Shown one piece after another: positions 1 to 64,000 of a stretch of DNA of 64,000 nucleotides. Numbering within the stretch: the stretch's first letter is position 1; each line of letters begins with the position of its first letter. Below the pieces are notes generated by a model. That model was not told the DNA's origin, did not search any database, and saw only the letters and a list, made by a program, of their open reading frames with translations. Origin of the DNA: Caldisericota bacterium (GTDB lineage Bacteria; Caldisericota; JANLFM01); NCBI GenBank assembly GCA_024655865.1, contig JANLFM010000004.1, positions 1-64,000 on the forward strand. Direction: 5' to 3'. The translations under genes and the position numbers were made by a program.

Positions 1-1899
1 CACGGCCTCCATCCCTAAGATGCGCCCCCTCTTGGAGTTCAAATCGGAGATCACGTCGCCCATGTATGCTTCCGGAACGCGCACCTCTACAGACATAATG
101 GGTTCCAGGAGGACGGGCTTGGCGTCAGCTACGCCTTTCTTAAAAGCCATGGAAGAGGCAATCTTGAAAGCCAGTTCCGAGGAGTCCACCGGGTGATAGG
201 AACCGTCGTAAACTGCCACTTTGATGTCGATTACCGGGTACCCAGCGAGCACTCCTTTTTCCATGGCCTCGCGCACACCCTTTTCCACTGCCGGGATGTA
301 TTGCTTGGGAATCACTCCCCCTACGATGCGGTTCTCGAACTCGAAGCCCTTTCCCCGCTCCAGGGGAGAGATCTCCAGGAAGCAGTGGCCGTACTGACCA
401 TGGCCCCCAGTCTGCTTTTTGTATTTCCCCTCGGCTTTCACGGTCGTGCGTATAGTCTCCTTATATGCCACCTTGGGGGGTTCCAGAATGACGTCCACGC
501 CGAATTTCCTCTTCATCCTCTCTACTGTGGCCTCGAGGTGCGATTGACCCAATCCGGAGAGAATGGTCTGGCCGACTTCAGTGTCTCGGTAAACGTCAAT
601 TGTGGGGTCCTCCTCCATCATGCGTGCCAGGGCGTTGGAGATCTTCTCCTCGTCACCCTTGGATTTGGGCTTCACGGAAGCGGAAAGCACGGGCTTGGGA
701 TACTCGATAGGAGGAAGGAGAATAGGCTGATCCTTGAGACAGAGAGTGTCCCCGGTTTTTGTTTCCGCAAGTTTGGACACAGCACCGATATCCCCGGCAA
801 TAATTTCTTGAGCTCCCTCTTGTGTCTTCCCTCTGAGGTAGAAAGGTTGTGCCACCTTCTCCTCAATCTCTTTCGTGGAATTCCATACCCTGCTGTCCGG
901 CCTTAACGTTCCCGAAACAATCTTCAAAACGTTGATTTTTCCCACATAGGGGTCGGCCATGGTCTTCCAGACTAAAGCTGCCAAAGGACCTTGAGGATCA
1001 ATCTTCAGGGTAATCTCACTTTGAGTGCGCGGGTCGGTGGCCTGAACCTCTCCCAAATCCAGAGGCGAAGGGAAGTAATCGAGGATAAAATCAAGAAGGG
1101 CAGCGCTTCCCTGGTTTCTGATGGCTGAACCTGTAAGCACGGGGAAGACCTTGCACTCCCTGATCGCCTTACGCAGCCCGGTCTTGAGCTCTTCCTCAGA
1201 GATCTCTTGCCCTTCCAGGTACTTTTCCAGGAGGGTGTCATCGGATTCAGTCACAGCCTCTATGAGCTTCTCTCTGGCCCTTTCCGCTTCTTTCTTGAGC
1301 TCCTCGGGAATTTCCTGCTCCTCGAATTTTCCGGTCTGCTCCTGGAAATATAGGGCTTTCATCCTGAGCAGATCCACAACCCCTTTAAAGGAGGCTTCCT
1401 TCCCGATGGGAATCTGTACGGGTATCACGGATTTGCCGAAGGCCTCGGTTAGTTCGTTAAGGGTCTTATTAAAGTCCGTGTTCTCCTTGTCGATCTTGTT
1501 TATGAAAAAGGCCCTGGGAATATTCCTTTTCTCCAGGTTCTGCCAGTAAAGTTCGGTTCCCACTTCCACCCCCGCCACTGCGGAGACCAGCATAAAGGCC
1601 CCTTCTACCGCGGGCAGGGCGCTCTGAATCTCACCGATAAAGTCTAAAAGTCCTGGGGTATCAATTAAATTGATTTTGTGTTCTTTCCAGAAGAGGTAAA
1701 GGGGGGTGGCTTGCAGGGAGCAGCGCCTTCTGATCTCCTCGGAGTCAAAATCCGAGACGGTATTTCCGTCTTCCACTTTCCCCAGCCGAGAAATAGCTCC
1801 TGCGGCGAAAAGGAGTCCTTCCACCAGGCTGGTCTTCCCGGCCCCCATGTGCGAGAGTAAGGCGACATTCCTTATTTCCTGGGTGCTAAGGCCTTTCAT
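1..1899 (-). CDS. Elongation factor G-like translational GTPase (C-terminus beyond window)
   Basis: Reading leftward from an ATG at 1899 (preceded by an AGGAGGAA ribosome site), 633 codons stay open to the window edge, so about the last 50 residues are missing. The P-loop is SHMGAGKT (residues 16-23), followed by DTPGLLDF (80-87), FINKID as the guanine-specificity motif, and the domain II-V order of EF-G. The histidine that normally follows DTPG in switch II and orients the hydrolytic water is Leu84 here. That places it with the EF-G-like (FusA2-type) paralogues rather than the main elongation factor. The role of such paralogues in ribosome translocation or recycling is not settled. No linked ribosomal genes are present. 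Confidence 0.9.
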   Translation of the reverse strand, partial: MKGLSTQEIRNVALLSHMGAGKTSLVEGLLFAAGAISRLGKVEDGNTVSDFDSEEIRRRCSLQATPLYLFWKEHKINLIDTPGLLDFIGEIQSALPAVEGAFMLVSAVAGVEVGTELYWQNLEKRNIPRAFFINKIDKENTDFNKTLNELTEAFGKSVIPVQIPIGKEASFKGVVDLLRMKALYFQEQTGKFEEQEIPEELKKEAERAREKLIEAVTESDDTLLEKYLEGQEISEEELKTGLRKAIRECKVFPVLTGSAIRNQGSAALLDFILDYFPSPLDLGEVQATDPRTQSEITLKIDPQGPLAALVWKTMADPYVGKINVLKIVSGTLRPDSRVWNSTKEIEEKVAQPFYLRGKTQEGAQEIIAGDIGAVSKLAETKTGDTLCLKDQPILLPPIEYPKPVLSASVKPKSKGDEEKISNALARMMEEDPTIDVYRDTEVGQTILSGLGQSHLEATVERMKRKFGVDVILEPPKVAYKETIRTTVKAEGKYKKQTGGHGQYGHCFLEISPLERGKGFEFENRIVGGVIPKQYIPAVEKGVREAMEKGVLAGYPVIDIKVAVYDGSYHPVDSSELAFKIASSMAFKKGVADAKPVLLEPIMSVEVRVPEAYMGDVISDLNSKRGRILGMEAV

Positions 1900-1994
1900 C
1901 AGGTTCCTCCTATTGACAGTTCTTTATTTTTTATGACAAAAAATTTGCTCTTGCATCATATCATTTATGCCGGTGCCCCGGCAACCACCCCACC

Positions 1995-2194
1995 GGGGTC
2001 AGGTCTTGCAACCACCGGGGTCAGGTCTTGCATTACGACATTACTGCGTTTTTGACCCCTATTTTCAGGGGTTAGCTCCGCTTCTCCTCCGCTTCCACAC
2101 CGCTTATGTCTGACAAACGATACCGGGGCCGGGTCTTGCAGCACCTCCTGCTCCTGGCACCTCCTGCACCTCCTGGGGTCGAGGTCTTGCAATC
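1995..2194 (+). repeat. Cluster of GGGGTCAGGTCTTGCAA repeats
   Basis: Two good copies lie 22 bp apart (1995-2011 and 2017-2033). A degenerate copy is at about 2126-2140, and one with a one-base insertion is at 2176-2194. Between them is a pyrimidine-rich tract at 2141-2176 built on CACCTCCTG units, and a module (about 2080-2115) that recurs at about 8830-8865. No credible gene lies between 1900 and 2440; the stretch is repeat debris plus the promoter of the next gene. Confidence 0.85.
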
Positions 2195-2384
2195 CAACAA
2201 TGGAAATCGATAGCCTCGACAGCCGATGGTTTCTAAATTAAGCCGGAAAGGATCAAATTAGAAGGAGGAGCTCCCGGCCTACATACTCGCTTCAGGCCCT
2301 CGGCTCAAGTCCCCTCGACCGAAGTTCATGAAAATAACAAAATTAAAAGAAAGTCGAAGGCGCTTTGAGACCAGCGCGGAGGTT

Positions 2385-2440
2385 TTGACGCAGACCATCT
2401 CTCTGTTATAATGGGCCTAAATTAAACTAAGGAGGTAGAA
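2385..2440 (+). promoter_or_regulatory. Promoter and ribosome site of the VWA-SLH gene
   Basis: TTGACG (2385-2390), 16 bp, TATAAT (2407-2412), then AAGGAGGT (2429-2436) four bases before the ATG. This is a near-consensus housekeeping promoter with a leader of roughly 22 nt. Confidence 0.8.
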
Positions 2441-4630
2441 ATGAATTTTTCGAAAGTCAGGAGGGCTATTCCTCTATTAAGGATAGCCCTTTTATTTTTA
2501 ATCGCCGCCCTGATGATCCCCTTTGTCAGTCCCCTTACCACCTTTGCTGCCCTTCCCTATGGGGCTCCTTTACAAATCACTTTCCTTTTAGGAGAAACCC
2601 AGACGACCTGGGAAGGCTGGTTTATTGATCCCTGCAACCCGACCAGTCTCACAATTCTGAAAAAAGATGGTGTCACACAGGCGACGATTCCTGCTACGGA
2701 CCTGCGCGGAATTGTCGCCACAGCCACAGCGAGAGCAGGCATGGGAGGACCTTTCAATAATCCTTCAGCTTTTTTCTATATCCCCTTTGCCCCAAGCGGC
2801 CTGGACTACGACCTGCAGGGTGAAAGTGGGGTAATCAACTTCACTCGCACAAACCCGCGTCCCCTTGATAATACTGTTCCCTATGTAACGGTGGCCGACA
2901 CCTTGCACGGTCCTACCCCCAGCCCTGCGGTTTTCACCACGGCGGGCTGGTATTATATCGTCTCCAAGCCCCACTCACTGGCAGGGGAAACAGCAGATGG
3001 CGCCTTCACCCTGCGTTTGCGCTTTACGCCTTCCACTCCCCTTCCTACTACCTCACCGACCCCTTCTCCTACTCCCGGCACTGCAGGAGCAATTGACCTG
3101 GTCTTCTGCATCGACACTACCGGTTCCATGGGGGATGATATCGACGAGGTGAAAGATCAGGCGAGGATGATCATCAATACTCTTGCGTCCCAGACTTCCG
3201 ATTTCCGTATTGGCGTTATTGGATTTAAGGATATCGGCTCCGTTCCTGAGGACGATCCCATCTTCCTGGACTTCCCGTTCACTAACAACGTCGACACCAT
3301 CATCAATAACATCAATGCGCTCAATGCCGATGGCGGTGGAGATGATCCAGAAGCTGTATACGAGGCCCTGCTCAGAGCAATGGACAACGTAACCCTCGGT
3401 CCCTGGCGCAACGGCGTGGGCAAGATTATCATCCTCATGGGGGATGCCCCACCTCATGAGAAAGGTGAGGTTTCCGAAGATGGGACACACACTTACCAGT
3501 ACACCGTCTCTGACGTGGCCACAGTGGCGCAGAACCTCGATCCAGTACACATATTCCCCGTGCTCACCGGAGGGGCCAGCGATGCCGCCCGAGAGTCTTT
3601 CAAGCAGATAGCAACCCTCACCGGAGGCCAGGTCTTTGAAGCAGAGGAAGCAAGCAAGGTGCCTCAGGTGATTTCCTCTGTGATTTCCACCGCTGTGGCT
3701 GAAGTGAGCAGGGTCTTTCCGGACATCTCCGGTCACTGGGCGCAGGCCCAACTGGAAAAGCTGAGCAAGATCGGGATCCTCAAGGGATTCCCGGATGGCT
3801 ATTTCCGACCGGACCAGATGGTTACCCGGGCCCAGTTCGCCAAGGTGATCACCATAGCCCTGCGCATCCCTGAAGTGAAACCCGCTTCCCCTACTTTCCC
3901 TGACGTTCCCGCCAGTCACTGGGCCTATGGCTACGTTGAGGCTGCGGTCAAGCGCGGGCTGCTCAAAGGATTTCCGGACGGCACTTTCAGGCCGGAAGAC
4001 CCGGTGAGCAAGCCTCAAATTGTGAAAATTATCGCCGCGGAGAACGGCTGGACATCAAGCCCCGCCTCATCATCCTTCGGGGATATCGACAAAGACCACT
4101 GGGCTTTCCCCTATGTTGAAGGTGCACTGAATATGGGTATTTTGCGTAAGCCGGATCCGAACATCAATCAATCTGATACCGTCTTCGGGGATGTTTCCGC
4201 CACCCGAGCGCAGGCTTGTGTCCTGGTTTACCGAATGATGGAAGCAACCGGAGCCTTCGGGGCAGTCACCCCAACCCCTTCTCCCACTGCCGCTGTCTTT
4301 TCCATCACGAATGCCGTGATCTGCACCCAATTAGGCGCTGACAACAAGCCAGTAAACCCTGGAAATTCATTCCCCTCAGCAACCACAACCAAAATCTATT
4401 GCTGGCTCTCTTATGAAGGGGCCAAACCTAACATCTCGGAAATACTCTGCAAATGGTACTACGAAGGGGAACCCCTGGGCGATCCCACCACGGTCGTGGC
4501 CAAACAAACATCGGGCACCGCAGCCTTCCATTTGGAGATCACAGAGGGCACCTTCCCGGCAGGAAATTATTCGGTAGAGCTTTACACGAACGGGAATCTG
4601 GCCTTGACTCTGAATTTCACCCTGTACTAA
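2441..4630 (+). CDS. Secreted von Willebrand A domain protein with three SLH domains
   Basis: 729 residues. A signal peptide (about 1-36) is followed by an unassigned beta-rich N-terminal domain, a Thr/Pro/Ser linker (about 205-218), and a VWA domain (about 217-420) whose metal site begins DTTGSM. Three S-layer homology repeats start near residues 424, 485 and 545; the first two carry the RPD/RPE-type motif after GFPDG. A second Thr/Pro linker leads to a C-terminal domain (about 640-729). SLH repeats bind secondary cell-wall polysaccharide, so this is probably anchored to the cell surface with the VWA domain free to bind metal and protein ligands. The gene has its own promoter and is followed by a hairpin. 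Confidence 0.9.
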   Translation: MNFSKVRRAIPLLRIALLFLIAALMIPFVSPLTTFAALPYGAPLQITFLLGETQTTWEGWFIDPCNPTSLTILKKDGVTQATIPATDLRGIVATATARAGMGGPFNNPSAFFYIPFAPSGLDYDLQGESGVINFTRTNPRPLDNTVPYVTVADTLHGPTPSPAVFTTAGWYYIVSKPHSLAGETADGAFTLRLRFTPSTPLPTTSPTPSPTPGTAGAIDLVFCIDTTGSMGDDIDEVKDQARMIINTLASQTSDFRIGVIGFKDIGSVPEDDPIFLDFPFTNNVDTIINNINALNADGGGDDPEAVYEALLRAMDNVTLGPWRNGVGKIIILMGDAPPHEKGEVSEDGTHTYQYTVSDVATVAQNLDPVHIFPVLTGGASDAARESFKQIATLTGGQVFEAEEASKVPQVISSVISTAVAEVSRVFPDISGHWAQAQLEKLSKIGILKGFPDGYFRPDQMVTRAQFAKVITIALRIPEVKPASPTFPDVPASHWAYGYVEAAVKRGLLKGFPDGTFRPEDPVSKPQIVKIIAAENGWTSSPASSSFGDIDKDHWAFPYVEGALNMGILRKPDPNINQSDTVFGDVSATRAQACVLVYRMMEATGAFGAVTPTPSPTAAVFSITNAVICTQLGADNKPVNPGNSFPSATTTKIYCWLSYEGAKPNISEILCKWYYEGEPLGDPTTVVAKQTSGTAAFHLEITEGTFPAGNYSVELYTNGNLALTLNFTLY

Positions 4631-4631
4631 C

Positions 4632-4649
4632 GGGGTCAGGTCTTGCAAT
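4632..4649 (+). repeat. GGGGTCAGGTCTTGCAAT repeat, one base after a stop codon
   Basis: A single forward copy begins one base after the TAA of the VWA-SLH gene and runs directly into the terminator hairpin. Confidence 0.85.
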
Positions 4650-4651
4650 CC

Positions 4652-4690
4652 AACAGCTCCCTCTTCTCCGGAGAAGAGGGAGCTGTTCTC
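4652..4690 (+). terminator. Perfect 18-bp hairpin after the VWA-SLH gene
   Basis: 4652-4669 and 4670-4687 are perfect reverse complements (AACAGCTCC...GGAGCTGTT) with no unpaired loop in the DNA. The T tract after it is poor (CTCTTT), so it may terminate weakly or protect the mRNA 3' end. The next 260 bases (4691-4951) contain nothing I can support. Confidence 0.6.
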
Positions 4691-4951
4691 TTTGGAAGCA
4701 CTCCCTTTCCGATATCCACCTTTTAAGTCCCAGGAGGAGAAATTTAAAGGTAGCAAGAGCTACTTGTATGATTGCACGGCCTGGCACAAAAATTGCCTTA
4801 AACACCCAAAAATCAAAAAACATAGCGTCTTTTGGGTTCAGAGCACCTACTCCTTGATACACAAATGGCCCTGTGCCTTCATTGAAATTGCCTCTTGTAT
4901 TGTTCATATCGCTCCGCAGGAGGTGTGGATTCAAAAGGATGAGGAAACAAC

Positions 4952-5039
4952 ATGGAAAAGGCGAGTACAAAACAGGAGATTCTTGAACGTTTAAAAGGAG
5001 AACTTCCTAATCTCGAGAAAAGATTTGGAGTAGCCAAGA
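4952..5039 (+). pseudogene. N-terminal fragment of a MNT-type nucleotidyltransferase, cut by a repeat
   Basis: The first 28 or so codons read EILERLKGELPNLEKRFGV, the typical start of minimal nucleotidyltransferase antitoxins, in which the GSxARG catalytic motif should follow within about ten residues. Instead the reading frame runs into a GGGTCAGGTCTTGCAAT repeat at 5040 and continues as meaningless sequence. No catalytic part is found downstream of the element. It looks like a remnant of a HEPN/MNT-type system broken by element insertion or by deletion at the element. Confidence 0.6.
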
Positions 5040-5412
5040 GGGTCAGGTCTTGCAATCGCGCATTGGCTCTTTTGCGCATTTTATGCGGTTCTGCACCGCG
5101 GCCTTTAAGATCAAGCTTCAGTTCCGGAGGCGAGCATGGCATTCAGTTCCGAGAGCAAGACTTGCAACTTGCCTACTCTTTCTTAGTGACTAAATATTTG
5201 GTTACCCCTTCCTGGAACCGGGAATATAGGGAGGACCAGTTTCAGTTTCTGAGGGCCTGTCCTCCAAGGATGAGCTTTTCTCCTCTGATTATTCCGTGCC
5301 GCCCAAAGAGAAGCCTCCACTGACGCAGTGGCTTTTTGGCGGTTCGTGGTCAATCGAAAGAAGCTATTAAAGCCCATTGGAATCGAAATGTGTTATTGCA
5401 AGACCTGACCCC
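5040..5412. mobile_element. REPIN/MITE-like element with inverted ends (373 bp)
   Basis: A forward repeat at 5040-5056 is paired with an inverted copy at 5387-5412, whose 26-base end matches the forward ends at 10238 and 11327. No transposase or other believable gene lies inside. 5413-5527 holds nothing recognisable. Confidence 0.65.
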
Positions 5413-5527
5413 AATTACTCCCTTTCTTTGATCCCACGCGCCCCGCAAGCGGGAACAGAGCCATTAGCCGTCGTCTCCTACCCTACTCACAGCCATGGAG
5501 GGGGTCAAATGGTTCTAAAATAACCTG

Positions 5528-5911
5528 TCAAAGTAATTTTTCTTTTTCTACCGGGATACTGGTAGTCCATTTCTGACCTACTCTAACCGTTTCTCCATAC
5601 GAAATCATCTCGTTCCAGGAAGATTTGTCATATTTGTCTAAAATAAAGTACCTGCCCTTAAAAACTACAACTAGTTTTTCATCGTTCACAAAATGATTAT
5701 AAAAATCTTCTTTCATAGAAGAAGCTAATTTTGAGGCATATTGCTGTATTTTATCTGTTTCAATAAAAACCAACCGACGGCGCCATATAGGGTATGGATC
5801 GTCCGGGGGAGCTTTTATATCAGATTCCTTTATTACTTCAACTTCATTAATAATTGTTGGATCAGCTAAACTTTCTAAAATTATTACTCCTAAAAATCCC
5901 TCTCTCTCCAT
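5528..5911 (-). CDS. Hypothetical protein, 127 aa
   Basis: I do not recognise this family. The ATG at 5911 is chosen because GAGGAGG lies seven bases upstream; the frame is open further, but without a better site. The protein is hydrophilic with alternating beta and charged segments, a PPDDPYP stretch near residue 38, and no signal peptide or membrane segment. Base composition is AT-richer than the metabolic genes. It is flanked by repeats on both sides and lies just downstream of the AbiE pair on the same strand, so it is probably accessory DNA. Confidence 0.55.
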   Translation of the reverse strand: MEREGFLGVIILESLADPTIINEVEVIKESDIKAPPDDPYPIWRRRLVFIETDKIQQYASKLASSMKEDFYNHFVNDEKLVVVFKGRYFILDKYDKSSWNEMISYGETVRVGQKWTTSIPVEKEKLL

Positions 5912-5975
5912 CGTTTTTCCTCCTCGAATATACTTTAATTTCTTAACCGGAGCGGCCACGGATGCCTTGCCGCAA

Positions 5976-6071
5976 AAAGGGGACGGGCTACTTTTTTCTC
6001 TTTTTAATCCTTATTCCTGGCCATTTATTCATTGAGACTTCCTTTTAAAAAACCAGCCTGTCCCCCTTTTC
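5976..6071. repeat. Hairpin repeat of a third family (AAAAGGGGAC-GGGCT inverted pair)
   Basis: AAAAAGGGGACGGGCTAC (about 5975-5992) and the reverse complement of a close copy (6046-6071, AGCCTGTCCCCCTTTT on the + strand) form an imperfect 95-bp inverted pair between the hypothetical gene and abiEii. Its arrangement is like a REP doublet. The abiEii stop codon is at its right edge. Confidence 0.6.
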
Positions 6072-6831
6072 ACCATTCGTATTTTCCCAGTTCCTCTAAA
6101 ACTCTGTCGAAAAACAGGTCGAAGTTTGGCACAGGATTAATCTGATTTTCAAGAGAAGCAATCCAGGCATTTCTCATTCTTTCCCTTTGCACTTCTAATT
6201 GTAAAATATTGATTACAATGCCCCTATATTTGAACTTCTTTTCTAAAATTTCTTTATTTACTTTCACTCCCCTCTCAAAGAGAAAACCAGCGTCATACAG
6301 ATCTCTCGGGAAACCTCTCTGAAAAATTGATCTTATTTTTTCTATTAGGATCTCCTCAATATCGTAACTTTTAGCGGTCCCGTAAAAATCATCAGAATAA
6401 ATATGGTTTATTTTCCTTTCAACCACGGGCAGCATTACCTCTTCCTTATCAAAAGCAGTTATATCAAGTTGGATGTTCATTGCCTGAGAAATTTCAAGCC
6501 CCACTTTGAATTTATAGCCGGTTGTACTCTCCTCTAAGCCGGTTATTCCCGTAAAATTGATTCCAGATTCATCTTTTGCCTTTTTGATTGCCTTATTAAT
6601 TTTGTTAGTTAAAGCTCCTTTGCCAACCTTTTCCAACAAGGTGAAATCGAGGTCATCAGAGAACCTGTACTCCTTAAAGTAAACTTTTCTTAAGCCTGTC
6701 CCCCCTTTTAATGCCATATTTATTTCGTTCAAGTGTTTCAGCAACCAGTTTTGCGCGTAATCGCGTTCTACTGTGGAAAGTTTCACTCCATATTTGGTGG
6801 CAGTTATTTTCAATTCGGTTTTTCCTACCAC
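6070..6831 (-). CDS. abiEii: AbiEii/AbiGii-family nucleotidyltransferase toxin
   Basis: 253 residues with the AbiEii signature: KGGTGLRK (42-49) followed by RFSDDLDF (56-63), the nucleotide- and metal-binding part of a DNA-polymerase-beta-type fold, then an IEEILIEKIRSIFQR helix and a charged C-terminus. Homologues are the toxin of type IV toxin-antitoxin/abortive-infection systems and are thought to modify tRNA by nucleotide transfer. Translation starts at a GTG that directly follows the TAA of the antitoxin gene, so expression is probably coupled. The motif residues needed for activity are present. Confidence 0.9.
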   Translation of the reverse strand: MVGKTELKITATKYGVKLSTVERDYAQNWLLKHLNEINMALKGGTGLRKVYFKEYRFSDDLDFTLLEKVGKGALTNKINKAIKKAKDESGINFTGITGLEESTTGYKFKVGLEISQAMNIQLDITAFDKEEVMLPVVERKINHIYSDDFYGTAKSYDIEEILIEKIRSIFQRGFPRDLYDAGFLFERGVKVNKEILEKKFKYRGIVINILQLEVQRERMRNAWIASLENQINPVPNFDLFFDRVLEELGKYEW

Positions 6832-7596
6832 TTAAATTTCTCCGATAATTTTTTCATCAAGGTTGACGATTAATCTCCACTTTGCATTTTTCTTTTGATC
6901 AACGGGCATTGTAGGGTCAAGAAGGAGATAATTGCGCACTTCTGGTGGAGTCAGCTTGATTTTTATATTAAAGAGGTCGCAAACATAGCCCAACCTTCTT
7001 ACTACTCCTGAGTTTCCTATTTGGTTTGCATATTGTGACAGCTTTTTAAAATCAAGCTCTTTACGGCCATTCTTCAGGGCTTTAATCACCTCAATCATCC
7101 CTCCGCAATACTGAGGCTTATCAAGGCAATCAATGATAGTTTTTTCTTTATCAGTTATATTTATTTGAGTATTTTCAATCCAGACTTTCTGCAGGCCAAA
7201 GAACTTCTCACTTTTAATGCGCACGATCTTGTACTTCACTCCAAAGACTGCAACTGTCTGTTTTTCTTTCCAGGAGGTCGTTTGCAGGAAGACACTCCCG
7301 GGGATCTGTTCTGTCAAACCATGGTGATTTAGGGCGCTCCAATAGGAAATAGCATAAGGCTCAACAAGTGCTGATCCAATCACGAATTCGTGGAGGGTAT
7401 ATTCTTCTTTGTCCGCACTTAAAGGAATTAAAAGATACTTGCTTTTTTCGATTCGTCTGACGTAATTCTCTTTCTCCAACCTATACAGAATCTTTCTAAG
7501 ATATAGTCTGTCCAAGCCCAAAGTTTTCGAGGCAGAGCTTAGAGTAAATATTTCTCCTTCTTTTGCAATTCTTGAAAGCAAATCAATCGTTCTCAT
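6832..7596 (-). CDS. abiEi: AbiEi-family antitoxin / transcriptional regulator
   Basis: About 254 residues. The N-terminal winged helix (about 1-60) is followed by the AbiEi core with YWSALNHHGLTEQIPG (about 105-120) and the ITDKEKTIIDCLDKPQYCGG block. These proteins repress their own operon and neutralise the AbiEii toxin, which is encoded immediately downstream. The start is either the ATG at 7596 or a GTG two codons upstream (7602). The -10 box is so close that the mRNA would be almost leaderless. The pair is intact. Confidence 0.9.
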   Translation of the reverse strand: MRTIDLLSRIAKEGEIFTLSSASKTLGLDRLYLRKILYRLEKENYVRRIEKSKYLLIPLSADKEEYTLHEFVIGSALVEPYAISYWSALNHHGLTEQIPGSVFLQTTSWKEKQTVAVFGVKYKIVRIKSEKFFGLQKVWIENTQINITDKEKTIIDCLDKPQYCGGMIEVIKALKNGRKELDFKKLSQYANQIGNSGVVRRLGYVCDLFNIKIKLTPPEVRNYLLLDPTMPVDQKKNAKWRLIVNLDEKIIGEI

Positions 7597-7607
7597 TTTC
7601 ACTTGTT

Positions 7608-7636
7608 ATTGTACCACAGTAATTCCACTTCACCAA
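7608..7636 (-). promoter_or_regulatory. Promoter of the abiE operon
   Basis: On the minus strand TTGGTG (7636-7631), 17 bp, TACAAT (7613-7608) with TG upstream of the -10 region. The gap to the start codon is 5-11 bases, leaving little or no room for a Shine-Dalgarno site. Confidence 0.6.
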
Positions 7637-7736
7637 GTCAGATTGAGAAAAATAAAGTTATTCTGCAATAAAGAATTTTGGACGCACAGCACCAAGAATA
7701 TGCCCTCTCGCCTTTCTTAGATGGTAGCAACAAAAG

Positions 7737-8723
7737 TTATGTATTGAAATGCTCTAAATTGCCGTAAACCTCATCCCTGATCTTCACCCCTTCCTCCTCC
7801 ATCGCCATAAGCAGGGCACCGAAAACGGGCGGTAAGCCAGGGAAGACGACCTCTGCCAGGGGAGCTACCCTGTGCAGGGAAAGATTAAAGGAATCTAAAA
7901 GAAGGGGATTCTCCCCTTTGAATATGCTTCCTGAAAGGACCACCTCCACTTTTCCTTCAGGCTCTATTTTTCTTGCCAGATGCCCCATCACTTCCCCCAT
8001 TAAGCGCCCCTGTTTCACCAGGATCTCCTGGGAGGCCCGGTCCCCTGAAGAGGCCAAACGGAAAATGGCCGGAACCACAGAGAGCGCTCTCTGCATTTCT
8101 AAAGCCGCAGAAGCCGGGGAGACCATAAACTTCAAAAGGAGAAACGAGAGCTCCTCGAAACTGGAAGCCCCTGTGGCTTTAAGGATCTCCTCCTCGAGCG
8201 GAGTCTTCTCCCCCAGTCCGTAGTGAGAGCGGAAAGCGTAATGCAGCACGTCGCGCACCATGTCAAGTCCACCTCCCCCCAGGCCGCTTTCGTAGCCCAG
8301 TCCCGGAAGGGTGAGCCATTCCCCGGTGGGATACCGGGCACAGGCATTAGCCCCCGTTCCGCACACCAGGCAAACTCCCCAGCCCTTCTTTGATCCTCCC
8401 CTGAGAGCGATCCAGGTGTCGTTTACGAGAAGAAAGGGAAGCCCGGGAAAGGTTCTTTGAAGCCCTTCTTCCAGTTCCCGGAAATTTTCCGGGAGGTCCG
8501 CTCCGGAAAGCCCGAAGACCGCGCGCTGAATCTCCTCGAGGGAGACTCCTCCCTTCTTGAACGCCTCCTCCACAGCTCTGGAGATCTCACCCAGGGCGAA
8601 TTCCATCCCCACCATCTGATAATTGGAGGGACCAGCATGACCCTCGCCCAGAACGTTCCCCTTTTCGTCACAAATCATGGCCGCGGTCTTGGAGCCGCCG
8701 CCATCCACTCCCAGAAAAATCAT
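7737..8723 (-). CDS. BadF/BadG/NagK-family sugar kinase (N-acetylglucosamine kinase-like)
   Basis: 328 residues of the ASKHA ATPase fold. The N-terminal phosphate loop is GVDGGGSKT (5-13), the central region has FGLSGAD and LVNDTWIALRG, and GTGANA marks the second phosphate-binding segment. These features match BadF/BcrA-type ATPases, most often annotated as N-acetylglucosamine kinase when found with glycosidases. It probably phosphorylates an amino sugar or a related hexose in the cytoplasm. AAAGGAGGT before the ATG at 8723 fixes the start. It is on the same strand as PIG-L, GH4 and GH31, separated from them by repeats and the EamA gene. Confidence 0.8.
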   Translation of the reverse strand: MIFLGVDGGGSKTAAMICDEKGNVLGEGHAGPSNYQMVGMEFALGEISRAVEEAFKKGGVSLEEIQRAVFGLSGADLPENFRELEEGLQRTFPGLPFLLVNDTWIALRGGSKKGWGVCLVCGTGANACARYPTGEWLTLPGLGYESGLGGGGLDMVRDVLHYAFRSHYGLGEKTPLEEEILKATGASSFEELSFLLLKFMVSPASAALEMQRALSVVPAIFRLASSGDRASQEILVKQGRLMGEVMGHLARKIEPEGKVEVVLSGSIFKGENPLLLDSFNLSLHRVAPLAEVVFPGLPPVFGALLMAMEEEGVKIRDEVYGNLEHFNT

Positions 8724-8745
8724 TCTTTACCTCCTTTCAACCCGT

Positions 8746-8763
8746 GGGGTCAGGTCTTGCAAT
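8746..8763 (+). repeat. GGGGTCAGGTCTTGCAAT repeat
   Basis: A forward copy 22 bases upstream of the kinase start. The DNA from here to 9060 shares a module with the 2.0-2.2 kb cluster (CTCCGCTTCTCCTCCGCTTC at about 8835). No inverted partner was found before the EamA gene. Confidence 0.85.
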
Positions 8764-8871
8764 CACACATTTTCTTTCCAGCTTTGATTTTACCTTAAAT
8801 CGAGCACGATTTTTTGGATTTTTTCCGGGACCAACTCCGCTTCTCCTCCGCTTCTGCTCCGCTTATAGGGT

Positions 8872-8903
8872 CCCAAGGAAAATGCTTTCGCATTTTCCTT
8901 GGG
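8872..8903. repeat. Perfect 14-bp inverted repeat, loop of 4
   Basis: CCCAAGGAAAATGC (8872-8885), TTTC loop, GCATTTTCCTTGGG (8890-8903). The pairing can extend outward with one bulge (GTCCC with GGGAC). There is no T tract. It lies between the kinase and EamA starts, in DNA with no gene (8764-9093). Confidence 0.7.
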
Positions 8904-9093
8904 TGGGACGTCAAACAAACTTCTCAATGGGAGCCAGGCTCAGAATAGCAAATTTTCCTCTATACGGCTTCTGGTGCTTTTAGGTGATGACTTCGACTTA
9001 CTATATAGAAGGAAAGGCACTAGAGAGCAGTCAATTAAGGACGAGGATTCAATATAACTGTTTTGGATTTCATTTTCTCAACCAGGCATGTGC

Positions 9094-9105
9094 TAAACTA
9101 CCGCC
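9094..9105 (+). promoter_or_regulatory. -10 box placed for a leaderless EamA transcript
   Basis: TAAACT (9094-9099) with an upstream TG lies only six bases before the ATG at 9106, and there is no ribosome-binding site (ACCGCC precedes the ATG). No good -35 box is visible. Confidence 0.4.
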
Positions 9106-10236
9106 ATGAAGAAAGCCAAGGTGGCGGTCGCATTTCCCGCATTTCTTGCCGCTTTTTTATATGGAGCTGGCTTTCCAGTCTGCAAGATTTTCATGGCGCA
9201 GATCGATCCGATTCCCCTTTTATCCCTGGTCTCTTTCGGTGAGGGGATGGGGTTCTTTCTCATCCGCTTATATCAGAGGAAGCATGAAGAGGTTCCTTTA
9301 GAGGCAAAGATCAGCCGCTCAGATTTCCCATGGCTTTTGAGCTCCATCGCATTGGGGGGAGTGATTGCTCCCACCCTGGTCCTCCTGGGTTTAGAAATCA
9401 CACCTGCTGTGACCGCTTCCTTGCTTTTGAATTTCGAAACCGTGGCCACTGTTCTCATCGCAGCGCTTTTCTTTCACGAGGCAGTGGGAGGACAAATCTG
9501 GTCGGCAGTATTTCTCATCCTGGCAGGAAGTGTGCTTCTTTCCCTGGATTTCACATCTCCCATAGGCATTTCCCTGGGAGCCATTGCAGTTCTAATGGCA
9601 ACCATCTTTTGGGCCCTCAATCGCAACATTGCCCGCAATATCTCAGGGAAGGACCCGCTTCAGATCATGATGATTCGGGGCTTCGTGGCCGGCATCTGCA
9701 CCCTGACTATCTCGTTTCTCCTGGGGCAAAGGATCCTGTCTTTTTGGATGGCTATTTTGGCCATGCTTTTGGGATTTATCTGCTTTGGATTGGGATACGT
9801 TTTTGAATTGCAGTCCCTCCGGCACTTAGGGGCGTCCAGAACAGGAGCGATCGTCACCACAAACCCTTTTGTCAGCGTGGTGTTTTCGCTGATCCTGTTT
9901 AAAGAAGGATTGAATTGGCTCTTCTATCTTGCCCTGCCATTGATCCTGCTTGGGCTCATCCTGATTTTAAGTGAGAAGCACTCCCATTCTCACGTCCACG
10001 AGCCCTGCACTCACGATCACAGACATCGCCACGATGACGGGCACCATTTCCACACCCACAAAGAAGGAGAAATCCCCAAGAGCGGCTATCATTCGCATAT
10101 CCATTCTCACGAGTTGCTTGTTCACACGCACCCGCACACCCCGGACATTCACCATCGCCATTCACATCGAGATCAAAAGAGGAAAATACCGGAAACCCAA
10201 GAGGAAAGTGGTTCAGAACGCGCTGCTGAGAAGTAA
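9106..10236 (+). CDS. EamA/DMT-family membrane transporter with histidine-rich tail
   Basis: 376 residues. Ten predicted transmembrane helices (about 5-285) form two EamA repeats, each ending with the E/GA-rich helix typical of drug/metabolite transporters (for example FFHEAVGG and LFKEGLNW). From about residue 290 to 352 the chain is dominated by His (HSHSHVHEPCTHDHRHRHDD and further HxH runs), then a charged end. The tail is likely cytoplasmic and could bind Ni, Zn or Co ions, so a metal-linked export role is possible, but EamA substrates cannot be read from sequence. A repeat follows the stop by one base. Confidence 0.85.
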   Translation: MKKAKVAVAFPAFLAAFLYGAGFPVCKIFMAQIDPIPLLSLVSFGEGMGFFLIRLYQRKHEEVPLEAKISRSDFPWLLSSIALGGVIAPTLVLLGLEITPAVTASLLLNFETVATVLIAALFFHEAVGGQIWSAVFLILAGSVLLSLDFTSPIGISLGAIAVLMATIFWALNRNIARNISGKDPLQIMMIRGFVAGICTLTISFLLGQRILSFWMAILAMLLGFICFGLGYVFELQSLRHLGASRTGAIVTTNPFVSVVFSLILFKEGLNWLFYLALPLILLGLILILSEKHSHSHVHEPCTHDHRHRHDDGHHFHTHKEGEIPKSGYHSHIHSHELLVHTHPHTPDIHHRHSHRDQKRKIPETQEESGSERAAEK

Positions 10237-10237
10237 T

Positions 10238-10255
10238 GGGGTCAGGTCTTGCAAT
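10238..10255 (+). repeat. GGGGTCAGGTCTTGCAAT repeat, one base after a stop codon
   Basis: A forward copy starting one base after the TAA of the EamA gene, followed by AACACATT as in the copies at 11327 and 59225. 10256-10518 has no recognisable gene and no inverted partner. Confidence 0.85.
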
Positions 10256-10518
10256 AACACATTCTGCTCGGCGAGGCTTCAAATGATGGAAAGCAAGCGA
10301 ATCCGGCTGCGTCTTGGGGGATTTAGGGTTAATTGGCGGAGGAGGAAAAGACAGGGCGCTCGTAAAGCGGAGGATTCTCCATTGATGGCTTGGGTGCAAA
10401 TTCATTTCTTTTTTGCTAAGCCCTTGAGCAAATAACCCGGCTTATGAGTTTATGAGCAGGCGATTTCTGCAGCCGCGATTTCTTTTCTTAATGCTTAATC
10501 GAGAGTCATGATTCCGGA

Positions 10519-11298
10519 CTAATAGGAATCTAAGCCGGTGTGCAGGTGCAGGGGTGTGAGCACCTTGAAGCCCTCGGCCAGCTTCATCCTTCTCCCTCTT
10601 CCCCACTCCCTGGACTTCCAGTAAGAGTAAGCGGAAAGAAGGGGCCAGGTGTCCTCGGGAAACTGACTCTGATGAGCCTTTAGGGCCTCCATCTTCTTCT
10701 CGTAGAAAGGAGTGATGTCTACGAACTGATTAGGACGATGGGAAGCGTAGAAGACCGCCAGCTTCACCTCCCAGGTGGGCTTAACCTCGGGAAGGAAGTG
10801 GGGCATCGGGGAAAAGATCACCGCCTCCCCGCCAGCCAGGCCTACTTTCACATGATCCGGGTGAAACTCATAAGGAAGAAAAGGATCGGGCAAAAAGACG
10901 CATTCCGGCTTCTCCTTCCTATAAACCTGAAGGAAGCAGTCGCGCAGTTCCTGCCTTTCGGGAAGCTCCCCGTCCTTTAAATCCCAAAAAATCAGGCGCT
11001 TGACTCCCAGGATCCCTGCAGCCTTTTCCTCCTCTTTTTTCCTCAGCGCAGCAAGCTCTGAGGGAGTTATTTTTTCCTCGTATGCCCCTTTGGAGCCATC
11101 TGAGACCACAAGGTAGAGGACTTCCTTTCCCGAAGCCAGGAGTCGAGCCACTGTTCCCCCGGCAAAGAGGTCTCCATCATCGGGATGAGGGGAAACCACG
11201 AGGAACTTCTGAAAACTCTCGATTCGAGGAATTTCTAAAAGCTCTTTCGTCCGGGGAAAGAGGGCGAACTTGATTTTCCAGAAAATGCTTCTTTCCAT
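10519..11298 (-). CDS. PIG-L family deacetylase
   Basis: 259 residues. The zinc site of LmbE/PIG-L enzymes is present: PHPDDGDL (37-44) supplies the His and Asp ligands plus the catalytic Asp, and FHPDHVKVG (about 144-152) the distal histidines. The family removes N-acetyl groups from GlcNAc-linked substrates (GlcNAc-PI, mycothiol and bacillithiol precursors, chito-oligosaccharides). Next to a NagK-like kinase and glycosidases on the same strand, deacetylation of an imported amino sugar or glycoside is the simplest idea, but that is inference. The ATG at 11298 follows a GGAGG at moderate distance. Confidence 0.85.
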   Translation of the reverse strand: MERSIFWKIKFALFPRTKELLEIPRIESFQKFLVVSPHPDDGDLFAGGTVARLLASGKEVLYLVVSDGSKGAYEEKITPSELAALRKKEEEKAAGILGVKRLIFWDLKDGELPERQELRDCFLQVYRKEKPECVFLPDPFLPYEFHPDHVKVGLAGGEAVIFSPMPHFLPEVKPTWEVKLAVFYASHRPNQFVDITPFYEKKMEALKAHQSQFPEDTWPLLSAYSYWKSREWGRGRRMKLAEGFKVLTPLHLHTGLDSY

Positions 11299-11326
11299 TC
11301 AATCCTCCTCCAAATTTTCAAATTTT

Positions 11327-11638
11327 GGGGTCAGGTCTTGCAATAACACATTCCCCCTACTCGGCTTGTAGTGCTATTTGGAGAGCATACTCGTGCTTCC
11401 AAATCGTGCTTCCAAACGTGCTTCCAAATTCAGTGAACAGTCTGGGTGGAAAAAGAGCTGCGAGGATGTAGAAAAGGCCAGACAAAAGGGGAAAGATGAA
11501 GCCAAACAGAGTTGGCAAAGAACCTGGGAATGTGCCCTGAAGTTTTTGGGAGTGCGCGAACCAAAGGGAATCCCAAAGCGGTTGAATCCCCCTGCCAAGC
11601 GACGGTGGGCCAAATGTTGCATTGCAAGACCTGACCCC
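11327..11638. mobile_element. REPIN/MITE-like element with inverted ends (312 bp)
   Basis: Forward end at 11327-11344 and inverted end at 11621-11638. Inside, at 11392-11429, are three tandem copies of CGTGCTTCCAAA. Reading frames inside are not supported by codon pattern or similarity. The element fills the whole gap between the PIG-L and GH4 genes. Confidence 0.7.
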
Positions 11639-11657
11639 GGGAATCCACTGACCTCGG

Positions 11658-12974
11658 TTAAGAAAGGTGGGACCAGTAAGGGGCCTGCCTTCTTTTGAAC
11701 TCGAAAACGAGTTCTGGGCCGCGCTCTCCGATTAAGGGATGGAAGGCAAAGGCCTCCTCCACCTTTTCCAGAGAGCCCTCCTTCAGTCCCTCAATCAGTT
11801 TCTTCTCGTAGGCTTTGACGGCCTTCATCAAAGAAAGACATTCCTCCGGGATTTTTCCCACCGGTCGGGGCAAAAGCCTTCCTCCCGCAAACTCCGCTGA
11901 GACCTCAACCACGTCCTCGGGATCCATGCCCTCGATAGCGGAACCGTTTTTCAGATTCACCACAGGGGCGCCCCTCCCCATTCCTTCAAGGAGCCCGATC
12001 ACCTCCATAGCCACCCCGGAATATCCGGCTCCCTCCTCCATCTGAAGGAGGGAGGAGGCCTCCCCGTACTGGGACTCCCGCTTTTTCAAATATTTCTTGT
12101 AGACCTGTTCTGGGTCCTCCTTTCCCTCCTCAAGCGCAGAAAAGAGCCACTCGTTCCAGGCCTTGACCTTTTCTCCCCTGGTCTCCTTTTCCCTTTCCTG
12201 TTCTTTGAGCGCCCTTTCCGGGGAGAGGTAATAGAAAAGGTAAGGGTTGGGTAGCAGGGAAGTTCTGGAAAGCCAGGTGGAGGAGACCTTGAGGAAATCC
12301 AATGCTTGAGGGAAAGCCTGAAACAGGCTCAGGACTTTGGGAATCACGTCCTCTCCACGGAGGAAAGCTCCTCTCACCCAGCCCAGGTGGTTCAGTCCAA
12401 AGTAGTCCAGAACGATTTCCTCGCAAGGGATGGAAAAAAACTTGCCTAAGGCCAGCTTGATGATCTGGGGAGCATCGCAGATCCCCACCACCTTTTGAAG
12501 CCCTAGGGAAAAGAACATCTCCGTCACCATCCCGGAGGGATTGGTGAAGTTGATTACCCAGGCTTCTGGTGCCCATTCAGGCAAGACCCTCGCCAGCTCC
12601 AAAACTTGAGGGAAAGTGCGCACAGCCATAGCTCCCCCTCCCGCGCCCACGGTTTCCTGTCCGATGAGCCCGAACTCCCTGGGGATTTTCTCGTCCAGAA
12701 TGCGCATTTCCTCAAATCCTGGACGAATGGAGAAGATGATGTAGCCTGCTCCCTCCACCGCTTCCTCTAAATTCCGAGCTTTCTTCTGGGGAATGCGGCA
12801 TTTCCCATTCCAGATGCGGGAGATGAGCTCCAGGCGCCGGGAATCAATATCGAAAAGGGAAAGGGAGGAAATGGTTTCCTTTCCTGAAAGCTCGATCCTC
12901 TTATTCATTTCCTCCAGCGCTTTCACGATTAAGGGGGTCCTTGTTCCCCCGGCCCCAATAATTGCGATCTTCAT
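11658..12974 (-). CDS. Glycoside hydrolase family 4 (6-phospho-beta-glucosidase-like)
   Basis: 438 residues. Family 4 enzymes use NAD and a divalent metal. The dinucleotide loop is GAGGTRTP (7-14), followed by NFTNPSG, GICDAP (metal-ligand Cys) and GLNHLGW (metal-ligand His), all in family order. The NxSG/GICD pattern fits the 6-phospho-beta-glucosidase branch (LicH/CelF type) better than alpha-glucosidases, though substrate choice is uncertain. It would act on phosphorylated or free disaccharides in the cytoplasm. AAAGGAAG precedes the ATG. GH31 ends 12 bp upstream on the same strand, so the two form an operon. Confidence 0.9.
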   Translation of the reverse strand: MKIAIIGAGGTRTPLIVKALEEMNKRIELSGKETISSLSLFDIDSRRLELISRIWNGKCRIPQKKARNLEEAVEGAGYIIFSIRPGFEEMRILDEKIPREFGLIGQETVGAGGGAMAVRTFPQVLELARVLPEWAPEAWVINFTNPSGMVTEMFFSLGLQKVVGICDAPQIIKLALGKFFSIPCEEIVLDYFGLNHLGWVRGAFLRGEDVIPKVLSLFQAFPQALDFLKVSSTWLSRTSLLPNPYLFYYLSPERALKEQEREKETRGEKVKAWNEWLFSALEEGKEDPEQVYKKYLKKRESQYGEASSLLQMEEGAGYSGVAMEVIGLLEGMGRGAPVVNLKNGSAIEGMDPEDVVEVSAEFAGGRLLPRPVGKIPEECLSLMKAVKAYEKKLIEGLKEGSLEKVEEAFAFHPLIGERGPELVFEFKRRQAPYWSHLS

Positions 12975-12986
12975 TCTTCTTCCTTT

Positions 12987-15450
12987 CTAAAATTCAATTT
13001 CCAGCTCTTTGATTCTTGGAGTCTTTATTTCCAGGACCCCGTCCTTCAAAAAGAAGGGAACTTCCCTGCCCTCCGCTTTCGCTTTTGAAGGAGCGCGCTC
13101 CAATCCGAATACCAGGAAGCGGAATTGAGGGGGCACTTTATGAAAGTCGCCCTCCTCTTCAAAATGCAGGGAAAGCCTGCTTGAATTATACTCCTCCTTT
13201 ATCCTCGTAAGTCGGAAAAATCCCCTTTCGTAATCGAAACTAATTCCATCATCCTCATAAAGCAGGGATTCCCCTGAACCGGGATAAACGCGCAAAATCA
13301 CCTCTTCGATAGGCCTTTCCCCCAAAAACTGCTGAGGAGGCCAGGTAGGAATCACCGCTCCTTCCTTCACAAAAAGAGGAATCGAGAAGAGGTCCACCTC
13401 CAGACGGTGCTTTCCCTCCCTGAAGACCTTCCCGGTGAAGTAGTCGTAGAACTTGCCTGGGGGAAATTGAATCTCCCTGATTTTCGCTTTCTCTTCCAGA
13501 ACGGGGAAAAAGAGGAGCCATTCCCCGAGCAAGAACTCATGGTCCTCTTTGAAGAATTCCGGTCTTTCCGGCCAATCCAGAATGAAGGGGCGAATGACCG
13601 GAAGGCCCTTTTGGTGGTGGAGGAAAAAGGCGGTGTAGATGTAGGGGAGGAGCTCGTAGCGCAACTCGATCGCCTTGCGGCAGGCATCCTCATAAGGCTG
13701 ACCGAAGGCCCAGGGCTCCTGCCGAACCATGGCCTTGGCGCAGTGGTTGCGGAAGAAGGGGAGGAAGGCTCCCAACTGCGTCCACCTTACCAGGAGTTCT
13801 CCGGTGGCGTGGCGGGCAAACCCTCCCACGTCCACTCCTACGAAGGAGAATCCGGAGAGAGCCAGATTTAAACACATGGGGATGGAAAGCCAGAGGTGCT
13901 CCCAGGTGCTCTGGTTATCCGCGGTCCAGGTGGCCCCGTAGCGCTGTCCTCCGGCGTAGGTTGACCTGGTCAGGACGAAGGGGCGCTCGTGGGGTTTGAT
14001 CTCCCTCCAGGCCTCCCAGCTTGCCCTGGCCGTGAGGAGGCCGTAAGCGTTGTGGCATTCCTCGTGGAAAAGGGGCTTCCCCTCGTTTCTGTGGAGCAAA
14101 AAATTGGGGACAGTCCCCCTGCCGAAGACCGAGGGCTCGTCCATGTCGTTTTCCACCCCGGCCATCCGAAAAATCGGGGAAAGCTGAGTATCCCGGCCAG
14201 ACAGGACCGTAATATATTTTTCCCTCCGGAGTTTTCAAAAAGACGTCCTTTTCCACCCCGTCCCTGAAAACCCAGTAGTTTAAATCGCGCTTGATCCCGC
14301 AGTCCACATTGGGGACGAGCTTAAACCCCTCCTTTTTGAGCTCTGAAGAGAGCTTTTCCGGGTCAGGGAAGCGTTTCTTATCCCAGGTGAAGCAGCGCCA
14401 CCCGTCCATGTAATCAATGTCCAGATGAATGGCATCACAGGGGATCTTCCTTCTTCGGAGCTCCCAGGCGATGCGCCGGACTTCCTCTTCCGAATCGTAG
14501 CTCCAGCGGCTCTGATGGTAGCCCAAAGACCACAGGGGAGGAAGGGGAGGCTTTCCCGTGAGCTCACAATATTGGGCGAGGACCTTTTCCCCGGAAGGCC
14601 CCAGAAAGAGGTAAAAGACGAGCTCCCCCTTCGTAGAGCCGAAGGAAGAGGAGGGAGAATCGCTGCCAAAGTCGAAAAAGGTGCCTGAGGGGTTGTCCAG
14701 GAAAATTCCCAGGAACCTCCCTTCCCTTAAAACGAGGAAGAAGGGGACGCTGGAATAAAGGGGGTCACTCTGATAGTCGTAGGTCACAGGATCACTGTTC
14801 CAGAGGCGGAAGCGCTTTCCCCTGTGATTCAGTGAGGAAGCCTTTTCCCCCAGGCCGTAAAACTGGGCATTGCCCCCAAAATCGCAGGAAAGAGAAGTCC
14901 CTTCCCCCTCTAGGGAAACCGCCCTCTCTTTAAAGAGGGCCTTGCCATCTTGGGAAAAAAGCGAGAGCAGGCCGGAAGTTAAGCGGACCTCGAGCGCCGC
15001 CTCTTCCGTCTTCAAAAGGAGCTTCCCCTCCCCTTCCTCTAAATTATAAGACACTGGAGGCCAGTCCCCCTTTACCACGGCGAAGGATTGCGGCTCCCCA
15101 TCCATCTTCTTTCGGGAAACCCTGACCCTGATTACATCGGGTGCGAGAAACTTCACTTCCTTGAACCCCCTTTCCAGGGAAAGCCGGAGGACCCCTCCAT
15201 CATTTTCCCAGGAAAGGACCTTGCCCAGGTCCTCCGGAAGCGGAATCTTCTTTGGAGAACACAGGTTCCAGAACGCTTGAGGAAGGGACAACCTTTTTTT
15301 CCGGAACCCTCCCCTGGGATCCCTGTAAGAGGCTTCAAGGAAGGGGGCGGTGATTCCTGCCCAGAGGCCCTGAAAGAGCGCGGGGAAAGAGACCGTGAGC
15401 AGCCCAAAGCGCACCATGTAGAAGAAATCATTCAAGTTTTTTATCCTCAT
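12987..15450 (-). pseudogene. GH31 alpha-glucosidase, broken by an out-of-frame deletion
   Basis: The gene reads leftward from ATG 15450 (GAGGGG upstream). The N-terminal part, down to about 14170, holds the beta-sandwich and the first half of the barrel: HLDIDYMDGW, then VWPGYSAFPDFSD. The C-terminal part continues in another frame with GVENDMDEPSVFG (nucleophile Asp region), TADNQSTWEHL (acid/base Asp region) and the C-terminal sandwich, stopping at 12987. At the junction the usual 15-20 residues between FPDFSD and GVxND, which normally include a WW pair, are missing. This is therefore a deletion of roughly 50 bases rather than a one-base error. The first frame stops at 13915; the second could restart at an ATG (14165) without a ribosome site. 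Probably inactive. Confidence 0.8.
14107..14119. repeat. GGGGACAGTCCCC core inside the GH31 coding region
   Basis: GGGGACAGTCCCC with AAAAATT to its left, the same arrangement as the intergenic copies at 39.9 and 44.0 kb (second repeat family). Here it encodes GTVPNF of the GH31 C-terminal part, about 50 bases past the deletion point. Confidence 0.5.
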
Positions 15451-15462
15451 AAACACCCCTCA

Positions 15463-15490
15463 TTTATAGCTTTGATCCATTTTATCTCAA
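15463..15490 (-). promoter_or_regulatory. Promoter of the GH31-GH4 operon
   Basis: Minus strand TTGAGA (15490-15485), 16 bp, TATAAA (15468-15463), 12 bases before the ATG at 15450. Confidence 0.55.
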
Positions 15491-15524
15491 AACAAAACCT
15501 ATGCAGAAAGCGAAAAGGGGCTGT

Positions 15525-15549
15525 TGCTATAATACAAAAAGGAGCCGAT
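15525..15549 (+). promoter_or_regulatory. Extended -10 promoter and ribosome site of the HEPN/MNT pair
   Basis: TGCTATAAT at 15525-15533 is an extended -10 element without a clear -35. AAGGAG follows, five bases before the ATG at 15550. Confidence 0.6.
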
Positions 15550-15840
15550 ATGCCACAAAGAGCAGGGGGCTGGTTAAAACAAGCATTGCGGGATTTGGAA
15601 CAGGCAAAAGATTCCGCCCAGTGGGGCCGACACGAGTGGGCCTGCTTTGCTGCCCAGCAAGCTGCGGAAAAGGCGGTCAGAGCGCTTCACCTCCACTCGG
15701 GCTATATCTACGTTCCCTCACGTTATCCCAATGGGCATCCCGAGGGAGCGCCCTTTGAGCATTATGGTCCCCTTCAAAGCAAAATGGCGGTGAATTATGC
15801 CAGTGAGATTATTGAGTTCGTCCGTTTTAAAATGGCCTGA
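15550..15840 (+). CDS. HEPN domain protein (putative RNase toxin)
   Basis: 96 residues. The start is fixed by AAAAAGGAG before ATG 15550. The pattern WLKQALRDLEQAKDS...ACFAAQQAAEKAVRAL is the four-helix HEPN core, and RYPNGH (about 58-63) gives the R-x4-H motif of RNase HEPN proteins, followed by the GxPxEHY segment of this subfamily. HEPN/MNT pairs act as toxin-antitoxin or defence modules in which the MNT protein modifies or blocks the HEPN RNase. The MNT gene overlaps by 44 bp, so they are co-translated. Confidence 0.85.
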   Translation: MPQRAGGWLKQALRDLEQAKDSAQWGRHEWACFAAQQAAEKAVRALHLHSGYIYVPSRYPNGHPEGAPFEHYGPLQSKMAVNYASEIIEFVRFKMA

Positions 15841-16150
15841 TCGGGAAATCGTGCTTCAGGCGTTCAGGTCCTGGGCAGAAAAAGCGCAGGCCGATCCCCG
15901 AATTTTGGGCATAGGTCTTTTTGGTTCCCTTGTTCAAGGAAATTGGGAGCCGGGAGGCGACCTGGATGCCATTCTCATCCTCAAGGAATCCCCCTTGCCC
16001 TTTATAGAAAGGGGACGGGAATTTGACCTTATGGAAATCCCTGTTCCGGTGGATCTCCTCGTTTACACTCTTAAGGAATGGGAACGGCTTGAAGAAGGGC
16101 ATCCCCATGGCCTTCCCTCCCGGGTAGAGTGGCTTTACCGGGACTTTTAG
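15797..16150 (+). CDS. MNT-type minimal nucleotidyltransferase (partner of HEPN)
   Basis: 117 residues. GLFGSLVQGNWEPGGDLDAILIL contains the GSx(8)GxDxD metal and nucleotide site of polymerase-beta-type minimal nucleotidyltransferases; VPVDLLVYT provides the third acidic residue. The G-S to D-L-D spacing has a few extra residues compared with GSxARGEAxxxSDIDL members. The start is ATG 15797, with GTG or TTG a few codons later as alternatives. It overlaps the HEPN gene and probably AMPylates or otherwise restrains it. Nothing similar to a phage or IS gene is next to it. Confidence 0.8.
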   Translation: MPVRLLSSSVLKWPDREIVLQAFRSWAEKAQADPRILGIGLFGSLVQGNWEPGGDLDAILILKESPLPFIERGREFDLMEIPVPVDLLVYTLKEWERLEEGHPHGLPSRVEWLYRDF

Positions 16151-16526
16151 TTCCTCTCCAGCCTTCCCTGGTTTAGGTTTTCCCTTCAGGGACTTCCAAA
16201 GGATTAACCTGGGCCAAATTTGCCCCAGAAAGGGCCGCTTTCTTCTCCATGATGAATTCCTCATGAATTTAATTGAGCGGGCCTCCAAGGGGCAAAATGG
16301 GGCTTCTGAGGCATCAGAAAACTGTTACTCCTCTTCGTCCTCACCCCGGCGGAGGACACTCAAGGACTCCCTCGAGGAGTTTCTGAAGAGAGATCAAAAT
16401 TAGACCCACCAAGCCTGACGACTCAAGACGGCTATTGATTTTATGTTCTTTTTACAACGGGATCGCATTATTGTGCGTTATAATTTTTTCGTAACAATAA
16501 AACTCCGTTGACGGAAGGGGGCTTTA
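16151..16526. other. Intergenic region with no gene found
   Basis: No reading frame with a believable product. A TATAAT at 16479-16484 could be the -10 box of the FkbM gene, but no -35 at normal spacing was found. Confidence 0.5.
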
Positions 16527-17648
16527 ATGAGTCATACTCAGGCACTTGTTGAGGAAAGCATCTCCAGGGTTCTGGAACACTTGGAGGAGAGCTGTAAAAC
16601 AGAAATTTCAACCCTTTCCATCGAACAGATTTTTTCGCCTCCCTTATTTAAAACCACCCTGGAAAGGTTTCTTAACAAATTGGGTTATCACCTGGCAAAA
16701 GCGGAAACGATTAGAAAACTGGAAAGAAAAATGGTTAGCTCGAACGAAAAGCTGTGTGCCGTCCAGACCTTTGTTTCCGCGTTGAAAGATTTCACCCAGT
16801 TTGACAGAGCTTATGAATTATTGGCAGATGAGACCTCCAAGGAGGTTTTCGATTGGTGTATTCAATTTCGGGTAGCACTGTCCTTCATCGGAAATACTGG
16901 CAATCAGCTTTTCCTTTCTCCTGTTGAGGAATTGGCTTATTTTAAAGGCCTGGAGGAGATAAGGAAAAAGGGTAGGAGTAATTGGTTTAAAATAGAGGGA
17001 CTTAAACTGAAATCTACCCCGGATGTCCTATTCGGATCTTTCATTGCGGAACAATACAGACTTCCCGGAATTGCTGAGCCGGAGAAAGGGGACTGGGTTT
17101 TAGATATCGGCGGCCTTTTTGGTGAAACTTCATTCTATTTCAGCAAATATGTGGGCGAGGAGGGACAAGTTTTTTGCTTTGAGCCTGTGTCGGAAAACTA
17201 CCGTGTTCTTTTAGAAAATTTAGCGGAAAATGGTACCAAAAATATCGTTCCCGTGAACCTGGCAGTTGGGGAAACCTCAGGCGAAATCCGAATTTCTGGA
17301 AGTGGCGGAGGTGCTGCCCATTCTGATTCGGGCAAAATTGTTTCCTGCACATCAATAGACGATTTTGTGCGAAACAACAATCTGGCCAGAGTGGATATGA
17401 TCAAAATGGATATAGAGGGCTACGAAATGAACGCTCTTCAGGGAGCAGTGGAAACGCTTAAAGATTTTAAGCCCAAACTGGCAATTTCGGTCTATCACGG
17501 CGGAGAGGACCTGGCTGCAATTCCTCTTTTCATTGAAGATTTGGGCCTAGGGTATAGAATGTACCTCAGGCATTTCCAGCCTGTCCTTTCTGAGACCATT
17601 CTTTTTGCAACCACTAAGCACCCCAATGGAACAAGCCTTTCTCTTTAA
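16527..17648 (+). CDS. FkbM family SAM-dependent methyltransferase
   Basis: 373 residues. The C-terminal half (about 190-370) is a class I methyltransferase: DIGGLFGETS is the SAM-binding loop, FCFEPVSEN the acidic second strand, and IKMDIEGYEMNALQGA the FkbM hallmark. The N-terminal 180 residues are helical with no assigned function and may bind the acceptor. FkbM enzymes O-methylate sugars or polyketides; next to glycosyltransferases, methylation of a glycan residue is likely. The start is ATG 16527; AAGGGGG lies about eight bases upstream. Confidence 0.9.
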   Translation: MSHTQALVEESISRVLEHLEESCKTEISTLSIEQIFSPPLFKTTLERFLNKLGYHLAKAETIRKLERKMVSSNEKLCAVQTFVSALKDFTQFDRAYELLADETSKEVFDWCIQFRVALSFIGNTGNQLFLSPVEELAYFKGLEEIRKKGRSNWFKIEGLKLKSTPDVLFGSFIAEQYRLPGIAEPEKGDWVLDIGGLFGETSFYFSKYVGEEGQVFCFEPVSENYRVLLENLAENGTKNIVPVNLAVGETSGEIRISGSGGGAAHSDSGKIVSCTSIDDFVRNNNLARVDMIKMDIEGYEMNALQGAVETLKDFKPKLAISVYHGGEDLAAIPLFIEDLGLGYRMYLRHFQPVLSETILFATTKHPNGTSLSL

Positions 17649-17823
17649 AGCCGTTTTAGTGGCACGTATAGAACAAAAAACTTTAAAATGAATTGAATTA
17701 TTAAATAAAAAATAGCAGGTGAATAAATGGCAGATTTGCAAGTTTATATTGTAACCGGTTTAAGCATTTATGGGGTTGTCATTTGAACAAAATGCTTAAT
17801 GGTCTTATGAAAGAGGGGAAATA

Positions 17824-18996
17824 ATGCATTATGTTGTATACGCTTTAAATGACTATTCTGCTTATGGTGGTGAAGCAAAAGTTTTGAGCATTTTAGGAAA
17901 TTTATTAACTAAAAATGGACATCATTTCAGGATTGTAAGCCTTTTGCCCAGGGGGCACATTCCAAAACCAATAGTCAATTGGTTAAGTAGTTTTCCTGTG
18001 TCCTATTACTCACTTCCCAAAACTTCCAGACCTGAACGCCTCCACTGGCTTTCCCGGATATTTTGGAAGCGAAGCATTTTAAATGCTTTTGAAATAGTAT
18101 TGGATGACTTTCATAGGAACGGCTTTCCTGATTATTGTATAGTTTGCACCGATTTTGAAATTCTTCCTGACTTAGCAAGAGCGAGAGAGAGAGAACCAAG
18201 CAGGAATTTTAAAATAGTCTACTGGGATCATATTAAGCTTCCCGCATTGCATAAGATGCTAAAGAACTGTGGCTTCCTAAATTTCTATAGAAAGTTGTCC
18301 TTAGAACTTCTTAGCTACGCAGCGAAGTTTTCATTAAGGAAAGCCGATCTACACTTAGCGATATCCTCTGGAATACGGGAACTGATTCTTAAATACGATC
18401 AAAAAGCCGACGTCCGAATGGTCTATAACCCCGTCCCGAATATATCGGAAAAGCTCGTTAAAAAGCCGAATACCCCTAAATTTCTTTATGTTGGGCGTTT
18501 GCAAGACGATCACAAAAACATCTCCTTCTTGTTAAAGGGTCTGTCTCTCTTAAAAAGCAGCGATTGGCAGCTTTCTGTTATTGGAACCGGCCCGGATGAA
18601 CTCAAATTGAAAGAGTTAGGAAATCAATTAGCTATAGGCCATAAAATAAACTGGCTCGGCTTTCAGAATAACCCTTTTGAGGTAGTGGAAGAATGCACGG
18701 CACTGATTTTAACCTCAAGATTTGAAGGATTTGGCCTTGTGCTCATTGAGGCAAACGCGCATGGCATTCCCGTAATTTCCTCTAATTGTCTCGCTGGACC
18801 AGATGATGTCGTTATCGAAGGAGTAAATGGCTATTTGTATCCCGAAGGAGATTTAAACAATTTTGTTAATCTCCTTGAAAAAGTCATCAGGGGAGAGCTT
18901 TCCTTCGCTAGCTCAGAGGAAATCGTAGAAACAGCAAGCCGTTTCTCAGTGGAGAACTACTATGAACGATTAAAGGTAGCGCTCGAGATTCAATGA
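17824..18996 (+). CDS. Glycosyltransferase family 4 (GT-B fold)
   Basis: 390 residues. The C-terminal donor-binding half shows FLYVGRLQDDHKN, LSVIGTGPDE and the SRFEGFGLVLIEANAHGIPVIS motif with the E-x7-E glutamates of GT4. The N-terminal half begins YALNDYSAYGGEAKV, the acceptor-side loop. It is expected to transfer a hexose from a nucleotide sugar during surface polysaccharide assembly at the inner face of the membrane. GAGGGG precedes the ATG. Base composition is more AT-rich than the flanking metabolic genes, as is common in variable glycan loci. Confidence 0.9.
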   Translation: MHYVVYALNDYSAYGGEAKVLSILGNLLTKNGHHFRIVSLLPRGHIPKPIVNWLSSFPVSYYSLPKTSRPERLHWLSRIFWKRSILNAFEIVLDDFHRNGFPDYCIVCTDFEILPDLARAREREPSRNFKIVYWDHIKLPALHKMLKNCGFLNFYRKLSLELLSYAAKFSLRKADLHLAISSGIRELILKYDQKADVRMVYNPVPNISEKLVKKPNTPKFLYVGRLQDDHKNISFLLKGLSLLKSSDWQLSVIGTGPDELKLKELGNQLAIGHKINWLGFQNNPFEVVEECTALILTSRFEGFGLVLIEANAHGIPVISSNCLAGPDDVVIEGVNGYLYPEGDLNNFVNLLEKVIRGELSFASSEEIVETASRFSVENYYERLKVALEIQ

Positions 18997-19100
18997 GTTA
19001 AGAAATAAAATGATATTGTTTTATCAAAGATTTTGAATTCAATTAAAAACATAGAAATCGGGAAGGACTACTTTAAAATTTATCAACTGAGTGTGGCTTT

Positions 19101-19547
19101 ATGGATAAGATCAGAACTTCTGTTTGTATAGCAACCTATAACGAGGCAAAATTCTTAAAAGAGCAGATAGAAAGCTTGCTCCATCAAACAATTTTACCGG
19201 ACGAAATAGTCGTTTCTGACGATAGTTCTTCAGATGACACTCCACGGATATTGGAAGAATATCAAAATAGGCATCCGAGATTGTTTCGTATTTTCTTGCA
19301 CAAGGACAACCTTGGTTTTGTTGGAAACTTCGAGCGATGCCTAAAAGAGGCGCGGGGAGACTTTGTGGTCCTATGTGACCAAGATGACATCTGGCTTCCG
19401 GAAAAACTTGAAAAGCAAATAAGAATTTTTCAGCAATACCCTGAAGTGGGGATGGTATTTTGCGATCTTAAAGTCGTAAACTCTAACTTAGCTCTGGTTC
19501 GGAATTCTTTTTGGGACATCTTGGGCTTTCGCGAAGAGGGTGACTAA
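19101..19547 (+). pseudogene. Truncated family 2 glycosyltransferase
   Basis: 148 residues covering only the nucleotide-binding half of a GT-A enzyme: SVCIATYNEAKFL, VVSDDSSSDDT, NLGFVGNFERCL and LCDQDDIWLPEK are typical of rhamnosyl- and related transferases that are normally 230-320 residues long. The acceptor-binding C-terminal half is missing, and no continuation is seen in any frame of the AT-rich 230 bases downstream. No ribosome site is obvious. It is probably a decayed gene at the convergent boundary between the rightward FkbM/GT4 genes and the leftward rhamnose operon. Confidence 0.65.
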
Positions 19548-19775
19548 GGCTTCTTCAATAATAAGAAAAATATTCTTCAGATGGCTTTTCCTTTCACTAC
19601 TCCTTTCTTTCACGCAGTTCCTTAATTAACTTTTGCTATTATGCTTCCACAGAAACTGCCTTCTTGTTGATTTGGTTTATAAGTTAATCTACAGGGGATT
19701 AATGGTATTTTAGGCCGTAACGCGAATTTCTGTGCATACACTATAGCTGTTTTCTGTTTCAGTTTTATCAAGCCA

Positions 19776-20669
19776 TTAATTAAAGTCATCGAACTCGCGT
19801 TTTCCTAACCGATTTAACATTCCGTCTTTTAAACCCTTAAGTGTAGCATTAAGCTTTCGTTTCTTATCCGCTTCGCCGATGACAATCTTTATCAGCTCTT
19901 TGAACATCTGTACTGCCTCAAACCAGCACCAAGATGGATAAATATGCCAATAGAGTCTAATAAGATAAATTCGATTTCTGGCTATATAGTAACGTCTGAT
20001 ATATGAATGATTGGAGACCCAAAATTTTCTACCGAAGATGGATTTTTGTTCCAAATTACCCAATCGGTGTAACAAGCAAGCTTCAGAAACATATTCTATC
20101 AAATAGCCCAAGTAATTGAGCCTGAGACAAAATTCATTATCAACCGAGTCAATAAACAAATCCTCTTTAAAAAACCCAATATTAGGGATTAAAGATAAAC
20201 GAATTAAACTCCCCGAGGTAATTCTAGTGAGGGGATTTTGTGGAATAGGAATTTTACTCCTGGAGTTTGGTGCATTTACCTCAATGATTTTAGGCGCCAG
20301 CATCGCCACGCGCCTCTGTTTATTCGGCGAAAGCTCAGCGTAGTGTTTTAGCATCTGGGGGACCATCCTTGGCATGGCTTGACTATCTTGATCCAGGGCA
20401 AGTAACCAATCAAAATTAGCATCAATGGCAAATCGCAAACCCTGGTTGAGAGCAGCGGATACTCCCAAGTTCGATTGATTTAAAATTAGACTAACCCGGT
20501 TGCGATCAGCAGCTTGTAAATTTTGGATCAATGAAACAGTATCAGATTTAGAGCCATTATCAACAATTAGGACATGGTCTACCTGGTCTTTAATAGATTT
20601 AAGATTCTCCCGGATCTCTTCCTTTCCATTATATGTGACTATAACTGCACAAACTGACTGTGAATTCAT
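19776..20669 (-). CDS. Family 2 glycosyltransferase, rhamnosyltransferase-like
   Basis: 297 residues. AVIVTYNG at the start, VDNGSKSD, then LALDQDSQA (the DxD-type metal site) and the DSVDNEFCLRLNYLGYLI block with LHRLG match WbbL/RfbN-type rhamnosyltransferases. That fits its place directly downstream of rmlD in the same operon (10 bp gap). It would use dTDP-L-rhamnose made by the upstream genes. A hydrophobic amphipathic stretch near the C-terminus could attach it to the membrane. It is the last gene of the leftward operon. Confidence 0.85.
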   Translation of the reverse strand: MNSQSVCAVIVTYNGKEEIRENLKSIKDQVDHVLIVDNGSKSDTVSLIQNLQAADRNRVSLILNQSNLGVSAALNQGLRFAIDANFDWLLALDQDSQAMPRMVPQMLKHYAELSPNKQRRVAMLAPKIIEVNAPNSRSKIPIPQNPLTRITSGSLIRLSLIPNIGFFKEDLFIDSVDNEFCLRLNYLGYLIEYVSEACLLHRLGNLEQKSIFGRKFWVSNHSYIRRYYIARNRIYLIRLYWHIYPSWCWFEAVQMFKELIKIVIGEADKKRKLNATLKGLKDGMLNRLGKREFDDFN

Positions 20670-20679
20670 GAATTGACCT

Positions 20680-21501
20680 TTAAGCCTTCATAAATTTTGC
20701 AAGTTCTTCTTGCCATAAAGGCGCTGGCATAGTTAGAAAAAGAGTCGAGTAGGAGGGGCGTGGCGCAGGTCGAGATAATTGGAGAGTCTTAATGGGTTCA
20801 ACCTTTTTAGAAATTTCAGCCAACTGTAAAATAGCCTGTGCAAATTCATACCAAGAAATCCCGTTCCCTGCATCATCGGTGTAATGGTGAATACCATACC
20901 AGCCAGTCTGAATTAAATCAGCGATTGCCCGGGAAAGGCTTTTGGTGTGCGTCGGAGAGCCTATCTGGTCGTCTACAACCTCCAGGCATTCCTTTTCCCT
21001 TGCCAATTTCAAGATCGTAGTGACGAAGTTTTTTCCATATTTTCCATAAAGCCAACTTGTGCGCACGATGTAAAAACGGGAACAATGCCACTCTACGAAT
21101 TTCTCCCCAGCGAGTTTGGTGTATCCGTACCAGTTTATGGGATTAGGTGGATCCAAGGGGCGGTAAGGGGTTTTCTTCGTGCCATCGAAGACGTAATCCG
21201 TGCTGATTTGAACCAGCTCACATTTTTTATCTTCACAGGCTAAAGCCAGGTTCTGCACTCCTAAGGCGTTAATTGCGTAAGCCAGGTCCCTCTCTACTTC
21301 AGCCTGATCCACGTTGGTGTAAGCGGCGCAGTTAATCACAATTTGCGGATGAAAATGCTCAATGGCTTCAAAAACTGCCTTGCGGTCAGTAATATCAAGC
21401 TCCTGCCTGCCTAAAGGGATTACATCATGCCCCTGGTCCCTTAAAATTGGGACGAGGTCCTGCCCAAGCATCCCTTTGGCACCGGTGACCATTATCCTCA
21501 T
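20680..21501 (-). CDS. rmlD: dTDP-4-dehydrorhamnose reductase
   Basis: 273 residues from ATG 21501, which overlaps the rmlB stop codon as TAATG; the frame is open further upstream inside rmlB but the NAD loop MVTGAKGMLGQDL starts right here. The short-chain dehydrogenase residues are present (STDYVFDG, then YGYTKLAGE with catalytic Tyr-x3-Lys). It reduces dTDP-4-keto-L-rhamnose to dTDP-L-rhamnose with NAD(P)H, the last step of the pathway. It is coupled to rmlB and followed by a rhamnosyltransferase-like gene. Confidence 0.95.
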   Translation of the reverse strand: MRIMVTGAKGMLGQDLVPILRDQGHDVIPLGRQELDITDRKAVFEAIEHFHPQIVINCAAYTNVDQAEVERDLAYAINALGVQNLALACEDKKCELVQISTDYVFDGTKKTPYRPLDPPNPINWYGYTKLAGEKFVEWHCSRFYIVRTSWLYGKYGKNFVTTILKLAREKECLEVVDDQIGSPTHTKSLSRAIADLIQTGWYGIHHYTDDAGNGISWYEFAQAILQLAEISKKVEPIKTLQLSRPAPRPSYSTLFLTMPAPLWQEELAKFMKA

Positions 21502-22499
21502 TATTTGCTCCAGAACCCCTTGCTCTCTTTTTGCAGTCGTTCCTTTAAGGGCTTCCACCAATGAGAATTGTTCATATACCACTCCACCGTGCGCCGAATA
21601 CCTTCCTCAAAGGAAGTAGCTGGGTTCCATCCCAGTTCAGATTCGATTTTGGTGTTGTCCAAAGCATAGCGAAAATCATGGCCTGGGCGATCGGGGACAA
21701 ATTCAACCATTTCCTCGCTCTGCCCCATTATTTTCAGCACCTCTCGAACAACCTCGATGTTGTGCTTCTCGCATTTCCCCCCTATATTGTAGGCCTCACC
21801 AGGCTTTCCTCTCTCCAGGATCAGGTCAATCGCTCGGCAATTATCCTCCACGAAAAGCCAGTCCCGGACATTCAACCCCTGTCCATAAACGGGGACCTTC
21901 TTTCCCTCAATCAAATTTGTGATCATCAAGGGAATGAGCTTCTCCGGGAATTGATAAGGCCCATAATTATTCGAGGGTCGAGCAATGCACACTGGAAGCC
22001 CATAAGTGGTGAAATAGGATTGAACGAGAAGGTCCGCTGCTGCTTTGGAGGCGGAGTAGGGAGAACGAGGACGAAAGGGGTCGGTTTCCTTAAAAAGGCC
22101 CTCTTCACCCAATGCGCCATAGACCTCATCAGTGGAGATATGGACAAATTTTTTGATCCCGTGTTTCAGGGCTGAATTCAAGAGGACCTGGGTTCCCATA
22201 ACGTTGGTTTTTATAAAAGGAGCTGCATCCAGAATGGACCTATCCACGTGGCTTTCCGCCGCAAAGTGAACCACAGCCTCAACTCCCTCCAGGGCTTCTT
22301 CGAGCCTTTCTGCATCTTCCACCCTGCCGTGAACGAATCGGTATCGGGCCTCATTCTCAATGTCCTTCAGGTTCTCAATGTTCCCGGCGTAAGTCAGGGC
22401 ATCAAGGTTTACGATTTCCACATCAGGGTGTTTATTTAGCATGTAGCGGATGAAATTTGATCCAATAAAACCATACCCTCCGGTTACCAGGATTTTCAT
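21501..22499 (-). CDS. rmlB: dTDP-glucose 4,6-dehydratase
   Basis: 332 residues. Rossmann loop TGGYGFIGSNF (6-16), AAESHVDRSI, STDEVYG with the dehydratase Asp-Glu pair, and YSASKAAAD with catalytic Tyr and Lys; NNYGPYQFPEKLIP and RDWLFVEDNCRAI are diagnostic for RmlB. It converts dTDP-glucose to dTDP-4-keto-6-deoxyglucose. The ATG overlaps the rmlC stop by four bases (ATGA), so rmlC, rmlB and rmlD are translationally linked. Confidence 0.97.
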   Translation of the reverse strand: MKILVTGGYGFIGSNFIRYMLNKHPDVEIVNLDALTYAGNIENLKDIENEARYRFVHGRVEDAERLEEALEGVEAVVHFAAESHVDRSILDAAPFIKTNVMGTQVLLNSALKHGIKKFVHISTDEVYGALGEEGLFKETDPFRPRSPYSASKAAADLLVQSYFTTYGLPVCIARPSNNYGPYQFPEKLIPLMITNLIEGKKVPVYGQGLNVRDWLFVEDNCRAIDLILERGKPGEAYNIGGKCEKHNIEVVREVLKIMGQSEEMVEFVPDRPGHDFRYALDNTKIESELGWNPATSFEEGIRRTVEWYMNNSHWWKPLKERLQKESKGFWSK

Positions 22500-22996
22500 G
22501 GCATATCCTCCAATTTAAATTTGGAATGGGGATCGTTCTCGTGGCGCACCTCATCAACTGGTTCTTTTTTGCCACGCCCAGCGTAGAGGCGATTGGGAAA
22601 ATTTAGCACCAGTCCATCTTTCCCCCCCACGTTTTTGTATGCATGGACCACTCGAGGGGGCACAATCAGGCAAGCAGGCCGCGATTCCCCCAAAAGCAAT
22701 TTAATATGGAGACCGTAAGATGTAGACTCCGGCCTGTTGTCCCAGAGATGCACCTCAAAATCAGAGGGCCCGAGGAAAGCGAAAAAATCGCTTTGCTCCA
22801 GGTGCTCGTGAGGGCCCCTGGCTATTCCGGGAAGGGTTAAGGAGATATAGGACATTACCGGGACATATTCCCTTAATCCTGCCTCTTCCAGAAAATCCAG
22901 GCGGAAGGTTTCCATAAGCCAACCTCGCTGATCCTGGAATTTTGTAACGTCCCACATCACAACTCCTTCAATTTCCAGCTTCTGAATAGGAATCAT
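22496..22996 (-). CDS. rmlC: dTDP-4-dehydrorhamnose 3,5-epimerase family protein
   Basis: 166 residues forming the RmlC cupin: DQRGWLMETFR, ARGPHEHLEQSDFF with the catalytic His region, and PPRVVHAYKNVG. It is slightly shorter than classical RmlC (about 180) and the usual GxxRGLHxQ block is changed to GIARGPHEH, as in a divergent subgroup. The position between rmlA and rmlB, with four-base overlaps on both sides, supports a role in the dTDP-rhamnose pathway. Epimerisation at C3 and C5 of the 4-keto sugar is the expected reaction. Confidence 0.85.
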   Translation of the reverse strand: MIPIQKLEIEGVVMWDVTKFQDQRGWLMETFRLDFLEEAGLREYVPVMSYISLTLPGIARGPHEHLEQSDFFAFLGPSDFEVHLWDNRPESTSYGLHIKLLLGESRPACLIVPPRVVHAYKNVGGKDGLVLNFPNRLYAGRGKKEPVDEVRHENDPHSKFKLEDMP

Positions 22997-24063
22997 AGCT
23001 CCACCTCGCTGTAGTCTCCAACCATTAACCTCAAAGCCCGATGTTTGTCGTGTCCTTTGATCCTTGCCTGGCGGCCAACCACGCTGTCCTCAATACGCTC
23101 CACATTTTCCAGAAAGCTGTTTTCCAGAATTACTGAGTGTTCTATGTCCACGTGCTTCAAAGTGCACCCGTTACCAATCGAGGTGTAAGGGCCAATGAAG
23201 GAATTCTCTACTTGTGACCCTTCTCCGAGAATTGCCGGCCCTCTGATAGTGGAATCCCGAACTACAGCTCCTTTTTCAATCTGTACCCTCCCGCTTATTG
23301 AGGTGTTAATAACTTCTCCCTCAATTTGCCTTTTGGCGTAAGTATCCAAAACTATGGTGTTCGCTTCTAATAGGTCGTCCTTTTTTCCAGTATCGAGCCA
23401 CCAGCCCTCCACAATTTTGGGGTAGATTTTGCCTCCGGAGTTCAAAAGCTCCTGAATGGCATCGGTAATCTCCAACTCTCCACGCCAGGAAGGTTTGATC
23501 TTCTCGATTGCTTTGTGGATCTTCGGGGAAAAAATGTACACCCCCACAAGCGCCAAGTTCGAAGGGGGCTCCTTGGGCTTTTCAATTAACCTTTGCACCT
23601 TGCCCTGTCCATCCAAAACTGCCACACCAAAAGCCCTAGGGTCCGGAACTTCTTTTAAGAAGATTACGGCATCGGCTTTCTCCCTCTTGAAAATCTCCAT
23701 CCCCTCCTGGATGCCTTCCTGCAGTAAATTGTCGCCTAGATACATCACAAAGGGGCAATCTCTAAGAAAGGGTTGGGCGATTTTCACGGCATGAGCGAGG
23801 CCCGCCGGCTTATCCTGATACACATAAGTAAGCTCCATCCCCCATTTTGAGCCATCTTTGAGAAAAGCCTTGACGTCCTCCCCTGTCTCCGGGGCGATGA
23901 TGACCACGGTGTCTTTAATTCCACCCTCTCCCAGATGGCCGAAGACATAGGAAAGTATCGGCCGATTGGCCACCGGGATTAATTGTTTTGCGGTGGTAAA
24001 GGTAAGGGGTCGTAGGCGGGTTCCCTTCCCGCCGCTAAGAACTAAACCCTTAAATTGATCCAT
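22993..24063 (-). CDS. rmlA: Glucose-1-phosphate thymidylyltransferase (long form)
   Basis: About 356 residues. The nucleotidyltransferase domain (1-235) starts with LSGGKGTRLRPLT and has EKPKEPPS and GWWLDTGKK. A left-handed beta-helix tail (about 245-350) is rich in hexapeptide-like repeats (IRGPAILGEGSQVENSFIG). This two-domain type makes dTDP-glucose from glucose-1-phosphate and dTTP. The exact start is unclear: ATG 24063 is chosen by homology, TTG 24075 has the better-placed GGGAG, and a GTG at 24081 is also in frame. A second paralogue opens the same operon at 28449. Confidence 0.9.
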   Translation of the reverse strand: MDQFKGLVLSGGKGTRLRPLTFTTAKQLIPVANRPILSYVFGHLGEGGIKDTVVIIAPETGEDVKAFLKDGSKWGMELTYVYQDKPAGLAHAVKIAQPFLRDCPFVMYLGDNLLQEGIQEGMEIFKREKADAVIFLKEVPDPRAFGVAVLDGQGKVQRLIEKPKEPPSNLALVGVYIFSPKIHKAIEKIKPSWRGELEITDAIQELLNSGGKIYPKIVEGWWLDTGKKDDLLEANTIVLDTYAKRQIEGEVINTSISGRVQIEKGAVVRDSTIRGPAILGEGSQVENSFIGPYTSIGNGCTLKHVDIEHSVILENSFLENVERIEDSVVGRQARIKGHDKHRALRLMVGDYSEVEL

Positions 24064-24118
24064 TTCTTCCAACAATGTCACTCCCTTTTAAATAGTTTAG
24101 TAAACTCCTCGGATACTT

Positions 24119-25144
24119 TCATTTTTTGGAAAAACAAAGCTGAAACCATTTCTGAAGAGTCGTTGTATATTTTTTTAAAATTTTTGCGTTTACAATTTCC
24201 TCCTGAGTAATGGAGCCTCTCTTCCCTCTTAAGGCGTGCCAGATTCCCAGGATGCGGGCAACGGTAATTTTAGGGTCCTCTTTGAACTCCCTTTTGAACA
24301 GTGAGGTTAAGAGGATAAAAAGAACTAAGCCTGTGCGAAGAAAAAGAGCGCACAAAAAATGCAATAATGAATAATTTCTTCTTGCGAAAATTAATGCGTT
24401 TCTCGTACCATAATACGTCAGCAGGTAAGAACTTTCAGCTAGCGTTATACTCCCTTTGTGCCAGACAATTGAATTTGGCTCATAATAAGTTAGCCAGCCC
24501 TTTTTTCGCCCCTGTACCATCCAATTAGTATCTTCCCAGTATAGGAAGTAACTTTCATCCATCAACCCAATTTGATTCAGCGCTTTTACTCGCACTAACA
24601 AACTCGCCCCGGTGACAAAGTCCACCGTTTTTCTTTTTGAGAATTCGTGTTGATCTTTCTGCCCAAAACCAATGTGGCGAGTAACTGCTTTCCAGGGATA
24701 TACTTTCCCACCTGCATGTTGAATCAAGTCAGGTTGATCAAAGAAAAAAATTTTGCTTCCTACAAAAGCAGCTTTCTCCTCTTCTTGTGCACATTTTACG
24801 AGCATCTTCAGGGACTTAGGCGCAACGATTACATCGTTATTAACAAGCCAGATAAATTCTGCACCTTCTTCTATTGCCATTTTTATCCCTACATTGTTTC
24901 CACCAGCGAATCCCAGGTTTTTGGGCAACTCTAAATATTTAATCTTTGAACATTTTAACTTTAAGGTCTCTATGAATTCCCTTAGTTTTTCTCTATCTGC
25001 AACATCAGAACTATTATCAATTATTAATATTTGGAAATTTTCATACTCAAGACCAAGCAAGGAATTAATGCATTGGATGCAATCCTCATGCCGATTAAAA
25101 TTGAGAACAATTATCCAGGTTAACGGTTCAAATTGTGTATTCAC
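24119..25144 (-). CDS. Family 2 glycosyltransferase
   Basis: 341 residues. WIIVLNFNRHEDCIQC, IDNSSD and NLGFAGGNNVGI form the nucleotide-binding half, WLVNNDVIV the metal site, and LMDESYFLYWEDTNW the acceptor/catalytic region of rhamnosyl- or galactosyl-type GT2 enzymes. A basic, hydrophobic C-terminal part (ALFLRTGLVLFILLTSLF) may be a membrane anchor. It starts with GTG overlapping the stop of the upstream GT4 gene (GTGA). Confidence 0.9.
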   Translation of the reverse strand: MNTQFEPLTWIIVLNFNRHEDCIQCINSLLGLEYENFQILIIDNSSDVADREKLREFIETLKLKCSKIKYLELPKNLGFAGGNNVGIKMAIEEGAEFIWLVNNDVIVAPKSLKMLVKCAQEEEKAAFVGSKIFFFDQPDLIQHAGGKVYPWKAVTRHIGFGQKDQHEFSKRKTVDFVTGASLLVRVKALNQIGLMDESYFLYWEDTNWMVQGRKKGWLTYYEPNSIVWHKGSITLAESSYLLTYYGTRNALIFARRNYSLLHFLCALFLRTGLVLFILLTSLFKREFKEDPKITVARILGIWHALRGKRGSITQEEIVNAKILKKYTTTLQKWFQLCFSKK

Positions 25145-26253
25145 TTTAACCTCTCGTACTCCTTTAAAATACTACGAGCCGTATTTTCCCATGAAAACAT
25201 TTTCCACCTTTGAAGCCCTTTTTCCTTTAAGGTCTGGCGGGATGAGGAGTTTAAAAGCAGGGACTTGACGCCCTCTCCCCAGGCATCCAGATTATCAGGT
25301 GGAAGGAGTAGGGCGGCATCTCCCAGAACCTCTGGCAGTGAGGTACAATTTGAGGCCACAACAGGGAGGCCGTAGGACATGGCTTCCAGGGGAGGAAGGC
25401 CAAAGCCCTCCGAGAGGGAGGGGAAGAGGAAAAGCAGGGCATTTTTATAAAGAATGCTCAGCTCCTCCGGACTCACATAACCCAACAAAAGCACCAGCTC
25501 AGGATCAGTCTTTGATAATTCCAGCTGGAATTCCTGGTAATCAGGGTCCACTGCCCCAGCTATAACCAGCTTTAAGCTGGGAAAGGACTTCTGAAGTTCC
25601 CGAATCAAGCGCACGAGGAGAGCTACATCTTTGTGGAAGCGGACGTTTCCACAGTAGAGAAGGTAATCCCTTAAATTGTATTTTTCCAGGAAAGTGCGCT
25701 CCCTCTCCGGGGGAGCTTCAGGTGGAGGCTCCACCCCATTATAAATAACTCTGATTTTTTCCCCGGGAATCCCCATTTCAATGAGGCTTTGAGCGGTGAA
25801 CCGGGAAACCGCAAAGACCGCTTCAGCCCTTCTCGAAGCTCTCCTCACCATTATCTGGAAATAAGCTCTGGCCGCCGGGGAATACTGCTGAGGAAAGCGC
25901 AAGGGAGTTAGGTCATGGATGGTTACGATCAATTTTCCGCGCCAGAAAAAAGGAGCGTTGAAGTGGGGAACATGGAACAAGAAGATGTTCCTGTCCCGAA
26001 GCAGGCGGGGTATTTCCCAGTGCTCTTTCAGCCTCAGGGGCGGGGTTGAACATTCCAAAAATTGGAAGTTCTCTTTCTTGGGGAGGAACCTTTGAGCAAA
26101 AGGCGGACCAAAGATGGTGAATTTTAAGCTTGAAGGAAGTTCAACTTTAGAAAAACCAGTGAGCAGACCTTTAATATGTGCTCCAATACCACTGTATTTT
26201 TCCCTTAAGAAGCGGGCATCCAGAGCAATGTGAAACTCCCTCTCGCTACTCAT
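25141..26253 (-). CDS. Glycosyltransferase family 4
   Basis: 370 residues. IALDARFLREKYSGIG (acceptor side), VTIHDLTPLRFP, VIYNGVEPPP, LYCGNVRFHKDV and SLSEGFGLPPLEAMSYGLPVVASN (the E-x7-E region) mark a mannosyltransferase B-like GT4. Given GDP-mannose synthesis encoded nearby, a mannosyl donor is plausible but not shown. The ATG overlaps the stop of the preceding GT4 gene by four bases. Confidence 0.9.
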   Translation of the reverse strand: MSSEREFHIALDARFLREKYSGIGAHIKGLLTGFSKVELPSSLKFTIFGPPFAQRFLPKKENFQFLECSTPPLRLKEHWEIPRLLRDRNIFLFHVPHFNAPFFWRGKLIVTIHDLTPLRFPQQYSPAARAYFQIMVRRASRRAEAVFAVSRFTAQSLIEMGIPGEKIRVIYNGVEPPPEAPPERERTFLEKYNLRDYLLYCGNVRFHKDVALLVRLIRELQKSFPSLKLVIAGAVDPDYQEFQLELSKTDPELVLLLGYVSPEELSILYKNALLFLFPSLSEGFGLPPLEAMSYGLPVVASNCTSLPEVLGDAALLLPPDNLDAWGEGVKSLLLNSSSRQTLKEKGLQRWKMFSWENTARSILKEYERLK

Positions 26254-27362
26254 AGGCTCTCGATCACGTCTTCCCAGCGGGAAAGAAAAACATCCTGAGA
26301 GAAGTCATTTACGATCCTCTCTCGAGCGAATGAGGAAAATTCCTCCCTTCCCTGGCGGAATAAATCCATGATGGCCTTGGAAAGTTCCATTGCGTCCTTG
26401 GGGGAAATGATCAATCCCGTCTGGCCGTGCAAGTTATAGAAGCTCGTTCCCGTTCCAATTTCCGTGGTGATCACGGGAACCCCGCAAGCCATAGCCTCAC
26501 AGGCCACAAGGCCAAAGGCTTCGCTCCGAGCGATGGAGGGCAGAACGAAGACGTCTGCTCCCCGGTAAACAGAAGGGAGCTCTTCGTCCTTCACGGGAGG
26601 GATAAAGACCACTCTCTCTTCCAAGTGAAGTTCTTTAACCAGGGAAAGCAGTTTTGGCTTTCCCTCTCCGTCCCCCACGAGGACCACTCTGACATTCTGG
26701 GGAAGAGAGGGGACGGCCTTGATCAGGTATTCCAAACCCTTGTAGTAAGCGAATCTCCCCACGTAGAGAACGATGGAGAACCCTTCCTGCCGAATTTGGG
26801 AAAGGATGGGGTGCACAGGACCCTCAGGGGTGAAAAAATCAGTATCCACGGCCAGGGGAATGATGCGCACCTTTTCCTTGAACTGGGAAAGGATGGGAGA
26901 AGTTTGGGCATAGTTGGGGGAGGTGGCGACGATGTATTTAGCCCTGGAAAGGAAAATCCGGGTTTCCAGGTCGTAGAAGGGTTTGAGGGCTTTCTGTCTC
27001 ACCACATCGGAATGGTAGAGAACGATTTTGGGAGGGTTAGCGTTGACTATGAGTTCGGCCAGCTCCCCTGCGGGATCGGGAAAGTGGTGGATGATGAGGT
27101 CAGCTTCCCTGGAAAGCTTTTTGTAGAAGCTAGGAAAGGAGAAACTGAAGGGGGCGCTGGAGACATAAAAAGAAGTCTTCACTAATTGCAGGTGAACTCC
27201 ATTTAATTCCTTTTCCTCTGTCTTCGGCCCACAGGCCAAAACGGTAATAGAATATCCTTCTTGCGCCAATCCCTCCCCTAACCTCTGGACGACCTTCTCC
27301 ACCCCTCCGATGTGAGGGAAGTAGAGTTTATTCACCTGAAGGACGCGGGGTTTTTTGTCCAT
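26250..27362 (-). CDS. Glycosyltransferase family 4
   Basis: 370 residues. NKLYFPHIGGVEKVVQ is the acceptor-side glycine loop, VLYVGRFAYYKGLEYL and LVGDGEGKPKL the donor side, and SEAFGLVACEAMACGVPVIT the glutamate motif. The protein belongs to the WcaI/PimB-like part of GT4. It starts 16 bp after the stop of the rmlA-like gene and overlaps the next GT4 gene by four bases. It probably adds one sugar to the lipid-linked glycan in the cytoplasm. Confidence 0.9.
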   Translation of the reverse strand: MDKKPRVLQVNKLYFPHIGGVEKVVQRLGEGLAQEGYSITVLACGPKTEEKELNGVHLQLVKTSFYVSSAPFSFSFPSFYKKLSREADLIIHHFPDPAGELAELIVNANPPKIVLYHSDVVRQKALKPFYDLETRIFLSRAKYIVATSPNYAQTSPILSQFKEKVRIIPLAVDTDFFTPEGPVHPILSQIRQEGFSIVLYVGRFAYYKGLEYLIKAVPSLPQNVRVVLVGDGEGKPKLLSLVKELHLEERVVFIPPVKDEELPSVYRGADVFVLPSIARSEAFGLVACEAMACGVPVITTEIGTGTSFYNLHGQTGLIISPKDAMELSKAIMDLFRQGREEFSSFARERIVNDFSQDVFLSRWEDVIESL

Positions 27363-27378
27363 TATTCCGGGGCCGCGA

Positions 27379-28449
27379 TCAAGGTTTTCCCAGCCTCACT
27401 TCCGTCTCGTCCCCCACGTGCAGCCTCAAGCCAGGAATTCCATTTTCCTCCTGTACGATCGTCGCCCTGCGCCCCACGATGCTCGATTCCAGACGGGGAA
27501 TGTTCACCACTTGGGCCTCCTTCATCAGGATGCTGAAGGCAATCCCAGAATTTTTAACCAGAGCGTCCTCCCCGATGCTGGTGAAGGGCTCAATCAGCGA
27601 ATCTTCAATCCTGGCGTTTTTCCCGATGATCGCCGGGCCCCGGATCTCGCTTCTTTCCACCCTGGCCCCCTCCTCCACGGTCACCCTTCCCGTGATCTTG
27701 CTCTCTCTGATTTCTCCTTTGAGGGAAAAGCAAGCTTGAAGGTCAAGAAGCAGGCGGTTGGCCTCCAGGAGGTCTTCCTTCTTCCCCGTATCCAGCCAGA
27801 AGCCCTGGGCAATCCTGCCCTTCACCTGGAAGCCTTTTTCCACGAGGAACTGGATGGCGTCCGTGATCTCGTACTCGTTCCTTGAGGAAGGCTTGAGGGA
27901 ATCGATGGCTTCCTGCACCGCACCTGAGAAAAAGTACAAGCCGATGATGGCGTAAGGTGAGGGAGGCTCCTGGGGCTTTTCGATCACTTTGAGGATTCTG
28001 CCCTTTTCGTCCATAAGGGCCACGCCAAACCTTCGGGGATCGGGGACTTCCTTCAGGTAAATCAGGGCATCGAGGCCCAATTGGAGGAATTCCTGGGCGC
28101 CAGGGAGGAAATCCTCCTCCAGGAGGTTGTCGCCCAAGAAAAGCAGAAATGGGTCATCCTTAAGGAAGGGATGCGCCACCTTCACGGCGTGAGCGATGCC
28201 CAGGGGTTTCTCCTGATAGATGTATTGGAATTTGGGTCCGTAGCGCTCCTCGATCTCCTGCCCTGTTTCCGGGCTCAGGACGAAGCCGATTTCCTTGATC
28301 CCTGCTCTTTCCATTTTTTCCAGGGCGTAATCCAGGATGGGCTTGTTGGCCACAGGGATCAGATGCTTGGGCATGGAGTAGGTCAGGGGTCTTAATCTCG
28401 TTCCCTTCCCCGCACAGAGAATCAGAGCTTTCAAATTCTCGCCTTTCAT
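27379..28449 (-). CDS. Second glucose-1-phosphate thymidylyltransferase-like protein
   Basis: 356 residues with the same architecture as the 24-kb RmlA: LCAGKGTRLRPLT, EKPQEPPS, GFWLDTGKKEDLLEANR, then a beta-helix tail. The two are clearly paralogues but not near-identical. This one is the first gene behind the operon promoter. It may make dTDP-glucose or have shifted to another nucleotide sugar. The beta-helix could carry an acetyl- or uridylyl-related function, but no acetyltransferase His is obvious. Confidence 0.88.
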   Translation of the reverse strand: MKGENLKALILCAGKGTRLRPLTYSMPKHLIPVANKPILDYALEKMERAGIKEIGFVLSPETGQEIEERYGPKFQYIYQEKPLGIAHAVKVAHPFLKDDPFLLFLGDNLLEEDFLPGAQEFLQLGLDALIYLKEVPDPRRFGVALMDEKGRILKVIEKPQEPPSPYAIIGLYFFSGAVQEAIDSLKPSSRNEYEITDAIQFLVEKGFQVKGRIAQGFWLDTGKKEDLLEANRLLLDLQACFSLKGEIRESKITGRVTVEEGARVERSEIRGPAIIGKNARIEDSLIEPFTSIGEDALVKNSGIAFSILMKEAQVVNIPRLESSIVGRRATIVQEENGIPGLRLHVGDETEVRLGKP

Positions 28450-28458
28450 CGTTGATCC

Positions 28459-28488
28459 ATTATAGCGAATCTGAAAACTCCCTGTGTA
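28459..28488 (-). promoter_or_regulatory. Promoter of the leftward rhamnose/glycosyltransferase operon
   Basis: Minus strand TACACA (28488-28483), 18 bp, TATAAT (28464-28459), nine bases before the ATG at 28449. The mRNA leader would be only a few bases long. It is the only convincing promoter seen for the nine genes from 28449 to 19776. Confidence 0.6.
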
Positions 28489-28592
28489 TTAGTTCACTAT
28501 ATGCGATACGCCTTCCGTCTTCCTAAAACTTAAAAGGCATTGGCCGAAGAATATTCCCAGGAGTTACCGATATGCTTATCTCATACGGATAA

Positions 28593-28642
28593 TTGATTTT
28601 TTTATTCCTTATGATACAATTTTGCGTAGAAATTATATCATA
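28593..28642 (+). promoter_or_regulatory. Promoter with overlapping 13-bp palindromic operator
   Basis: TTGATT (28593-28598), 16 bp, TACAAT (28615-28620). TATGATACAATTT (28610-28622) and AAATTATATCATA (28630-28642) are inverted repeats matching at 12 of 13 positions around a 7-bp centre, covering the -10 box and the transcription start. This is the usual placement for a repressor site. Confidence 0.6.
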
Positions 28643-28653
28643 GAGGATATAAT

Positions 28654-29967
28654 ATGGACAAAGAGATTATAAAGCAAGTTATAGTCGAGTCTCAGGAATC
28701 CAAATTGCCTGAGATCGTCCCCAGGGATATTGAGATTCCTCTTTCTTCCCAAAAGATCATTACGATTACGGGGCCGAGAAGGGTTGGGAAAACATATCTT
28801 GTCTTCTATTCAATACGCAATCTTATCGAGCAAGGAATCCCAAGGGAAAGGATTATATACCTCAACTTTGATGACCCCAGGCTTTTGCCCTTTTCCGCAA
28901 AGGATGCGGAACTTATTCTTGAAGCCTATCAAGAACTCTATCCTGAATATAGGGAAGAGACTAATTATATCTTCCTTGATGAAATCCAGAACGTGAAAGA
29001 CTGGGAGATAGGGATAAGAAGGCTGTACGATACCAGAAGATTTAGAATATTTCTCACGGGTTCTTCCTCGAAATTGTTGGGCAAGGAGATAGCAACTCAG
29101 TTAAGGGGAAGGGCATTAAGCTATGAACTCCTCCCCTTCTCTTTTAAAGAGATTCTCTGGGCAAAAGGAATAAAGGATTATAAAAGTCTTTTCTACTCTC
29201 AAGAAAGGTTCCGCATAAAGAAATATCTGGAAGAGTATTTAGAAATGGGAGGGTTTCCCGAGGTTGTCTTAGAGGATGCCTTAGACATAAAGATAAGGAC
29301 ATTGAGAGAATATGTGGAGACCATATTTTTTAGGGATTTAGTGGAACACTACAATATCAAAAACCAATTGCTATTAAGAGAGCTTATCAGATACCTTAGC
29401 ACGAACACCGCTTCTATATTCTCCTTAAATTCTTTCTACAAATGGATAAAAGAGATCTATCACATCACCCCGAGGACCCTATTGAACTATATTGGTCATC
29501 TTGAGGACATAGGGCTTTTCTTTTTCACAAGGAGGTTCTCCTTCTCTTTAAAGGAGCAGGCCAAAACTCTAAGAAAGTGCCATATTGTAGATAATGGCAT
29601 AAGACTCGCCTATGGATTTAGGTTCAGCGAAGACAAAGGCAAAAATCTGGAAAACTCTGTCTTTTTGGAACTTGCCCATAGAAAAGTCCGGAATCCCTTT
29701 ATGGAGATATTTTACTGGCAGGATTACAGAGGAAAAGAAGTAGACTTTGTAGTTACAGAAGGTAAAAGAGTGACATCCCTCATTCAGGCCTGCTTTAAAA
29801 TTGAGGATATTAAAGCTAAAGAGAGGGAAATATCATCTCTTATTAAGGCTTCAGAGGAATTGAGATGCGCCAACCTTCTTGTAATAACCCTCGACTACGA
29901 GAAAGAAGAAGTAATTAATGATAAAAGACTAACCTTTATGCCCTTCTGGAAGTGGGCTTTATTATGA
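28654..29967 (+). CDS. AAA-type ATPase with DUF4143 domain
   Basis: 437 residues. GPRRVGKTY is Walker A (about 39-47), YIFLDEIQNVKDW Walker B, and FLTGSSSKLL the sensor strand. The C-terminal half holds a winged-helix region and the DUF4143 block with YWQDYRGKEVDFVV, a nuclease-like fold core. The biochemical role of the family is unknown; many copies occur per genome in anaerobic bacteria and archaea, often as solitary genes. It has its own promoter with an operator-like palindrome, and its base composition is more AT-rich than the rml operon. It is unrelated in function to the glycan genes around it. Confidence 0.88.
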   Translation: MDKEIIKQVIVESQESKLPEIVPRDIEIPLSSQKIITITGPRRVGKTYLVFYSIRNLIEQGIPRERIIYLNFDDPRLLPFSAKDAELILEAYQELYPEYREETNYIFLDEIQNVKDWEIGIRRLYDTRRFRIFLTGSSSKLLGKEIATQLRGRALSYELLPFSFKEILWAKGIKDYKSLFYSQERFRIKKYLEEYLEMGGFPEVVLEDALDIKIRTLREYVETIFFRDLVEHYNIKNQLLLRELIRYLSTNTASIFSLNSFYKWIKEIYHITPRTLLNYIGHLEDIGLFFFTRRFSFSLKEQAKTLRKCHIVDNGIRLAYGFRFSEDKGKNLENSVFLELAHRKVRNPFMEIFYWQDYRGKEVDFVVTEGKRVTSLIQACFKIEDIKAKEREISSLIKASEELRCANLLVITLDYEKEEVINDKRLTFMPFWKWALL

Positions 29968-30100
29968 ATAAAACTCTGATGATGAGCGCTCTGCTTCGGC
30001 TGCCACTTGAAAAGGGCTCTGAAAGGGAATTCACCCCCTTACCTGTTTGATGTCCATTTTCGGAGGAAGGCTCCCTTTAGGCAAAGCTGGAAATTTAGCT

Positions 30101-30186
30101 TTAGACTTCTCTCCATGAAATGGTATAATTTTGTTCAGTAGAGTGAACAAAAATGGTACGATTTTGTTCAGTAGAGTGAACAAAAT
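30101..30186 (+). promoter_or_regulatory. Promoter and tandem palindromic operators of the second ATPase gene
   Basis: TTAGAC (30101-30106), 17 bp, TATAAT (30124-30129). A 33-bp unit is repeated in tandem (from 30119 and from 30152). Each copy has a perfect 9-bp palindrome, TTTTGTTCA-6-TGAACAAAA (30129-30152 and 30162-30185), with GTAGAG in the centre. The second copy carries TACGAT where the first has TATAAT. 29968-30100 has no gene. Confidence 0.75.
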
Positions 30187-30201
30187 TTAAACGAGGTGCC
30201 T

Positions 30202-31596
30202 ATGATAGATTTAGAGCGATATAACCCATGGTGGATTAGGAGTGAGGGTATGGAGACCGATCCTCAATGGCGAGCCTTCAGGGATTCGCGCCTTCGTTGG
30301 CAGCCGAAAATCCTTCAGAAATTAGATTTACAAAAAGAAGGGGTTTATACTCTCCGTGGTCCCCGTCAGGTAGGGAAAACCACGCTGATTAAGATCTGGA
30401 TCTCTCAACTCCTTGAAAATCACGTTGACCCCAGGGCAGTGTTTTATTACTCCTGTGATCTTTTAAACGACAAAAAGGAACTTTTTGCGGTTCTGGAACA
30501 ATATCAAAACATCTCTCTTAATCGAGGGTTCAAGCATCGCTATATCTTTCTTGATGAGGTAACCCTCATTGAGGACTGGCAGCACGCTGTGAAGCAGGCA
30601 GTTGACCTGGGATGGATGCAAAATACCACAATCCTGGCATCTGGTTCTTCGGCCATAGACCTGCGCAGGGGTGCTGAGAGGATGCCTGGGCGTCGTGGGC
30701 GAGCGGAAAAGTTAGACTGGGTGCTTATGCCTCTTTCCTTTGGAGAATTCTTAAAGTATTGCTATCCGGAGCTCCCAACATTAACCATCTCCCTTGATCT
30801 TCTTTGTAACGGGGTCCAAATTAAAAATCTCGTTTCCGATTGGTTAAGCTTTGCTTTAAGGTTCCAGTTTGCTTTAGAAGAGTATCTCAAAACGGGCGGC
30901 TTTCCTCTGGCACTGGAGCGATACTTAAGACAGAGAGAGGTTGATGAGAGCCTCAGACAGGCCTATCTATCGGTTTTGCGCTCGGATGTGGAAAAATTGC
31001 GCCGGAACCGTGGAATCTTGAACAGTCTCCTGGCTCGAATAGTGATTACAGAAGGCTCCCCTCAAAGCTGGCAAAACCTCAGTAAAGATGCGGGGATTGG
31101 CTCCCCGAACACAGCAATAGATTATGTAGAAATTTTAGGGGATTCCTTCTTACTTTTTGTTCTCCAGGCCCTGGATCGAAACAGGAAAGCAGCAGAACCA
31201 AAAAAGGACAAAAAAATTTATTTTTGCGACCCTCTGGTTCGAGATGCGATCTCGAAGGATTTGGGTTTACCTGGGCTTCCTCTGGAGCATAAAGTAGAGG
31301 CTGCTGTGGGGTTTCATCTAATCAGGCTTTTTGAGAAAAACCCTGAGGAAGGGTTATCTCATTTAAACAAAGTTTATTACTGGCGCAATGTTAAGGGAAA
31401 AGAAGTAGACTTTGTTGCCCTTTATGAGAAAGGGGTTCTTCCTCTTGAAGTTAAGTTTCAAGAAAGTATCAACAAAGAAGATTATTCCCTTATTCAGCGC
31501 AGTTTCGGTTCAGGCGTAGTGGTCACCAAAAACGTTTTGGAGCGAAGGGAGGGTATCCTTTTTCTTCCTGCAGCCCTTTTCCTTCAAATGGAGTAA
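30202..31596 (+). CDS. AAA-type ATPase with DUF4143-type C-terminus
   Basis: 464 residues from ATG 30202 (GAGGTG three bases upstream; GTG 30196 is possible). GPRQVGKTTL is Walker A, YIFLDEVTLIEDW Walker B, and ILASGSSAIDL the sensor. The C-terminal part has YYWRNVKGKEVDFVALY and LPLEVKFQE, the PD-(D/E)xK-like strand order seen in this group. It is only distantly similar to the gene 230 bp upstream and is controlled by a different operator. No repressor gene is adjacent, so either the ATPase binds its own operator or the regulator is elsewhere. Confidence 0.87.
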   Translation: MIDLERYNPWWIRSEGMETDPQWRAFRDSRLRWQPKILQKLDLQKEGVYTLRGPRQVGKTTLIKIWISQLLENHVDPRAVFYYSCDLLNDKKELFAVLEQYQNISLNRGFKHRYIFLDEVTLIEDWQHAVKQAVDLGWMQNTTILASGSSAIDLRRGAERMPGRRGRAEKLDWVLMPLSFGEFLKYCYPELPTLTISLDLLCNGVQIKNLVSDWLSFALRFQFALEEYLKTGGFPLALERYLRQREVDESLRQAYLSVLRSDVEKLRRNRGILNSLLARIVITEGSPQSWQNLSKDAGIGSPNTAIDYVEILGDSFLLFVLQALDRNRKAAEPKKDKKIYFCDPLVRDAISKDLGLPGLPLEHKVEAAVGFHLIRLFEKNPEEGLSHLNKVYYWRNVKGKEVDFVALYEKGVLPLEVKFQESINKEDYSLIQRSFGSGVVVTKNVLERREGILFLPAALFLQME

Positions 31597-31668
31597 GCGC
31601 AGGGCCCGTCCCCAAAGTCAACCTTAAAGTTTATAATTGTGAGGAAAACAAAACTTAAGGAGAAGCCC

Positions 31669-32706
31669 ATGGTCAAGGTGGTTTTTCTGGCTGGAGGAAG
31701 CGGGGAACGCTTCTGGCCTAAAAGTCGAAAAGGGAAGCCCAAGCAGTTCCTGAAGCTTTTAGGAGAAAATTCCCTCCTCAGGGAGTCCTTCCTGCGCATC
31801 CAGGGGTTCGTCCCCGAGGAGGCGGTCTATCTCGTGACCTATTGGGAGCACAGGATGCTCGCAAGAAAGGAATTGCCCGAGATTCCCGAGGAAAACGTCA
31901 TAGGGGAACCTATGGGGAGAAATACCGCCGCTGCCATCATTCTGGCCTCTTTAATCCTGGACGAGGAAGACATTATGGTGGTCCTTCCCTCAGACCACTA
32001 CATCCCGGAGGTGGAGAAGTTCCAGGAAACCCTGCGCAAGGCCATCGTCCTCGCAGAGAAAGGGTATCTTACCACCATTGGCATTCAGCCCTCGCGACCG
32101 GAAACGGGCTACGGATATATCGAGGTGGAGGAGGAAATTCCCGGAGGGTTTAGGGTGAGACGCTTCCGGGAGAAGCCCTCCCGGGAAGTGGCGGAGGAGT
32201 TCCTTTCCTCCGGGAGGCACTTTTGGAATTCCGGAATGTTCATCTGGCGCATCAGCACTTTCAGGGAAGCTGCGCGCAAATATCTCCCCCATACTTACAG
32301 TGTGCTCGAAGAAGCAAGCGAATCCTATCAGGACCTGGCTGCGCTCGCTCGGGCCTACGAACAAATAGAGAGCATCTCCGTGGATTACGCCATCATGGAG
32401 AAAGCGGAGAACGTGGCCATGGTGAAAGGGGACTTCCTCTGGTCGGACGTGGGAAGCTGGCTTTCCCTGGCTGAACTCTTAGGAAAAGGGGGAGCATATG
32501 CGGAAAACCCTCACCTGGTTACGGCCAGCGAGGCGGAAAAATACCTGATTTTGGGGAATACCAAGGAGGTAGCCATTCTGGGCTTGAAGGATGTGGGTTT
32601 TATTGAGACCGAGGACGCCATCTTGATCTTGAACCTGGAAAATGCCCAGGATGTGCGGAAGATCGTGGCCCAACTCAGGGAGAAAGGGAAGGAGCACCTC
32701 CTTTAA
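31669..32706 (+). CDS. manC: Mannose-1-phosphate guanylyltransferase
   Basis: 345 residues from ATG 31669 with AAGGAG upstream. FLAGGSGERFWPKSRKGKPKQF is the GTP-binding loop and lysine; GRNTAAAI, LPSDHYI, FREKPS and FWNSGMF follow in the order of ManC-type enzymes; WSDVGSW closes the active site. It lacks the C-terminal isomerase domain of bifunctional ManC, so it only makes GDP-mannose from GTP and mannose-1-phosphate. Its TAA overlaps the ATG of the next gene. A TATAAT at 31632-31637 may be its -10 box. Confidence 0.93.
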   Translation: MVKVVFLAGGSGERFWPKSRKGKPKQFLKLLGENSLLRESFLRIQGFVPEEAVYLVTYWEHRMLARKELPEIPEENVIGEPMGRNTAAAIILASLILDEEDIMVVLPSDHYIPEVEKFQETLRKAIVLAEKGYLTTIGIQPSRPETGYGYIEVEEEIPGGFRVRRFREKPSREVAEEFLSSGRHFWNSGMFIWRISTFREAARKYLPHTYSVLEEASESYQDLAALARAYEQIESISVDYAIMEKAENVAMVKGDFLWSDVGSWLSLAELLGKGGAYAENPHLVTASEAEKYLILGNTKEVAILGLKDVGFIETEDAILILNLENAQDVRKIVAQLREKGKEHLL

Positions 32707-33638
32707 TGGCCACCTATCTCGTCACGGGAGGAGCAGGGTTCATCGGATCGCATCTCGTGGAGCTCCTCCTCGCTTCCGGCCACAGGGTGAAGGTCTTAGA
32801 CGACCTTTCCACGGGCTCCCTGAAAAACCTTGAGGCTTTACAGGACAAAATTGAGTTCTACAAGGGGGATATCCGCTATCCGGAGAAAGTGGCGGAGGCT
32901 TTCTCAGATTTAGACGGGGTCTTCCATTTGGCAGCCATCTCCTCTGTGGAGCGCTCCCTCTTGGAGCCAGAAATCACGCGCGAGGTGAACGTCAGGGGCA
33001 CCCTCCAGGTGCTCCTCGCCTCCAAAAAGCACCGGGTGAAAAGGGTGGTCTTCATTTCTTCAGCTTCGGTTTACGGAAATCCGGAGACCTTTCCCATTTC
33101 GGAGGAGCAAGAACCGCGCCCCCTTTCCCCTTACGGAGCAACCAAAGTTGCAGGGGAGGCCCACACCAGTGCCTTTTTCAATTTGGGCTTCCTGGAGACG
33201 GTCTCGCTCCGGCTCTTTAACATCTATGGCCCGCGTCAGGACCCCGCCTCCCCCTATTCCGGGGTGATCAGCAAGTTCCTGGAAGCGGCGGTTTCCGGGA
33301 GGGAGCCCGTGCTTTTCGGGGACGGAAAGCAGACTCGGGACTTCCTCTACGTGGAGGACGCCTGCCGGGCCATGCTCATTGCAATGGAAAAAGAAGAAGC
33401 AGCAGGCCAGGTCTTCAATATCGCCAGTGGGAAGGAAACGAGTATTACGGACTTGGGAAAAATCATCTTTTCCCTTATGGGAAAAGATTTTGAGCCTGAG
33501 AAGAAGCCGGAAAGGCCTGGGGATATCCGGAGGTCCCTGGCTTCTATTGAAAAGGCCGAGAGAATCTTAGGATGGAGGCCCCAAGTCTCCCTCGAGGAAG
33601 GGCTCAAGAAAACCTTAGAGTGGGTAAAATCCCTCTAA
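32706..33638 (+). CDS. NAD-dependent nucleotide-sugar epimerase/dehydratase
   Basis: 310 residues. LVTGGAGFIGSHL (5-17) is the NAD loop, SSASVYG holds the catalytic Ser, YGATKVAGE the Tyr and Lys, and LRLFNIYGPRQDP and TRDFLYVEDACRAM the sugar-nucleotide region. The closest families are UDP-glucose/UDP-GlcNAc 4-epimerases (GalE/WbpP type); a GDP-mannose-derived substrate is possible because the gene is translationally coupled to manC (TAATG). It ends overlapping the convergent O-antigen ligase-type gene by four bases. Confidence 0.88.
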   Translation: MATYLVTGGAGFIGSHLVELLLASGHRVKVLDDLSTGSLKNLEALQDKIEFYKGDIRYPEKVAEAFSDLDGVFHLAAISSVERSLLEPEITREVNVRGTLQVLLASKKHRVKRVVFISSASVYGNPETFPISEEQEPRPLSPYGATKVAGEAHTSAFFNLGFLETVSLRLFNIYGPRQDPASPYSGVISKFLEAAVSGREPVLFGDGKQTRDFLYVEDACRAMLIAMEKEEAAGQVFNIASGKETSITDLGKIIFSLMGKDFEPEKKPERPGDIRRSLASIEKAERILGWRPQVSLEEGLKKTLEWVKSL

Positions 33639-35893
33639 GGCAGGGTTTTCAGCTTCTCTAAAATATCCTGGGCGTCCTTGTTCTGAGGATCGAAGCTCAA
33701 AAGCTTCTCCGCCAGCTCCTTGGACCTGTTCAGGTATTTGTTCGCTTCCTCTGTTTTCCCTTCCCCCTTAAGTTTGGCGCCGTAATTGAAGTTGGTCTGG
33801 GCTCCTAAAAGAAGGCTGTAATTGCGGTTCTCCGTGGGCTGGGCGTAGAGCACTCCCTTTTCTGCTTTCTCCACGGCTTTATCCGGTTCCCCAAGTTCGG
33901 TGTAGATGGAGGCGAGCTGGAAGTACAGGGGGTAGTCTCCGGGATCAGCCTGAACCCCTTTCTCGAAGTTCTCCGCGGCTTTCCTTAAGAGCTCCTGACG
34001 TTGGTCCGGCTTCTCGGTCGCTTCTTCCTGATAGGAGCGCCCCAGCATCATATAGACGTTCTCCAGATACATTGTGGTCTTCAAAGCCTCCTGCCACTCT
34101 TCCCTGGCCAGGGAGCGGTACTTTTCCTTCAGAGTGGGGTCCGTGATCCTGCGTGAAAGCTCGTAATAAAGGTTTCCCAGCCCGGAGGTGTGTCCCTCGG
34201 TGGCGGTGCGATATCCGGCCTCCCAGGGATTGAGCATCACGGCCTGCGAGTAGTTATCTAAAGCCTCGGTCAAAAGCCTGTCCCCCTCCTTAAGTATGGA
34301 GTCCTTCTTCTGAGAATCGGTTTCCTTCTGCGCTTGCTGTTCTAAATATTGGGCGGTGCGCACGGCGGTTTCCCCTCGGCCATAAGCTAAATCGGCAGAC
34401 ATGAAGCGAATGGCCCAGTACCCGGAGGTAAAAAGGATCAGGGCGCAAACGATGTAAACCAGGTATTTTACCGGAGCGTGAAATTCCGGAAGGAGCTTTC
34501 TTGAAGGAGTTCTCGCCTCGTAGACGGGAATTCCCCCTGAGGGAGCAAGCTCCTTTTTCCCGGCTTTAACTTTGACCGGGGCGAGTTCCATCTGGGAGAG
34601 CGCCACGTTGAGCGCCATAAGCATCCAGAAATAGAGGATAGTGGGAAGGACGCCGAAGGCCACGAGATTCTGACCCAAATACGCCAGAACGCCCACGGCG
34701 ATCCCGGCAACCATGGCCTTCCAGTAAGGGTCCAGGGCAGACGTCCAGGTCTTGAAGGAGGTGACGAAGAAAGTCACGAGCATCCACATATAGACCAGAA
34801 AGCCAATTGCTCCCCGCATGATCAGCTCGTCCAGATACTGGTTGTGCATCCGGTCCGGATTGTTCATAGGTTCAATTAAGGAGTAGCGCAGGTCCTTGAA
34901 GGGCGGGGAGGCAATGCGTAGGACATCCGGGCCCACTCCTAAAATGGGGTAAGCGAGGAAAATAGAAAGGCCTCCCAGCCAGATGTAAAACCGGCTCTGG
35001 ACCGTTCCTATTCTCAAGATGGAGGAGATGAGGTCGGTCTTCCACACAAGGTACACCAGGATAAGCACGAAAGCCGCCCCAAAAGCGATCAGCCAGTTCT
35101 TGTTCTCCCTGTAGGCCCTTTTGCTTATGAAGAATAAAAGGACAGGAAGGGAAATCACCAGGCCCACATAGGAGCCCCTGGTCTGAGCAACCACAACGTT
35201 GAAGGCAAGAAGGCCAATGTAAACCAGAAGGTAAAGCTTGAGCTCCAGTTTTGGGGCGTAAAGGAACTTCATCAGGGCAATGGGGAAAAGCATGATGAGA
35301 AAGTGAGGGAAGAAGTCCGGGTTCCCCAAAGTGGAGAAGGGCCTGCCCTTTGAGGCCCAGGAAATCCAGTCCAGGCCAAAGAACTGAAGCGTCCCATAAA
35401 TTATGGTCACGAGGCCGGACCAGAGCATCACCTGGAGCAAGCGGTTCACCTGCTCCGTGGTCTTGTACGTGGAGGAGGCAATGAAGAAAAGGAGAATCAT
35501 ATTGGCGATGGTCCAGAAGCCCTCCTGCCTTAAGTAGTTGCCTAAAAAGCTCACCTCCGGCCTTAAAGAAAAAATGGAGGAAAGAAGCCAGGATAAAAGG
35601 ACGGCCAGAACCGGCCAGGTCATGGGGGATTTAAGGCGGTAGAACTCCCTGGTCTCAAAGAGGCGGATCACCCAGGCCAGAGCCACCGGGATGGTCATAA
35701 TGCGCAAAAATGTCAGCCGGGGAAGGTTAAAGATGTCCGCCCCCGTGGAAACGGTGAAGATCAGGGGGACGAAAAAGACAATTAAAATCAGGCCCGCTTC
35801 GATGACCTTATCGCACCAGTAAACTACTTTTTCCTTCGTTTCTGGAATGTGCTTCTTTCCGGATTTACCTTTGGCTTTCTTCATTCCCTCCAT
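33635..35893 (-). CDS. O-antigen ligase/polymerase (Wzy_C) protein with TPR tail
   Basis: 752 residues. About ten to twelve membrane helices (35-475) include the Wzy_C/WaaL core with the periplasmic loop near STLGNPDFFPHFL and the QTRGSYVGL and MHNQYLDELIMRG motifs. After a last helix near 475-495 come about 250 residues of tetratricopeptide repeats (for example NFEKGVQADPGDYPLYFQLA). It probably polymerises the lipid-linked repeat unit or ligates a glycan, with the TPR part outside the membrane acting as a protein- or chain-binding platform. ATG 35893 or 35884 could be the start. Transcribed after the sugar-phosphate transferase. Confidence 0.88.
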   Translation of the reverse strand: MEGMKKAKGKSGKKHIPETKEKVVYWCDKVIEAGLILIVFFVPLIFTVSTGADIFNLPRLTFLRIMTIPVALAWVIRLFETREFYRLKSPMTWPVLAVLLSWLLSSIFSLRPEVSFLGNYLRQEGFWTIANMILLFFIASSTYKTTEQVNRLLQVMLWSGLVTIIYGTLQFFGLDWISWASKGRPFSTLGNPDFFPHFLIMLFPIALMKFLYAPKLELKLYLLVYIGLLAFNVVVAQTRGSYVGLVISLPVLLFFISKRAYRENKNWLIAFGAAFVLILVYLVWKTDLISSILRIGTVQSRFYIWLGGLSIFLAYPILGVGPDVLRIASPPFKDLRYSLIEPMNNPDRMHNQYLDELIMRGAIGFLVYMWMLVTFFVTSFKTWTSALDPYWKAMVAGIAVGVLAYLGQNLVAFGVLPTILYFWMLMALNVALSQMELAPVKVKAGKKELAPSGGIPVYEARTPSRKLLPEFHAPVKYLVYIVCALILFTSGYWAIRFMSADLAYGRGETAVRTAQYLEQQAQKETDSQKKDSILKEGDRLLTEALDNYSQAVMLNPWEAGYRTATEGHTSGLGNLYYELSRRITDPTLKEKYRSLAREEWQEALKTTMYLENVYMMLGRSYQEEATEKPDQRQELLRKAAENFEKGVQADPGDYPLYFQLASIYTELGEPDKAVEKAEKGVLYAQPTENRNYSLLLGAQTNFNYGAKLKGEGKTEEANKYLNRSKELAEKLLSFDPQNKDAQDILEKLKTLP

Positions 35894-35908
35894 ACCCTCC
35901 AGTTATTA

Positions 35909-37249
35909 TTATCTTGCTCCCTTTCTGCCCAGCATTAATTTAAAGGTCAAAAAGAGCAGGCGCAAGTTAAGCAAAAACGATTGGTTGCGAATGTAGGCCA
36001 GATCATATCTCAGCTTGTTTGCCGGGCTGGTCTCGTAAGTGCCGTAGATCTGGGCCATCCCGGTCATTCCGGGCTTCACCAGAAAGCGCAGGGAGTAACC
36101 GGGGACTTCCTTTTCAAATTGTTCCACGAAGACCGGGCGCTCCGGCCTGGGACCCACCAGGCTCATCTCTCCCTTTAAGACGTTCAAGAACTGGGGAAAC
36201 TCGTCTACGCGCAGGAGCCTGAGGAAGCGGCCGAAGGGGGTAATCCTGGGATCCTTCTCCTGAGCGAAGACCGGTCCAGTCTCCTTTTCTGCATCCGGCT
36301 TCATGGTGCGAAACTTGATCAAATTGAAAACCTTTCCTCCCAGCCCCACCCTTTCTTGCTTGAAAAAAATGGGACCGGGGGAAGTGAGCTTAATCCCCAA
36401 AGCTGCAAAAAGAAGGAGCGGAGAAAGGACAATTAAAAGGAGGAGAGCACCGAAAATATCCAGGGCGCGGATCAGGAAGCGATCCGTGGAGGAAACATCC
36501 CGCCAGAGTTCTACTATGGGGACGTTCCCTAAGCGGGAGAAGTTTGAGCTTCCCGTGAGCATTTCATAAAGGGAAGGCACCATAGAGATTTTGACCCCTT
36601 TTCTTCTGGCCTCAATTAAAAGGTCGAGAATCCGGGGCGCGATCTCCGGGGAGGAGAGGATTAAAATCTCCTCCGCTTTTGCTTCCTTTAAAAGTTGATC
36701 GCAGGGACCGGGAGGGAAGGCCTTAAGTCCTGGGACCTCCTCCTGATTCTCACTGATCCAGCCCACAACCTTCACGGAGTCCGTTTTTCCTTCCTCAAGG
36801 AAGCTCTGCACCTCATCCCTTTTTCCTAATAAGAGTGCCTTGGGTGGAGCCAGGGTGCGCTGGAGCAGATGGGAATCGAGCACGCGGAAGAGAGCAGTTA
36901 AAAACCAGAGGAACAAATAAGCGGAAATCAGGGTCAAACGGGGAAAGGCAAATTCCCTCAGGAGGAAAAGCATCCCTAAGTGCACGACCACAAATACCCC
37001 CACGGCCGGCGCCAGCACTAAGAGATGGTCGAAGAAGCCAAAGTCCTTCTCCATCTCGTAAACTCCAAAGATTGCCAGGATCAGGATGTAGGTCAGGGTG
37101 AAAAGGGGAAAGTATCGCAAATAAGGAAGGAAATTGGCGTAGGGGATCTCCAGGCCGAAGCGCACTACATAGGCCAGGAGGAAGGAGGCGTTGAGAATTA
37201 TCGCATCCCCCAGAATCAGAAAAAAAAGGCGGTTCTTGCTCCAGCTCAC
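35909..37249 (-). CDS. Undecaprenyl-phosphate sugar-phosphate transferase (WcaJ/CpsE type)
   Basis: 446 residues. Four or five N-terminal membrane helices and a cytoplasmic CoA-binding-like domain precede the bacterial sugar transferase domain (about 250-446): FFKQERVGLGGKVFNLIKFRTM, LLRVDEFPQFLNVLKGEMS and VGPRPERP with the DE and RP motifs, and KPGMTGMAQI. It transfers hexose-1-phosphate to undecaprenyl phosphate and so starts the polysaccharide repeat. It begins with a GTG at 37249 and ends 15 bp before the Wzy_C-type gene. Confidence 0.92.
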   Translation of the reverse strand: MSWSKNRLFFLILGDAIILNASFLLAYVVRFGLEIPYANFLPYLRYFPLFTLTYILILAIFGVYEMEKDFGFFDHLLVLAPAVGVFVVVHLGMLFLLREFAFPRLTLISAYLFLWFLTALFRVLDSHLLQRTLAPPKALLLGKRDEVQSFLEEGKTDSVKVVGWISENQEEVPGLKAFPPGPCDQLLKEAKAEEILILSSPEIAPRILDLLIEARRKGVKISMVPSLYEMLTGSSNFSRLGNVPIVELWRDVSSTDRFLIRALDIFGALLLLIVLSPLLLFAALGIKLTSPGPIFFKQERVGLGGKVFNLIKFRTMKPDAEKETGPVFAQEKDPRITPFGRFLRLLRVDEFPQFLNVLKGEMSLVGPRPERPVFVEQFEKEVPGYSLRFLVKPGMTGMAQIYGTYETSPANKLRYDLAYIRNQSFLLNLRLLFLTFKLMLGRKGAR

Positions 37250-37302
37250 CTCAGCGCAACATCCTTTCGGACTATTCTCCTAAAGCTTAAAATTGAACTT
37301 CT

Positions 37303-39807
37303 TTATTTTACACCGATCCAGGAGCTGATTTCTTTTAAGTAAAGTTCCACGAGCCTCCTTGCCACTTCCTCCGTATCCGCTTCCGCATTTATATGAAGCA
37401 GGGGGCGGTCCTTATCGGGCAGGACCAGCACCCAGGAGTTATCGAAGTAGATCTTCACGCCGTCCAGGGCCACGATCTTGTTCCTGGCGTTCTCCTCTAA
37501 AAGTCTCCGAATTACGGTTCCCTTCATCTCCCAGGGGCAGGCCAGGTGTTCCCGCACCATGGCTCTGGGCTTAATCAACGAGGAGACCTCCCTCAGGATG
37601 GCCTTCTCCAGGGAAAGGAGCTCCAGAATTTTAGCCAGGGCAAACATTCCGTCCGTGAAGGGCTGGAACTCCGGGAAGATGTACCCGTTTTTCACCTCTC
37701 CCACAAAAACGGCCTCTTTCTTCTTAGCCTCTAACATCATGGCGCTGCTTGAGGTCTTGGTGTAGATTACCCTTCCTTCAAATGACCTGGCGATCTCTTC
37801 CAGGGTAGAGGAAGCGGTAACCGGAACGGCGATTGTTTTCCCCGGTTGAGCCTTGAGCACAAGATAGGCGATGCAGGCCAGGCTCTCATCGCCGGAAAGT
37901 ATCCTACCCCGATCGTCCACCAGAAAGAGCTTCTCTGCTCCGGCATCCAGCATGAAGCCGGCGTTGCATTTTAAGGAAACGACAATCTCGGCCAGGGTTT
38001 TTAGGGCTTCCTCGTACTCTTCCTCCGACTTGGTAATCTTCCTTTCGTCCAGATAGGCGTTGAGGGCCACTACCTCCACCCCCATCTTTCCAAAGAGCAT
38101 GGGGAGGACAGTGGAAGCAGTGCCGAAACCATAATCCACCACGACCTTAAACCGCGCATCCCTCAAAGCATCAAGGTTTAGGGCGTGAAGGAATGATTCC
38201 TGATAGTACTCCAGGATCCTCGAGGGGAAGGAAATTGTCCCCACTTCTTCGGGGCTCACCCTCAGGAACTCCTCCCGGAAGTAAGAGTTTTCAATAGCTT
38301 TTTCCCTCACCGGAGGCAGGTCCAGACCAGTCTCGTCGAAAAACTTGATATCTATTACCTGGGGGTTAAAGGGAGATTTGCGCACGTGAACCCCTCCCGC
38401 TGCCTCCAGGCTGACGATAGCCTGTCTGGCAACAGGAATGGCCACCTGTCCCAAATCGTAGACGTTAATGCCCGTTGAAAGGAGGCCGGCCATCAGCGAG
38501 CGGTGAATCAAGCGAGATGCCCTGTGCCCATCGTAAGAGGATATGACCGCCTGACCCTTTTTCAAGAGGGTGCCGTAAGCTGCCCCCACTTTAGCCGCGA
38601 ACTCCGGGGTGATTTCCTGGTTGGCCAGGCCGGTGATGCCGTAATTGCCAAAGAGGTTCCTCGTCCAGCGATCCCCCCAGATCAGGCTTCCGGTGAGGTA
38701 AGCACCTCCCTCCACGTGTTTGTAGGGCCAAACCCTCACACCACTCGATACGGTGGCTTTGTTTCCGATCAAGCAACCGTCGGCGATTACGCTTCCTTCC
38801 TGGATGGAAGCTATGGACCCGACCTTCACCCCGTATCCCAAAATCGCCTTCTTGATGCGCGCATCTTTGCCGATCTCGCAATTGCTCCAGATAACGGAAT
38901 CAGTAATCTGTGCACCTTCCCAGATCACCGTTCGGGGTCCGATCACGGAATCATGGAGGTAAGCGCCCTCCCCCACCTGCGAGCCTTCCCCTAAAATCAC
39001 CGTTCCCCTGAGCCTTGCCCGGGGATGGATTTTCACTCCTTCTCCCACCCAAACGTCCATTCCCACACGGTTTATCCTGGTTCCTTCCACCTTCAAATTC
39101 ACTTCCCCGTGGAGGACGTCCATGTGCGCCAGGCGGTAGTCTTCGAGGTTGCCGATATCCCTCCAGTATCCTGGTGCAATCAATCCATGAAGGGAGAATC
39201 CCTCTTTGAGAAGAATGGGAAAGAGGTCTTTGGAAAAGTCAAAGGGATAATCAGGGGGGATTTTCTCTAAGACTTCTGGTTCCAGAACGTATATTCCAGT
39301 ATTTACCGTGTCTGAGAAGACCTCTCCCCATGTGGGTTTTTCTAAGAAAGAGAGAACCCTGCCGTCCTCTCCGGTGATCACGATGCCGTAAGCCCGGGGG
39401 TCTTTGACCCTGGTCAGGAGAATGGTAGCGGAGGATTTCTTCTCTTTATGGAAACGGAGGGCGGCTTCAAGGTCGAAATCCGTGAGCACGTCCGCGGAAA
39501 TTACAAGGAAAGTGTCCTCCAGGTAGGGCTGAGCTTTCTTTACGCTGCCTGCGGTGCCAAAATCCGCCTCAGGTTTAATGTAATCAATCCTCAGGCCCCA
39601 TCTTTTCCCATCCTGGAAATAGTTCTGGATGGCTTCCGGTTGGAAGTAGAGGAGCACAATCAACTCCTTGAAACCGTGGTTTTTCAAAAGCTCCACCACG
39701 TGTTCCATGATGGGGCGATTAATTACCGGGACCATGGGTTTGGGGATGTTCATAGTTAAAGGACGGAGGCGCGTGCCGAAACCTCCCGCCATAATCACTG
39801 CTTTCAT
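37303..39807 (-). CDS. Mannose-1-phosphate guanylyltransferase fused to a degenerate phosphomannomutase
   Basis: 834 residues from ATG 39807 (GGGGGT upstream). Residues 1-235 are a nucleotidyltransferase (IMAGGFGTRLRPLT, EKPTWGEVF, GYWRDIGN). Residues 240-370 form a left-handed beta-helix of hexapeptide-like repeats. Residues 380-834 have the three-domain phosphohexomutase order, but the phosphoserine loop TASHNP is replaced (GGVHVRKSPFNPQ) and the metal loop DGDxDR is replaced by DAGAEKLF. I therefore expect GDP-mannose or GDP-sugar synthesis from the N-terminus and a non-catalytic or regulatory C-terminus. Similar degenerate fusions exist in cyanobacteria and other phyla. A complete mutase is encoded at 48.2 kb. 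Confidence 0.88.
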   Translation of the reverse strand: MKAVIMAGGFGTRLRPLTMNIPKPMVPVINRPIMEHVVELLKNHGFKELIVLLYFQPEAIQNYFQDGKRWGLRIDYIKPEADFGTAGSVKKAQPYLEDTFLVISADVLTDFDLEAALRFHKEKKSSATILLTRVKDPRAYGIVITGEDGRVLSFLEKPTWGEVFSDTVNTGIYVLEPEVLEKIPPDYPFDFSKDLFPILLKEGFSLHGLIAPGYWRDIGNLEDYRLAHMDVLHGEVNLKVEGTRINRVGMDVWVGEGVKIHPRARLRGTVILGEGSQVGEGAYLHDSVIGPRTVIWEGAQITDSVIWSNCEIGKDARIKKAILGYGVKVGSIASIQEGSVIADGCLIGNKATVSSGVRVWPYKHVEGGAYLTGSLIWGDRWTRNLFGNYGITGLANQEITPEFAAKVGAAYGTLLKKGQAVISSYDGHRASRLIHRSLMAGLLSTGINVYDLGQVAIPVARQAIVSLEAAGGVHVRKSPFNPQVIDIKFFDETGLDLPPVREKAIENSYFREEFLRVSPEEVGTISFPSRILEYYQESFLHALNLDALRDARFKVVVDYGFGTASTVLPMLFGKMGVEVVALNAYLDERKITKSEEEYEEALKTLAEIVVSLKCNAGFMLDAGAEKLFLVDDRGRILSGDESLACIAYLVLKAQPGKTIAVPVTASSTLEEIARSFEGRVIYTKTSSSAMMLEAKKKEAVFVGEVKNGYIFPEFQPFTDGMFALAKILELLSLEKAILREVSSLIKPRAMVREHLACPWEMKGTVIRRLLEENARNKIVALDGVKIYFDNSWVLVLPDKDRPLLHINAEADTEEVARRLVELYLKEISSWIGVK

Positions 39808-39855
39808 GTGCGCACCCCCTTTCTTTCGCTCATGCCATCTCACTTATTTTACTCA

Positions 39856-39960
39856 AAAATGGGGACTGTCCCTATATTTTTTATGCGGGATGGGGAGCCG
39901 CTTTCCGGCCTCATTTTTCCAATTTTTGCGAATAAAAAATGGGGACAGTCCCTATTTTTC
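39856..39960. repeat. Pair of GGGGACWGTCCC repeats, direct orientation
   Basis: GGGGACTGTCCC (39861-39872) and GGGGACAGTCCC (39941-39952), each preceded by AAAAAT and followed by TATxTTT. They lie between the GMP-pyrophosphorylase fusion start and the plsY stop; the plsY TGA abuts the second copy. Second repeat family of the window. Confidence 0.7.
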
Positions 39961-40576
39961 AAATCGGCTTCGCCGTAAAGAGGTCCTCCACCTCCCGCCG
40001 GTCGTCCCCGGTCTTCGCCTTCAGCTCCCGAGCCTCCTTCAGGTACTTGGGAGCCATCACCAAAAGCATCAGCAAACCAAAGAGGAGGGTAATCCACTGG
40101 GGATTGGCAAAATACAAAAAGGCGGAGGCGCCAGCAACCCCTCCCAAAATCCCCAGGGCCATACGGCGCACAAAAATGAGCAGGGAAAGGCAAACGGCTG
40201 CGAATACAAGAAGAGCAAACCAGTTCAACCCCAAAAGTCCGCCCACCCAGGCCGCCACCCCTTTTCCTCCCTTAAAGTGCAAAAAGGGAGACCAGTTGTG
40301 ACCGGCGACGCAGGAAACAGTGCAAAGGTAAGGGGCCCAGGAAGAGTCCCCCAGATGAATTCCCATAAGGCAAGCGCCCAACCCCTTTCCACCGTCTAAA
40401 AGCGCTCCTAAAATACCGGCTCCTCTGTTGACGTTGAACATCAAATTCCAGGCACCGGGGTTTCTGTCCCCTGTCTGAAGCAAGTCCTTTCCCTTTAGCC
40501 GTCCCAGAATATAGGAAAAGGGAATTCCACCCAATATGTACGAAATAAAAATCAGGCCCAAATCCTTGTAAGGCAT
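39959..40576 (-). CDS. plsY: Acyl-phosphate:glycerol-3-phosphate acyltransferase
   Basis: 205 residues from ATG 40576 (AAAGGAGGG upstream; an earlier in-frame start lacks a site). Five to six membrane helices and the three PlsY motifs: GGIPFSYILGRLKGKDL, GDRNPGAWNLMFNVNRGAG (usual form GSGNxGATNVxR) and GHNWSPFLHFKGGKGVA. It acylates glycerol-3-phosphate at sn-1 from acyl-phosphate, the first step of phospholipid synthesis. The central motif is changed from the common NxGATN to NPGAWN, a variant I know from some paralogues, so this may not be the main PlsY. It ends at a repeat. Confidence 0.85.
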   Translation of the reverse strand: MPYKDLGLIFISYILGGIPFSYILGRLKGKDLLQTGDRNPGAWNLMFNVNRGAGILGALLDGGKGLGACLMGIHLGDSSWAPYLCTVSCVAGHNWSPFLHFKGGKGVAAWVGGLLGLNWFALLVFAAVCLSLLIFVRRMALGILGGVAGASAFLYFANPQWITLLFGLLMLLVMAPKYLKEARELKAKTGDDRREVEDLFTAKPI

Positions 40577-40631
40577 TTTTCCCTCCTTTCTCAATACACC
40601 CTTCAATCAAGCTTTCTCGGTACACCTTCAA

Positions 40632-41852
40632 TCAAGAGTAGTGGAGAGGGACCCTGCTCTCCTCCTCTTCCTCAGAATCCAGCCAGGGTTCCTCGCTGGC
40701 TTTTGTCCTGTACTTCCTGCCCTTCCATATTACCCCTATGCCGCTTAGGTGGAGAAAGACAGAAAAGAGGGCGATTAAGTTGATATGAATCACGGAGAGT
40801 GGATGAAGAAGGGCATCCCCACGTGATTGGAAGCGGAAGGATTGGTAAAATCTCAGTCCGATGATCACCGCCACCTGAACCGAGATCATTAAATTTGCCG
40901 GGGCAGGATAACCTGCTCCCAGAAGCATTCTGAGCAAATAGAAGAATGGGGTGAGGAACAGGGCGTCGAAGATGGCCATCACCAGAATAAGGGGTAGGAG
41001 GCGAAATTGAAAGACAGCAAACAGGAATTTGGAGAAGCCCAGCCAGACCTCCTTCAAGCTCCGGTACATTCTGCAGAAAACCAGGGAATTCCCGTCCAGG
41101 AAAAGGGGGGCCAGGCCAAATTCCTTTATCCTCCGGGCGAGCATTATGTCCTCCACTACTTCCCCTTTTACCGAGGCATGGCCTCCGATTGCGCGGTAAG
41201 CCGTCCTCCTGAATATCATAAACTGCCCCACAGCCATGGAGATCAGAGGGTTAGGGCTGTTGCGGATTAAATTAAAGGGAAGAAAGCACATGGGGGCGAA
41301 GTGCATGAAGGGGACGATCATCCTCTCCCAGATGGTGCCGGTAACCTCTGTAGGAAAGAGGCTTAAAAAATCGCTTCCGGTCTCTTGAAGAGCGGCAAGG
41401 CCAGCCCTGACGGCACCAGGGGAGAGCCAGGTATCGGCATCCATAAAAAGCAGAATTTCTCCTTCGGCCTCCTGGGCAAGCTGATGGCAGGCGTAGTTTT
41501 TCCCCACCCACCCTTTAGGGAGGGCCTTGCCCTCTATGATTTTTAGCCGCTTTTCCGGATATTGCTTTTTCAGCTCTTCCAAAATCTCCCTGGTTTTGTC
41601 CGTGGATTGGTCGTCCAGAACGATGATTTCCAAATTTTCGTAGTCCTGAGAAAGGATGCTCTGGATTGAGCGGCGGATATTCCTTTCCTCGTTCCTTGCA
41701 GGAACAAGCACTGAGACCAGGGGTTTGCTTAAGAGAAGGCAATTTCCAAAATCGCGCAAGAACAAAAGGTCCTTCAGGTTCCTGCGGAAATTCCAGAGGA
41801 CCCAGAGTAAACCAGTAGTAACCAGTCCCTGATAAAGAATAAATAAAGCCAA
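40632..41852 (-). CDS. Membrane family 2 glycosyltransferase (CrtQ/CruC-like)
   Basis: 406 residues. One N-terminal helix, then the GT-A core: VSVLVPARNEERNIRRSIQS, IIVLDDQSTDKT, GKNYACHQLA, LFMDADTWLSPG (DxD), and the VVEDIMLARRIKEFG catalytic block. Three or four C-terminal helices follow. The layout resembles glucosyltransferases of carotenoid or glycolipid synthesis more than processive synthases, because QxxRW is absent. With plsY 55 bp away on the same strand, a glycolipid product is a reasonable guess. It starts with TTG 41852. Confidence 0.82.
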   Translation of the reverse strand: MALFILYQGLVTTGLLWVLWNFRRNLKDLLFLRDFGNCLLLSKPLVSVLVPARNEERNIRRSIQSILSQDYENLEIIVLDDQSTDKTREILEELKKQYPEKRLKIIEGKALPKGWVGKNYACHQLAQEAEGEILLFMDADTWLSPGAVRAGLAALQETGSDFLSLFPTEVTGTIWERMIVPFMHFAPMCFLPFNLIRNSPNPLISMAVGQFMIFRRTAYRAIGGHASVKGEVVEDIMLARRIKEFGLAPLFLDGNSLVFCRMYRSLKEVWLGFSKFLFAVFQFRLLPLILVMAIFDALFLTPFFYLLRMLLGAGYPAPANLMISVQVAVIIGLRFYQSFRFQSRGDALLHPLSVIHINLIALFSVFLHLSGIGVIWKGRKYRTKASEEPWLDSEEEEESRVPLHYS

Positions 41853-41908
41853 ACTAATCCCTTTTAATAGATCCCTTAAGCCATTCTAAGCTGAAGGAAT
41901 CTACTTTG

Positions 41909-41955
41909 TCTATAAAATATTAGACGTTTTTGTTTATGAATATTAGACATTTTGA
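41909..41955. repeat. Two direct copies of AATATTAGACRTTTT
   Basis: ATATTAGACGTTTTT and ATATTAGACATTTT about 28 bp apart, between the GH57 stop and the GT2 start. They could be an operator for the leftward GT2/plsY genes or a chance AT-rich repeat. Confidence 0.35.
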
Positions 41956-41962
41956 GCCCCCT

Positions 41963-43822
41963 TTACTTCCTCCTGGTTAAAATTTGCACCCGATTCCTTT
42001 CCTCTTTAAGGGGAAGGATGAAAAAGATTGACGTTCCCTGGTAAAACTTCTCCAGGCCAGCTCCAGAACTGGAGATGGTGAAAATCGGTTGCGCGCGGAA
42101 AAGGACTTCCTGGGAGAACTCAAAATGAAGCCCCAGGCCAGGGAAGGGTACAAAAAGGGACCTTCCTCTTTCTTCGGCCAGTTTCCAGTCCTTAAGACAG
42201 GACAGGTTGAGCTCGATCATGTAATAGGGCTTTCTCTTTTCCACCTCCAGGTTCAGGAGAAGCTCGTTCTCCCTGATGGTGAACTCCTTTAAAGGAATCC
42301 CCTCTCCTTTAAAGCTCAAGGTAAAAGGAGAGGCGGCCTCCACCTGATAGAGGAAAAAATTAGGCAGACTGCGCTCCCACTCCTCAGGGGAATCGAGGAA
42401 ATGGTCAAGGAAGTTCTCTTTAACGTAGCGGTCGAACACCGGCTCATTTTGGGTCCCGGAGGAAGAGGAGCCACTTCCAGAGTTTGCGCCCTGTCCTTTC
42501 TCTATATGATAGGTCTCAAGGTAGCGGGTCATGACATTGGTCAGGTTAGTAAAGGAGGGTCGGTCATCCCACTCTAAGACCCTGCCCCCTTTCCTGTGAA
42601 AGAAGAGATTGAAGGTCTTCCCCAGATAGACCCATTCCTCCAGGCCATCCTTATCGAAATCCAGCCTCGAGAAGTTCTCGGGGACAGGAAGCTCCGTTTC
42701 TGCCTTGAGGAACTCCCGGTACACGGCATCCCTCAAGAAGGGGAAGTACAGACCGCCGAAAACTCCGTGCCAGTAAGCGCAGTTGCACTGTCCGCGTAGG
42801 TAGTGTCGGAATGGCTTTCCCCTCTCACCCCTGAGCCTGTCACGGAGAAAAAGCATGCGCTTGTGCATTTTGTTGGACTCGGTGTACTTGGAAAGGAAAT
42901 TTTGAAAGTAACCGCTCGAGAGAAAGCGCCTGGATTTCTGATCCATTGACGCCTTTATTCTTTTGAGCTCTAACTGTGTCCTGGGAGGAAGGGACCATTC
43001 TTCCATCTCCTCGTAGGAGGAAGGGGGAATGTACACCCTACCTTTTGGGGGAAGGGAGCTTAAAACTTCAGAGGGAAAGACCGTCTCCACTTCTTTTTCA
43101 TTCGAAAGAAGGTCCAGGAAGCGCTTCAGCCAACCATCCCGGTAAAGGCGATCGCGGGTCCCAGGCCAGAGGCCGAACTTTTCCCCGTCGTCCCCATAAA
43201 CCAATACTGCATCCTGATCAGGGAAATTTTTGATATACTGGATTACCTCCTCTGGACTGCTGGCAGGGATCAGGTATCTTAAGCGTTTGGAAATGGGGAA
43301 GAGCTTCAAAGTGAATCCCTCATCCTCGGTAATAAAATACCCGCCCAGCTCTTCCTCCTTAAGCCCCAGCTTATAGAAACCGTTATCGTCGATCAAAGTA
43401 TATTCCATTCCTGCGCGGGTCAATGGTTTGATCAAGCTTGTCTCCCAGACCCTTTCTGCAAGCCAGAGTCCGTGGGATTGATAATTGAAGGTTTGTTTCA
43501 GGAACTCATTCATGAGCTCAACCTGGGCCACGATGTCCTCTTCCGGGATCATGGGCAGGATGGGCTCGTAGAAGCCCCCGCTCAAAAGCTCTAACTGTCC
43601 CCTCCCCAAGAGCTCCCGGATTAGGTCCAGGTAATGGTGCTGGTTTTTCTCGAGCAGGTATTCGTAAATCGGGCCAGAAATGTGTAGGGCTACCTTGATG
43701 GTGGGAAATTCCTTCAGGGTCTGAAGGAAGGGAAGGTAAGCCTCCTTTAAGGCCTTCTCGAAGACCTCGGTGAAGTTTCCCACCGGTTGATGGTTGTGCA
43801 CGCAAAAAACGAACTTTTTCAT
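41963..43822 (-). CDS. Glycoside hydrolase family 57, 4-alpha-glucanotransferase/amylase type
   Basis: 619 residues. CVHNHQPVGN (7-16), GFYEPILPMIP, WLAERVWE with the nucleophile Glu123, and YGDDGEKFGLWP (about 209-220) with the acid/base Asp are the GH57 motifs and match the 4-alpha-glucanotransferase branch in number and spacing. The C-terminal beta-sandwich (about 330-619) has a low-complexity GSGSSSSG spacer near 455. It would rearrange alpha-1,4-glucans in the cytoplasm. It is divergent from the glycogen synthase fusion, which suggests a glycogen function. AAAGGAGA precedes the ATG. Confidence 0.92.
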   Translation of the reverse strand: MKKFVFCVHNHQPVGNFTEVFEKALKEAYLPFLQTLKEFPTIKVALHISGPIYEYLLEKNQHHYLDLIRELLGRGQLELLSGGFYEPILPMIPEEDIVAQVELMNEFLKQTFNYQSHGLWLAERVWETSLIKPLTRAGMEYTLIDDNGFYKLGLKEEELGGYFITEDEGFTLKLFPISKRLRYLIPASSPEEVIQYIKNFPDQDAVLVYGDDGEKFGLWPGTRDRLYRDGWLKRFLDLLSNEKEVETVFPSEVLSSLPPKGRVYIPPSSYEEMEEWSLPPRTQLELKRIKASMDQKSRRFLSSGYFQNFLSKYTESNKMHKRMLFLRDRLRGERGKPFRHYLRGQCNCAYWHGVFGGLYFPFLRDAVYREFLKAETELPVPENFSRLDFDKDGLEEWVYLGKTFNLFFHRKGGRVLEWDDRPSFTNLTNVMTRYLETYHIEKGQGANSGSGSSSSGTQNEPVFDRYVKENFLDHFLDSPEEWERSLPNFFLYQVEAASPFTLSFKGEGIPLKEFTIRENELLLNLEVEKRKPYYMIELNLSCLKDWKLAEERGRSLFVPFPGLGLHFEFSQEVLFRAQPIFTISSSGAGLEKFYQGTSIFFILPLKEERNRVQILTRRK

Positions 43823-43873
43823 GGTGTCTCCTTTATGGTCTCAAACGCAGCGTGAGGACAGATGATCTAAATA

Positions 43874-44057
43874 GGGACTGTCCCCAATTATTTCGAGACT
43901 GAGAGAACTCAACAATTCCTGAGTTCCTGTCGCTCGCATTAACAGATTAACGACTTTTATGAAAATGATACAATTTTCTTCTAAAAACTAAAAATAGCGT
44001 CTCCTAAACCAGATCAGAAAAGAGATAGCGGCCCCACAAAAAATGGGGACTGTCCCC
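43874..44057. repeat. Pair of GGGGACTGTCCCC repeats between divergent glycogen genes
   Basis: GGGACTGTCCCC (43874-43885) and GGGGACTGTCCCC (44045-44057), both followed by AATTATTT and in the same orientation, about 170 bp apart. The second ends six bases before the -35 box of the GlgA-GalT gene. Confidence 0.7.
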
Positions 44058-44063
44058 AATTAT

Positions 44064-44100
44064 TTGACAGGGGGTTCCTCTTTCTCTAATATCAAAAACT
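44064..44100 (+). promoter_or_regulatory. Promoter giving a near-leaderless GlgA-GalT mRNA
   Basis: TTGACA (44064-44069), 17 bp, TAATAT (44087-44092). The GTG start at 44101 lies eight bases past the -10 box, and there is no ribosome-binding site. Confidence 0.65.
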
Positions 44101-46539
44101 GTGAAAATAACATTCGTTACCGCAGAAGCTGCTCCATTTGCCAAGATCGGGGGCCTGGGTGATGTAGCCAGCTCCCTTCCCAAAGCGCTCGCCCAGAAAG
44201 GTCACGCTCTTTCCGTGATCATTCCCGGATATTCCCTGATCCCCGGGATCAAGGAGATGGAGGAAATTGCTAACTTCTCCGTTCCCTGGCAGGGGGGTGA
44301 GGAGCGCGTTCTTCTGCGCAAAAAGAGCCTCTGGGACATCGATTTTTACTTTTTGGAAAACCAGAGGTACTCGAGCCGGGAGAAGATTTATGGCTATCCG
44401 GACGACGCCCTGCGCTTCGCCTTTTTTTCCCGATCCACCCTGGAGTCCCTGAAGGTCATAGGATTCCCTGAGCTCCTCCACCTCCACGACTGGCACAGCT
44501 GTCCCATTTTCCTCTATCTGGGAACAGTTTACAAGGATAACCCCGATTATTCCCGCCTGGCCACGGTTTTCACGATCCACAATTTGGCCTTTCAGGGTAT
44601 CCAGGATCCGCACTTCCTGAATGAAGCGGGAATTCCGATTTCCCCTCATGATGAGAGGGTGGAGTTTTACGGAAAGGTGAACCTCCTCAAAGCCGGGATC
44701 CTCTCCTCGGATATGGTGACTACGGTGAGCGAAACCTACGCCCGGGAAATCCAGACCCCTGCTTTAGGCATGGGGCTGGAGGGAGTCCTCGCCCTGCGCA
44801 AAAAACAGCTCGTGGGCATTACAAACGGCATCGACACCGAGGAGTTTGACCCCGCGGAATTCGGATATAAATCGGGAGATCCTTCCTCCTTTAAGGTCAG
44901 AGCCAAGCAGGTTCTTCAGCAAAAGCTGGGCCTGGAGGTAAATGAGAAAATTCCACTTTTGGCCTTGGTTTCCCGCCTGACCGATCAGAAAGGCCTGGAC
45001 CTTTTCCCTCCCATCCTGGACCAGCTCATGGCCAAAGATGTGCAGCTTGTGATCCTGGGACAGGGCGAGGAGCGCTATCAAGCCTTTTTTAAGGAAGCGG
45101 CATCAAGGTACCCGGAGAGGATCTCCCTGAATTTGACCTTCGATCCGGAACTCGCCAAACTGATCTACGCTGGAGCGGACATCTTCCTCATGCCCTCTCG
45201 TTTCGAGCCCTGTGGCCTGGGGCAGATGATTGCCATGCGCTACGGAACGATTCCTGTGGTCAGGAAAACCGGAGGATTGGCGGACACCGTAATTCATTTC
45301 GACCGGGAGGGAGGAACTGGAAACGGTTTCCTCTTCAGCCAGTATGAACCCCGCTCTTTCTTAGAGGCTATAATAGAGTGCCTGGAAGTCTACCGTGACA
45401 GGAGCCTCTGGATACAGCTTGTGCGCAATGCCCTATCAAGCGATTTCTCCTGGGGAAAGACGGTTTTTAAGTACGAGGAGGTTTACCGCCGGGCCATTTA
45501 CCTGCACGCCAAAAAAATAGGGACCGTGAATCCCCCGGAAATCCGCAAGGATCCGATTTTGGAGGAGTGGGCAATCATTGCCAAGGGGAGGACAAAAAGG
45601 CCCAGCGATTACAAGTCAAAAGAGGACGAGTATCAGAAGAACCAGCTGGAGAACTGCCCCTTCTGCCAGGGAAACGAAAAAATGACCCCGGATGAGCTTT
45701 ATGCTTTTCGCCCCAACGGAGGGAAGCCCAACTCCCCCGGCTGGGAAGTGCGCGTTTTCGACAACAAATACCCGGCTTTGATGAAGGATGAGGACCCGGC
45801 ACACGGGCACTCCTGGCTCTTCACGCACATCTCCGGCGTGGGAGCGCATGAGGTGATTGTGGAGACTCCGGACCATCATAGGGACCTTCCTGATCTTTCT
45901 GACGAACAATTGATTCATGTCCTCAGGGCATACCGGGAAAGGTATCGCGTTTTATCCCTGAACAAGGACCTGCGCTATATTTTGATTTTCCGCAACCACG
46001 GGCGTTCCGCAGGGGCATCCCTGTCCCACCCTCATTCCCAGTTAATTGCCACACCCATCGTTCCCAGGCGCATCAAGGAGGAACTGGATTCCGCCCACAC
46101 TTTCTACGAGCATACCGGGGAATGCATTTTCTGCGCCTTAATCAGGGAGGAACTGGAACAAAAGCAACGGGTGATCTTAGAGAATCAGGATTTTCTGGCC
46201 TTCGCCCCCTACGCCTCGCGCTTCCCCTTTGAAATCACGGTCATCCCCAAAAGACACCAGGCGGCATTCTCCGATCTGGAAAACGGGGAGCTCCTTTCCC
46301 TGGCACAAATGCTCAAGGATGTCCTGGGCCGGTTGAAGAGAGGAGTTAATGACCCTCCTTACAATATGATGATTCACTCCGCACCCCTGGGCTTCCTTTA
46401 CATCCCTTACTATCACTGGCATATCGAGATCATTCCCAGGCTGACAACGCCCGCTGGTTTCGAGTGGGGAACGGACTTTTATATCAACCCCACCCCCCCG
46501 GAGGAGGCGGCCCGATTCCTTAAAGAGGGAAAGATCTAA
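44101..46539 (+). CDS. Fusion of glycogen synthase (GT5) and galactose-1-phosphate uridylyltransferase
   Basis: 812 residues. Residues 1 to about 475 are a GlgA-type glycogen synthase: AKIGGLGDV (donor lysine loop), HDWHSCPIF, HNLAFQG, TNGIDTEEFDP, VSRLTDQKGLDL and SRFEPCGLGQMIAMRYGTIPVV. Residues about 480-812 are a GalT: zinc ligands CPFC (near 518) and CIFC (near 675), SGVGAHEVIVETPDH, the active-site HPHSQ (near 642), and HWHIEIIPR. No stop or frameshift lies between them. GlgA extends alpha-glucan from ADP- or UDP-glucose; GalT swaps UMP between glucose and galactose phosphates, or in divergent members uses ADP. Joining them suggests direct supply of the glucosyl nucleotide. Faces GH57. 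Confidence 0.92.
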   Translation: MKITFVTAEAAPFAKIGGLGDVASSLPKALAQKGHALSVIIPGYSLIPGIKEMEEIANFSVPWQGGEERVLLRKKSLWDIDFYFLENQRYSSREKIYGYPDDALRFAFFSRSTLESLKVIGFPELLHLHDWHSCPIFLYLGTVYKDNPDYSRLATVFTIHNLAFQGIQDPHFLNEAGIPISPHDERVEFYGKVNLLKAGILSSDMVTTVSETYAREIQTPALGMGLEGVLALRKKQLVGITNGIDTEEFDPAEFGYKSGDPSSFKVRAKQVLQQKLGLEVNEKIPLLALVSRLTDQKGLDLFPPILDQLMAKDVQLVILGQGEERYQAFFKEAASRYPERISLNLTFDPELAKLIYAGADIFLMPSRFEPCGLGQMIAMRYGTIPVVRKTGGLADTVIHFDREGGTGNGFLFSQYEPRSFLEAIIECLEVYRDRSLWIQLVRNALSSDFSWGKTVFKYEEVYRRAIYLHAKKIGTVNPPEIRKDPILEEWAIIAKGRTKRPSDYKSKEDEYQKNQLENCPFCQGNEKMTPDELYAFRPNGGKPNSPGWEVRVFDNKYPALMKDEDPAHGHSWLFTHISGVGAHEVIVETPDHHRDLPDLSDEQLIHVLRAYRERYRVLSLNKDLRYILIFRNHGRSAGASLSHPHSQLIATPIVPRRIKEELDSAHTFYEHTGECIFCALIREELEQKQRVILENQDFLAFAPYASRFPFEITVIPKRHQAAFSDLENGELLSLAQMLKDVLGRLKRGVNDPPYNMMIHSAPLGFLYIPYYHWHIEIIPRLTTPAGFEWGTDFYINPTPPEEAARFLKEGKI

Positions 46540-46549
46540 CGGGGAAGAC

Positions 46550-48193
46550 TCAGTTCGACCTATTCGCTTTTCTGATGCGCTGAAGAACACCCATCAGCTT
46601 ATCTCTTCCTCGTTTTAAATATCCCAGGTAGCGGTTCACTTCCTCGATTTTCATGATCCAGGAAAGGAGGGCGTAGATGAGAACTCCCAATCCGCAGACT
46701 ATGGCGAGTATGGTGAGTTTCACCCAGAAGTTTTGGGGGTGAAGCCAGGCCAGAGCTCCTTGCCAGAGGAAGTAAACCGCAGCCCCCATTAGCAAGGAGG
46801 CCGCAGTCATCTTAACAAGCTCCAGGAATGGTCCCTCAAGGATGCTCTGGCCCACTTTCTTCCTGAGGAGGACGAAAAGAAGAATGAAGTTCAAGAAGGC
46901 AGCGAGCGACGTGGCTAAGGCGATTCCTGATGCTCCCATTACCCGGGAGAGCGCCAGGTTCAGGAGGATGTTTACCGCCACAACCAGAAACCCCAACTTC
47001 ATGGGGGTCACGGTGTCGCGCAGACTAATGAAGGCGTTACTCAAGAGAGCGTTCCCGCCGTGAGCGAAAAGACCCAGGGAATAAAAGGCTAAAGCTCCAG
47101 AAGTAAGCAGGGTGTCCTCGGCGGTAAAAGCCCCGTGCTGGTAAATAGCCGCAATTATCGGGCTGGAAAGAAAAATCAGGCCCGCTGTGCTGGGAAGAAT
47201 AACGAACCAGAGGGCCTGAAGTCCCCGGGAGAGGGAACGTTTGAAATCCCCCATGGCGTTTTTGGCTACATGGAGGGAAAGGGTGGGGTAAATGGCCGTG
47301 GCCACGTTGGCGATGAACATTCCCTGGGGAATGCCCATGATTTTGGAAGCGTAATTCAAGGCGGAAATTGAAGCCTCAGGAAGGCCGGAGGCGATTGCCC
47401 TATCCACAAGCAGGTTCAAAAGCCCCGCGGAACTGCCAATAACGATAGGGATCACCATCTTAAAGACCAGGGAGAGGTTGGGATCGCGCCAGTTGAGGTT
47501 AATCTTCAAATAGGGCTTGCGGGCAAAAAGCCCTCCTCCCACGATCAGGAACTGGAAAATTACCGCCCCCAGGGAGCCGATGATTAGGCTGACAATTCCA
47601 CTCTTAGAGGAGAGGAGAACCACTGCCAGAATCAGGAAGACGTTATTCAAAAGGGCGGCGGCCGCCGGGAGGAGAAAATGCTGGTAGGCATTGAGCACCG
47701 CAGTGAATAGCCCCAGGAGCGTTCCTAAAAATATTGTGGGGATCATGTATTTTACCAGCCAGCTCGCTAACTCCTGCTCGCTGGGACCGAAGCCGGGAGC
47801 CATGATCCTGGTCACTGGTCCAGCAAAGAAATAGATTAAAAGGGAAATTAAAATTAAAAGCAGGGCCAAAAGGGAGAAAATCTTAGAAGTTAGCTCCCAG
47901 GCGGATTTTTCACCGCTCAATTCCTTCACGCGCACGAAGACCGGGATGAAGGCGGAAATGATTGCTCCGGCGATGATCGTGCCGAAGACGTTGGGCAAAA
48001 TCTGGGAGACAAAGAAAGCATCGGTAATCCTGGAGGCCCCGAAGAAGTCCGCAATCACGATCTCCCTCAAAAGCCCCAGGGGCTTTGAGATTATGGAGAT
48101 AATCGTGAGAAGTAAAGCTGCCTGAGCCGCGGTTTGCTTCTTCAAAAATGACAGGATGTTTGCGCCTCTACTACCTGCCGCCTCGGTTTTCAA
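46550..48193 (-). CDS. murJ: Lipid II flippase MurJ (MviN family)
   Basis: 547 residues with fourteen predicted membrane helices. LLREIVIADFFGASRITDAFFVSQILPN is the MurJ N-terminal block (arginine in helix 1), then VPIVIGSSAGLLNLLVDRAIASGL, MGIPQGMFIANVATAIYP and GALAFYSLGLFAHGG. It flips lipid-linked peptidoglycan precursors; within a glycan locus it may instead handle another undecaprenyl-linked oligosaccharide. The start is a TTG at 48193, seven bases past the mutase stop, with GAGG ten bases ahead. Confidence 0.9.
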   Translation of the reverse strand: MKTEAAGSRGANILSFLKKQTAAQAALLLTIISIISKPLGLLREIVIADFFGASRITDAFFVSQILPNVFGTIIAGAIISAFIPVFVRVKELSGEKSAWELTSKIFSLLALLLILISLLIYFFAGPVTRIMAPGFGPSEQELASWLVKYMIPTIFLGTLLGLFTAVLNAYQHFLLPAAAALLNNVFLILAVVLLSSKSGIVSLIIGSLGAVIFQFLIVGGGLFARKPYLKINLNWRDPNLSLVFKMVIPIVIGSSAGLLNLLVDRAIASGLPEASISALNYASKIMGIPQGMFIANVATAIYPTLSLHVAKNAMGDFKRSLSRGLQALWFVILPSTAGLIFLSSPIIAAIYQHGAFTAEDTLLTSGALAFYSLGLFAHGGNALLSNAFISLRDTVTPMKLGFLVVAVNILLNLALSRVMGASGIALATSLAAFLNFILLFVLLRKKVGQSILEGPFLELVKMTAASLLMGAAVYFLWQGALAWLHPQNFWVKLTILAIVCGLGVLIYALLSWIMKIEEVNRYLGYLKRGRDKLMGVLQRIRKANRSN

Positions 48194-48199
48194 AGAAAC

Positions 48200-49537
48200 T
48201 TATCCTCGCTTTAAAAGTTCTAAAAGCTGTGATGTTTTTTTCTTCAAGAGTTCCTCGTTCAGCGCTTCCACGTTCAACCGCACCAGGGGTTCAGTCTGGG
48301 AAGGTCGAAGGTTGAAGCGCCACTCTGGATATTCTACTGAGACCCCATCCAGAAAGGATGCCTCCCCATCGGAAAATGCCTCCCGGACTTTTAAAAGGAG
48401 TTTTCCTGGATCCTCCACCCGGATGTTGATCTCTCCCGAGATGAAATATTTTGATTTTAAGGGTTGAACGAGCTGGGACATCTTCATTCCCCGGACGCTC
48501 AAAAGCTCCAGAATTAAAAGGGCGGGGATCATGCCGTTATCCGCATAAAAGTTATCCCGGAAATAATAGTGCCCGGAGGCTTCTCCTCCAAAAATGGCGT
48601 TCTCCTGGCGCATTCTAGCTTTAATGAAGGAATGCCCTGCCCTATTTAAGAGGGGGATTCCCTTATTTTTCCTCGCTGTCTCCAGGTTTGCCCAGACCAG
48701 GCGATTGTCGAAAATCACCTTTTCTCCCGGATGCTTTCTCAAAATAGCTTCGATCAGCAAAGCTGTAACGTAATAGCCCTCCACAAATTCCCCTTGATCA
48801 TCGATGAAGAAGCAGCGATCAGCGTCCCCGTCCCAGGCAATACCTAAATCGGCCTTCTTTTCAAGCACCGCCTTAACGATCTCTTCCCGGTTTTCTGGAA
48901 GCAGGGGGTTGGGCTCGTGCGCGGGGAAGCGCCCATCGGGGGTAAAGTTCAAGGGGATGATCTCAATCTGGGGAAGGGAGGAAAAAATGTGTCGGGCCAA
49001 AACTCCCGCCACCCCACTTCCTGCGTCCATAACCACCTTCATAGGCCGGACGAGATCGGGTCCAATAAAGGAGAGCACGTGACTGGCATAATCCTGGTAA
49101 ATGTCCCTTCTTTTTAATTCCGGGGGAGGATAAGGCTGAAATTCGATCTGGTCGTACAGGGAGCTGAGCTCAGGCAATCCGGAATCCCCGCTCAGGGGGA
49201 TCACGTTCTCCTTGAGCAGCTTAAATCCGTTGTACTCTGCGGGATTATGGGAGGCGGTGACCATGCAGGCTCCCTGGTATCCGTAATAACCCAGGGCGAA
49301 ATAGACCATATCGGTGGAGACCATCCCGGCGTGCGTAACCTGGCAATTTTCCTTTAGGGCTCCAGCGGAGAAGGCCTCACTTAAAGAAGGGGAGGAGAGC
49401 CGGGCGTCGTGGCCGATGACCAGCTCCTTGAGGCCCAGCAGGCGAGCGAAGGCCCGGCCGATCCGGTAGGCTTTTTTCTCATCCAGCTCCTGAGGATAAA
49501 CCCCCCTGATGTCATAGGCCTTGAAGATCCCCTCCAT
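48200..49537 (-). CDS. manB: Phosphomannomutase/phosphoglucomutase
   Basis: 445 residues from ATG 49537, eight bases after GGAGG. All catalytic loops are intact: KAYDIRG, TASHNPAEYNG with the phosphoserine, AWDGDADRCFF for magnesium, GGEASGHYYF for substrate and RPSQTEPLVR for phosphate. It interconverts mannose-6-phosphate and mannose-1-phosphate (and probably the glucose pair), feeding manC and rmlA. It follows the nucleotide-sugar dehydrogenase gene with overlap and precedes murJ. Confidence 0.95.
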   Translation of the reverse strand: MEGIFKAYDIRGVYPQELDEKKAYRIGRAFARLLGLKELVIGHDARLSSPSLSEAFSAGALKENCQVTHAGMVSTDMVYFALGYYGYQGACMVTASHNPAEYNGFKLLKENVIPLSGDSGLPELSSLYDQIEFQPYPPPELKRRDIYQDYASHVLSFIGPDLVRPMKVVMDAGSGVAGVLARHIFSSLPQIEIIPLNFTPDGRFPAHEPNPLLPENREEIVKAVLEKKADLGIAWDGDADRCFFIDDQGEFVEGYYVTALLIEAILRKHPGEKVIFDNRLVWANLETARKNKGIPLLNRAGHSFIKARMRQENAIFGGEASGHYYFRDNFYADNGMIPALLILELLSVRGMKMSQLVQPLKSKYFISGEINIRVEDPGKLLLKVREAFSDGEASFLDGVSVEYPEWRFNLRPSQTEPLVRLNVEALNEELLKKKTSQLLELLKRG

Positions 49538-49539
49538 TT

Positions 49540-50844
49540 TCACAGCCTCCAGATATTCCCCTCGAGGCCGCGGAAAGCGTTCCTGGTATCCACGATCAGC
49601 TTGCTCTCCCTGGCGATTTCAGGATAGGGAAAGGCCCTGTGGGCAGTAAGGAGAAGGACACAGTCCGCATTTTTCCAGGGTTTCTCAGAAAGGGAAAGTG
49701 AGCTCATAGTTTGATCCTCTATCTCTAATGAAGGGACCAGGGGGTCACAGTATTTCACCTGTGCTTCCCGCTCCTTAAGCAAGGGGATAATCTTCAGGGC
49801 CGGGGATTCCCGCAAATCGCTGATATCCTGTTTGTAGGAGACCCCTAACACCAGGATCCTGCTCCCTTTAAGGGGCTTCCCTTCCTTATTCAAGGCTTCG
49901 GCCACCAGATCCACCACAAAGTAGGGCATAGAATCGTTGATCTCCCCCGCGAGCTCCACGAACCTTAAATTAAAATCGTAGGCTCGGGCTTTCCAGGAAA
50001 GGTAGAAGGGGTCAATGGGGATACAATGTCCCCCCATTCCCGGGCCGGGGTAGAAAGGGGTGAAGCCGTAGGGCTTGGTGGAGGCTGCTTCGATCACTTC
50101 CCAGATGTTGACCTTCATCCTCCTTGAGAGCTGGGCCAGCTCGTTTACCAGAGAGATATTTACCACGCGGTAGGTGTTCTCCAAAAGTTTTGTCATCTCT
50201 GCCACTCGGGGAGAGGAAACGGGAACCACGCGCTCCACGATGGTGCTCAAAAGATAGGCCGTAAGCTCGGTACAGGCAGGGGTTACCCCGCCCACCACCT
50301 TGGGCGTATTGCGTATGCCGTAGGCTTTATTCCCGGGATCGACCCTCTCCGGAGAAAAAGCCAGGTAAAAATGCATCCCAACTTTCCTTCCTCCTTTTTG
50401 AAGGAGTGGTAAAAGAATCTCCTCTGTCGTCCCGGGATATGTGGTTGAGACCAGAACCACAAGCTCCCCTAATTTCAGGTATCGGGCGACCGATTTGCCC
50501 GCGGCGATAACAAAGGAGAGGTCGGGTTCCCTATTTTGGGTAAGCGGGGTGGGGACACAGACGAAAACAGCATCGGCACCGGCAAGGGCTTCACTTTCCC
50601 TGGTCGTGGCGGTAAATTCCTTCTTTAGCGCGTGCTCTACCTCCAGGGAAGGGATGTCGTCCACATAGCTTTTCCCTTCATTAAGAACCTTCACTTTCTT
50701 AAGATCTTTGTCCAGCCCGGAAACAGGGAAGCCCTCCTCGGCAAAGGCCAGGGCCAGGGGCAATCCCACGTATCCCAGACCGATCACCGCTATCCTGTAC
50801 TCCCTTTTTTCAATTCTCCTTTTCAGCTCCGAGACGTTGTCCAT
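49540..50844 (-). CDS. Nucleotide-sugar dehydrogenase (UDP-GlcNAc/ManNAc type)
   Basis: 434 residues from ATG 50844 (GAAAGGA upstream). IAVIGLGYVGLPLALAFA is the NAD loop, VSTTYPGTTEEI and FSPERVDPGN the substrate helix region, MTKLLENTYRVVNISLVNEL the central helix, and GMGGHCIPIDPFYL the catalytic cysteine. The FSPERVDPGN signature is typical of UDP-N-acetylglucosamine/mannosamine 6-dehydrogenases (WbpA/WecC) rather than UDP-glucose dehydrogenase. It oxidises C6 to a uronate, giving an acidic sugar for the polysaccharide. It overlaps the start region of manB. Confidence 0.92.
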   Translation of the reverse strand: MDNVSELKRRIEKREYRIAVIGLGYVGLPLALAFAEEGFPVSGLDKDLKKVKVLNEGKSYVDDIPSLEVEHALKKEFTATTRESEALAGADAVFVCVPTPLTQNREPDLSFVIAAGKSVARYLKLGELVVLVSTTYPGTTEEILLPLLQKGGRKVGMHFYLAFSPERVDPGNKAYGIRNTPKVVGGVTPACTELTAYLLSTIVERVVPVSSPRVAEMTKLLENTYRVVNISLVNELAQLSRRMKVNIWEVIEAASTKPYGFTPFYPGPGMGGHCIPIDPFYLSWKARAYDFNLRFVELAGEINDSMPYFVVDLVAEALNKEGKPLKGSRILVLGVSYKQDISDLRESPALKIIPLLKEREAQVKYCDPLVPSLEIEDQTMSSLSLSEKPWKNADCVLLLTAHRAFPYPEIARESKLIVDTRNAFRGLEGNIWRL

Positions 50845-50854
50845 TTTTTTCCTT

Positions 50855-51265
50855 TCACACATCAAAAATTACTCGTATTTTCCAGAACCGCCCTTCCTTA
50901 AAGATTTTAAGGTTGTAATAAGTAGCGGCCTTAATAGGAATTCCAGGTGTATGTCTCTTTAAGGAAAAACGCTCCCCTAAAAGCTCCGCCTTGAGGCTCC
51001 TCTTCCCCAACTTCGAGATCCGGATCTCTCCTACAGCGAAGCGTTGAGCATCAAAGAGGAAGATAATCTCGTTGAGGAAATTCACAAACAGGGACTCCCG
51101 ATCCGGTTCTTTGAGCTCCACAATTCTTTTAGAGAGGCGCCGCACCTTACCCCGCACCAGGAGCGAGGACACAGCTAAAGCTGAGGTTTGAAAGGCCTCC
51201 TTTAGCGTTCGGGCAGTAATTAAAAGCCCCATGTCCGCAGTATGGGGAATAATTTCTACTTTCAT
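50855..51265 (-). CDS. Archease (RtcB cofactor-type protein)
   Basis: 136 residues from ATG 51265. VEIIPHTADMGLLITARTLKEAF and IPIKAATYYNLKIF are the archease signature with conserved His and Asp that bind calcium. Archease promotes guanylylation and multiple turnover of the RNA ligase RtcB in archaea and eukaryotes and is found with RtcB in many bacteria. No rtcB is in this window. It lies upstream of the nucleotide-sugar dehydrogenase on the same strand (10 bp gap) and may simply be the first gene of that transcript. Confidence 0.9.
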   Translation of the reverse strand: MKVEIIPHTADMGLLITARTLKEAFQTSALAVSSLLVRGKVRRLSKRIVELKEPDRESLFVNFLNEIIFLFDAQRFAVGEIRISKLGKRSLKAELLGERFSLKRHTPGIPIKAATYYNLKIFKEGRFWKIRVIFDV

Positions 51266-51349
51266 AATTCCAATTTTAGCAAATGGCATTAAAAAATACT
51301 CTGGGGCTCATGTGGTAAAATATAGCTGGCGGAAGGAGGAAAAATCCGG

Positions 51350-51985
51350 TTGAACAACGTGATTCAAGAAATGGAAAGTGCGCTTATGCGCATTAAATCT
51401 GTTTTGGGGGCCAAAATTGTCACGGACCAAAAAGGGGAGATCGTGGAAGTTCACGTCCTGGCAACAGACCAGAGAAACCCAAAACAGGTGGTCAGGGATG
51501 TCGAGTCCACCCTGCTCGTGAAATTCGGAAGAAAAGTGGATCACAAAAAAATCGGGGTTGTCCAGCAGAGCGAGAGGGAAGCGGAACATCCTCTGGAAGG
51601 AAGGCTGAAGTTTGTGGGGATTAGCACCATGCCCGGGGAGCAGAACTTCTTCGAAGTCATCCTTAGGGACCCCTCGGGAGTAGAGCATCCCGGACAGGCC
51701 TTCATCCGCGACCCCTTGCAGAGACTCCAGGCTATCGGGCAGGCCGCGATCACCGCCGTAAACCACTTCCTGAATCAGGAAAGGCTGCACCTCCAGGAGG
51801 TTTATGTGCTCAAGACCGTGGAACTGCCCTTCGTTGTTTCCTCGGTTCTTTACCGTGGAAAAAAGGGGAACCTGGTATTGGCCGGCGCGGCACCTGTCCG
51901 AGGAAGCGAGGAGGAAGCAGCAGTGAAGAGCGTTCTGAGCGCTATTAACCGCTTGCTCCCCAAGATCGTGGAGGGAGAAGTTTAA
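51350..51985 (+). CDS. Conserved hypothetical protein, 211 aa
   Basis: I do not recognise a named family. It starts with TTG 51350 ten bases after AGGAGG. The N-terminal 75 residues (VTDQKGEIVEVHVLATDQRN, then VVRDVESTLLVKFG and VDHKKIGVVQQ) have the layout of a small alpha-beta domain that I recall in hypothetical proteins of anaerobic Firmicutes. The rest has two similar halves of beta hairpin plus helix. No membrane segment or signal peptide is present, so it is cytoplasmic. It ends 50 bp before the promoter of the leader RNA and HD genes. Confidence 0.7.
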   Translation: MNNVIQEMESALMRIKSVLGAKIVTDQKGEIVEVHVLATDQRNPKQVVRDVESTLLVKFGRKVDHKKIGVVQQSEREAEHPLEGRLKFVGISTMPGEQNFFEVILRDPSGVEHPGQAFIRDPLQRLQAIGQAAITAVNHFLNQERLHLQEVYVLKTVELPFVVSSVLYRGKKGNLVLAGAAPVRGSEEEAAVKSVLSAINRLLPKIVEGEV

Positions 51986-51999
51986 AATTTTTCGAAAAA

Positions 52000-52028
52000 T
52001 TTACCCCTTGACCTGAATCCTCTATAAT
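52000..52028 (+). promoter_or_regulatory. Promoter of the structured leader RNA and HD genes
   Basis: TTTACC (52000-52005), 17 bp, TATAAT (52023-52028). The predicted start is near 52035, just before the 5' strand of the closing stem at 52038. Confidence 0.6.
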
Positions 52029-52034
52029 CTTTTT

Positions 52035-52241
52035 TCGGACGGCGCATTCTGAAGCGGGAAACTCCCTTGAGCGGAGCGCTTGTTTGGAGAACAAATGAGT
52101 GCGAAAGGGGGTATCCCCATGAGACGCTGGTTAACGAGAGCTCTGTGGTTTGTAGCCACCATCGCTTCCTTGATCCTGGCATCCGGAGCGGACGTAAAGT
52201 GGGGCGGCAGGTAGCGAACGCCTGAGGGGAGTGCGCCGTCT
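52035..52241 (+). ncRNA. Candidate structured leader RNA (about 205 nt)
   Basis: GACGGCGCA (52038-52046) pairs perfectly with TGCGCCGTC (52232-52240), extendable by several pairs. Between them several local hairpins can form: GGGAAACTCCC, AGCG-GAG-CGCT, TTGTT-TGGAG-AACAA, GGGG-GTAT-CCCC, and GTGG-TTTGTAG-CCAC. The 3' side of the closing stem ends ten bases before the ATG of the HD gene, so folding could control its translation. It does not match the riboswitch consensus patterns I know. A micro-ORF lies within it. Confidence 0.5.
52119..52214 (+). CDS. Micro-ORF, 31-aa putative membrane peptide in the leader
   Basis: ATG 52119 to TAG 52214. The peptide starts MRRWLTR, has a hydrophobic stretch (about 8-21) long enough for a short membrane helix, and ends ADVKWGGR. 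Positive residues lead the hydrophobic part, as expected for a small inner-membrane protein. GGGGGT lies about nine bases upstream but is partly paired in a GGGG-GTAT-CCCC hairpin. An in-frame ATG at 52095 is an alternative. It could be a regulatory leader peptide or a small signalling protein. No cysteine or other processing motif stands out. Confidence 0.5.
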   Translation: MRRWLTRALWFVATIASLILASGADVKWGGR

Positions 52242-52250
52242 AATAAAAGG

Positions 52251-53492
52251 ATGAAAAAAGAATTTCCAAAAGGCCTAAAGGTCTATCTGGCGCTGATCAT
52301 CACAGGGGGTTCTGCTGCCCTCTATCTTACTTTCCCTTACTGGCACGCAACTCTTATCTGGGATTATCTAATCTTTGCCCTCATCAGCTATTTTGCCTAT
52401 ATTCTTCTCGTCAAACTTCCAAAGCTCAACGCATACCTTTCCGTGGCCTCCCACATGAACTTCGCAGCACTTTTCCTCTTCGGTCCCTTCGCCATCTGGA
52501 TCCCTGCTCTAACCGGGGCTCTCCCGGATAGCCTCCCCTTAAAGAAACCCTACATTTACCTCTTCAACGGAGCTCAGTTCGCCCTCTCCTACGGCCTGGC
52601 GGCCCTGACTTATTACGGCGCCGGAGGAACTGCCCTCTCTTTATCTTTTGCGGTTCCCATAAAAACCATCCTCCCCGCTCTCCTGAGCGGATTAGTTTAT
52701 TCCTTAGTCAATGTCGGCCTGACTGCAGGAGCGATCTCCTTTGACCAGGGGCCTTTTGTTAAGGTTTTCTGGAACGTCATCAAGTGGGAATTCCCCAACA
52801 TGCTGATCGCCGTCCCCTTCGCCCTCTTTCTGGCCTACATCTTCACCCAGTTAGGCTATCTGGGACTGGCGATCCTCTTTTTCCCCCTGCTCGCCTCCCG
52901 CTATATCTTCCAGGCCTACATTCGTATTCAGGAAACCTATTCCGAGACCGTCCGTGCCCTGATGGCCACGGTGGACAAAAAGTTCGGGCAGCCCGGCCGC
53001 AACCAGAAGGTCTACCAGTACGCGCTCCAGGTTAGCCAGAGTCTGGGTCTTTCCCCGGAGGAAGCTGAAATTTTAGGATATGCCAGCTACTTACGCCACA
53101 TTGGATTAATAGGGATTGAAAACAGCATGCTGGAGTTCACCCTTTCCCAGCCCATCTGGTCTTCGAGCCCCATAGTCGTTAATGCCTTACTTGCTGGCTC
53201 TCAGATCTTGGAGCGGACCGAGACTTTGAAAAGGGCCGCCCCCTTCATCCGGCTACACCATGAAAAATGGGATGGAACTGGCCCCTGGGGTTTGAAGGAG
53301 GAGCAAATTCCTCTCGGGGCGCGCATTATCTCCGCCTGTGAATTCCTGGAGGAATTAGAATACCGTGGAAGTAAAAGGGAGGAAATTTTGAAACACTTGA
53401 GGGAAAGGAGCGGAAAGCATTATGATCCCCGCGTGGTGCAGGCTCTTATTTCCCTTCTGGAAAAGGAGAGAGATGAACAGAAAACTTCTTAA
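52251..53492 (+). CDS. Membrane protein with degenerate HD-GYP domain
   Basis: 413 residues. Seven or eight membrane helices (about 10-225) form a sensor-like module. The C-terminal 185 residues align with HD-GYP phosphodiesterases but the core HD is lost: YASYLRHIGLIGI replaces YLHDIGKIGI. The HHEKWDGTGP segment remains, and the later Asp is replaced in ISACEFLEEL. It is probably unable to hydrolyse cyclic di-GMP and may bind a ligand or pair with the next protein. No ribosome site is visible, and the closing stem of the leader RNA sits just upstream. Confidence 0.85.
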   Translation: MKKEFPKGLKVYLALIITGGSAALYLTFPYWHATLIWDYLIFALISYFAYILLVKLPKLNAYLSVASHMNFAALFLFGPFAIWIPALTGALPDSLPLKKPYIYLFNGAQFALSYGLAALTYYGAGGTALSLSFAVPIKTILPALLSGLVYSLVNVGLTAGAISFDQGPFVKVFWNVIKWEFPNMLIAVPFALFLAYIFTQLGYLGLAILFFPLLASRYIFQAYIRIQETYSETVRALMATVDKKFGQPGRNQKVYQYALQVSQSLGLSPEEAEILGYASYLRHIGLIGIENSMLEFTLSQPIWSSSPIVVNALLAGSQILERTETLKRAAPFIRLHHEKWDGTGPWGLKEEQIPLGARIISACEFLEELEYRGSKREEILKHLRERSGKHYDPRVVQALISLLEKERDEQKTS

Positions 53493-54744
53493 TTACCTTT
53501 TAATTCTCTCCCCGGCACTTTTAATCTCCGGGTGGTACGCATTTTCTCTTGACCCGGGCTCTTTTTTGGGGGTCGTGCCCTTAGCGGTTTTGGCTTTCCT
53601 TTTGCGTTCTCTGGAAGTCTCCTATTTTGGGGAAGTGATTTCCCCCGCAAGCGCCGTCACCCTAACTTCCCTTTTTCTTTTCCCCGCTCCCCAGGCCCTT
53701 GTGGTTCTCTTTGCCTCTCTTCTTGGAGGCCTTGCTTTTCTCCGCTTTTCTCACATCCAAGAGGACGGTTTCCTGAAATCCATAGCCTCCGAACTGGGCG
53801 GTTTCCTTGGGGCTTTGCTCCTCTATCGCCTATATTTCTCATCCCAGTTAATTGGCATCTCGTTAAGCACGTATTCGCCATCTCTTCTCTTGGCCCTGGG
53901 GGCCGTCTTTGGGGGATATGCTCTTACCTCCAGTATCCTTTCTCTCATTAGCTCATTTGTCCTCCGCACCAACTTAAGGGATACCCTGAGAGTGCAGCTT
54001 TCTCCTTTCTATTTCGGCCTCTATTTCGTTCTGGGAGTGAGCCTGCTCCTCCTCGTCCCCACATATTCCGCCTTTGGCGTTTTGGGTTTCCTTTTGGGCT
54101 TGATTCCCCTGTGCGTATTTTTCTTCGCCTCCAAGCTCTACTTTCACACTCAGGAGGTTTACCGTCAGTCCCTGCGCTCGCTGGTGGGAGTGATCGAAGC
54201 TATGGACCCCTACACGCACGGCCATTCCGACCGGGTGGCCCTCATCTCCCTGGAAATTGGGAAGAGGATGCCTTTATCCCAGTCAAGGTTGCAGCTTTTG
54301 GAATACGCCGCCTACTTGCACGACATGGGCAAGGTCTCCATCGATCCCGCCATCCTGCGCAAACCGGAGGCCCTTTCCGAGGAGGAGTGGAAAATAATCA
54401 GATCCCACCCTGAGGATGGGGTAGAGATCCTGCGAAACGTGAAATTCCTCAAGCCCATCCTGCCCTGGATCGAGCATCATCATGAGAAGGCCAACGGTAC
54501 CGGTTACCCCTCGGCTCTCCCCTTAAAGAAAATTCCCCTGGAAGCCCGAATTATCACCCTGGCCGATGCCTTTGACGCCATGATCTCCAATCGCCCTTAT
54601 CGCCCTGCCCTGACGGTGGAGGAGGCGAAAAGGGAGATCGAGAGGAACACGGGTTCCCAGTTCGACCCCATCCTGGTGAAAAAGTTCCAGCGCCTCATAA
54701 AGAAAAAGGACTTTGTTCGGACGCTGGGCTTCCCCAAGCGGTGA
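53473..54744 (+). CDS. Membrane HD-GYP phosphodiesterase
   Basis: 423 residues from ATG 53473 (AAGGAGAG upstream), overlapping the previous gene by 20 bp. About eight membrane helices (5-235) are followed by an intact HD-GYP domain: DPYTHGHSDRVA, AYLHDMGKVSID, RSHPEDG, EHHHEKANGTGYP and TLADAFDAM with YRPAL. Such domains hydrolyse cyclic di-GMP. The membrane part resembles that of the upstream degenerate protein, so the pair may be duplicated genes forming a hetero-oligomer. A promoter for pyr follows directly. Confidence 0.9.
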   Translation: MNRKLLNYLLILSPALLISGWYAFSLDPGSFLGVVPLAVLAFLLRSLEVSYFGEVISPASAVTLTSLFLFPAPQALVVLFASLLGGLAFLRFSHIQEDGFLKSIASELGGFLGALLLYRLYFSSQLIGISLSTYSPSLLLALGAVFGGYALTSSILSLISSFVLRTNLRDTLRVQLSPFYFGLYFVLGVSLLLLVPTYSAFGVLGFLLGLIPLCVFFFASKLYFHTQEVYRQSLRSLVGVIEAMDPYTHGHSDRVALISLEIGKRMPLSQSRLQLLEYAAYLHDMGKVSIDPAILRKPEALSEEEWKIIRSHPEDGVEILRNVKFLKPILPWIEHHHEKANGTGYPSALPLKKIPLEARIITLADAFDAMISNRPYRPALTVEEAKREIERNTGSQFDPILVKKFQRLIKKKDFVRTLGFPKR

Positions 54745-54758
54745 CAACATTCTGGGGC

Positions 54759-54786
54759 TTGCAAAATTGAGCTAAAGGATTAAAAT
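54759..54786 (+). promoter_or_regulatory. Promoter of the pyr operon
   Basis: TTGCAA (54759-54764), 16 bp, TAAAAT (54781-54786), placing the start near 54793, before the leader ORF. Confidence 0.55.
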
Positions 54787-54820
54787 ACGAAAAATTTACC
54801 CTTATGGAGGTGAAAATAAC

Positions 54821-54937
54821 TTGGGCCAGAAGAAAAAATGCGGCCGCCTTCAGGGGGGTAATATTTCCTTACGAGCCTCTCGAGGCTCTTTTTTTATGCC
54901 CTCGGGCTTCAGGGTGAACCCCGGAGGTGAGCTTTGA
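54821..54937 (+). CDS. Possible pyr leader peptide, 38 aa
   Basis: A TTG at 54821 preceded by GGAGGTG opens a 38-codon frame that begins MGQKKKC and ends at a TGA overlapping the pyrK start (TTTGA). The terminator hairpin lies inside it. Ribosome progress over this frame could decide whether the hairpin forms. I have no homology evidence that the peptide itself matters. Confidence 0.4.
   Translation: MGQKKKCGRLQGGNISLRASRGSFFMPSGFRVNPGGEL
54873..54895 (+). terminator. Intrinsic terminator or attenuator before pyrK
   Basis: GAGCCT (54873-54878), CTCG loop, AGGCTC (54883-54888), then seven T (54889-54895). It lies between the promoter at 54759 and pyrK, so it can attenuate the pyr operon as well as end the HD-GYP transcript. 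Confidence 0.75.
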
Positions 54938-55704
54938 ACTCCGTAATTCAGGCGCGGATCGTAAAAAAAGATAACCTCTCTGGGGAGATTTTCCATATGG
55001 TTTTGGAAACCGAGATTCCCCTTCAGAGTTTGCCCGGCCAATTCCTCAGGCTTTCTCTGCCCGGAATCCTCGATCCCTTCATTCCACGCCCCTTTCTCAT
55101 TTTCAGGGAGCACGGTCCTGTTGTAGAAATAGTCTTTAACATGCGCGGAAAGTTCACCCGGATGCTTTCTCAAATGGAACCCGGGCAACCTCTGGAATTA
55201 CATGGCCCTCTGGGAAAGCCATTTTTCCTTCCAGATGCCGAAAGCTATCTTTTAGTGGGAGGAGGGACAGGAGCAGTTTTCTTCTCCCGCTACCTCCAGG
55301 ACCTTCAGGAAAAACGGCACCTTTTCCTCCTCGGTTCTCGGAACAGTTCCACTAACTGGTTCTCCCTTTTCTATCCAGCCGAGAACGTCCTCCTTGTAAC
55401 TGAGGACGCCTCCGCCGGTTTAAAGGGGACAATTCTGGACTACCTTCCGAAAACAGTGAGGGATTTTAAACCTGCTCTTATTCTGGCAAGCGGCCCCCTT
55501 TCCCTGCTTAAGGGAATCGCCTCTCTCCTTGAGGACGACCATACTCCTCTGTGGATAGTTTTAGAGGAGATGATGGGGTGCGGAGTAGGAATTTGCTTGA
55601 GCTGCGCCATTACTTTACGCGGGGAAGAGGGCCTGCGTAAGGCTTGCCTCTGCCGCGAAGGCCTGGTCTGGAAGGCAAAGGAGGTGATCCTTCCTGAACC
55701 TTGA
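54934..55704 (+). CDS. pyrK: Dihydroorotate dehydrogenase B electron-transfer subunit
   Basis: 256 residues from TTG 54934, three bases after GGAGGTGA. The ferredoxin-reductase-like FAD domain has RPFLIF and GKFTRML; LVGGGTGAVFF starts the NAD domain. The 2Fe-2S site is MGCGVGICLSCAI plus KACLCREG. It passes electrons from dihydroorotate oxidised by PyrD to NAD. First of four tightly packed pyrimidine genes. Confidence 0.92.
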   Translation: MNSVIQARIVKKDNLSGEIFHMVLETEIPLQSLPGQFLRLSLPGILDPFIPRPFLIFREHGPVVEIVFNMRGKFTRMLSQMEPGQPLELHGPLGKPFFLPDAESYLLVGGGTGAVFFSRYLQDLQEKRHLFLLGSRNSSTNWFSLFYPAENVLLVTEDASAGLKGTILDYLPKTVRDFKPALILASGPLSLLKGIASLLEDDHTPLWIVLEEMMGCGVGICLSCAITLRGEEGLRKACLCREGLVWKAKEVILPEP

Positions 55705-56602
55705 AACTCGCCTGGGAAAATTAATTTTGCCTAATCCGGTGATGGTGGCCTCGGGCACATACGGCTGGGGGGAAGAGGCAGCTCTGCTATTAGACCTCGA
55801 CCAGCTTGGTGCCTTCGTCACGAAGACCGTCACTTTAAAGCCCCGCCTGGGAAACCCGCCCCCTCGTATCTGGGAGACCCCTGCCGGGCTGCTCAACTCC
55901 ATTGGCCTCCAGAACGAGGGCTTGAAGGTTTTTTTAAAAAAAGCGCTCCCTATTTTTGAGCGCTTTCGGGTTCCTTTGATTGTGAGTATCGCCGGGGAAA
56001 GCGTGGAGGAGTACCTGGCCCTCGCGGAGGCCCTGGAGGACGAGCATAGAGTAAATGCTTTGGAGATCAATGTCTCCTGTCCCAACGTGAAGGAGGGAAT
56101 GCTTTTTGGAACAAGCCCGCGCTTGACCGCGGAATTGGTGAGAAACTTGCGCCGAGCCACCTCTAAAACCCTGATCGTGAAACTCACCCCGAATACGGGA
56201 GAAATTAAAGAGGTAGCGCAGGCCGCAGAAAACGAAGGGGCAGACGCCCTCTCTTTAGTGAACACCTTCTTGGGGATGGCCATTGATCTTCGAACCAGGC
56301 GCTCCCGTCTCTCCACCCTTTTTGGGGGCCTCTCGGGGCCAGCTATCAAGCCCCTAGCCCTGCGCTATGTTTTTGAAGTCTATCGAGCGGTAAAGGTCCC
56401 GATCATCGGCATGGGAGGGATTACGAGCGGCGAGGATGCCCTGGAATTCATCATTGCCGGGGCCTCGGCGATAGCCGTGGGGAGCGCTTCCTTCCGGAGG
56501 CCTGATGCCCCACTCCAAGTATTGAGGGAGTTAACCTCGCTTTTTGAGGAATTGGGAGTTAAAAGCCTCAAAGAAATAAAAGGGAGTTTCCAGTATGAGT
56601 GA
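55694..56602 (+). CDS. pyrD: Dihydroorotate dehydrogenase B catalytic subunit
   Basis: 302 residues if translation starts at CTG 55694. That codon follows AAGGAGGTGATCC by about nine bases and gives the family N-terminus LNLETRLGKLILPNPVMVASG-like; an internal TTG at 55727 would remove it. PNPVMVASGTYG, ETPAGLLNSIGLQN, EINVSCPNVKEG with the class 1B catalytic Cys, and IGMGGITSGEDALEFIIAGA are all present. It oxidises dihydroorotate to orotate with FMN and partners with PyrK. It overlaps pyrK by 11 bp and pyrF by eight bp. Confidence 0.92.
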   Translation: MNLETRLGKLILPNPVMVASGTYGWGEEAALLLDLDQLGAFVTKTVTLKPRLGNPPPRIWETPAGLLNSIGLQNEGLKVFLKKALPIFERFRVPLIVSIAGESVEEYLALAEALEDEHRVNALEINVSCPNVKEGMLFGTSPRLTAELVRNLRRATSKTLIVKLTPNTGEIKEVAQAAENEGADALSLVNTFLGMAIDLRTRRSRLSTLFGGLSGPAIKPLALRYVFEVYRAVKVPIIGMGGITSGEDALEFIIAGASAIAVGSASFRRPDAPLQVLRELTSLFEELGVKSLKEIKGSFQYE

Positions 56603-57488
56603 GAACTTCGCGGATTTCTTGCTTGATTCTATAAGAAAGAAGGGCTCTGTCCTCTGTCTCGGAATGGATCCAGTCCTGGAGCATTTTCCCCCCGATCTTT
56701 CGGGCCTTCCCCCAAAACGGGCCCTTTATAGCTTCGTCATGGAAATTATGGAGAGCGTCCAGGACTTGACCCCGGTAATCAAATTTCAGATTGCCTGCTT
56801 TGAGCGCTACGGAAGTGAAGGAATAAGGATTCTGGAAGAGGCATTGAGGAAAGCCCAAAAGAGCGGGATCATCACGATCCTCGATGGCAAACGAGGGGAC
56901 ATTGGCTCCACTTCGGAACAGTATGCCCTGGCCTACTTCTCTCAGCAAGCACCCCTGCCCGCGGATGCAGTCACTTTGAACCCGTATCTGGGCCGGGATT
57001 CACTGGAGCCCTTCTTCCCCTTCTTCAAATTAAGAAAGGGAGCCTTTGTGCTCCTGCGCACCTCCAATCCCTCCGCCCGCGAAGTTCAGGATTTAAAGGT
57101 TGAAAGCGGCCCTCTTTATTTGGAAGTGGCCAAACTGGTTAAGGAATGGGGGAAACCGTTCCTCGGGAAATTTGGCTACAGCTCCCTGGGAGCTGTAGTG
57201 GGCGCCACTTACCCGGAAGAGCTTTCTCTACTTCGAGGCCTCTTTCCGGAAATGTTTTTCCTCGTTCCTGGATATGGAGCGCAAGGAGCAACGGAGAAGG
57301 AAGTGGCCTCAGCTTTTGACACTCGTGGGGAAGGAGCGATTGTGAACTCCTCCCGCCAGTTAATCTACGCTTACAAGCGCTCCCCTTATTGTGAAATGGG
57401 GGTAAAATTCGGGGAGGCAGCGCGCCTGGCATACCTTGATGCTCGAGAAAAATTAAATTTGGCCATTAAAGAAAGGGTGAAAAAATGA
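56595..57488 (+). CDS. pyrF: Orotidine 5'-phosphate decarboxylase (type 2)
   Basis: 297 residues, the longer type 2 form. LCLGMDP, IKFQIACFERYG, ILDGKRGDIGSTSEQYA with the catalytic Asp-Lys network, NPYLGRDSLEPFF and VPGYGAQGA are diagnostic. It decarboxylates OMP to UMP, the last step of de novo pyrimidine synthesis. It overlaps pyrD by eight bases and pyrE by four. Confidence 0.95.
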   Translation: MSENFADFLLDSIRKKGSVLCLGMDPVLEHFPPDLSGLPPKRALYSFVMEIMESVQDLTPVIKFQIACFERYGSEGIRILEEALRKAQKSGIITILDGKRGDIGSTSEQYALAYFSQQAPLPADAVTLNPYLGRDSLEPFFPFFKLRKGAFVLLRTSNPSAREVQDLKVESGPLYLEVAKLVKEWGKPFLGKFGYSSLGAVVGATYPEELSLLRGLFPEMFFLVPGYGAQGATEKEVASAFDTRGEGAIVNSSRQLIYAYKRSPYCEMGVKFGEAARLAYLDAREKLNLAIKERVKK

Positions 57489-58069
57489 ATAAGGATGAAC
57501 TTTTAGAAACGCTCTATCGCACAGGGGCACTGCAACAGGGGCACTTTTTGCTTTCCTCTGGATTGCATTCCGATCGCTACGTGCAGTGTGCCCTGCTCCT
57601 CCAGTATCCCGGCATTTCCTCCAGGGTAGGGGAAGAGCTGGCAGAACTTTTTTCTGACCTCCAGGTAGAGACGGTCATTGGACCGGCAATGGGTGGAATT
57701 ATTATCGTTTACGAGGTGGCCAGGCACCTGAAGAAAAGGGCGATCTTCACCGAAAGGGAGCAGGGGAAGATGGTCTTGAGAAGAGGGTTCTCTCTGGAGC
57801 CCGAGGAACCGGTGCTCGTGATTGAGGACGTAATCACCACTGGCGGATCGGTTCTCGAGGTGATTGACGTCTGCCACGCTTTCCGGGCAAAAGTTATGGG
57901 GGTCGGTTCCATTATCGACCGCAGCATTAAATCATTGGATCTGGGAGTGCCCCTGAAATCGCTTTTAAGGCTGGAAATCCAGACCTGGAAAAGGGAAGAG
58001 TGCCCCTTATGCCAGCAGGGGATTAAGCTGGTGAAACCAGGAAGTCGGGAAATCCCTCTTTCCTTCTGA
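57485..58069 (+). CDS. pyrE: Orotate phosphoribosyltransferase
   Basis: 194 residues. GHFLLSSGLHSDRYVQ, IGPAMGGIIIVYEVA, FTEREQGKMVLRRGF (the flexible loop lysine and arginine region) and VLVIEDVITTGGSVLEVI, the PRPP loop. It condenses orotate with PRPP to OMP. A Cys pair near the C-terminus (ECPLC) is common in the clade whose PyrE is about 190 residues long. It is the last gene of the pyr operon. Confidence 0.95.
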   Translation: MNKDELLETLYRTGALQQGHFLLSSGLHSDRYVQCALLLQYPGISSRVGEELAELFSDLQVETVIGPAMGGIIIVYEVARHLKKRAIFTEREQGKMVLRRGFSLEPEEPVLVIEDVITTGGSVLEVIDVCHAFRAKVMGVGSIIDRSIKSLDLGVPLKSLLRLEIQTWKREECPLCQQGIKLVKPGSREIPLSF

Positions 58070-58190
58070 GCCCTTCAGGACTATCTCTTCCCGGAAGGGA
58101 AATCGTTCACCTTATCCGGGGGACGGAGCTTGATAATGAAGGCAGCATCCTTGCTCCTTCTTAAAAGCGGAGGGGCGTGTTAATATTTAA

Positions 58191-58574
58191 ATGATGAGAG
58201 CAAGGGCTTTCCAGAATATTTTTGCTCTTTTTATCCTGGCTGGAGCTCTGGTTTTTGGCTTCCTGCCAAGAAGCGATTTGTTTCCTATCAAGGTGGACAT
58301 TTACATTCAGGGTGACACTTTCACCTTCCGAGAGATCGAGAGCGATTTCGAGGAGGGGGTCCGTGCCCTGGACATCGTTGTGGACAACAGCTTTTCGGCC
58401 TCGGCCTTTTACGGGGATCTGCTCCTCACGCCAGGCCAACACTACCTCGTCTTTCATTACAAGTACCGGGGGGAACTTCTGGATAGCCGTGATTTGAACT
58501 TAGAGCCTTCCGGACATAGCGCCATCAGGGTTGACCTCAACCGCACGAGCATTCTCAACGTGGAGGCGAAATAG
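58191..58574 (+). CDS. Hypothetical membrane-anchored or exported protein, 127 aa
   Basis: I do not recognise the family. A hydrophobic N-terminal segment (about 8-26) preceded by Arg residues looks like a signal anchor or signal peptide without a lipobox. The rest (about 30-127) is beta-rich, with patterns such as VDIYIQGDTFTFREIESDF and HYLVFHYKYRG, suggesting an extracytoplasmic beta-sandwich. The stop is one base before the rhomboid start, so they form one transcript and may share an envelope function. Two consecutive ATGs could be the start. Confidence 0.65.
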   Translation: MMRARAFQNIFALFILAGALVFGFLPRSDLFPIKVDIYIQGDTFTFREIESDFEEGVRALDIVVDNSFSASAFYGDLLLTPGQHYLVFHYKYRGELLDSRDLNLEPSGHSAIRVDLNRTSILNVEAK

Positions 58575-58575
58575 C

Positions 58576-59244
58576 ATGGTGCTTCCCATCTATGATTTAA
58601 ACAGAAGAAGGTCCTTTCCCTTTATCACTCTGACGCTGATTGCCTCTTGCATAATAGTTTTTATCTACCAGCTCACCCTGGGGCTCTCTTCTGAGGAGGG
58701 CAACCGTTTTGTGACGCTCTACGGGGCGGTCCCCGCATTGATCCTTCAGGGACAGAACATCTCCTCCATCTTCAGCTCCATGTTCCTGCACGGTGGCTGG
58801 CTCCATCTGATCGGAAATATGTTTTTCCTCTGGGTTTTTGGCGACAACGTGGAAGATTTCCTGGGACCTGTGCGCTACACCCTTTTCTACTTGCTCTCTG
58901 GAGTTGCTGCAGCCTACAGCTACGTTCTCTTCTCAGGGAACTACCCCTATACACCCATGATTGGAGCCTCTGGGGCGATATCCGGGGTCATGGGAGCTTA
59001 CATTTATTTCTTCCCCAGAGCACCGATAATCACGCTGATTCCCCTGGGAATTTTCTCAAGGGTGATCCCCCTTCCTGCCTGGATCTACCTCTTAATCTGG
59101 TTCGGCTCGCAGTTCCTGATCGCTCCTTCGGAAGGCGTTGCGGTTCAGGCCCACATTGGAGGTTTCCTGGCCGGAATTGCTCTGGCGATCATCTTTAGCT
59201 TAGGTAAACGCCCCACCCCATCCGGGGGTCAGGTCTTGCAATAA
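58576..59244 (+). CDS. Rhomboid family intramembrane serine protease
   Basis: 222 residues from ATG 58576 (GGAGG nine bases upstream). Six or seven membrane helices with the rhomboid residues: FLHGGWLHLIGNMFFLWVFGDN, the catalytic Ser in GASGAISGVMGAY, and His in VQAHIGGFLAG. It cleaves membrane proteins within helices. The last five codons (GQVLQ) and the stop codon are formed by a GGGGTCAGGTCTTGCAAT repeat, so the original C-terminus has been replaced or extended by the element. The tail lies after the last helix and should not affect activity. Confidence 0.9.
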   Translation: MVLPIYDLNRRRSFPFITLTLIASCIIVFIYQLTLGLSSEEGNRFVTLYGAVPALILQGQNISSIFSSMFLHGGWLHLIGNMFFLWVFGDNVEDFLGPVRYTLFYLLSGVAAAYSYVLFSGNYPYTPMIGASGAISGVMGAYIYFFPRAPIITLIPLGIFSRVIPLPAWIYLLIWFGSQFLIAPSEGVAVQAHIGGFLAGIALAIIFSLGKRPTPSGGQVLQ

Positions 59245-59501
59245 CACATTTGCTTTTTTCGGCATTCTATGCGCTCTGGGGAGATGCCTTCGGGTGCTTT
59301 TAATACTGCCGTAGCGGCCCTCTTTCACCTCTTTTTCAATGGAAATTTCCATAAACCTCTATGGCCTGCCCTTTGAGCCTGAAATAGAAGGCAGAAGCTC
59401 ATGAGCCATTAAACCAATATTTGAAACATAGCCCCTTTTTAGCCTGAAAACGAAGCAGAAGCCCGTCGAAATTAAAATGTTGGATTGCAAGACCTGACCC
59501 C
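59225..59501. mobile_element. REPIN/MITE-like element with inverted ends (277 bp)
   Basis: Forward end at 59225-59242 inside the rhomboid gene and inverted end at 59484-59501. The interior resembles the DNA at 63881-64000: shared ATTTGCTTTTTTCGGCATTC, a TTTAATACTG block and GCGG/GCGGG-CCTCTT. There is no gene inside. The promoter of the ABC operon begins six bases past its right end. Confidence 0.75.
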
Positions 59502-59506
59502 GGAGC

Positions 59507-59571
59507 TTGACAGTGGCACTCGATAAACCTATGCTATTTTTGCACTTCAAAAAAGGGGGTAAGTGGAACAA
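59507..59571 (+). promoter_or_regulatory. Promoter and ribosome site of the ABC sugar importer operon
   Basis: TTGACA (59507-59512), 17 bp, TATGCT (59530-59535); GGGGG about 12 bases before ATG 59572. Confidence 0.75.
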
Positions 59572-60921
59572 ATGAGAGGGAAGTGGAAAGTTTTACTGGT
59601 TTTGGTTTCTCTCCTCGCTATTACAGCTATGATCGCCAGTTGTGCTGCTCCTACGCCAAGCCCTACACCCACCGCGACTTCTCCTACGCCCACACCGACT
59701 TCTCCACCGCCAGAAGTTAATGCGCTTACGGTCTATCACTGGTGGACCTCGGGCGGAGAGAAAGCGGCAATTGATGCCCTTGTTAAAGTTTTCGCCACAA
59801 AGTATCCCGATGTAGCAATTATGCAGACTCCTGTAACAGGGGGCGCAGGCTTTACCATGATGGGCATCATTAAGACCCTGGTCTTAGCAGGGGATGCTCC
59901 AGATGCCTTTCAGATGCATGCTGGATACGAGGGCAAGCCCTATTTCGACGCCGGCCTTCTTGACCCCATAGATGATCTCTGGAAAGAAGAGGGCCTGGAA
60001 GCCGTAATACCTGAAGTGGTCAGGCACATGTGCCAGTTCGATGGGCATTATTACTCTGTGCCCGTGAACATTCACAGGGTAAACGTCGTCTGGTACAACA
60101 AATCCCTTCTGGATAAAAACGGGATTGACCCCACCACTTTAACCACCTGGGACGCCTTCTTTGCTGCCTGCGACAAGCTAAAAGCTGCAGGCGTCCAGTA
60201 TCCCATTCAAATGGGTGAAGCCTGGACGGCCGCTCACGCTTTTGAACAAATTGTGGCCAGCATGGGCATAGACTTCTATCAGGATTGGATCAACGGCAAG
60301 ATAACCGCTGCGGATGATCCCAAGCTGACGCAGGCTCTGGAAATCTTCAAAAAGTACCTGAGCTACGTTAACCCCGATCATGCTGCTTTAACCTGGGATG
60401 ACGCCACAAAGAGGATCATCACCGGGGAAGGCGCCTTCAACATTATGGGTGACTGGGCCAACGGAGAATTTTACGTTGCCAAGATGACGTACGGCGAAGA
60501 TTACGGAACATTCGCGGTGCCCGGAACTGAGGGGATGTACGGCCTCTGCATCGATGTTTTCCAGCATCCCAAGGGGGTAAAGCACCCCACCAACTCCCTG
60601 CGATGGCTTAAGGTGGTAGCCTCCAAGGAGGGGCAGGACGCCTTTAACCCTATCAAGGGTTCCATCGCTGCCCGGACAGATGCCGATATCTCTAAGTACG
60701 GTCCTTACCAGCAATCCGCTATTGCGGACTTCAAAGTAGCCAAATACATGTTCCCCAGCGTGGTCCACGGGAGCGGAGCCCCAGAGTCCTTCAAGGTTAA
60801 GCTGTCCGACATCATCTCTGGGTTTACCACCGACTTAGACGTGAATAAGGCAGCACAGGCCCTGACCAGCTATACCAAGGAGATCTCCGGCGAATACACC
60901 ATTCAGTGGTCAATTAAATAG
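59572..60921 (+). CDS. Sugar ABC transporter substrate-binding lipoprotein
   Basis: 449 residues. The signal peptide ends in a lipobox with Cys24 (MIASC), followed by a Thr/Pro/Ser spacer to about residue 48. The mature protein is a family 1 extracellular solute-binding protein: LTVYHWWTSGGEKAAIDALV, LAGDAPDAFQMHAGYE, VPVNIHRVNVVWYNKSLLDK, FNIMGDWANGEF. The closest known proteins bind glucose, mannose or oligosaccharides. It delivers sugar to the two permeases encoded downstream. A strong terminator after the gene should give more binding protein than permease. Confidence 0.93.
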   Translation: MRGKWKVLLVLVSLLAITAMIASCAAPTPSPTPTATSPTPTPTSPPPEVNALTVYHWWTSGGEKAAIDALVKVFATKYPDVAIMQTPVTGGAGFTMMGIIKTLVLAGDAPDAFQMHAGYEGKPYFDAGLLDPIDDLWKEEGLEAVIPEVVRHMCQFDGHYYSVPVNIHRVNVVWYNKSLLDKNGIDPTTLTTWDAFFAACDKLKAAGVQYPIQMGEAWTAAHAFEQIVASMGIDFYQDWINGKITAADDPKLTQALEIFKKYLSYVNPDHAALTWDDATKRIITGEGAFNIMGDWANGEFYVAKMTYGEDYGTFAVPGTEGMYGLCIDVFQHPKGVKHPTNSLRWLKVVASKEGQDAFNPIKGSIAARTDADISKYGPYQQSAIADFKVAKYMFPSVVHGSGAPESFKVKLSDIISGFTTDLDVNKAAQALTSYTKEISGEYTIQWSIK

Positions 60922-60933
60922 GTGAAGGTTTCC

Positions 60934-60967
60934 AAAGGAGGGGGGAGTACTCCCCCCTCCTTTTTTT
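60934..60967 (+). terminator. Strong intrinsic terminator inside the ABC operon
   Basis: GGAGGGGGGAGT (60937-60948) pairs perfectly with ACTCCCCCCTCC (60949-60960), with AAA ahead and seven T (60961-60967) behind. It sits between the binding protein and first permease; partial read-through would set subunit ratios. Confidence 0.85.
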
Positions 60968-60973
60968 CTAAAG

Positions 60974-61864
60974 ATGACGGTTTCCTGGAAGGCTTTCAAA
61001 GATAGAATATTAACGATAACCCTTTTCCTGCCCGCCCTAGTCCTTGTAGGGTATTTTGTCTACTTCAGTATAGGCTGGAATATAGTTGTTTCTCTTTCAG
61101 ACTGGAAGGGCCTTGTCCCCAGTTATCGCATTGTAGGTTTTTCTCAATACCTCAAGCTTATAAGTGACCCAGTATTTCTCATCTCGCTGAAGAATAACCT
61201 GATTTTAATGGCCCTTTTTGTCCCCGGAAGCCTGGCTCTGGGACTGTTCCTGGCCATTCTTCTCGATCAAAAGGTAAGGTTTGAGGCGAGCTTCAGGGCC
61301 ATTTACTTGCTTCCTTTCACCCTCTCCTTCGTGATTACCGGTTATCTCTGGCGCTGGATGTACAACCCGACCATAGGGGTGATCAATACAATTCTGGATA
61401 AAACCGGGCTGGGTTTTTTAAAGAGCGGGTGGATCACCGACCCCAACATCGCACTTTATTGCGTAGTTCTCGCTCTGATCTGGCAATTCGCGGGATATAC
61501 GATGCTCATTTTTCTCGCAGGGATCCGGTCCATTCCTGAATCGCACATTATGGCTGCCCAAGTTGACGGGGCCTCGGGATTTTACCTATATAGAAGAATC
61601 ATCATCCCTCAAATTAAATTTTCCTTCTTCACGGCTTTCGTAATCCTTATGGTTTTTGCCCTGAAAGCCTTTGACTTCATTTATATTCTTACTTCCGGTG
61701 GTCCCGGCTATGCCACGGAAATTCTCCCCCTGACTATGTACAAGGAAAGCTTCGCTATGACGCACTTTGCCTACGGATCGGCCATCGCCTCCCTCTTGTT
61801 CTTTCTGGTGATGATGATCGTGGTCCCTTACCTTTTGCGCACCTATTGGAGGCAAGAGAAATGA
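60974..61864 (+). CDS. Sugar ABC transporter permease (MalF/UgpA type)
   Basis: 296 residues with six membrane helices. The EAA-type loop that docks the ATPase is MAAQVDGASGFYLYRRIIIPQI (residues about 193-215). N-terminal FLPALVLVGYFVYFSIGWNIVVSLSDW is characteristic of MalF-like permeases of carbohydrate importers. The ATG lies six bases past the terminator T tract, with no ribosome site. It overlaps the second permease by four bases. Confidence 0.92.
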   Translation: MTVSWKAFKDRILTITLFLPALVLVGYFVYFSIGWNIVVSLSDWKGLVPSYRIVGFSQYLKLISDPVFLISLKNNLILMALFVPGSLALGLFLAILLDQKVRFEASFRAIYLLPFTLSFVITGYLWRWMYNPTIGVINTILDKTGLGFLKSGWITDPNIALYCVVLALIWQFAGYTMLIFLAGIRSIPESHIMAAQVDGASGFYLYRRIIIPQIKFSFFTAFVILMVFALKAFDFIYILTSGGPGYATEILPLTMYKESFAMTHFAYGSAIASLLFFLVMMIVVPYLLRTYWRQEK

Positions 61865-62685
61865 CTCGCCCCCGGGTCAGTCGCTTTTTCCTGTACCTGA
61901 TTCTGATTTTCTTCGTCATCCTCTTCCTTCTCCCCCTGTGGAGCGCCCTGGTGACCGCCCTGAAAACCGAGCAGGACCTGATCTATACCACTCCTATAGA
62001 ACCGCCTAAAGATCCCACCCTGGAGCCCCTGAAAACCACACTGTCCATAATGGGTCGTCCCCTTTTAAACAGCTTGACCTTCACTTTGGGAGCAACTCTC
62101 CTTTCTTGCCTTTTTGGTTCTATTGCAGGATACGTTTTGACCAAAATCAGGTTCCCGGGTTCCGGTATTATTTTTGCTTTGATCATTCTGGGCATTTTTA
62201 TCCCCTATCAGGCAGTCCTCGTGCCTTTAGTGTTGACTATGGTCAGGCTCGGCCTCTACAACACCATATGGGGACTGATTTTGACCCATACAGCCTACGG
62301 GATACCAATTTGCACCCTGCTTTTCCGGTCCTTTTATGAGGATATTCCCGACAGCCTGGTTCGAGCCGCACAAATAGACGGGGCCGGCACCTGGACTATA
62401 TACAGGCGAGTGATACTTCCCCTATCCTGGCTTCCTTTCGCAGTGGCTGCGGTCTTCCAATTCACCTCTATCTGGAACGACCTGTTAATTGGCCTGGTCC
62501 TTTCCCGGGGGATTGAGGCTATGCCTGCATCTGTGGCTTTAGCGAATCTCAAGGGTGGCTTTGTCGCTCTCTGGAATTTACAGATGGCAGGCACGCTCTG
62601 GTATGCTCTACCCGCTTTGATTATTTATTTCGTTTTAGGAAAATATTTGATAAAGGGATATATGGCTGGAGCGATCAAGGGCTAA
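61861..62685 (+). CDS. Sugar ABC transporter permease (MalG/UgpE type)
   Basis: 274 residues from ATG 61861, which overlaps the preceding TGA (ATGA). Six membrane helices; LPLWSALVTALKTEQDL at the start and RAAQIDGAGTWTIYRRVILPLSW as the EAA loop are typical. ASVALANLKGGFVALWNLQMAGTL marks the subgroup of glucose/mannose-type importers. It partners with the MalF-type permease in the membrane. A repeat starts one base after its stop codon. Confidence 0.92.
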   Translation: MTRPRVSRFFLYLILIFFVILFLLPLWSALVTALKTEQDLIYTTPIEPPKDPTLEPLKTTLSIMGRPLLNSLTFTLGATLLSCLFGSIAGYVLTKIRFPGSGIIFALIILGIFIPYQAVLVPLVLTMVRLGLYNTIWGLILTHTAYGIPICTLLFRSFYEDIPDSLVRAAQIDGAGTWTIYRRVILPLSWLPFAVAAVFQFTSIWNDLLIGLVLSRGIEAMPASVALANLKGGFVALWNLQMAGTLWYALPALIIYFVLGKYLIKGYMAGAIKG

Positions 62686-62741
62686 TGGGGTCAGGTCTTG
62701 CAATCCAACAATTTCAGAGGACTGGAGCGATTAAGAGTTAA
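62666..62741. repeat. Repeat insertion flanked by an imperfect 20-bp duplication
   Basis: GGGGTCAGGTCTTGCAAT at 62687-62704. The 20 bases ending the MalG gene (62666-62685, CTGGAGCGATCAAGGGCTAA) recur at 62722-62741 with 17 matches of 20. This looks like a target duplication, or a local duplication, made when the repeat arrived between the permease and the ATPase gene. Confidence 0.65.
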
Positions 62742-62743
62742 AA

Positions 62744-63859
62744 ATGGCGAGCGTAATCATTAAGAACCTGAAAAAAAGATACGGCAAATCCGAGGCCGTG
62801 GACAATTTAAACCTGGAAATCAGGGATGGAGAGTTTTTTGTCCTTCTTGGTCCGTCTGGTTGTGGCAAGACGACAACCCTGCTTTCTATCGCCGGGTTGA
62901 TTACTCCTGACGAAGGGGAAATCTGGTTAGGAGAAGAGCTGGTAACCTCAAAAGAAAAGAGGAGTTTCCTTCGTCCTCAGGAACGTGATGTGGCCATGGT
63001 TTTCCAGGATTACGCTATCTACCCCCACCTGACCGTTTTTAGAAATATTTCTTTTCCTCTGGAAGTGAGAGGGATGAGCAAAGAGATAATAGAGAAAAAG
63101 GTCAGGGAAGTGGCCGAAAGCCTGGGCATTGCAAGCCTGCTTTCCCGAAAACCGGCACAGCTCTCAGGTGGTCAAAGGCAAAGGGTGGCCCTGGCCCGGG
63201 CCATCGTGAGGGAGCCCAAAGTTTTCCTCATGGATGAGCCGCTGTCTAATCTTGACGCCAAGCTTAGAGTGTCTGCCAGGGCTGAATTAAAAAAATTACA
63301 CGAGAGAATTAAAACAACGATCATCTACGTCACCCATGATCAGGTAGAAGCTATGTCCATTGGGGACCGTATTGCTATTTTAAACAATGGGCGCCTTGAG
63401 CAGGTGGGAACCCCTCGGGAAGTCTATGACCGCCCCGCCAATATTTTTGTGGCCTCATTCATCGGCAGCCCGCCCATGAATTTCTTTGAGGGCCTCATCC
63501 GGGGGCAAGACGAGAAGATTGTGCTGGATTTAGGTTTTACCTCCATAGAGCTTCCCGAAAGAATCAAGAAGGCCATAAGAGAGAACGGGCTTTCTCAGGT
63601 AACGGTTGGCATCCGACCGGAACACGTAGAAATCGTAAAAGAAAGGGGAGCCAAAGGCTTAATTGAAGCCAAAATTGACGTCATAGAGCTCGTGGGAAAA
63701 GAGTTTATAGTGCACCTGGACCTTGACAGATGGTCCATAGTTTCCGTAACCAGTGCCAACCTGGATCTGGTTGCGGGGGAAAAGGTGGGGCTTTTCCTGG
63801 ACATAAACAGGATGCACTTTTTTGAGAGTCAAACCGGAAAGGCCCTTTCCACTTCTTAA
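62744..63859 (+). CDS. Sugar ABC transporter ATP-binding protein (MalK/UgpC/MsmK type)
   Basis: 371 residues. LLGPSGCGKTTTL is Walker A, the Q-loop is FQDYAIYPH, LSGGQRQRVALARA the signature, VFLMDEPLSNLD Walker B and YVTHDQVEAM the switch His. Residues about 240-371 form the C-terminal OB-fold/TOBE domain with VGIRPEHVEI and DLVAGEKVGLFLDINRMHFF. It powers the permease pair. Its start is separated from malG by the repeat. Confidence 0.93.
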   Translation: MASVIIKNLKKRYGKSEAVDNLNLEIRDGEFFVLLGPSGCGKTTTLLSIAGLITPDEGEIWLGEELVTSKEKRSFLRPQERDVAMVFQDYAIYPHLTVFRNISFPLEVRGMSKEIIEKKVREVAESLGIASLLSRKPAQLSGGQRQRVALARAIVREPKVFLMDEPLSNLDAKLRVSARAELKKLHERIKTTIIYVTHDQVEAMSIGDRIAILNNGRLEQVGTPREVYDRPANIFVASFIGSPPMNFFEGLIRGQDEKIVLDLGFTSIELPERIKKAIRENGLSQVTVGIRPEHVEIVKERGAKGLIEAKIDVIELVGKEFIVHLDLDRWSIVSVTSANLDLVAGEKVGLFLDINRMHFFESQTGKALSTS

Positions 63860-63880
63860 ACCACTGAAAAAGTGAACCTC

Positions 63881-64000
63881 GGGGTCAGGTCTTGCAATCA
63901 CACATTTGCTTTTTTCGGCATTCTATGCGTCCTGGGAATGTACCTTCAAATACCTTTAATACTGTCATAGCGGGCCTCTTCTTTTTATCAATTGAAAATT
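63881..64000 (+). mobile_element. Left part of another REPIN/MITE-like element, cut by the window edge
   Basis: Forward end at 63881-63898, interior related to the element at 59225-59501. The right end is beyond the window. It begins 21 bases after the ABC ATPase stop codon. Confidence 0.7.

What the first reader, a model, noticed from the sequence alone, without database searches (positions are those of the whole stretch)
52000..52250. Structured leader RNA with a micro-ORF before a membrane HD gene
A promoter starts transcription at a 9-12 bp closing stem that spans about 205 nt, with at least five small hairpins inside and a 31-codon membrane-peptide-like frame. It ends ten bases before the HD gene start, which lacks a visible ribosome site. 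It matches no riboswitch class I can recall and controls probable second-messenger genes.
Basis: partly seen in the sequence, partly recalled or inferred. Interest (0 to 1): 0.65.

Follow-up and report, generated by a model that had tools for sequence, protein, structure and literature searches.

The report
RNA-wrapped micropeptide gene before c-di-GMP sensor

Summary
A promoter-like site (52000-52028), a 14-bp closing stem (52037-52050/52228-52241), an inner stem covering the ribosome site, and a 31-codon ORF (52119-52214) lie before a MASE9-HD gene that lacks a ribosome site. Homologues show two conserved layers.

(1) The micro-ORF encodes an unlisted peptide family: basic N-terminus, hydrophobic core, then A-x-x-x-W plus 0-3 residues. 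It precedes MASE9-type HD/HD-GYP genes in Caldisericota, Bacillota, Chloroflexota, Bipolaricaulota, Aerophobetes and others (35/39 loci; 0/176 control genes), once as a perfect 6-copy array. A profile trained without the phylum ranks the window ORF first of 1,838 segments (E=1e-7). The leader part is conserved while the residues before Trp diversify.

(2) Where an unnamed 'RNPK' gene lies upstream, as here, a closing stem and AGCGRA motifs recur; the stem co-varies (13 of 22 pairs doubly changed in one lineage). No Rfam family matches.

Best reading: a signal-peptide-like precursor releases a short Trp peptide sensed by the MASE9 domain, whose model resembles ECF S-components. Secretion, cleavage and binding are inferred. 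Main rival: an uncleaved small membrane subunit.

The parts
51350..51985 (+). 'RNPK' gene, unnamed 211-aa protein; upstream neighbour of leader-type loci
   Evidence: Alignment A8; homologues upstream of the leader in Bacillota, Chloroflexota and others; no Pfam/NCBIfam/PDB family
52000..52028 (+). promoter-like TTTACC-17-TATAAT
   Evidence: TATAAT conserved in both relatives
52037..52050 (+). P1 closing stem, 5' arm
   Evidence: helix of other sequence at the same place in homologues
52056..52068 (+). P2, 5' arm (pairs with 52105-52117, covering the micro-ORF ribosome site)
   Evidence: energy fold
52070..52075 (+). AGCGGA motif (AGCGRA) in the internal loop between P2 and P3
   Evidence: 1.0-2.3 copies per leader in lineages A-E against about 0.1 in shuffles
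52076..52102 (+). P3 hairpin (52076-52086 with 52092-52102)
   Evidence: energy fold
52105..52117 (+). P2, 3' arm, containing the Shine-Dalgarno AAGGGGG (52105-52111)
52119..52214 (+). micro-ORF, MRRWLTRALWFVATIASLILASGADVKWGGR
   Evidence: 71% identical in G003; first of 1,838 segments with an out-of-phylum profile, E 1.2e-7
52228..52241 (+). P1 closing stem, 3' arm
52251..53492 (+). HD1: MASE9 sensor with a degenerate HD-GYP domain, 413 aa
   Evidence: HD_5 67.5 bits, MASE9 36 bits; catalytic motifs lost; model
53473..54744 (+). HD2: intact membrane HD-GYP protein (start chosen at the ATG with SD; first ATG of the frame is 53422)
   Evidence: HD_5 120.4 bits; alignment

Best explanation
The locus is a peptide-signal/sensor module. 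SHOWN by sequence comparison: (i) the micro-ORF is a selected protein-coding gene of a widespread family tied to MASE9-type HD/HD-GYP genes; (ii) in the RNPK-type operons, including the window, it is enclosed by a covarying RNA fold with AGCGRA motifs. PREDICTED for the window by energy folding: inner stem P2 covers the ribosome site of the micro-ORF. INFERRED: the peptide is a signal-peptide-like precursor inserted N-in/C-out and cut after the near-invariant Ala (by signal peptidase I or another membrane protease) to release a 4-7 residue Trp peptide, here about DVKWGGR. The MASE9 domain of HD1, which models like the ligand-binding S-component of ECF transporters, senses it and passes its state to the neighbouring intact HD-GYP phosphodiesterase, altering c-di-GMP. 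The RNA fold sets how much peptide is translated.
For: Linkage: 35/39 HD genes against 0/176 other genes and 13/3,900 shuffles. Leave-phylum-out profile E 1.2e-7. Co-loss of HD, leader and peptide in G002/G004, and presence only where HD follows RNPK in unseen loci. Precursor leader conserved, three residues before Trp diversified: 6% against 57% residue differences, 16% against 79% of codon differences replacing the residue. Six identical ORFs, each with an SD, with a 12/12 promoter between array and HD. Positive N-terminus, hydrophobic core, Ala at W-4 in 60/62. Signal peptidase I present. P1 covaries. Sensor domain model resembles ECF S-components.
Against: No evidence of secretion, cleavage, binding or c-di-GMP change. 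Trp and Ala/Gly were partly imposed by the search pattern, and one homologue (L156) lacks Trp. Z about 13 is weak for a helical domain. HD1 is degenerate, so it cannot itself be assumed to cut c-di-GMP. Variable residues could equally be relaxed rather than diversifying.
Confidence: 0.5

Rival explanations
1. The micropeptide is a small membrane subunit or regulator that stays uncleaved and binds the transmembrane MASE9 domain of the HD protein, as CydX, KdpF or AcrZ do with their partners.
For: Tight linkage to one membrane protein, one hydrophobic helix, co-loss, conserved Trp at the end of the helix.
Against: Arrays of identical copies and variation concentrated in the tip fit a released signal better; separate transcription units in some lineages.
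Confidence: 0.3
2. The micro-ORF is a leader peptide whose translation controls the downstream HD gene in cis (attenuation or coupling), helped by the P1/P2 fold.
For: HD1 lacks a spaced ribosome site and starts 9 nt after P1; the micro-ORF has the only strong SD; the fold covers it.
Against: No terminator in the leader; arrays of six ORFs and an HD promoter downstream of them; amino-acid-level conservation over phyla with no RNA element.
Confidence: 0.1
3. The RNA is primarily a riboswitch or protein-binding element (for example for the RNPK protein), and the peptide is secondary.
For: Covariation, AGCGRA motifs, RNA found so far mainly downstream of RNPK.
Against: RNPK without HD has neither RNA nor peptide, so the RNA does not simply follow RNPK; the peptide exists without the RNA elsewhere; no Rfam relative.
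Confidence: 0.07
4. The micropeptide is a type I toxin, a small hydrophobic ORF of the ldr/ibs sort that also forms tandem arrays.
For: Small hydrophobic ORF, tandem repeats.
Against: Fixed linkage to one sensor gene over many phyla and loss together with it, which is not the habit of such toxins.
Confidence: 0.02

Closest known systems
Short hydrophobic pheromone precursors (SHP/Rgg, ComS/XIP, enterococcal sex pheromones cut from signal peptides)
   Same: 20-35 residue hydrophobic precursor, short C-terminal active part expected, gene next to its receptor gene
   Different: No cytoplasmic Rgg/ComR-type regulator beside it; the partner is a membrane MASE9-HD protein; no sequence family shared (from general knowledge)
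AgrD/AgrB cyclic-lactone peptides
   Same: Small amphipathic membrane precursor
   Different: No Cys, no acidic C-terminal tail, AgrB absent from the window genome and from G008
RpfG-type HD-GYP output of quorum sensing
   Same: HD-GYP phosphodiesterase as output of a cell-cell signal (general knowledge)
   Different: There a fatty-acid signal and a histidine kinase; here a candidate peptide and a sensor domain fused to the HD domain
Small membrane-protein subunits (CydX, KdpF, AcrZ)
   Same: One short hydrophobic helix encoded beside its membrane partner
   Different: Those are usually single genes; here arrays and a hypervariable tip
Structured leaders with upstream ORFs (uORF candidates such as ilvB-II, PMC11109978)
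   Same: Structured leader with a conserved small ORF before a main gene
   Different: Here the whole ORF is inside a long-range stem, the product is conserved over phyla and exists without the RNA
raiA/ModT RNA (RF03072)
   Same: Lies in the same gene string (comFC - raiA RNA - hpf - RNPK - this leader - HD) in several loci and is reported to affect c-di-GMP in C. difficile (PMC11706538)
   Different: A separate RNA further upstream; the leader studied here does not match its model

Membership tests
Known riboswitch or RNA family (Rfam 15) | covariance-model score above the gathering cut-off | tested here: not met
   window; homologous leaders (only raiA RNA and tRNAs elsewhere)
Structured RNA element (any) | compensatory base changes among homologues | tested here: met
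   in the window's own three-genome clade only one-sided changes
HD-GYP phosphodiesterase (HD1, 52251-53492) | HD metal motif and GYP motif | tested here: not met
   RHIG for HDIGK and no GYP, although the HD_5 domain is present
HD-GYP phosphodiesterase (HD2, 53473-54744) | HD metal motif and GYP motif | tested here: met
   YLHDMGK ... HHEKANGTGYP
MASE9 sensor domain | Pfam PF20972 above cut-off | tested here: met
   36 bits against 24.3 for HD1; below cut-off in some homologues
ECF S-component fold (sensor domain) | structural match over the whole domain | tested here: inconclusive
   residues 31-204 match RibU, FolT, ThiT, BioY, Z 10-13, rmsd 3.1-4.1
AgrD cyclic-lactone autoinducer | AgrB processing enzyme in the genome; Cys or Ser thiolactone/lactone core | tested here: not met
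   no AgrB in G000 or G008; no Cys in the window peptide; no NCBIfam match
SHP/Rgg-type pheromone | adjacent Rgg/ComR-type HTH regulator | tested here: not met
   neighbours are RNPK and HD genes; rest of the genome not searched
Signal-peptide-derived pheromone | positive n-region, hydrophobic h-region, small residues at -3/-1 of a cut site | tested here: met
   Ala at W-4 in 60/62, G or S at W-6 in most; search pattern favoured Ala/Gly
Signal-peptide-derived pheromone | released peptide acts on a receptor | not testable with these tools
   needs peptidomics and assays
Attenuation leader peptide | terminator/antiterminator or run of control codons | tested here: not met
   no terminator in 51900-52300; no codon run in the ORF
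Type I toxin | antisense RNA antitoxin and toxicity | not tested
   no expression data

The most novel reading that the evidence does not exclude
A previously unnamed peptide-signalling system in many bacterial phyla: a Trp-containing pheromone of 4-7 residues released from a micro-precursor, sensed directly by an ECF-S-like membrane domain fused to an HD-GYP-type domain, with the precursor mRNA enclosed in a new covarying RNA structure that controls its translation.
Probability: 0.35. Interest if true: 0.93.

Novelty: new variant of a known kind. Interest (0 to 1): 0.8.

Why it matters
Peptide signals that act directly on c-di-GMP enzymes are not established to my knowledge, and little is known about cell-cell signalling in Caldisericota, Bipolaricaulota, Aerophobetes or thermophilic Bacillota. 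The module gives a defined peptide, a defined candidate receptor and a defined RNA to test, in genomes that include cultured species. It also puts the enigmatic raiA/ModT RNA, reported to affect c-di-GMP, in one gene string with a probable c-di-GMP phosphodiesterase.

Tried and rejected
Rfam with gathering and relaxed thresholds on window and homologues: only raiA RNA and tRNAs elsewhere. Pfam and NCBIfam on ten micropeptides: no credible family. Total duplex energy as a test of P1 was too noisy; replaced by best ungapped helix. Pattern search GGACGGCGNATTCTGAAGC with 3 mismatches across the phylum gave three exact sites and otherwise chance-like hits. A peptide profile from three close sequences gave mostly chance hits beyond the phylum but exposed the tandem array. 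The first DUF5317 alignment was too diverse for a collection scan. Plasmid collection: no match. RNPK: no solved relative. Paper searches on DUF5317, MASE9 and peptides with HD-GYP found no description of the module; the library holds open-licence papers only. A riboswitch as sole function was set aside because the peptide exists without the RNA in several lineages.

Full report
OBSERVATION. In 52000-52250 there is a sigma-70-like promoter, a closing stem P1 (52037-52050 with 52228-52241), an inner stem P2 (52056-52068 with 52105-52117) that buries the ribosome site of the micro-ORF, an inner hairpin P3 (52076-52102), and a 31-codon ORF at 52119-52214. The fold is better than all 200 shuffles (z -2.9). 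The HD gene starts 9 nt after P1 without a spaced ribosome site. No Rfam family matches.

CLOSE RELATIVES. Two other genomes of the same family carry the leader in front of the same gene. G003 is 72% identical over the leader, and its peptide MSRNWLSRVIWFIASIATLILASGADLKWGGH is 71% identical to the window's. In two genomes of another genus of this family the upstream gene is followed by what looks like proS, and HD gene, leader and peptide are all absent there.

THE PEPTIDE FAMILY. A search with these peptides led to another family of the phylum, where MKWGARVLAFILSVMVIALTVLADLKWH occurs as six identical ORFs, each with SD AAAGGAGG, directly before a membrane HD-GYP gene and a DUF5317 gene (array of period 104, 6.1 copies, 100% matches). 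A 12/12 promoter lies between array and HD start, so the two can be separate transcription units. From its size and single contig this genome is probably Caldisericum exile (my recollection, not a tool result). Named records place the phylum as Caldisericota. DUF5317 genes then served as beacons. It is present before 35 of 39 HD genes with at least 200 nt upstream, before 0 of 176 other genes in the same loci, and in 13 of 3,900 shuffled leaders. Of the four misses, L156 has MTARVVKILLAIVSLIIAGGARFSA (Trp lost), L161 ends GGGKYNW, and L159 and L163 have the ORF further upstream. A profile trained only on peptides from outside Caldisericota ranks the window micro-ORF first of 1,838 segments at E=1.2e-7; the next is 0.63. 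Pfam and NCBIfam do not know the family.

ANATOMY AND EVOLUTION OF THE PEPTIDE. All have a positive N-terminus and a hydrophobic core. Anchored on Trp, Ala at -4 is present in 60 of 62 distinct peptides and position -1 favours K, R or S; 0-3 residues follow. Trp and Ala/Gly were partly imposed by the search pattern. In lineage A (18 loci) the leader part differs at 6% of residues per pair and the three residues before Trp at 57%; 16% of codon differences in the leader change the residue, against 79% before Trp. A conserved precursor with a variable tip between two fixed residues is what pheromone families show; relaxed constraint is not excluded. By my count 14 of 22 contigs of other Caldisericota end within about 410 nt upstream of the HD gene, several inside the peptide unit, as expected of collapsed identical repeats.

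THE RNA. In operons with the RNPK gene upstream (window clade E; lineages A and B of another phylum; Bacillota C; Chloroflexota D, where RNPK was seen for L142 only) a stem encloses the micro-ORF, with different sequences in each lineage: GGACGGCGCATTC/GAGTGCGCCGTCT here, ATAGGTCGGTGA/TCACCGACCTAT in A, AGGGTGGGCCAACAG/CTGTTGGCCCACCCT in B, CAAACCGGCGGGGG/CCCCCGCCGGTTTG in L142. Best-helix scores are 38, 40, 30, 29 and 38 for A-E against 20-21 when 3' sides are swapped between lineages; other Caldisericota, Bipolaricaulota and Aerophobetes score at the swap level. Caveat: in C and D only 4 of 9 loci exceed every swap, and L164 and L169 show no clear P1. On a sequence-based alignment of lineage B, 13 of 22 pairs have changes on both sides, 95.4% of cells pair, the covariation score is 0.522 against 0.260 shuffled, and slid controls pair at 42-51%. 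Lineage A agrees with fewer changes. AGCGRA occurs 1.0-2.3 times per leader in A-E and not at all in other Caldisericota, Bipolaricaulota and Aerophobetes. In the window it lies in the internal loop between P2 and P3.

OUT-OF-SAMPLE CHECK. A domain-wide search with RNPK gave unseen loci. Where the next gene is a MASE-HD gene, AGCGRA motifs and a Trp-type ORF are present (L221, L222, L226, L228). L217 has the motifs followed by masked sequence. Where the next gene is something else, neither is seen (L215, L216, L218, L219, L223, L224). The ORFs of L226 and L228 (MDLILELVTFFGRAGW, MSYVSSVIVALCALVMGDSANWG) were read by eye from the printed sequence because they miss the strict pattern.

THE SENSOR. 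HD1 has MASE9 and HD_5 domains but has lost the HD and GYP residues; HD2 is intact. The model of HD1 (pLDDT 85.8) matches HD-GYP structures at residues 222-408 (Z about 21) and ECF transporter S-components at 31-204 (RibU, FolT, BioY, ThiT; Z up to 13). S-components bind small ligands from outside the cell (general knowledge), so an outward ligand pocket is plausible. Z near 13 is only suggestive for a helical domain.

MECHANISM. Shown: coding selection on the peptide, linkage and co-loss with the HD gene, RNA covariation. Inferred: export, cleavage after Ala, recognition by MASE9, effect on c-di-GMP, and use of the RNA fold to control peptide synthesis. Signal peptidase I is present in the genome, AgrB is not. 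The main alternative is an uncleaved membrane partner of the HD protein. A pure leader-peptide or riboswitch reading does not explain the arrays and the RNA-free lineages.

NOVELTY. No paper in the searched library describes it. It would work like known short-pheromone systems but fails the defining features of AgrD/AgrB tested here and differs from SHP/Rgg in its partner. I therefore file it as a new variant of a known kind, with a peptide family and an RNA element that the libraries searched do not list.

Noticed in passing
L177:589-795, L188:348-564, L191:496-719, L146:1002-1204: raiA/ModT RNA (RF03072) lies a few genes upstream in the same gene string (comFC - raiA RNA - hpf - RNPK - this leader - MASE-HD). 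ModT is reported to modulate c-di-GMP in C. difficile (PMC11706538).
   Followed up: partly
window 51350-51985; L212: RNPK is an unnamed family with a weak LeuA-dimerisation-like C-terminus in one homologue (25.8 bits against 24.9). A second paralogue in the genome (contig C44, 74690-75307) is followed by what looks like metK.
   Followed up: partly
L054:2583-3219: Perfect six-copy array of a 104-bp unit, each unit a complete 28-codon gene with its own ribosome site.
   Followed up: yes
L091, L092, L157, L162, between micro-ORF and HD gene: Terminator-like hairpins followed by T runs, seen by eye, suggesting that the micropeptide is mostly transcribed alone in these lineages.
   Followed up: no
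L099, L101: In the window clade the DUF5317 gene has moved away from the HD genes to another place in the genome and has no peptide beside it.
   Followed up: partly
window 58531-59244: Rhomboid-like membrane protease gene (recognised by eye) a few genes downstream; a conceivable processing enzyme, but nothing links it.
   Followed up: no
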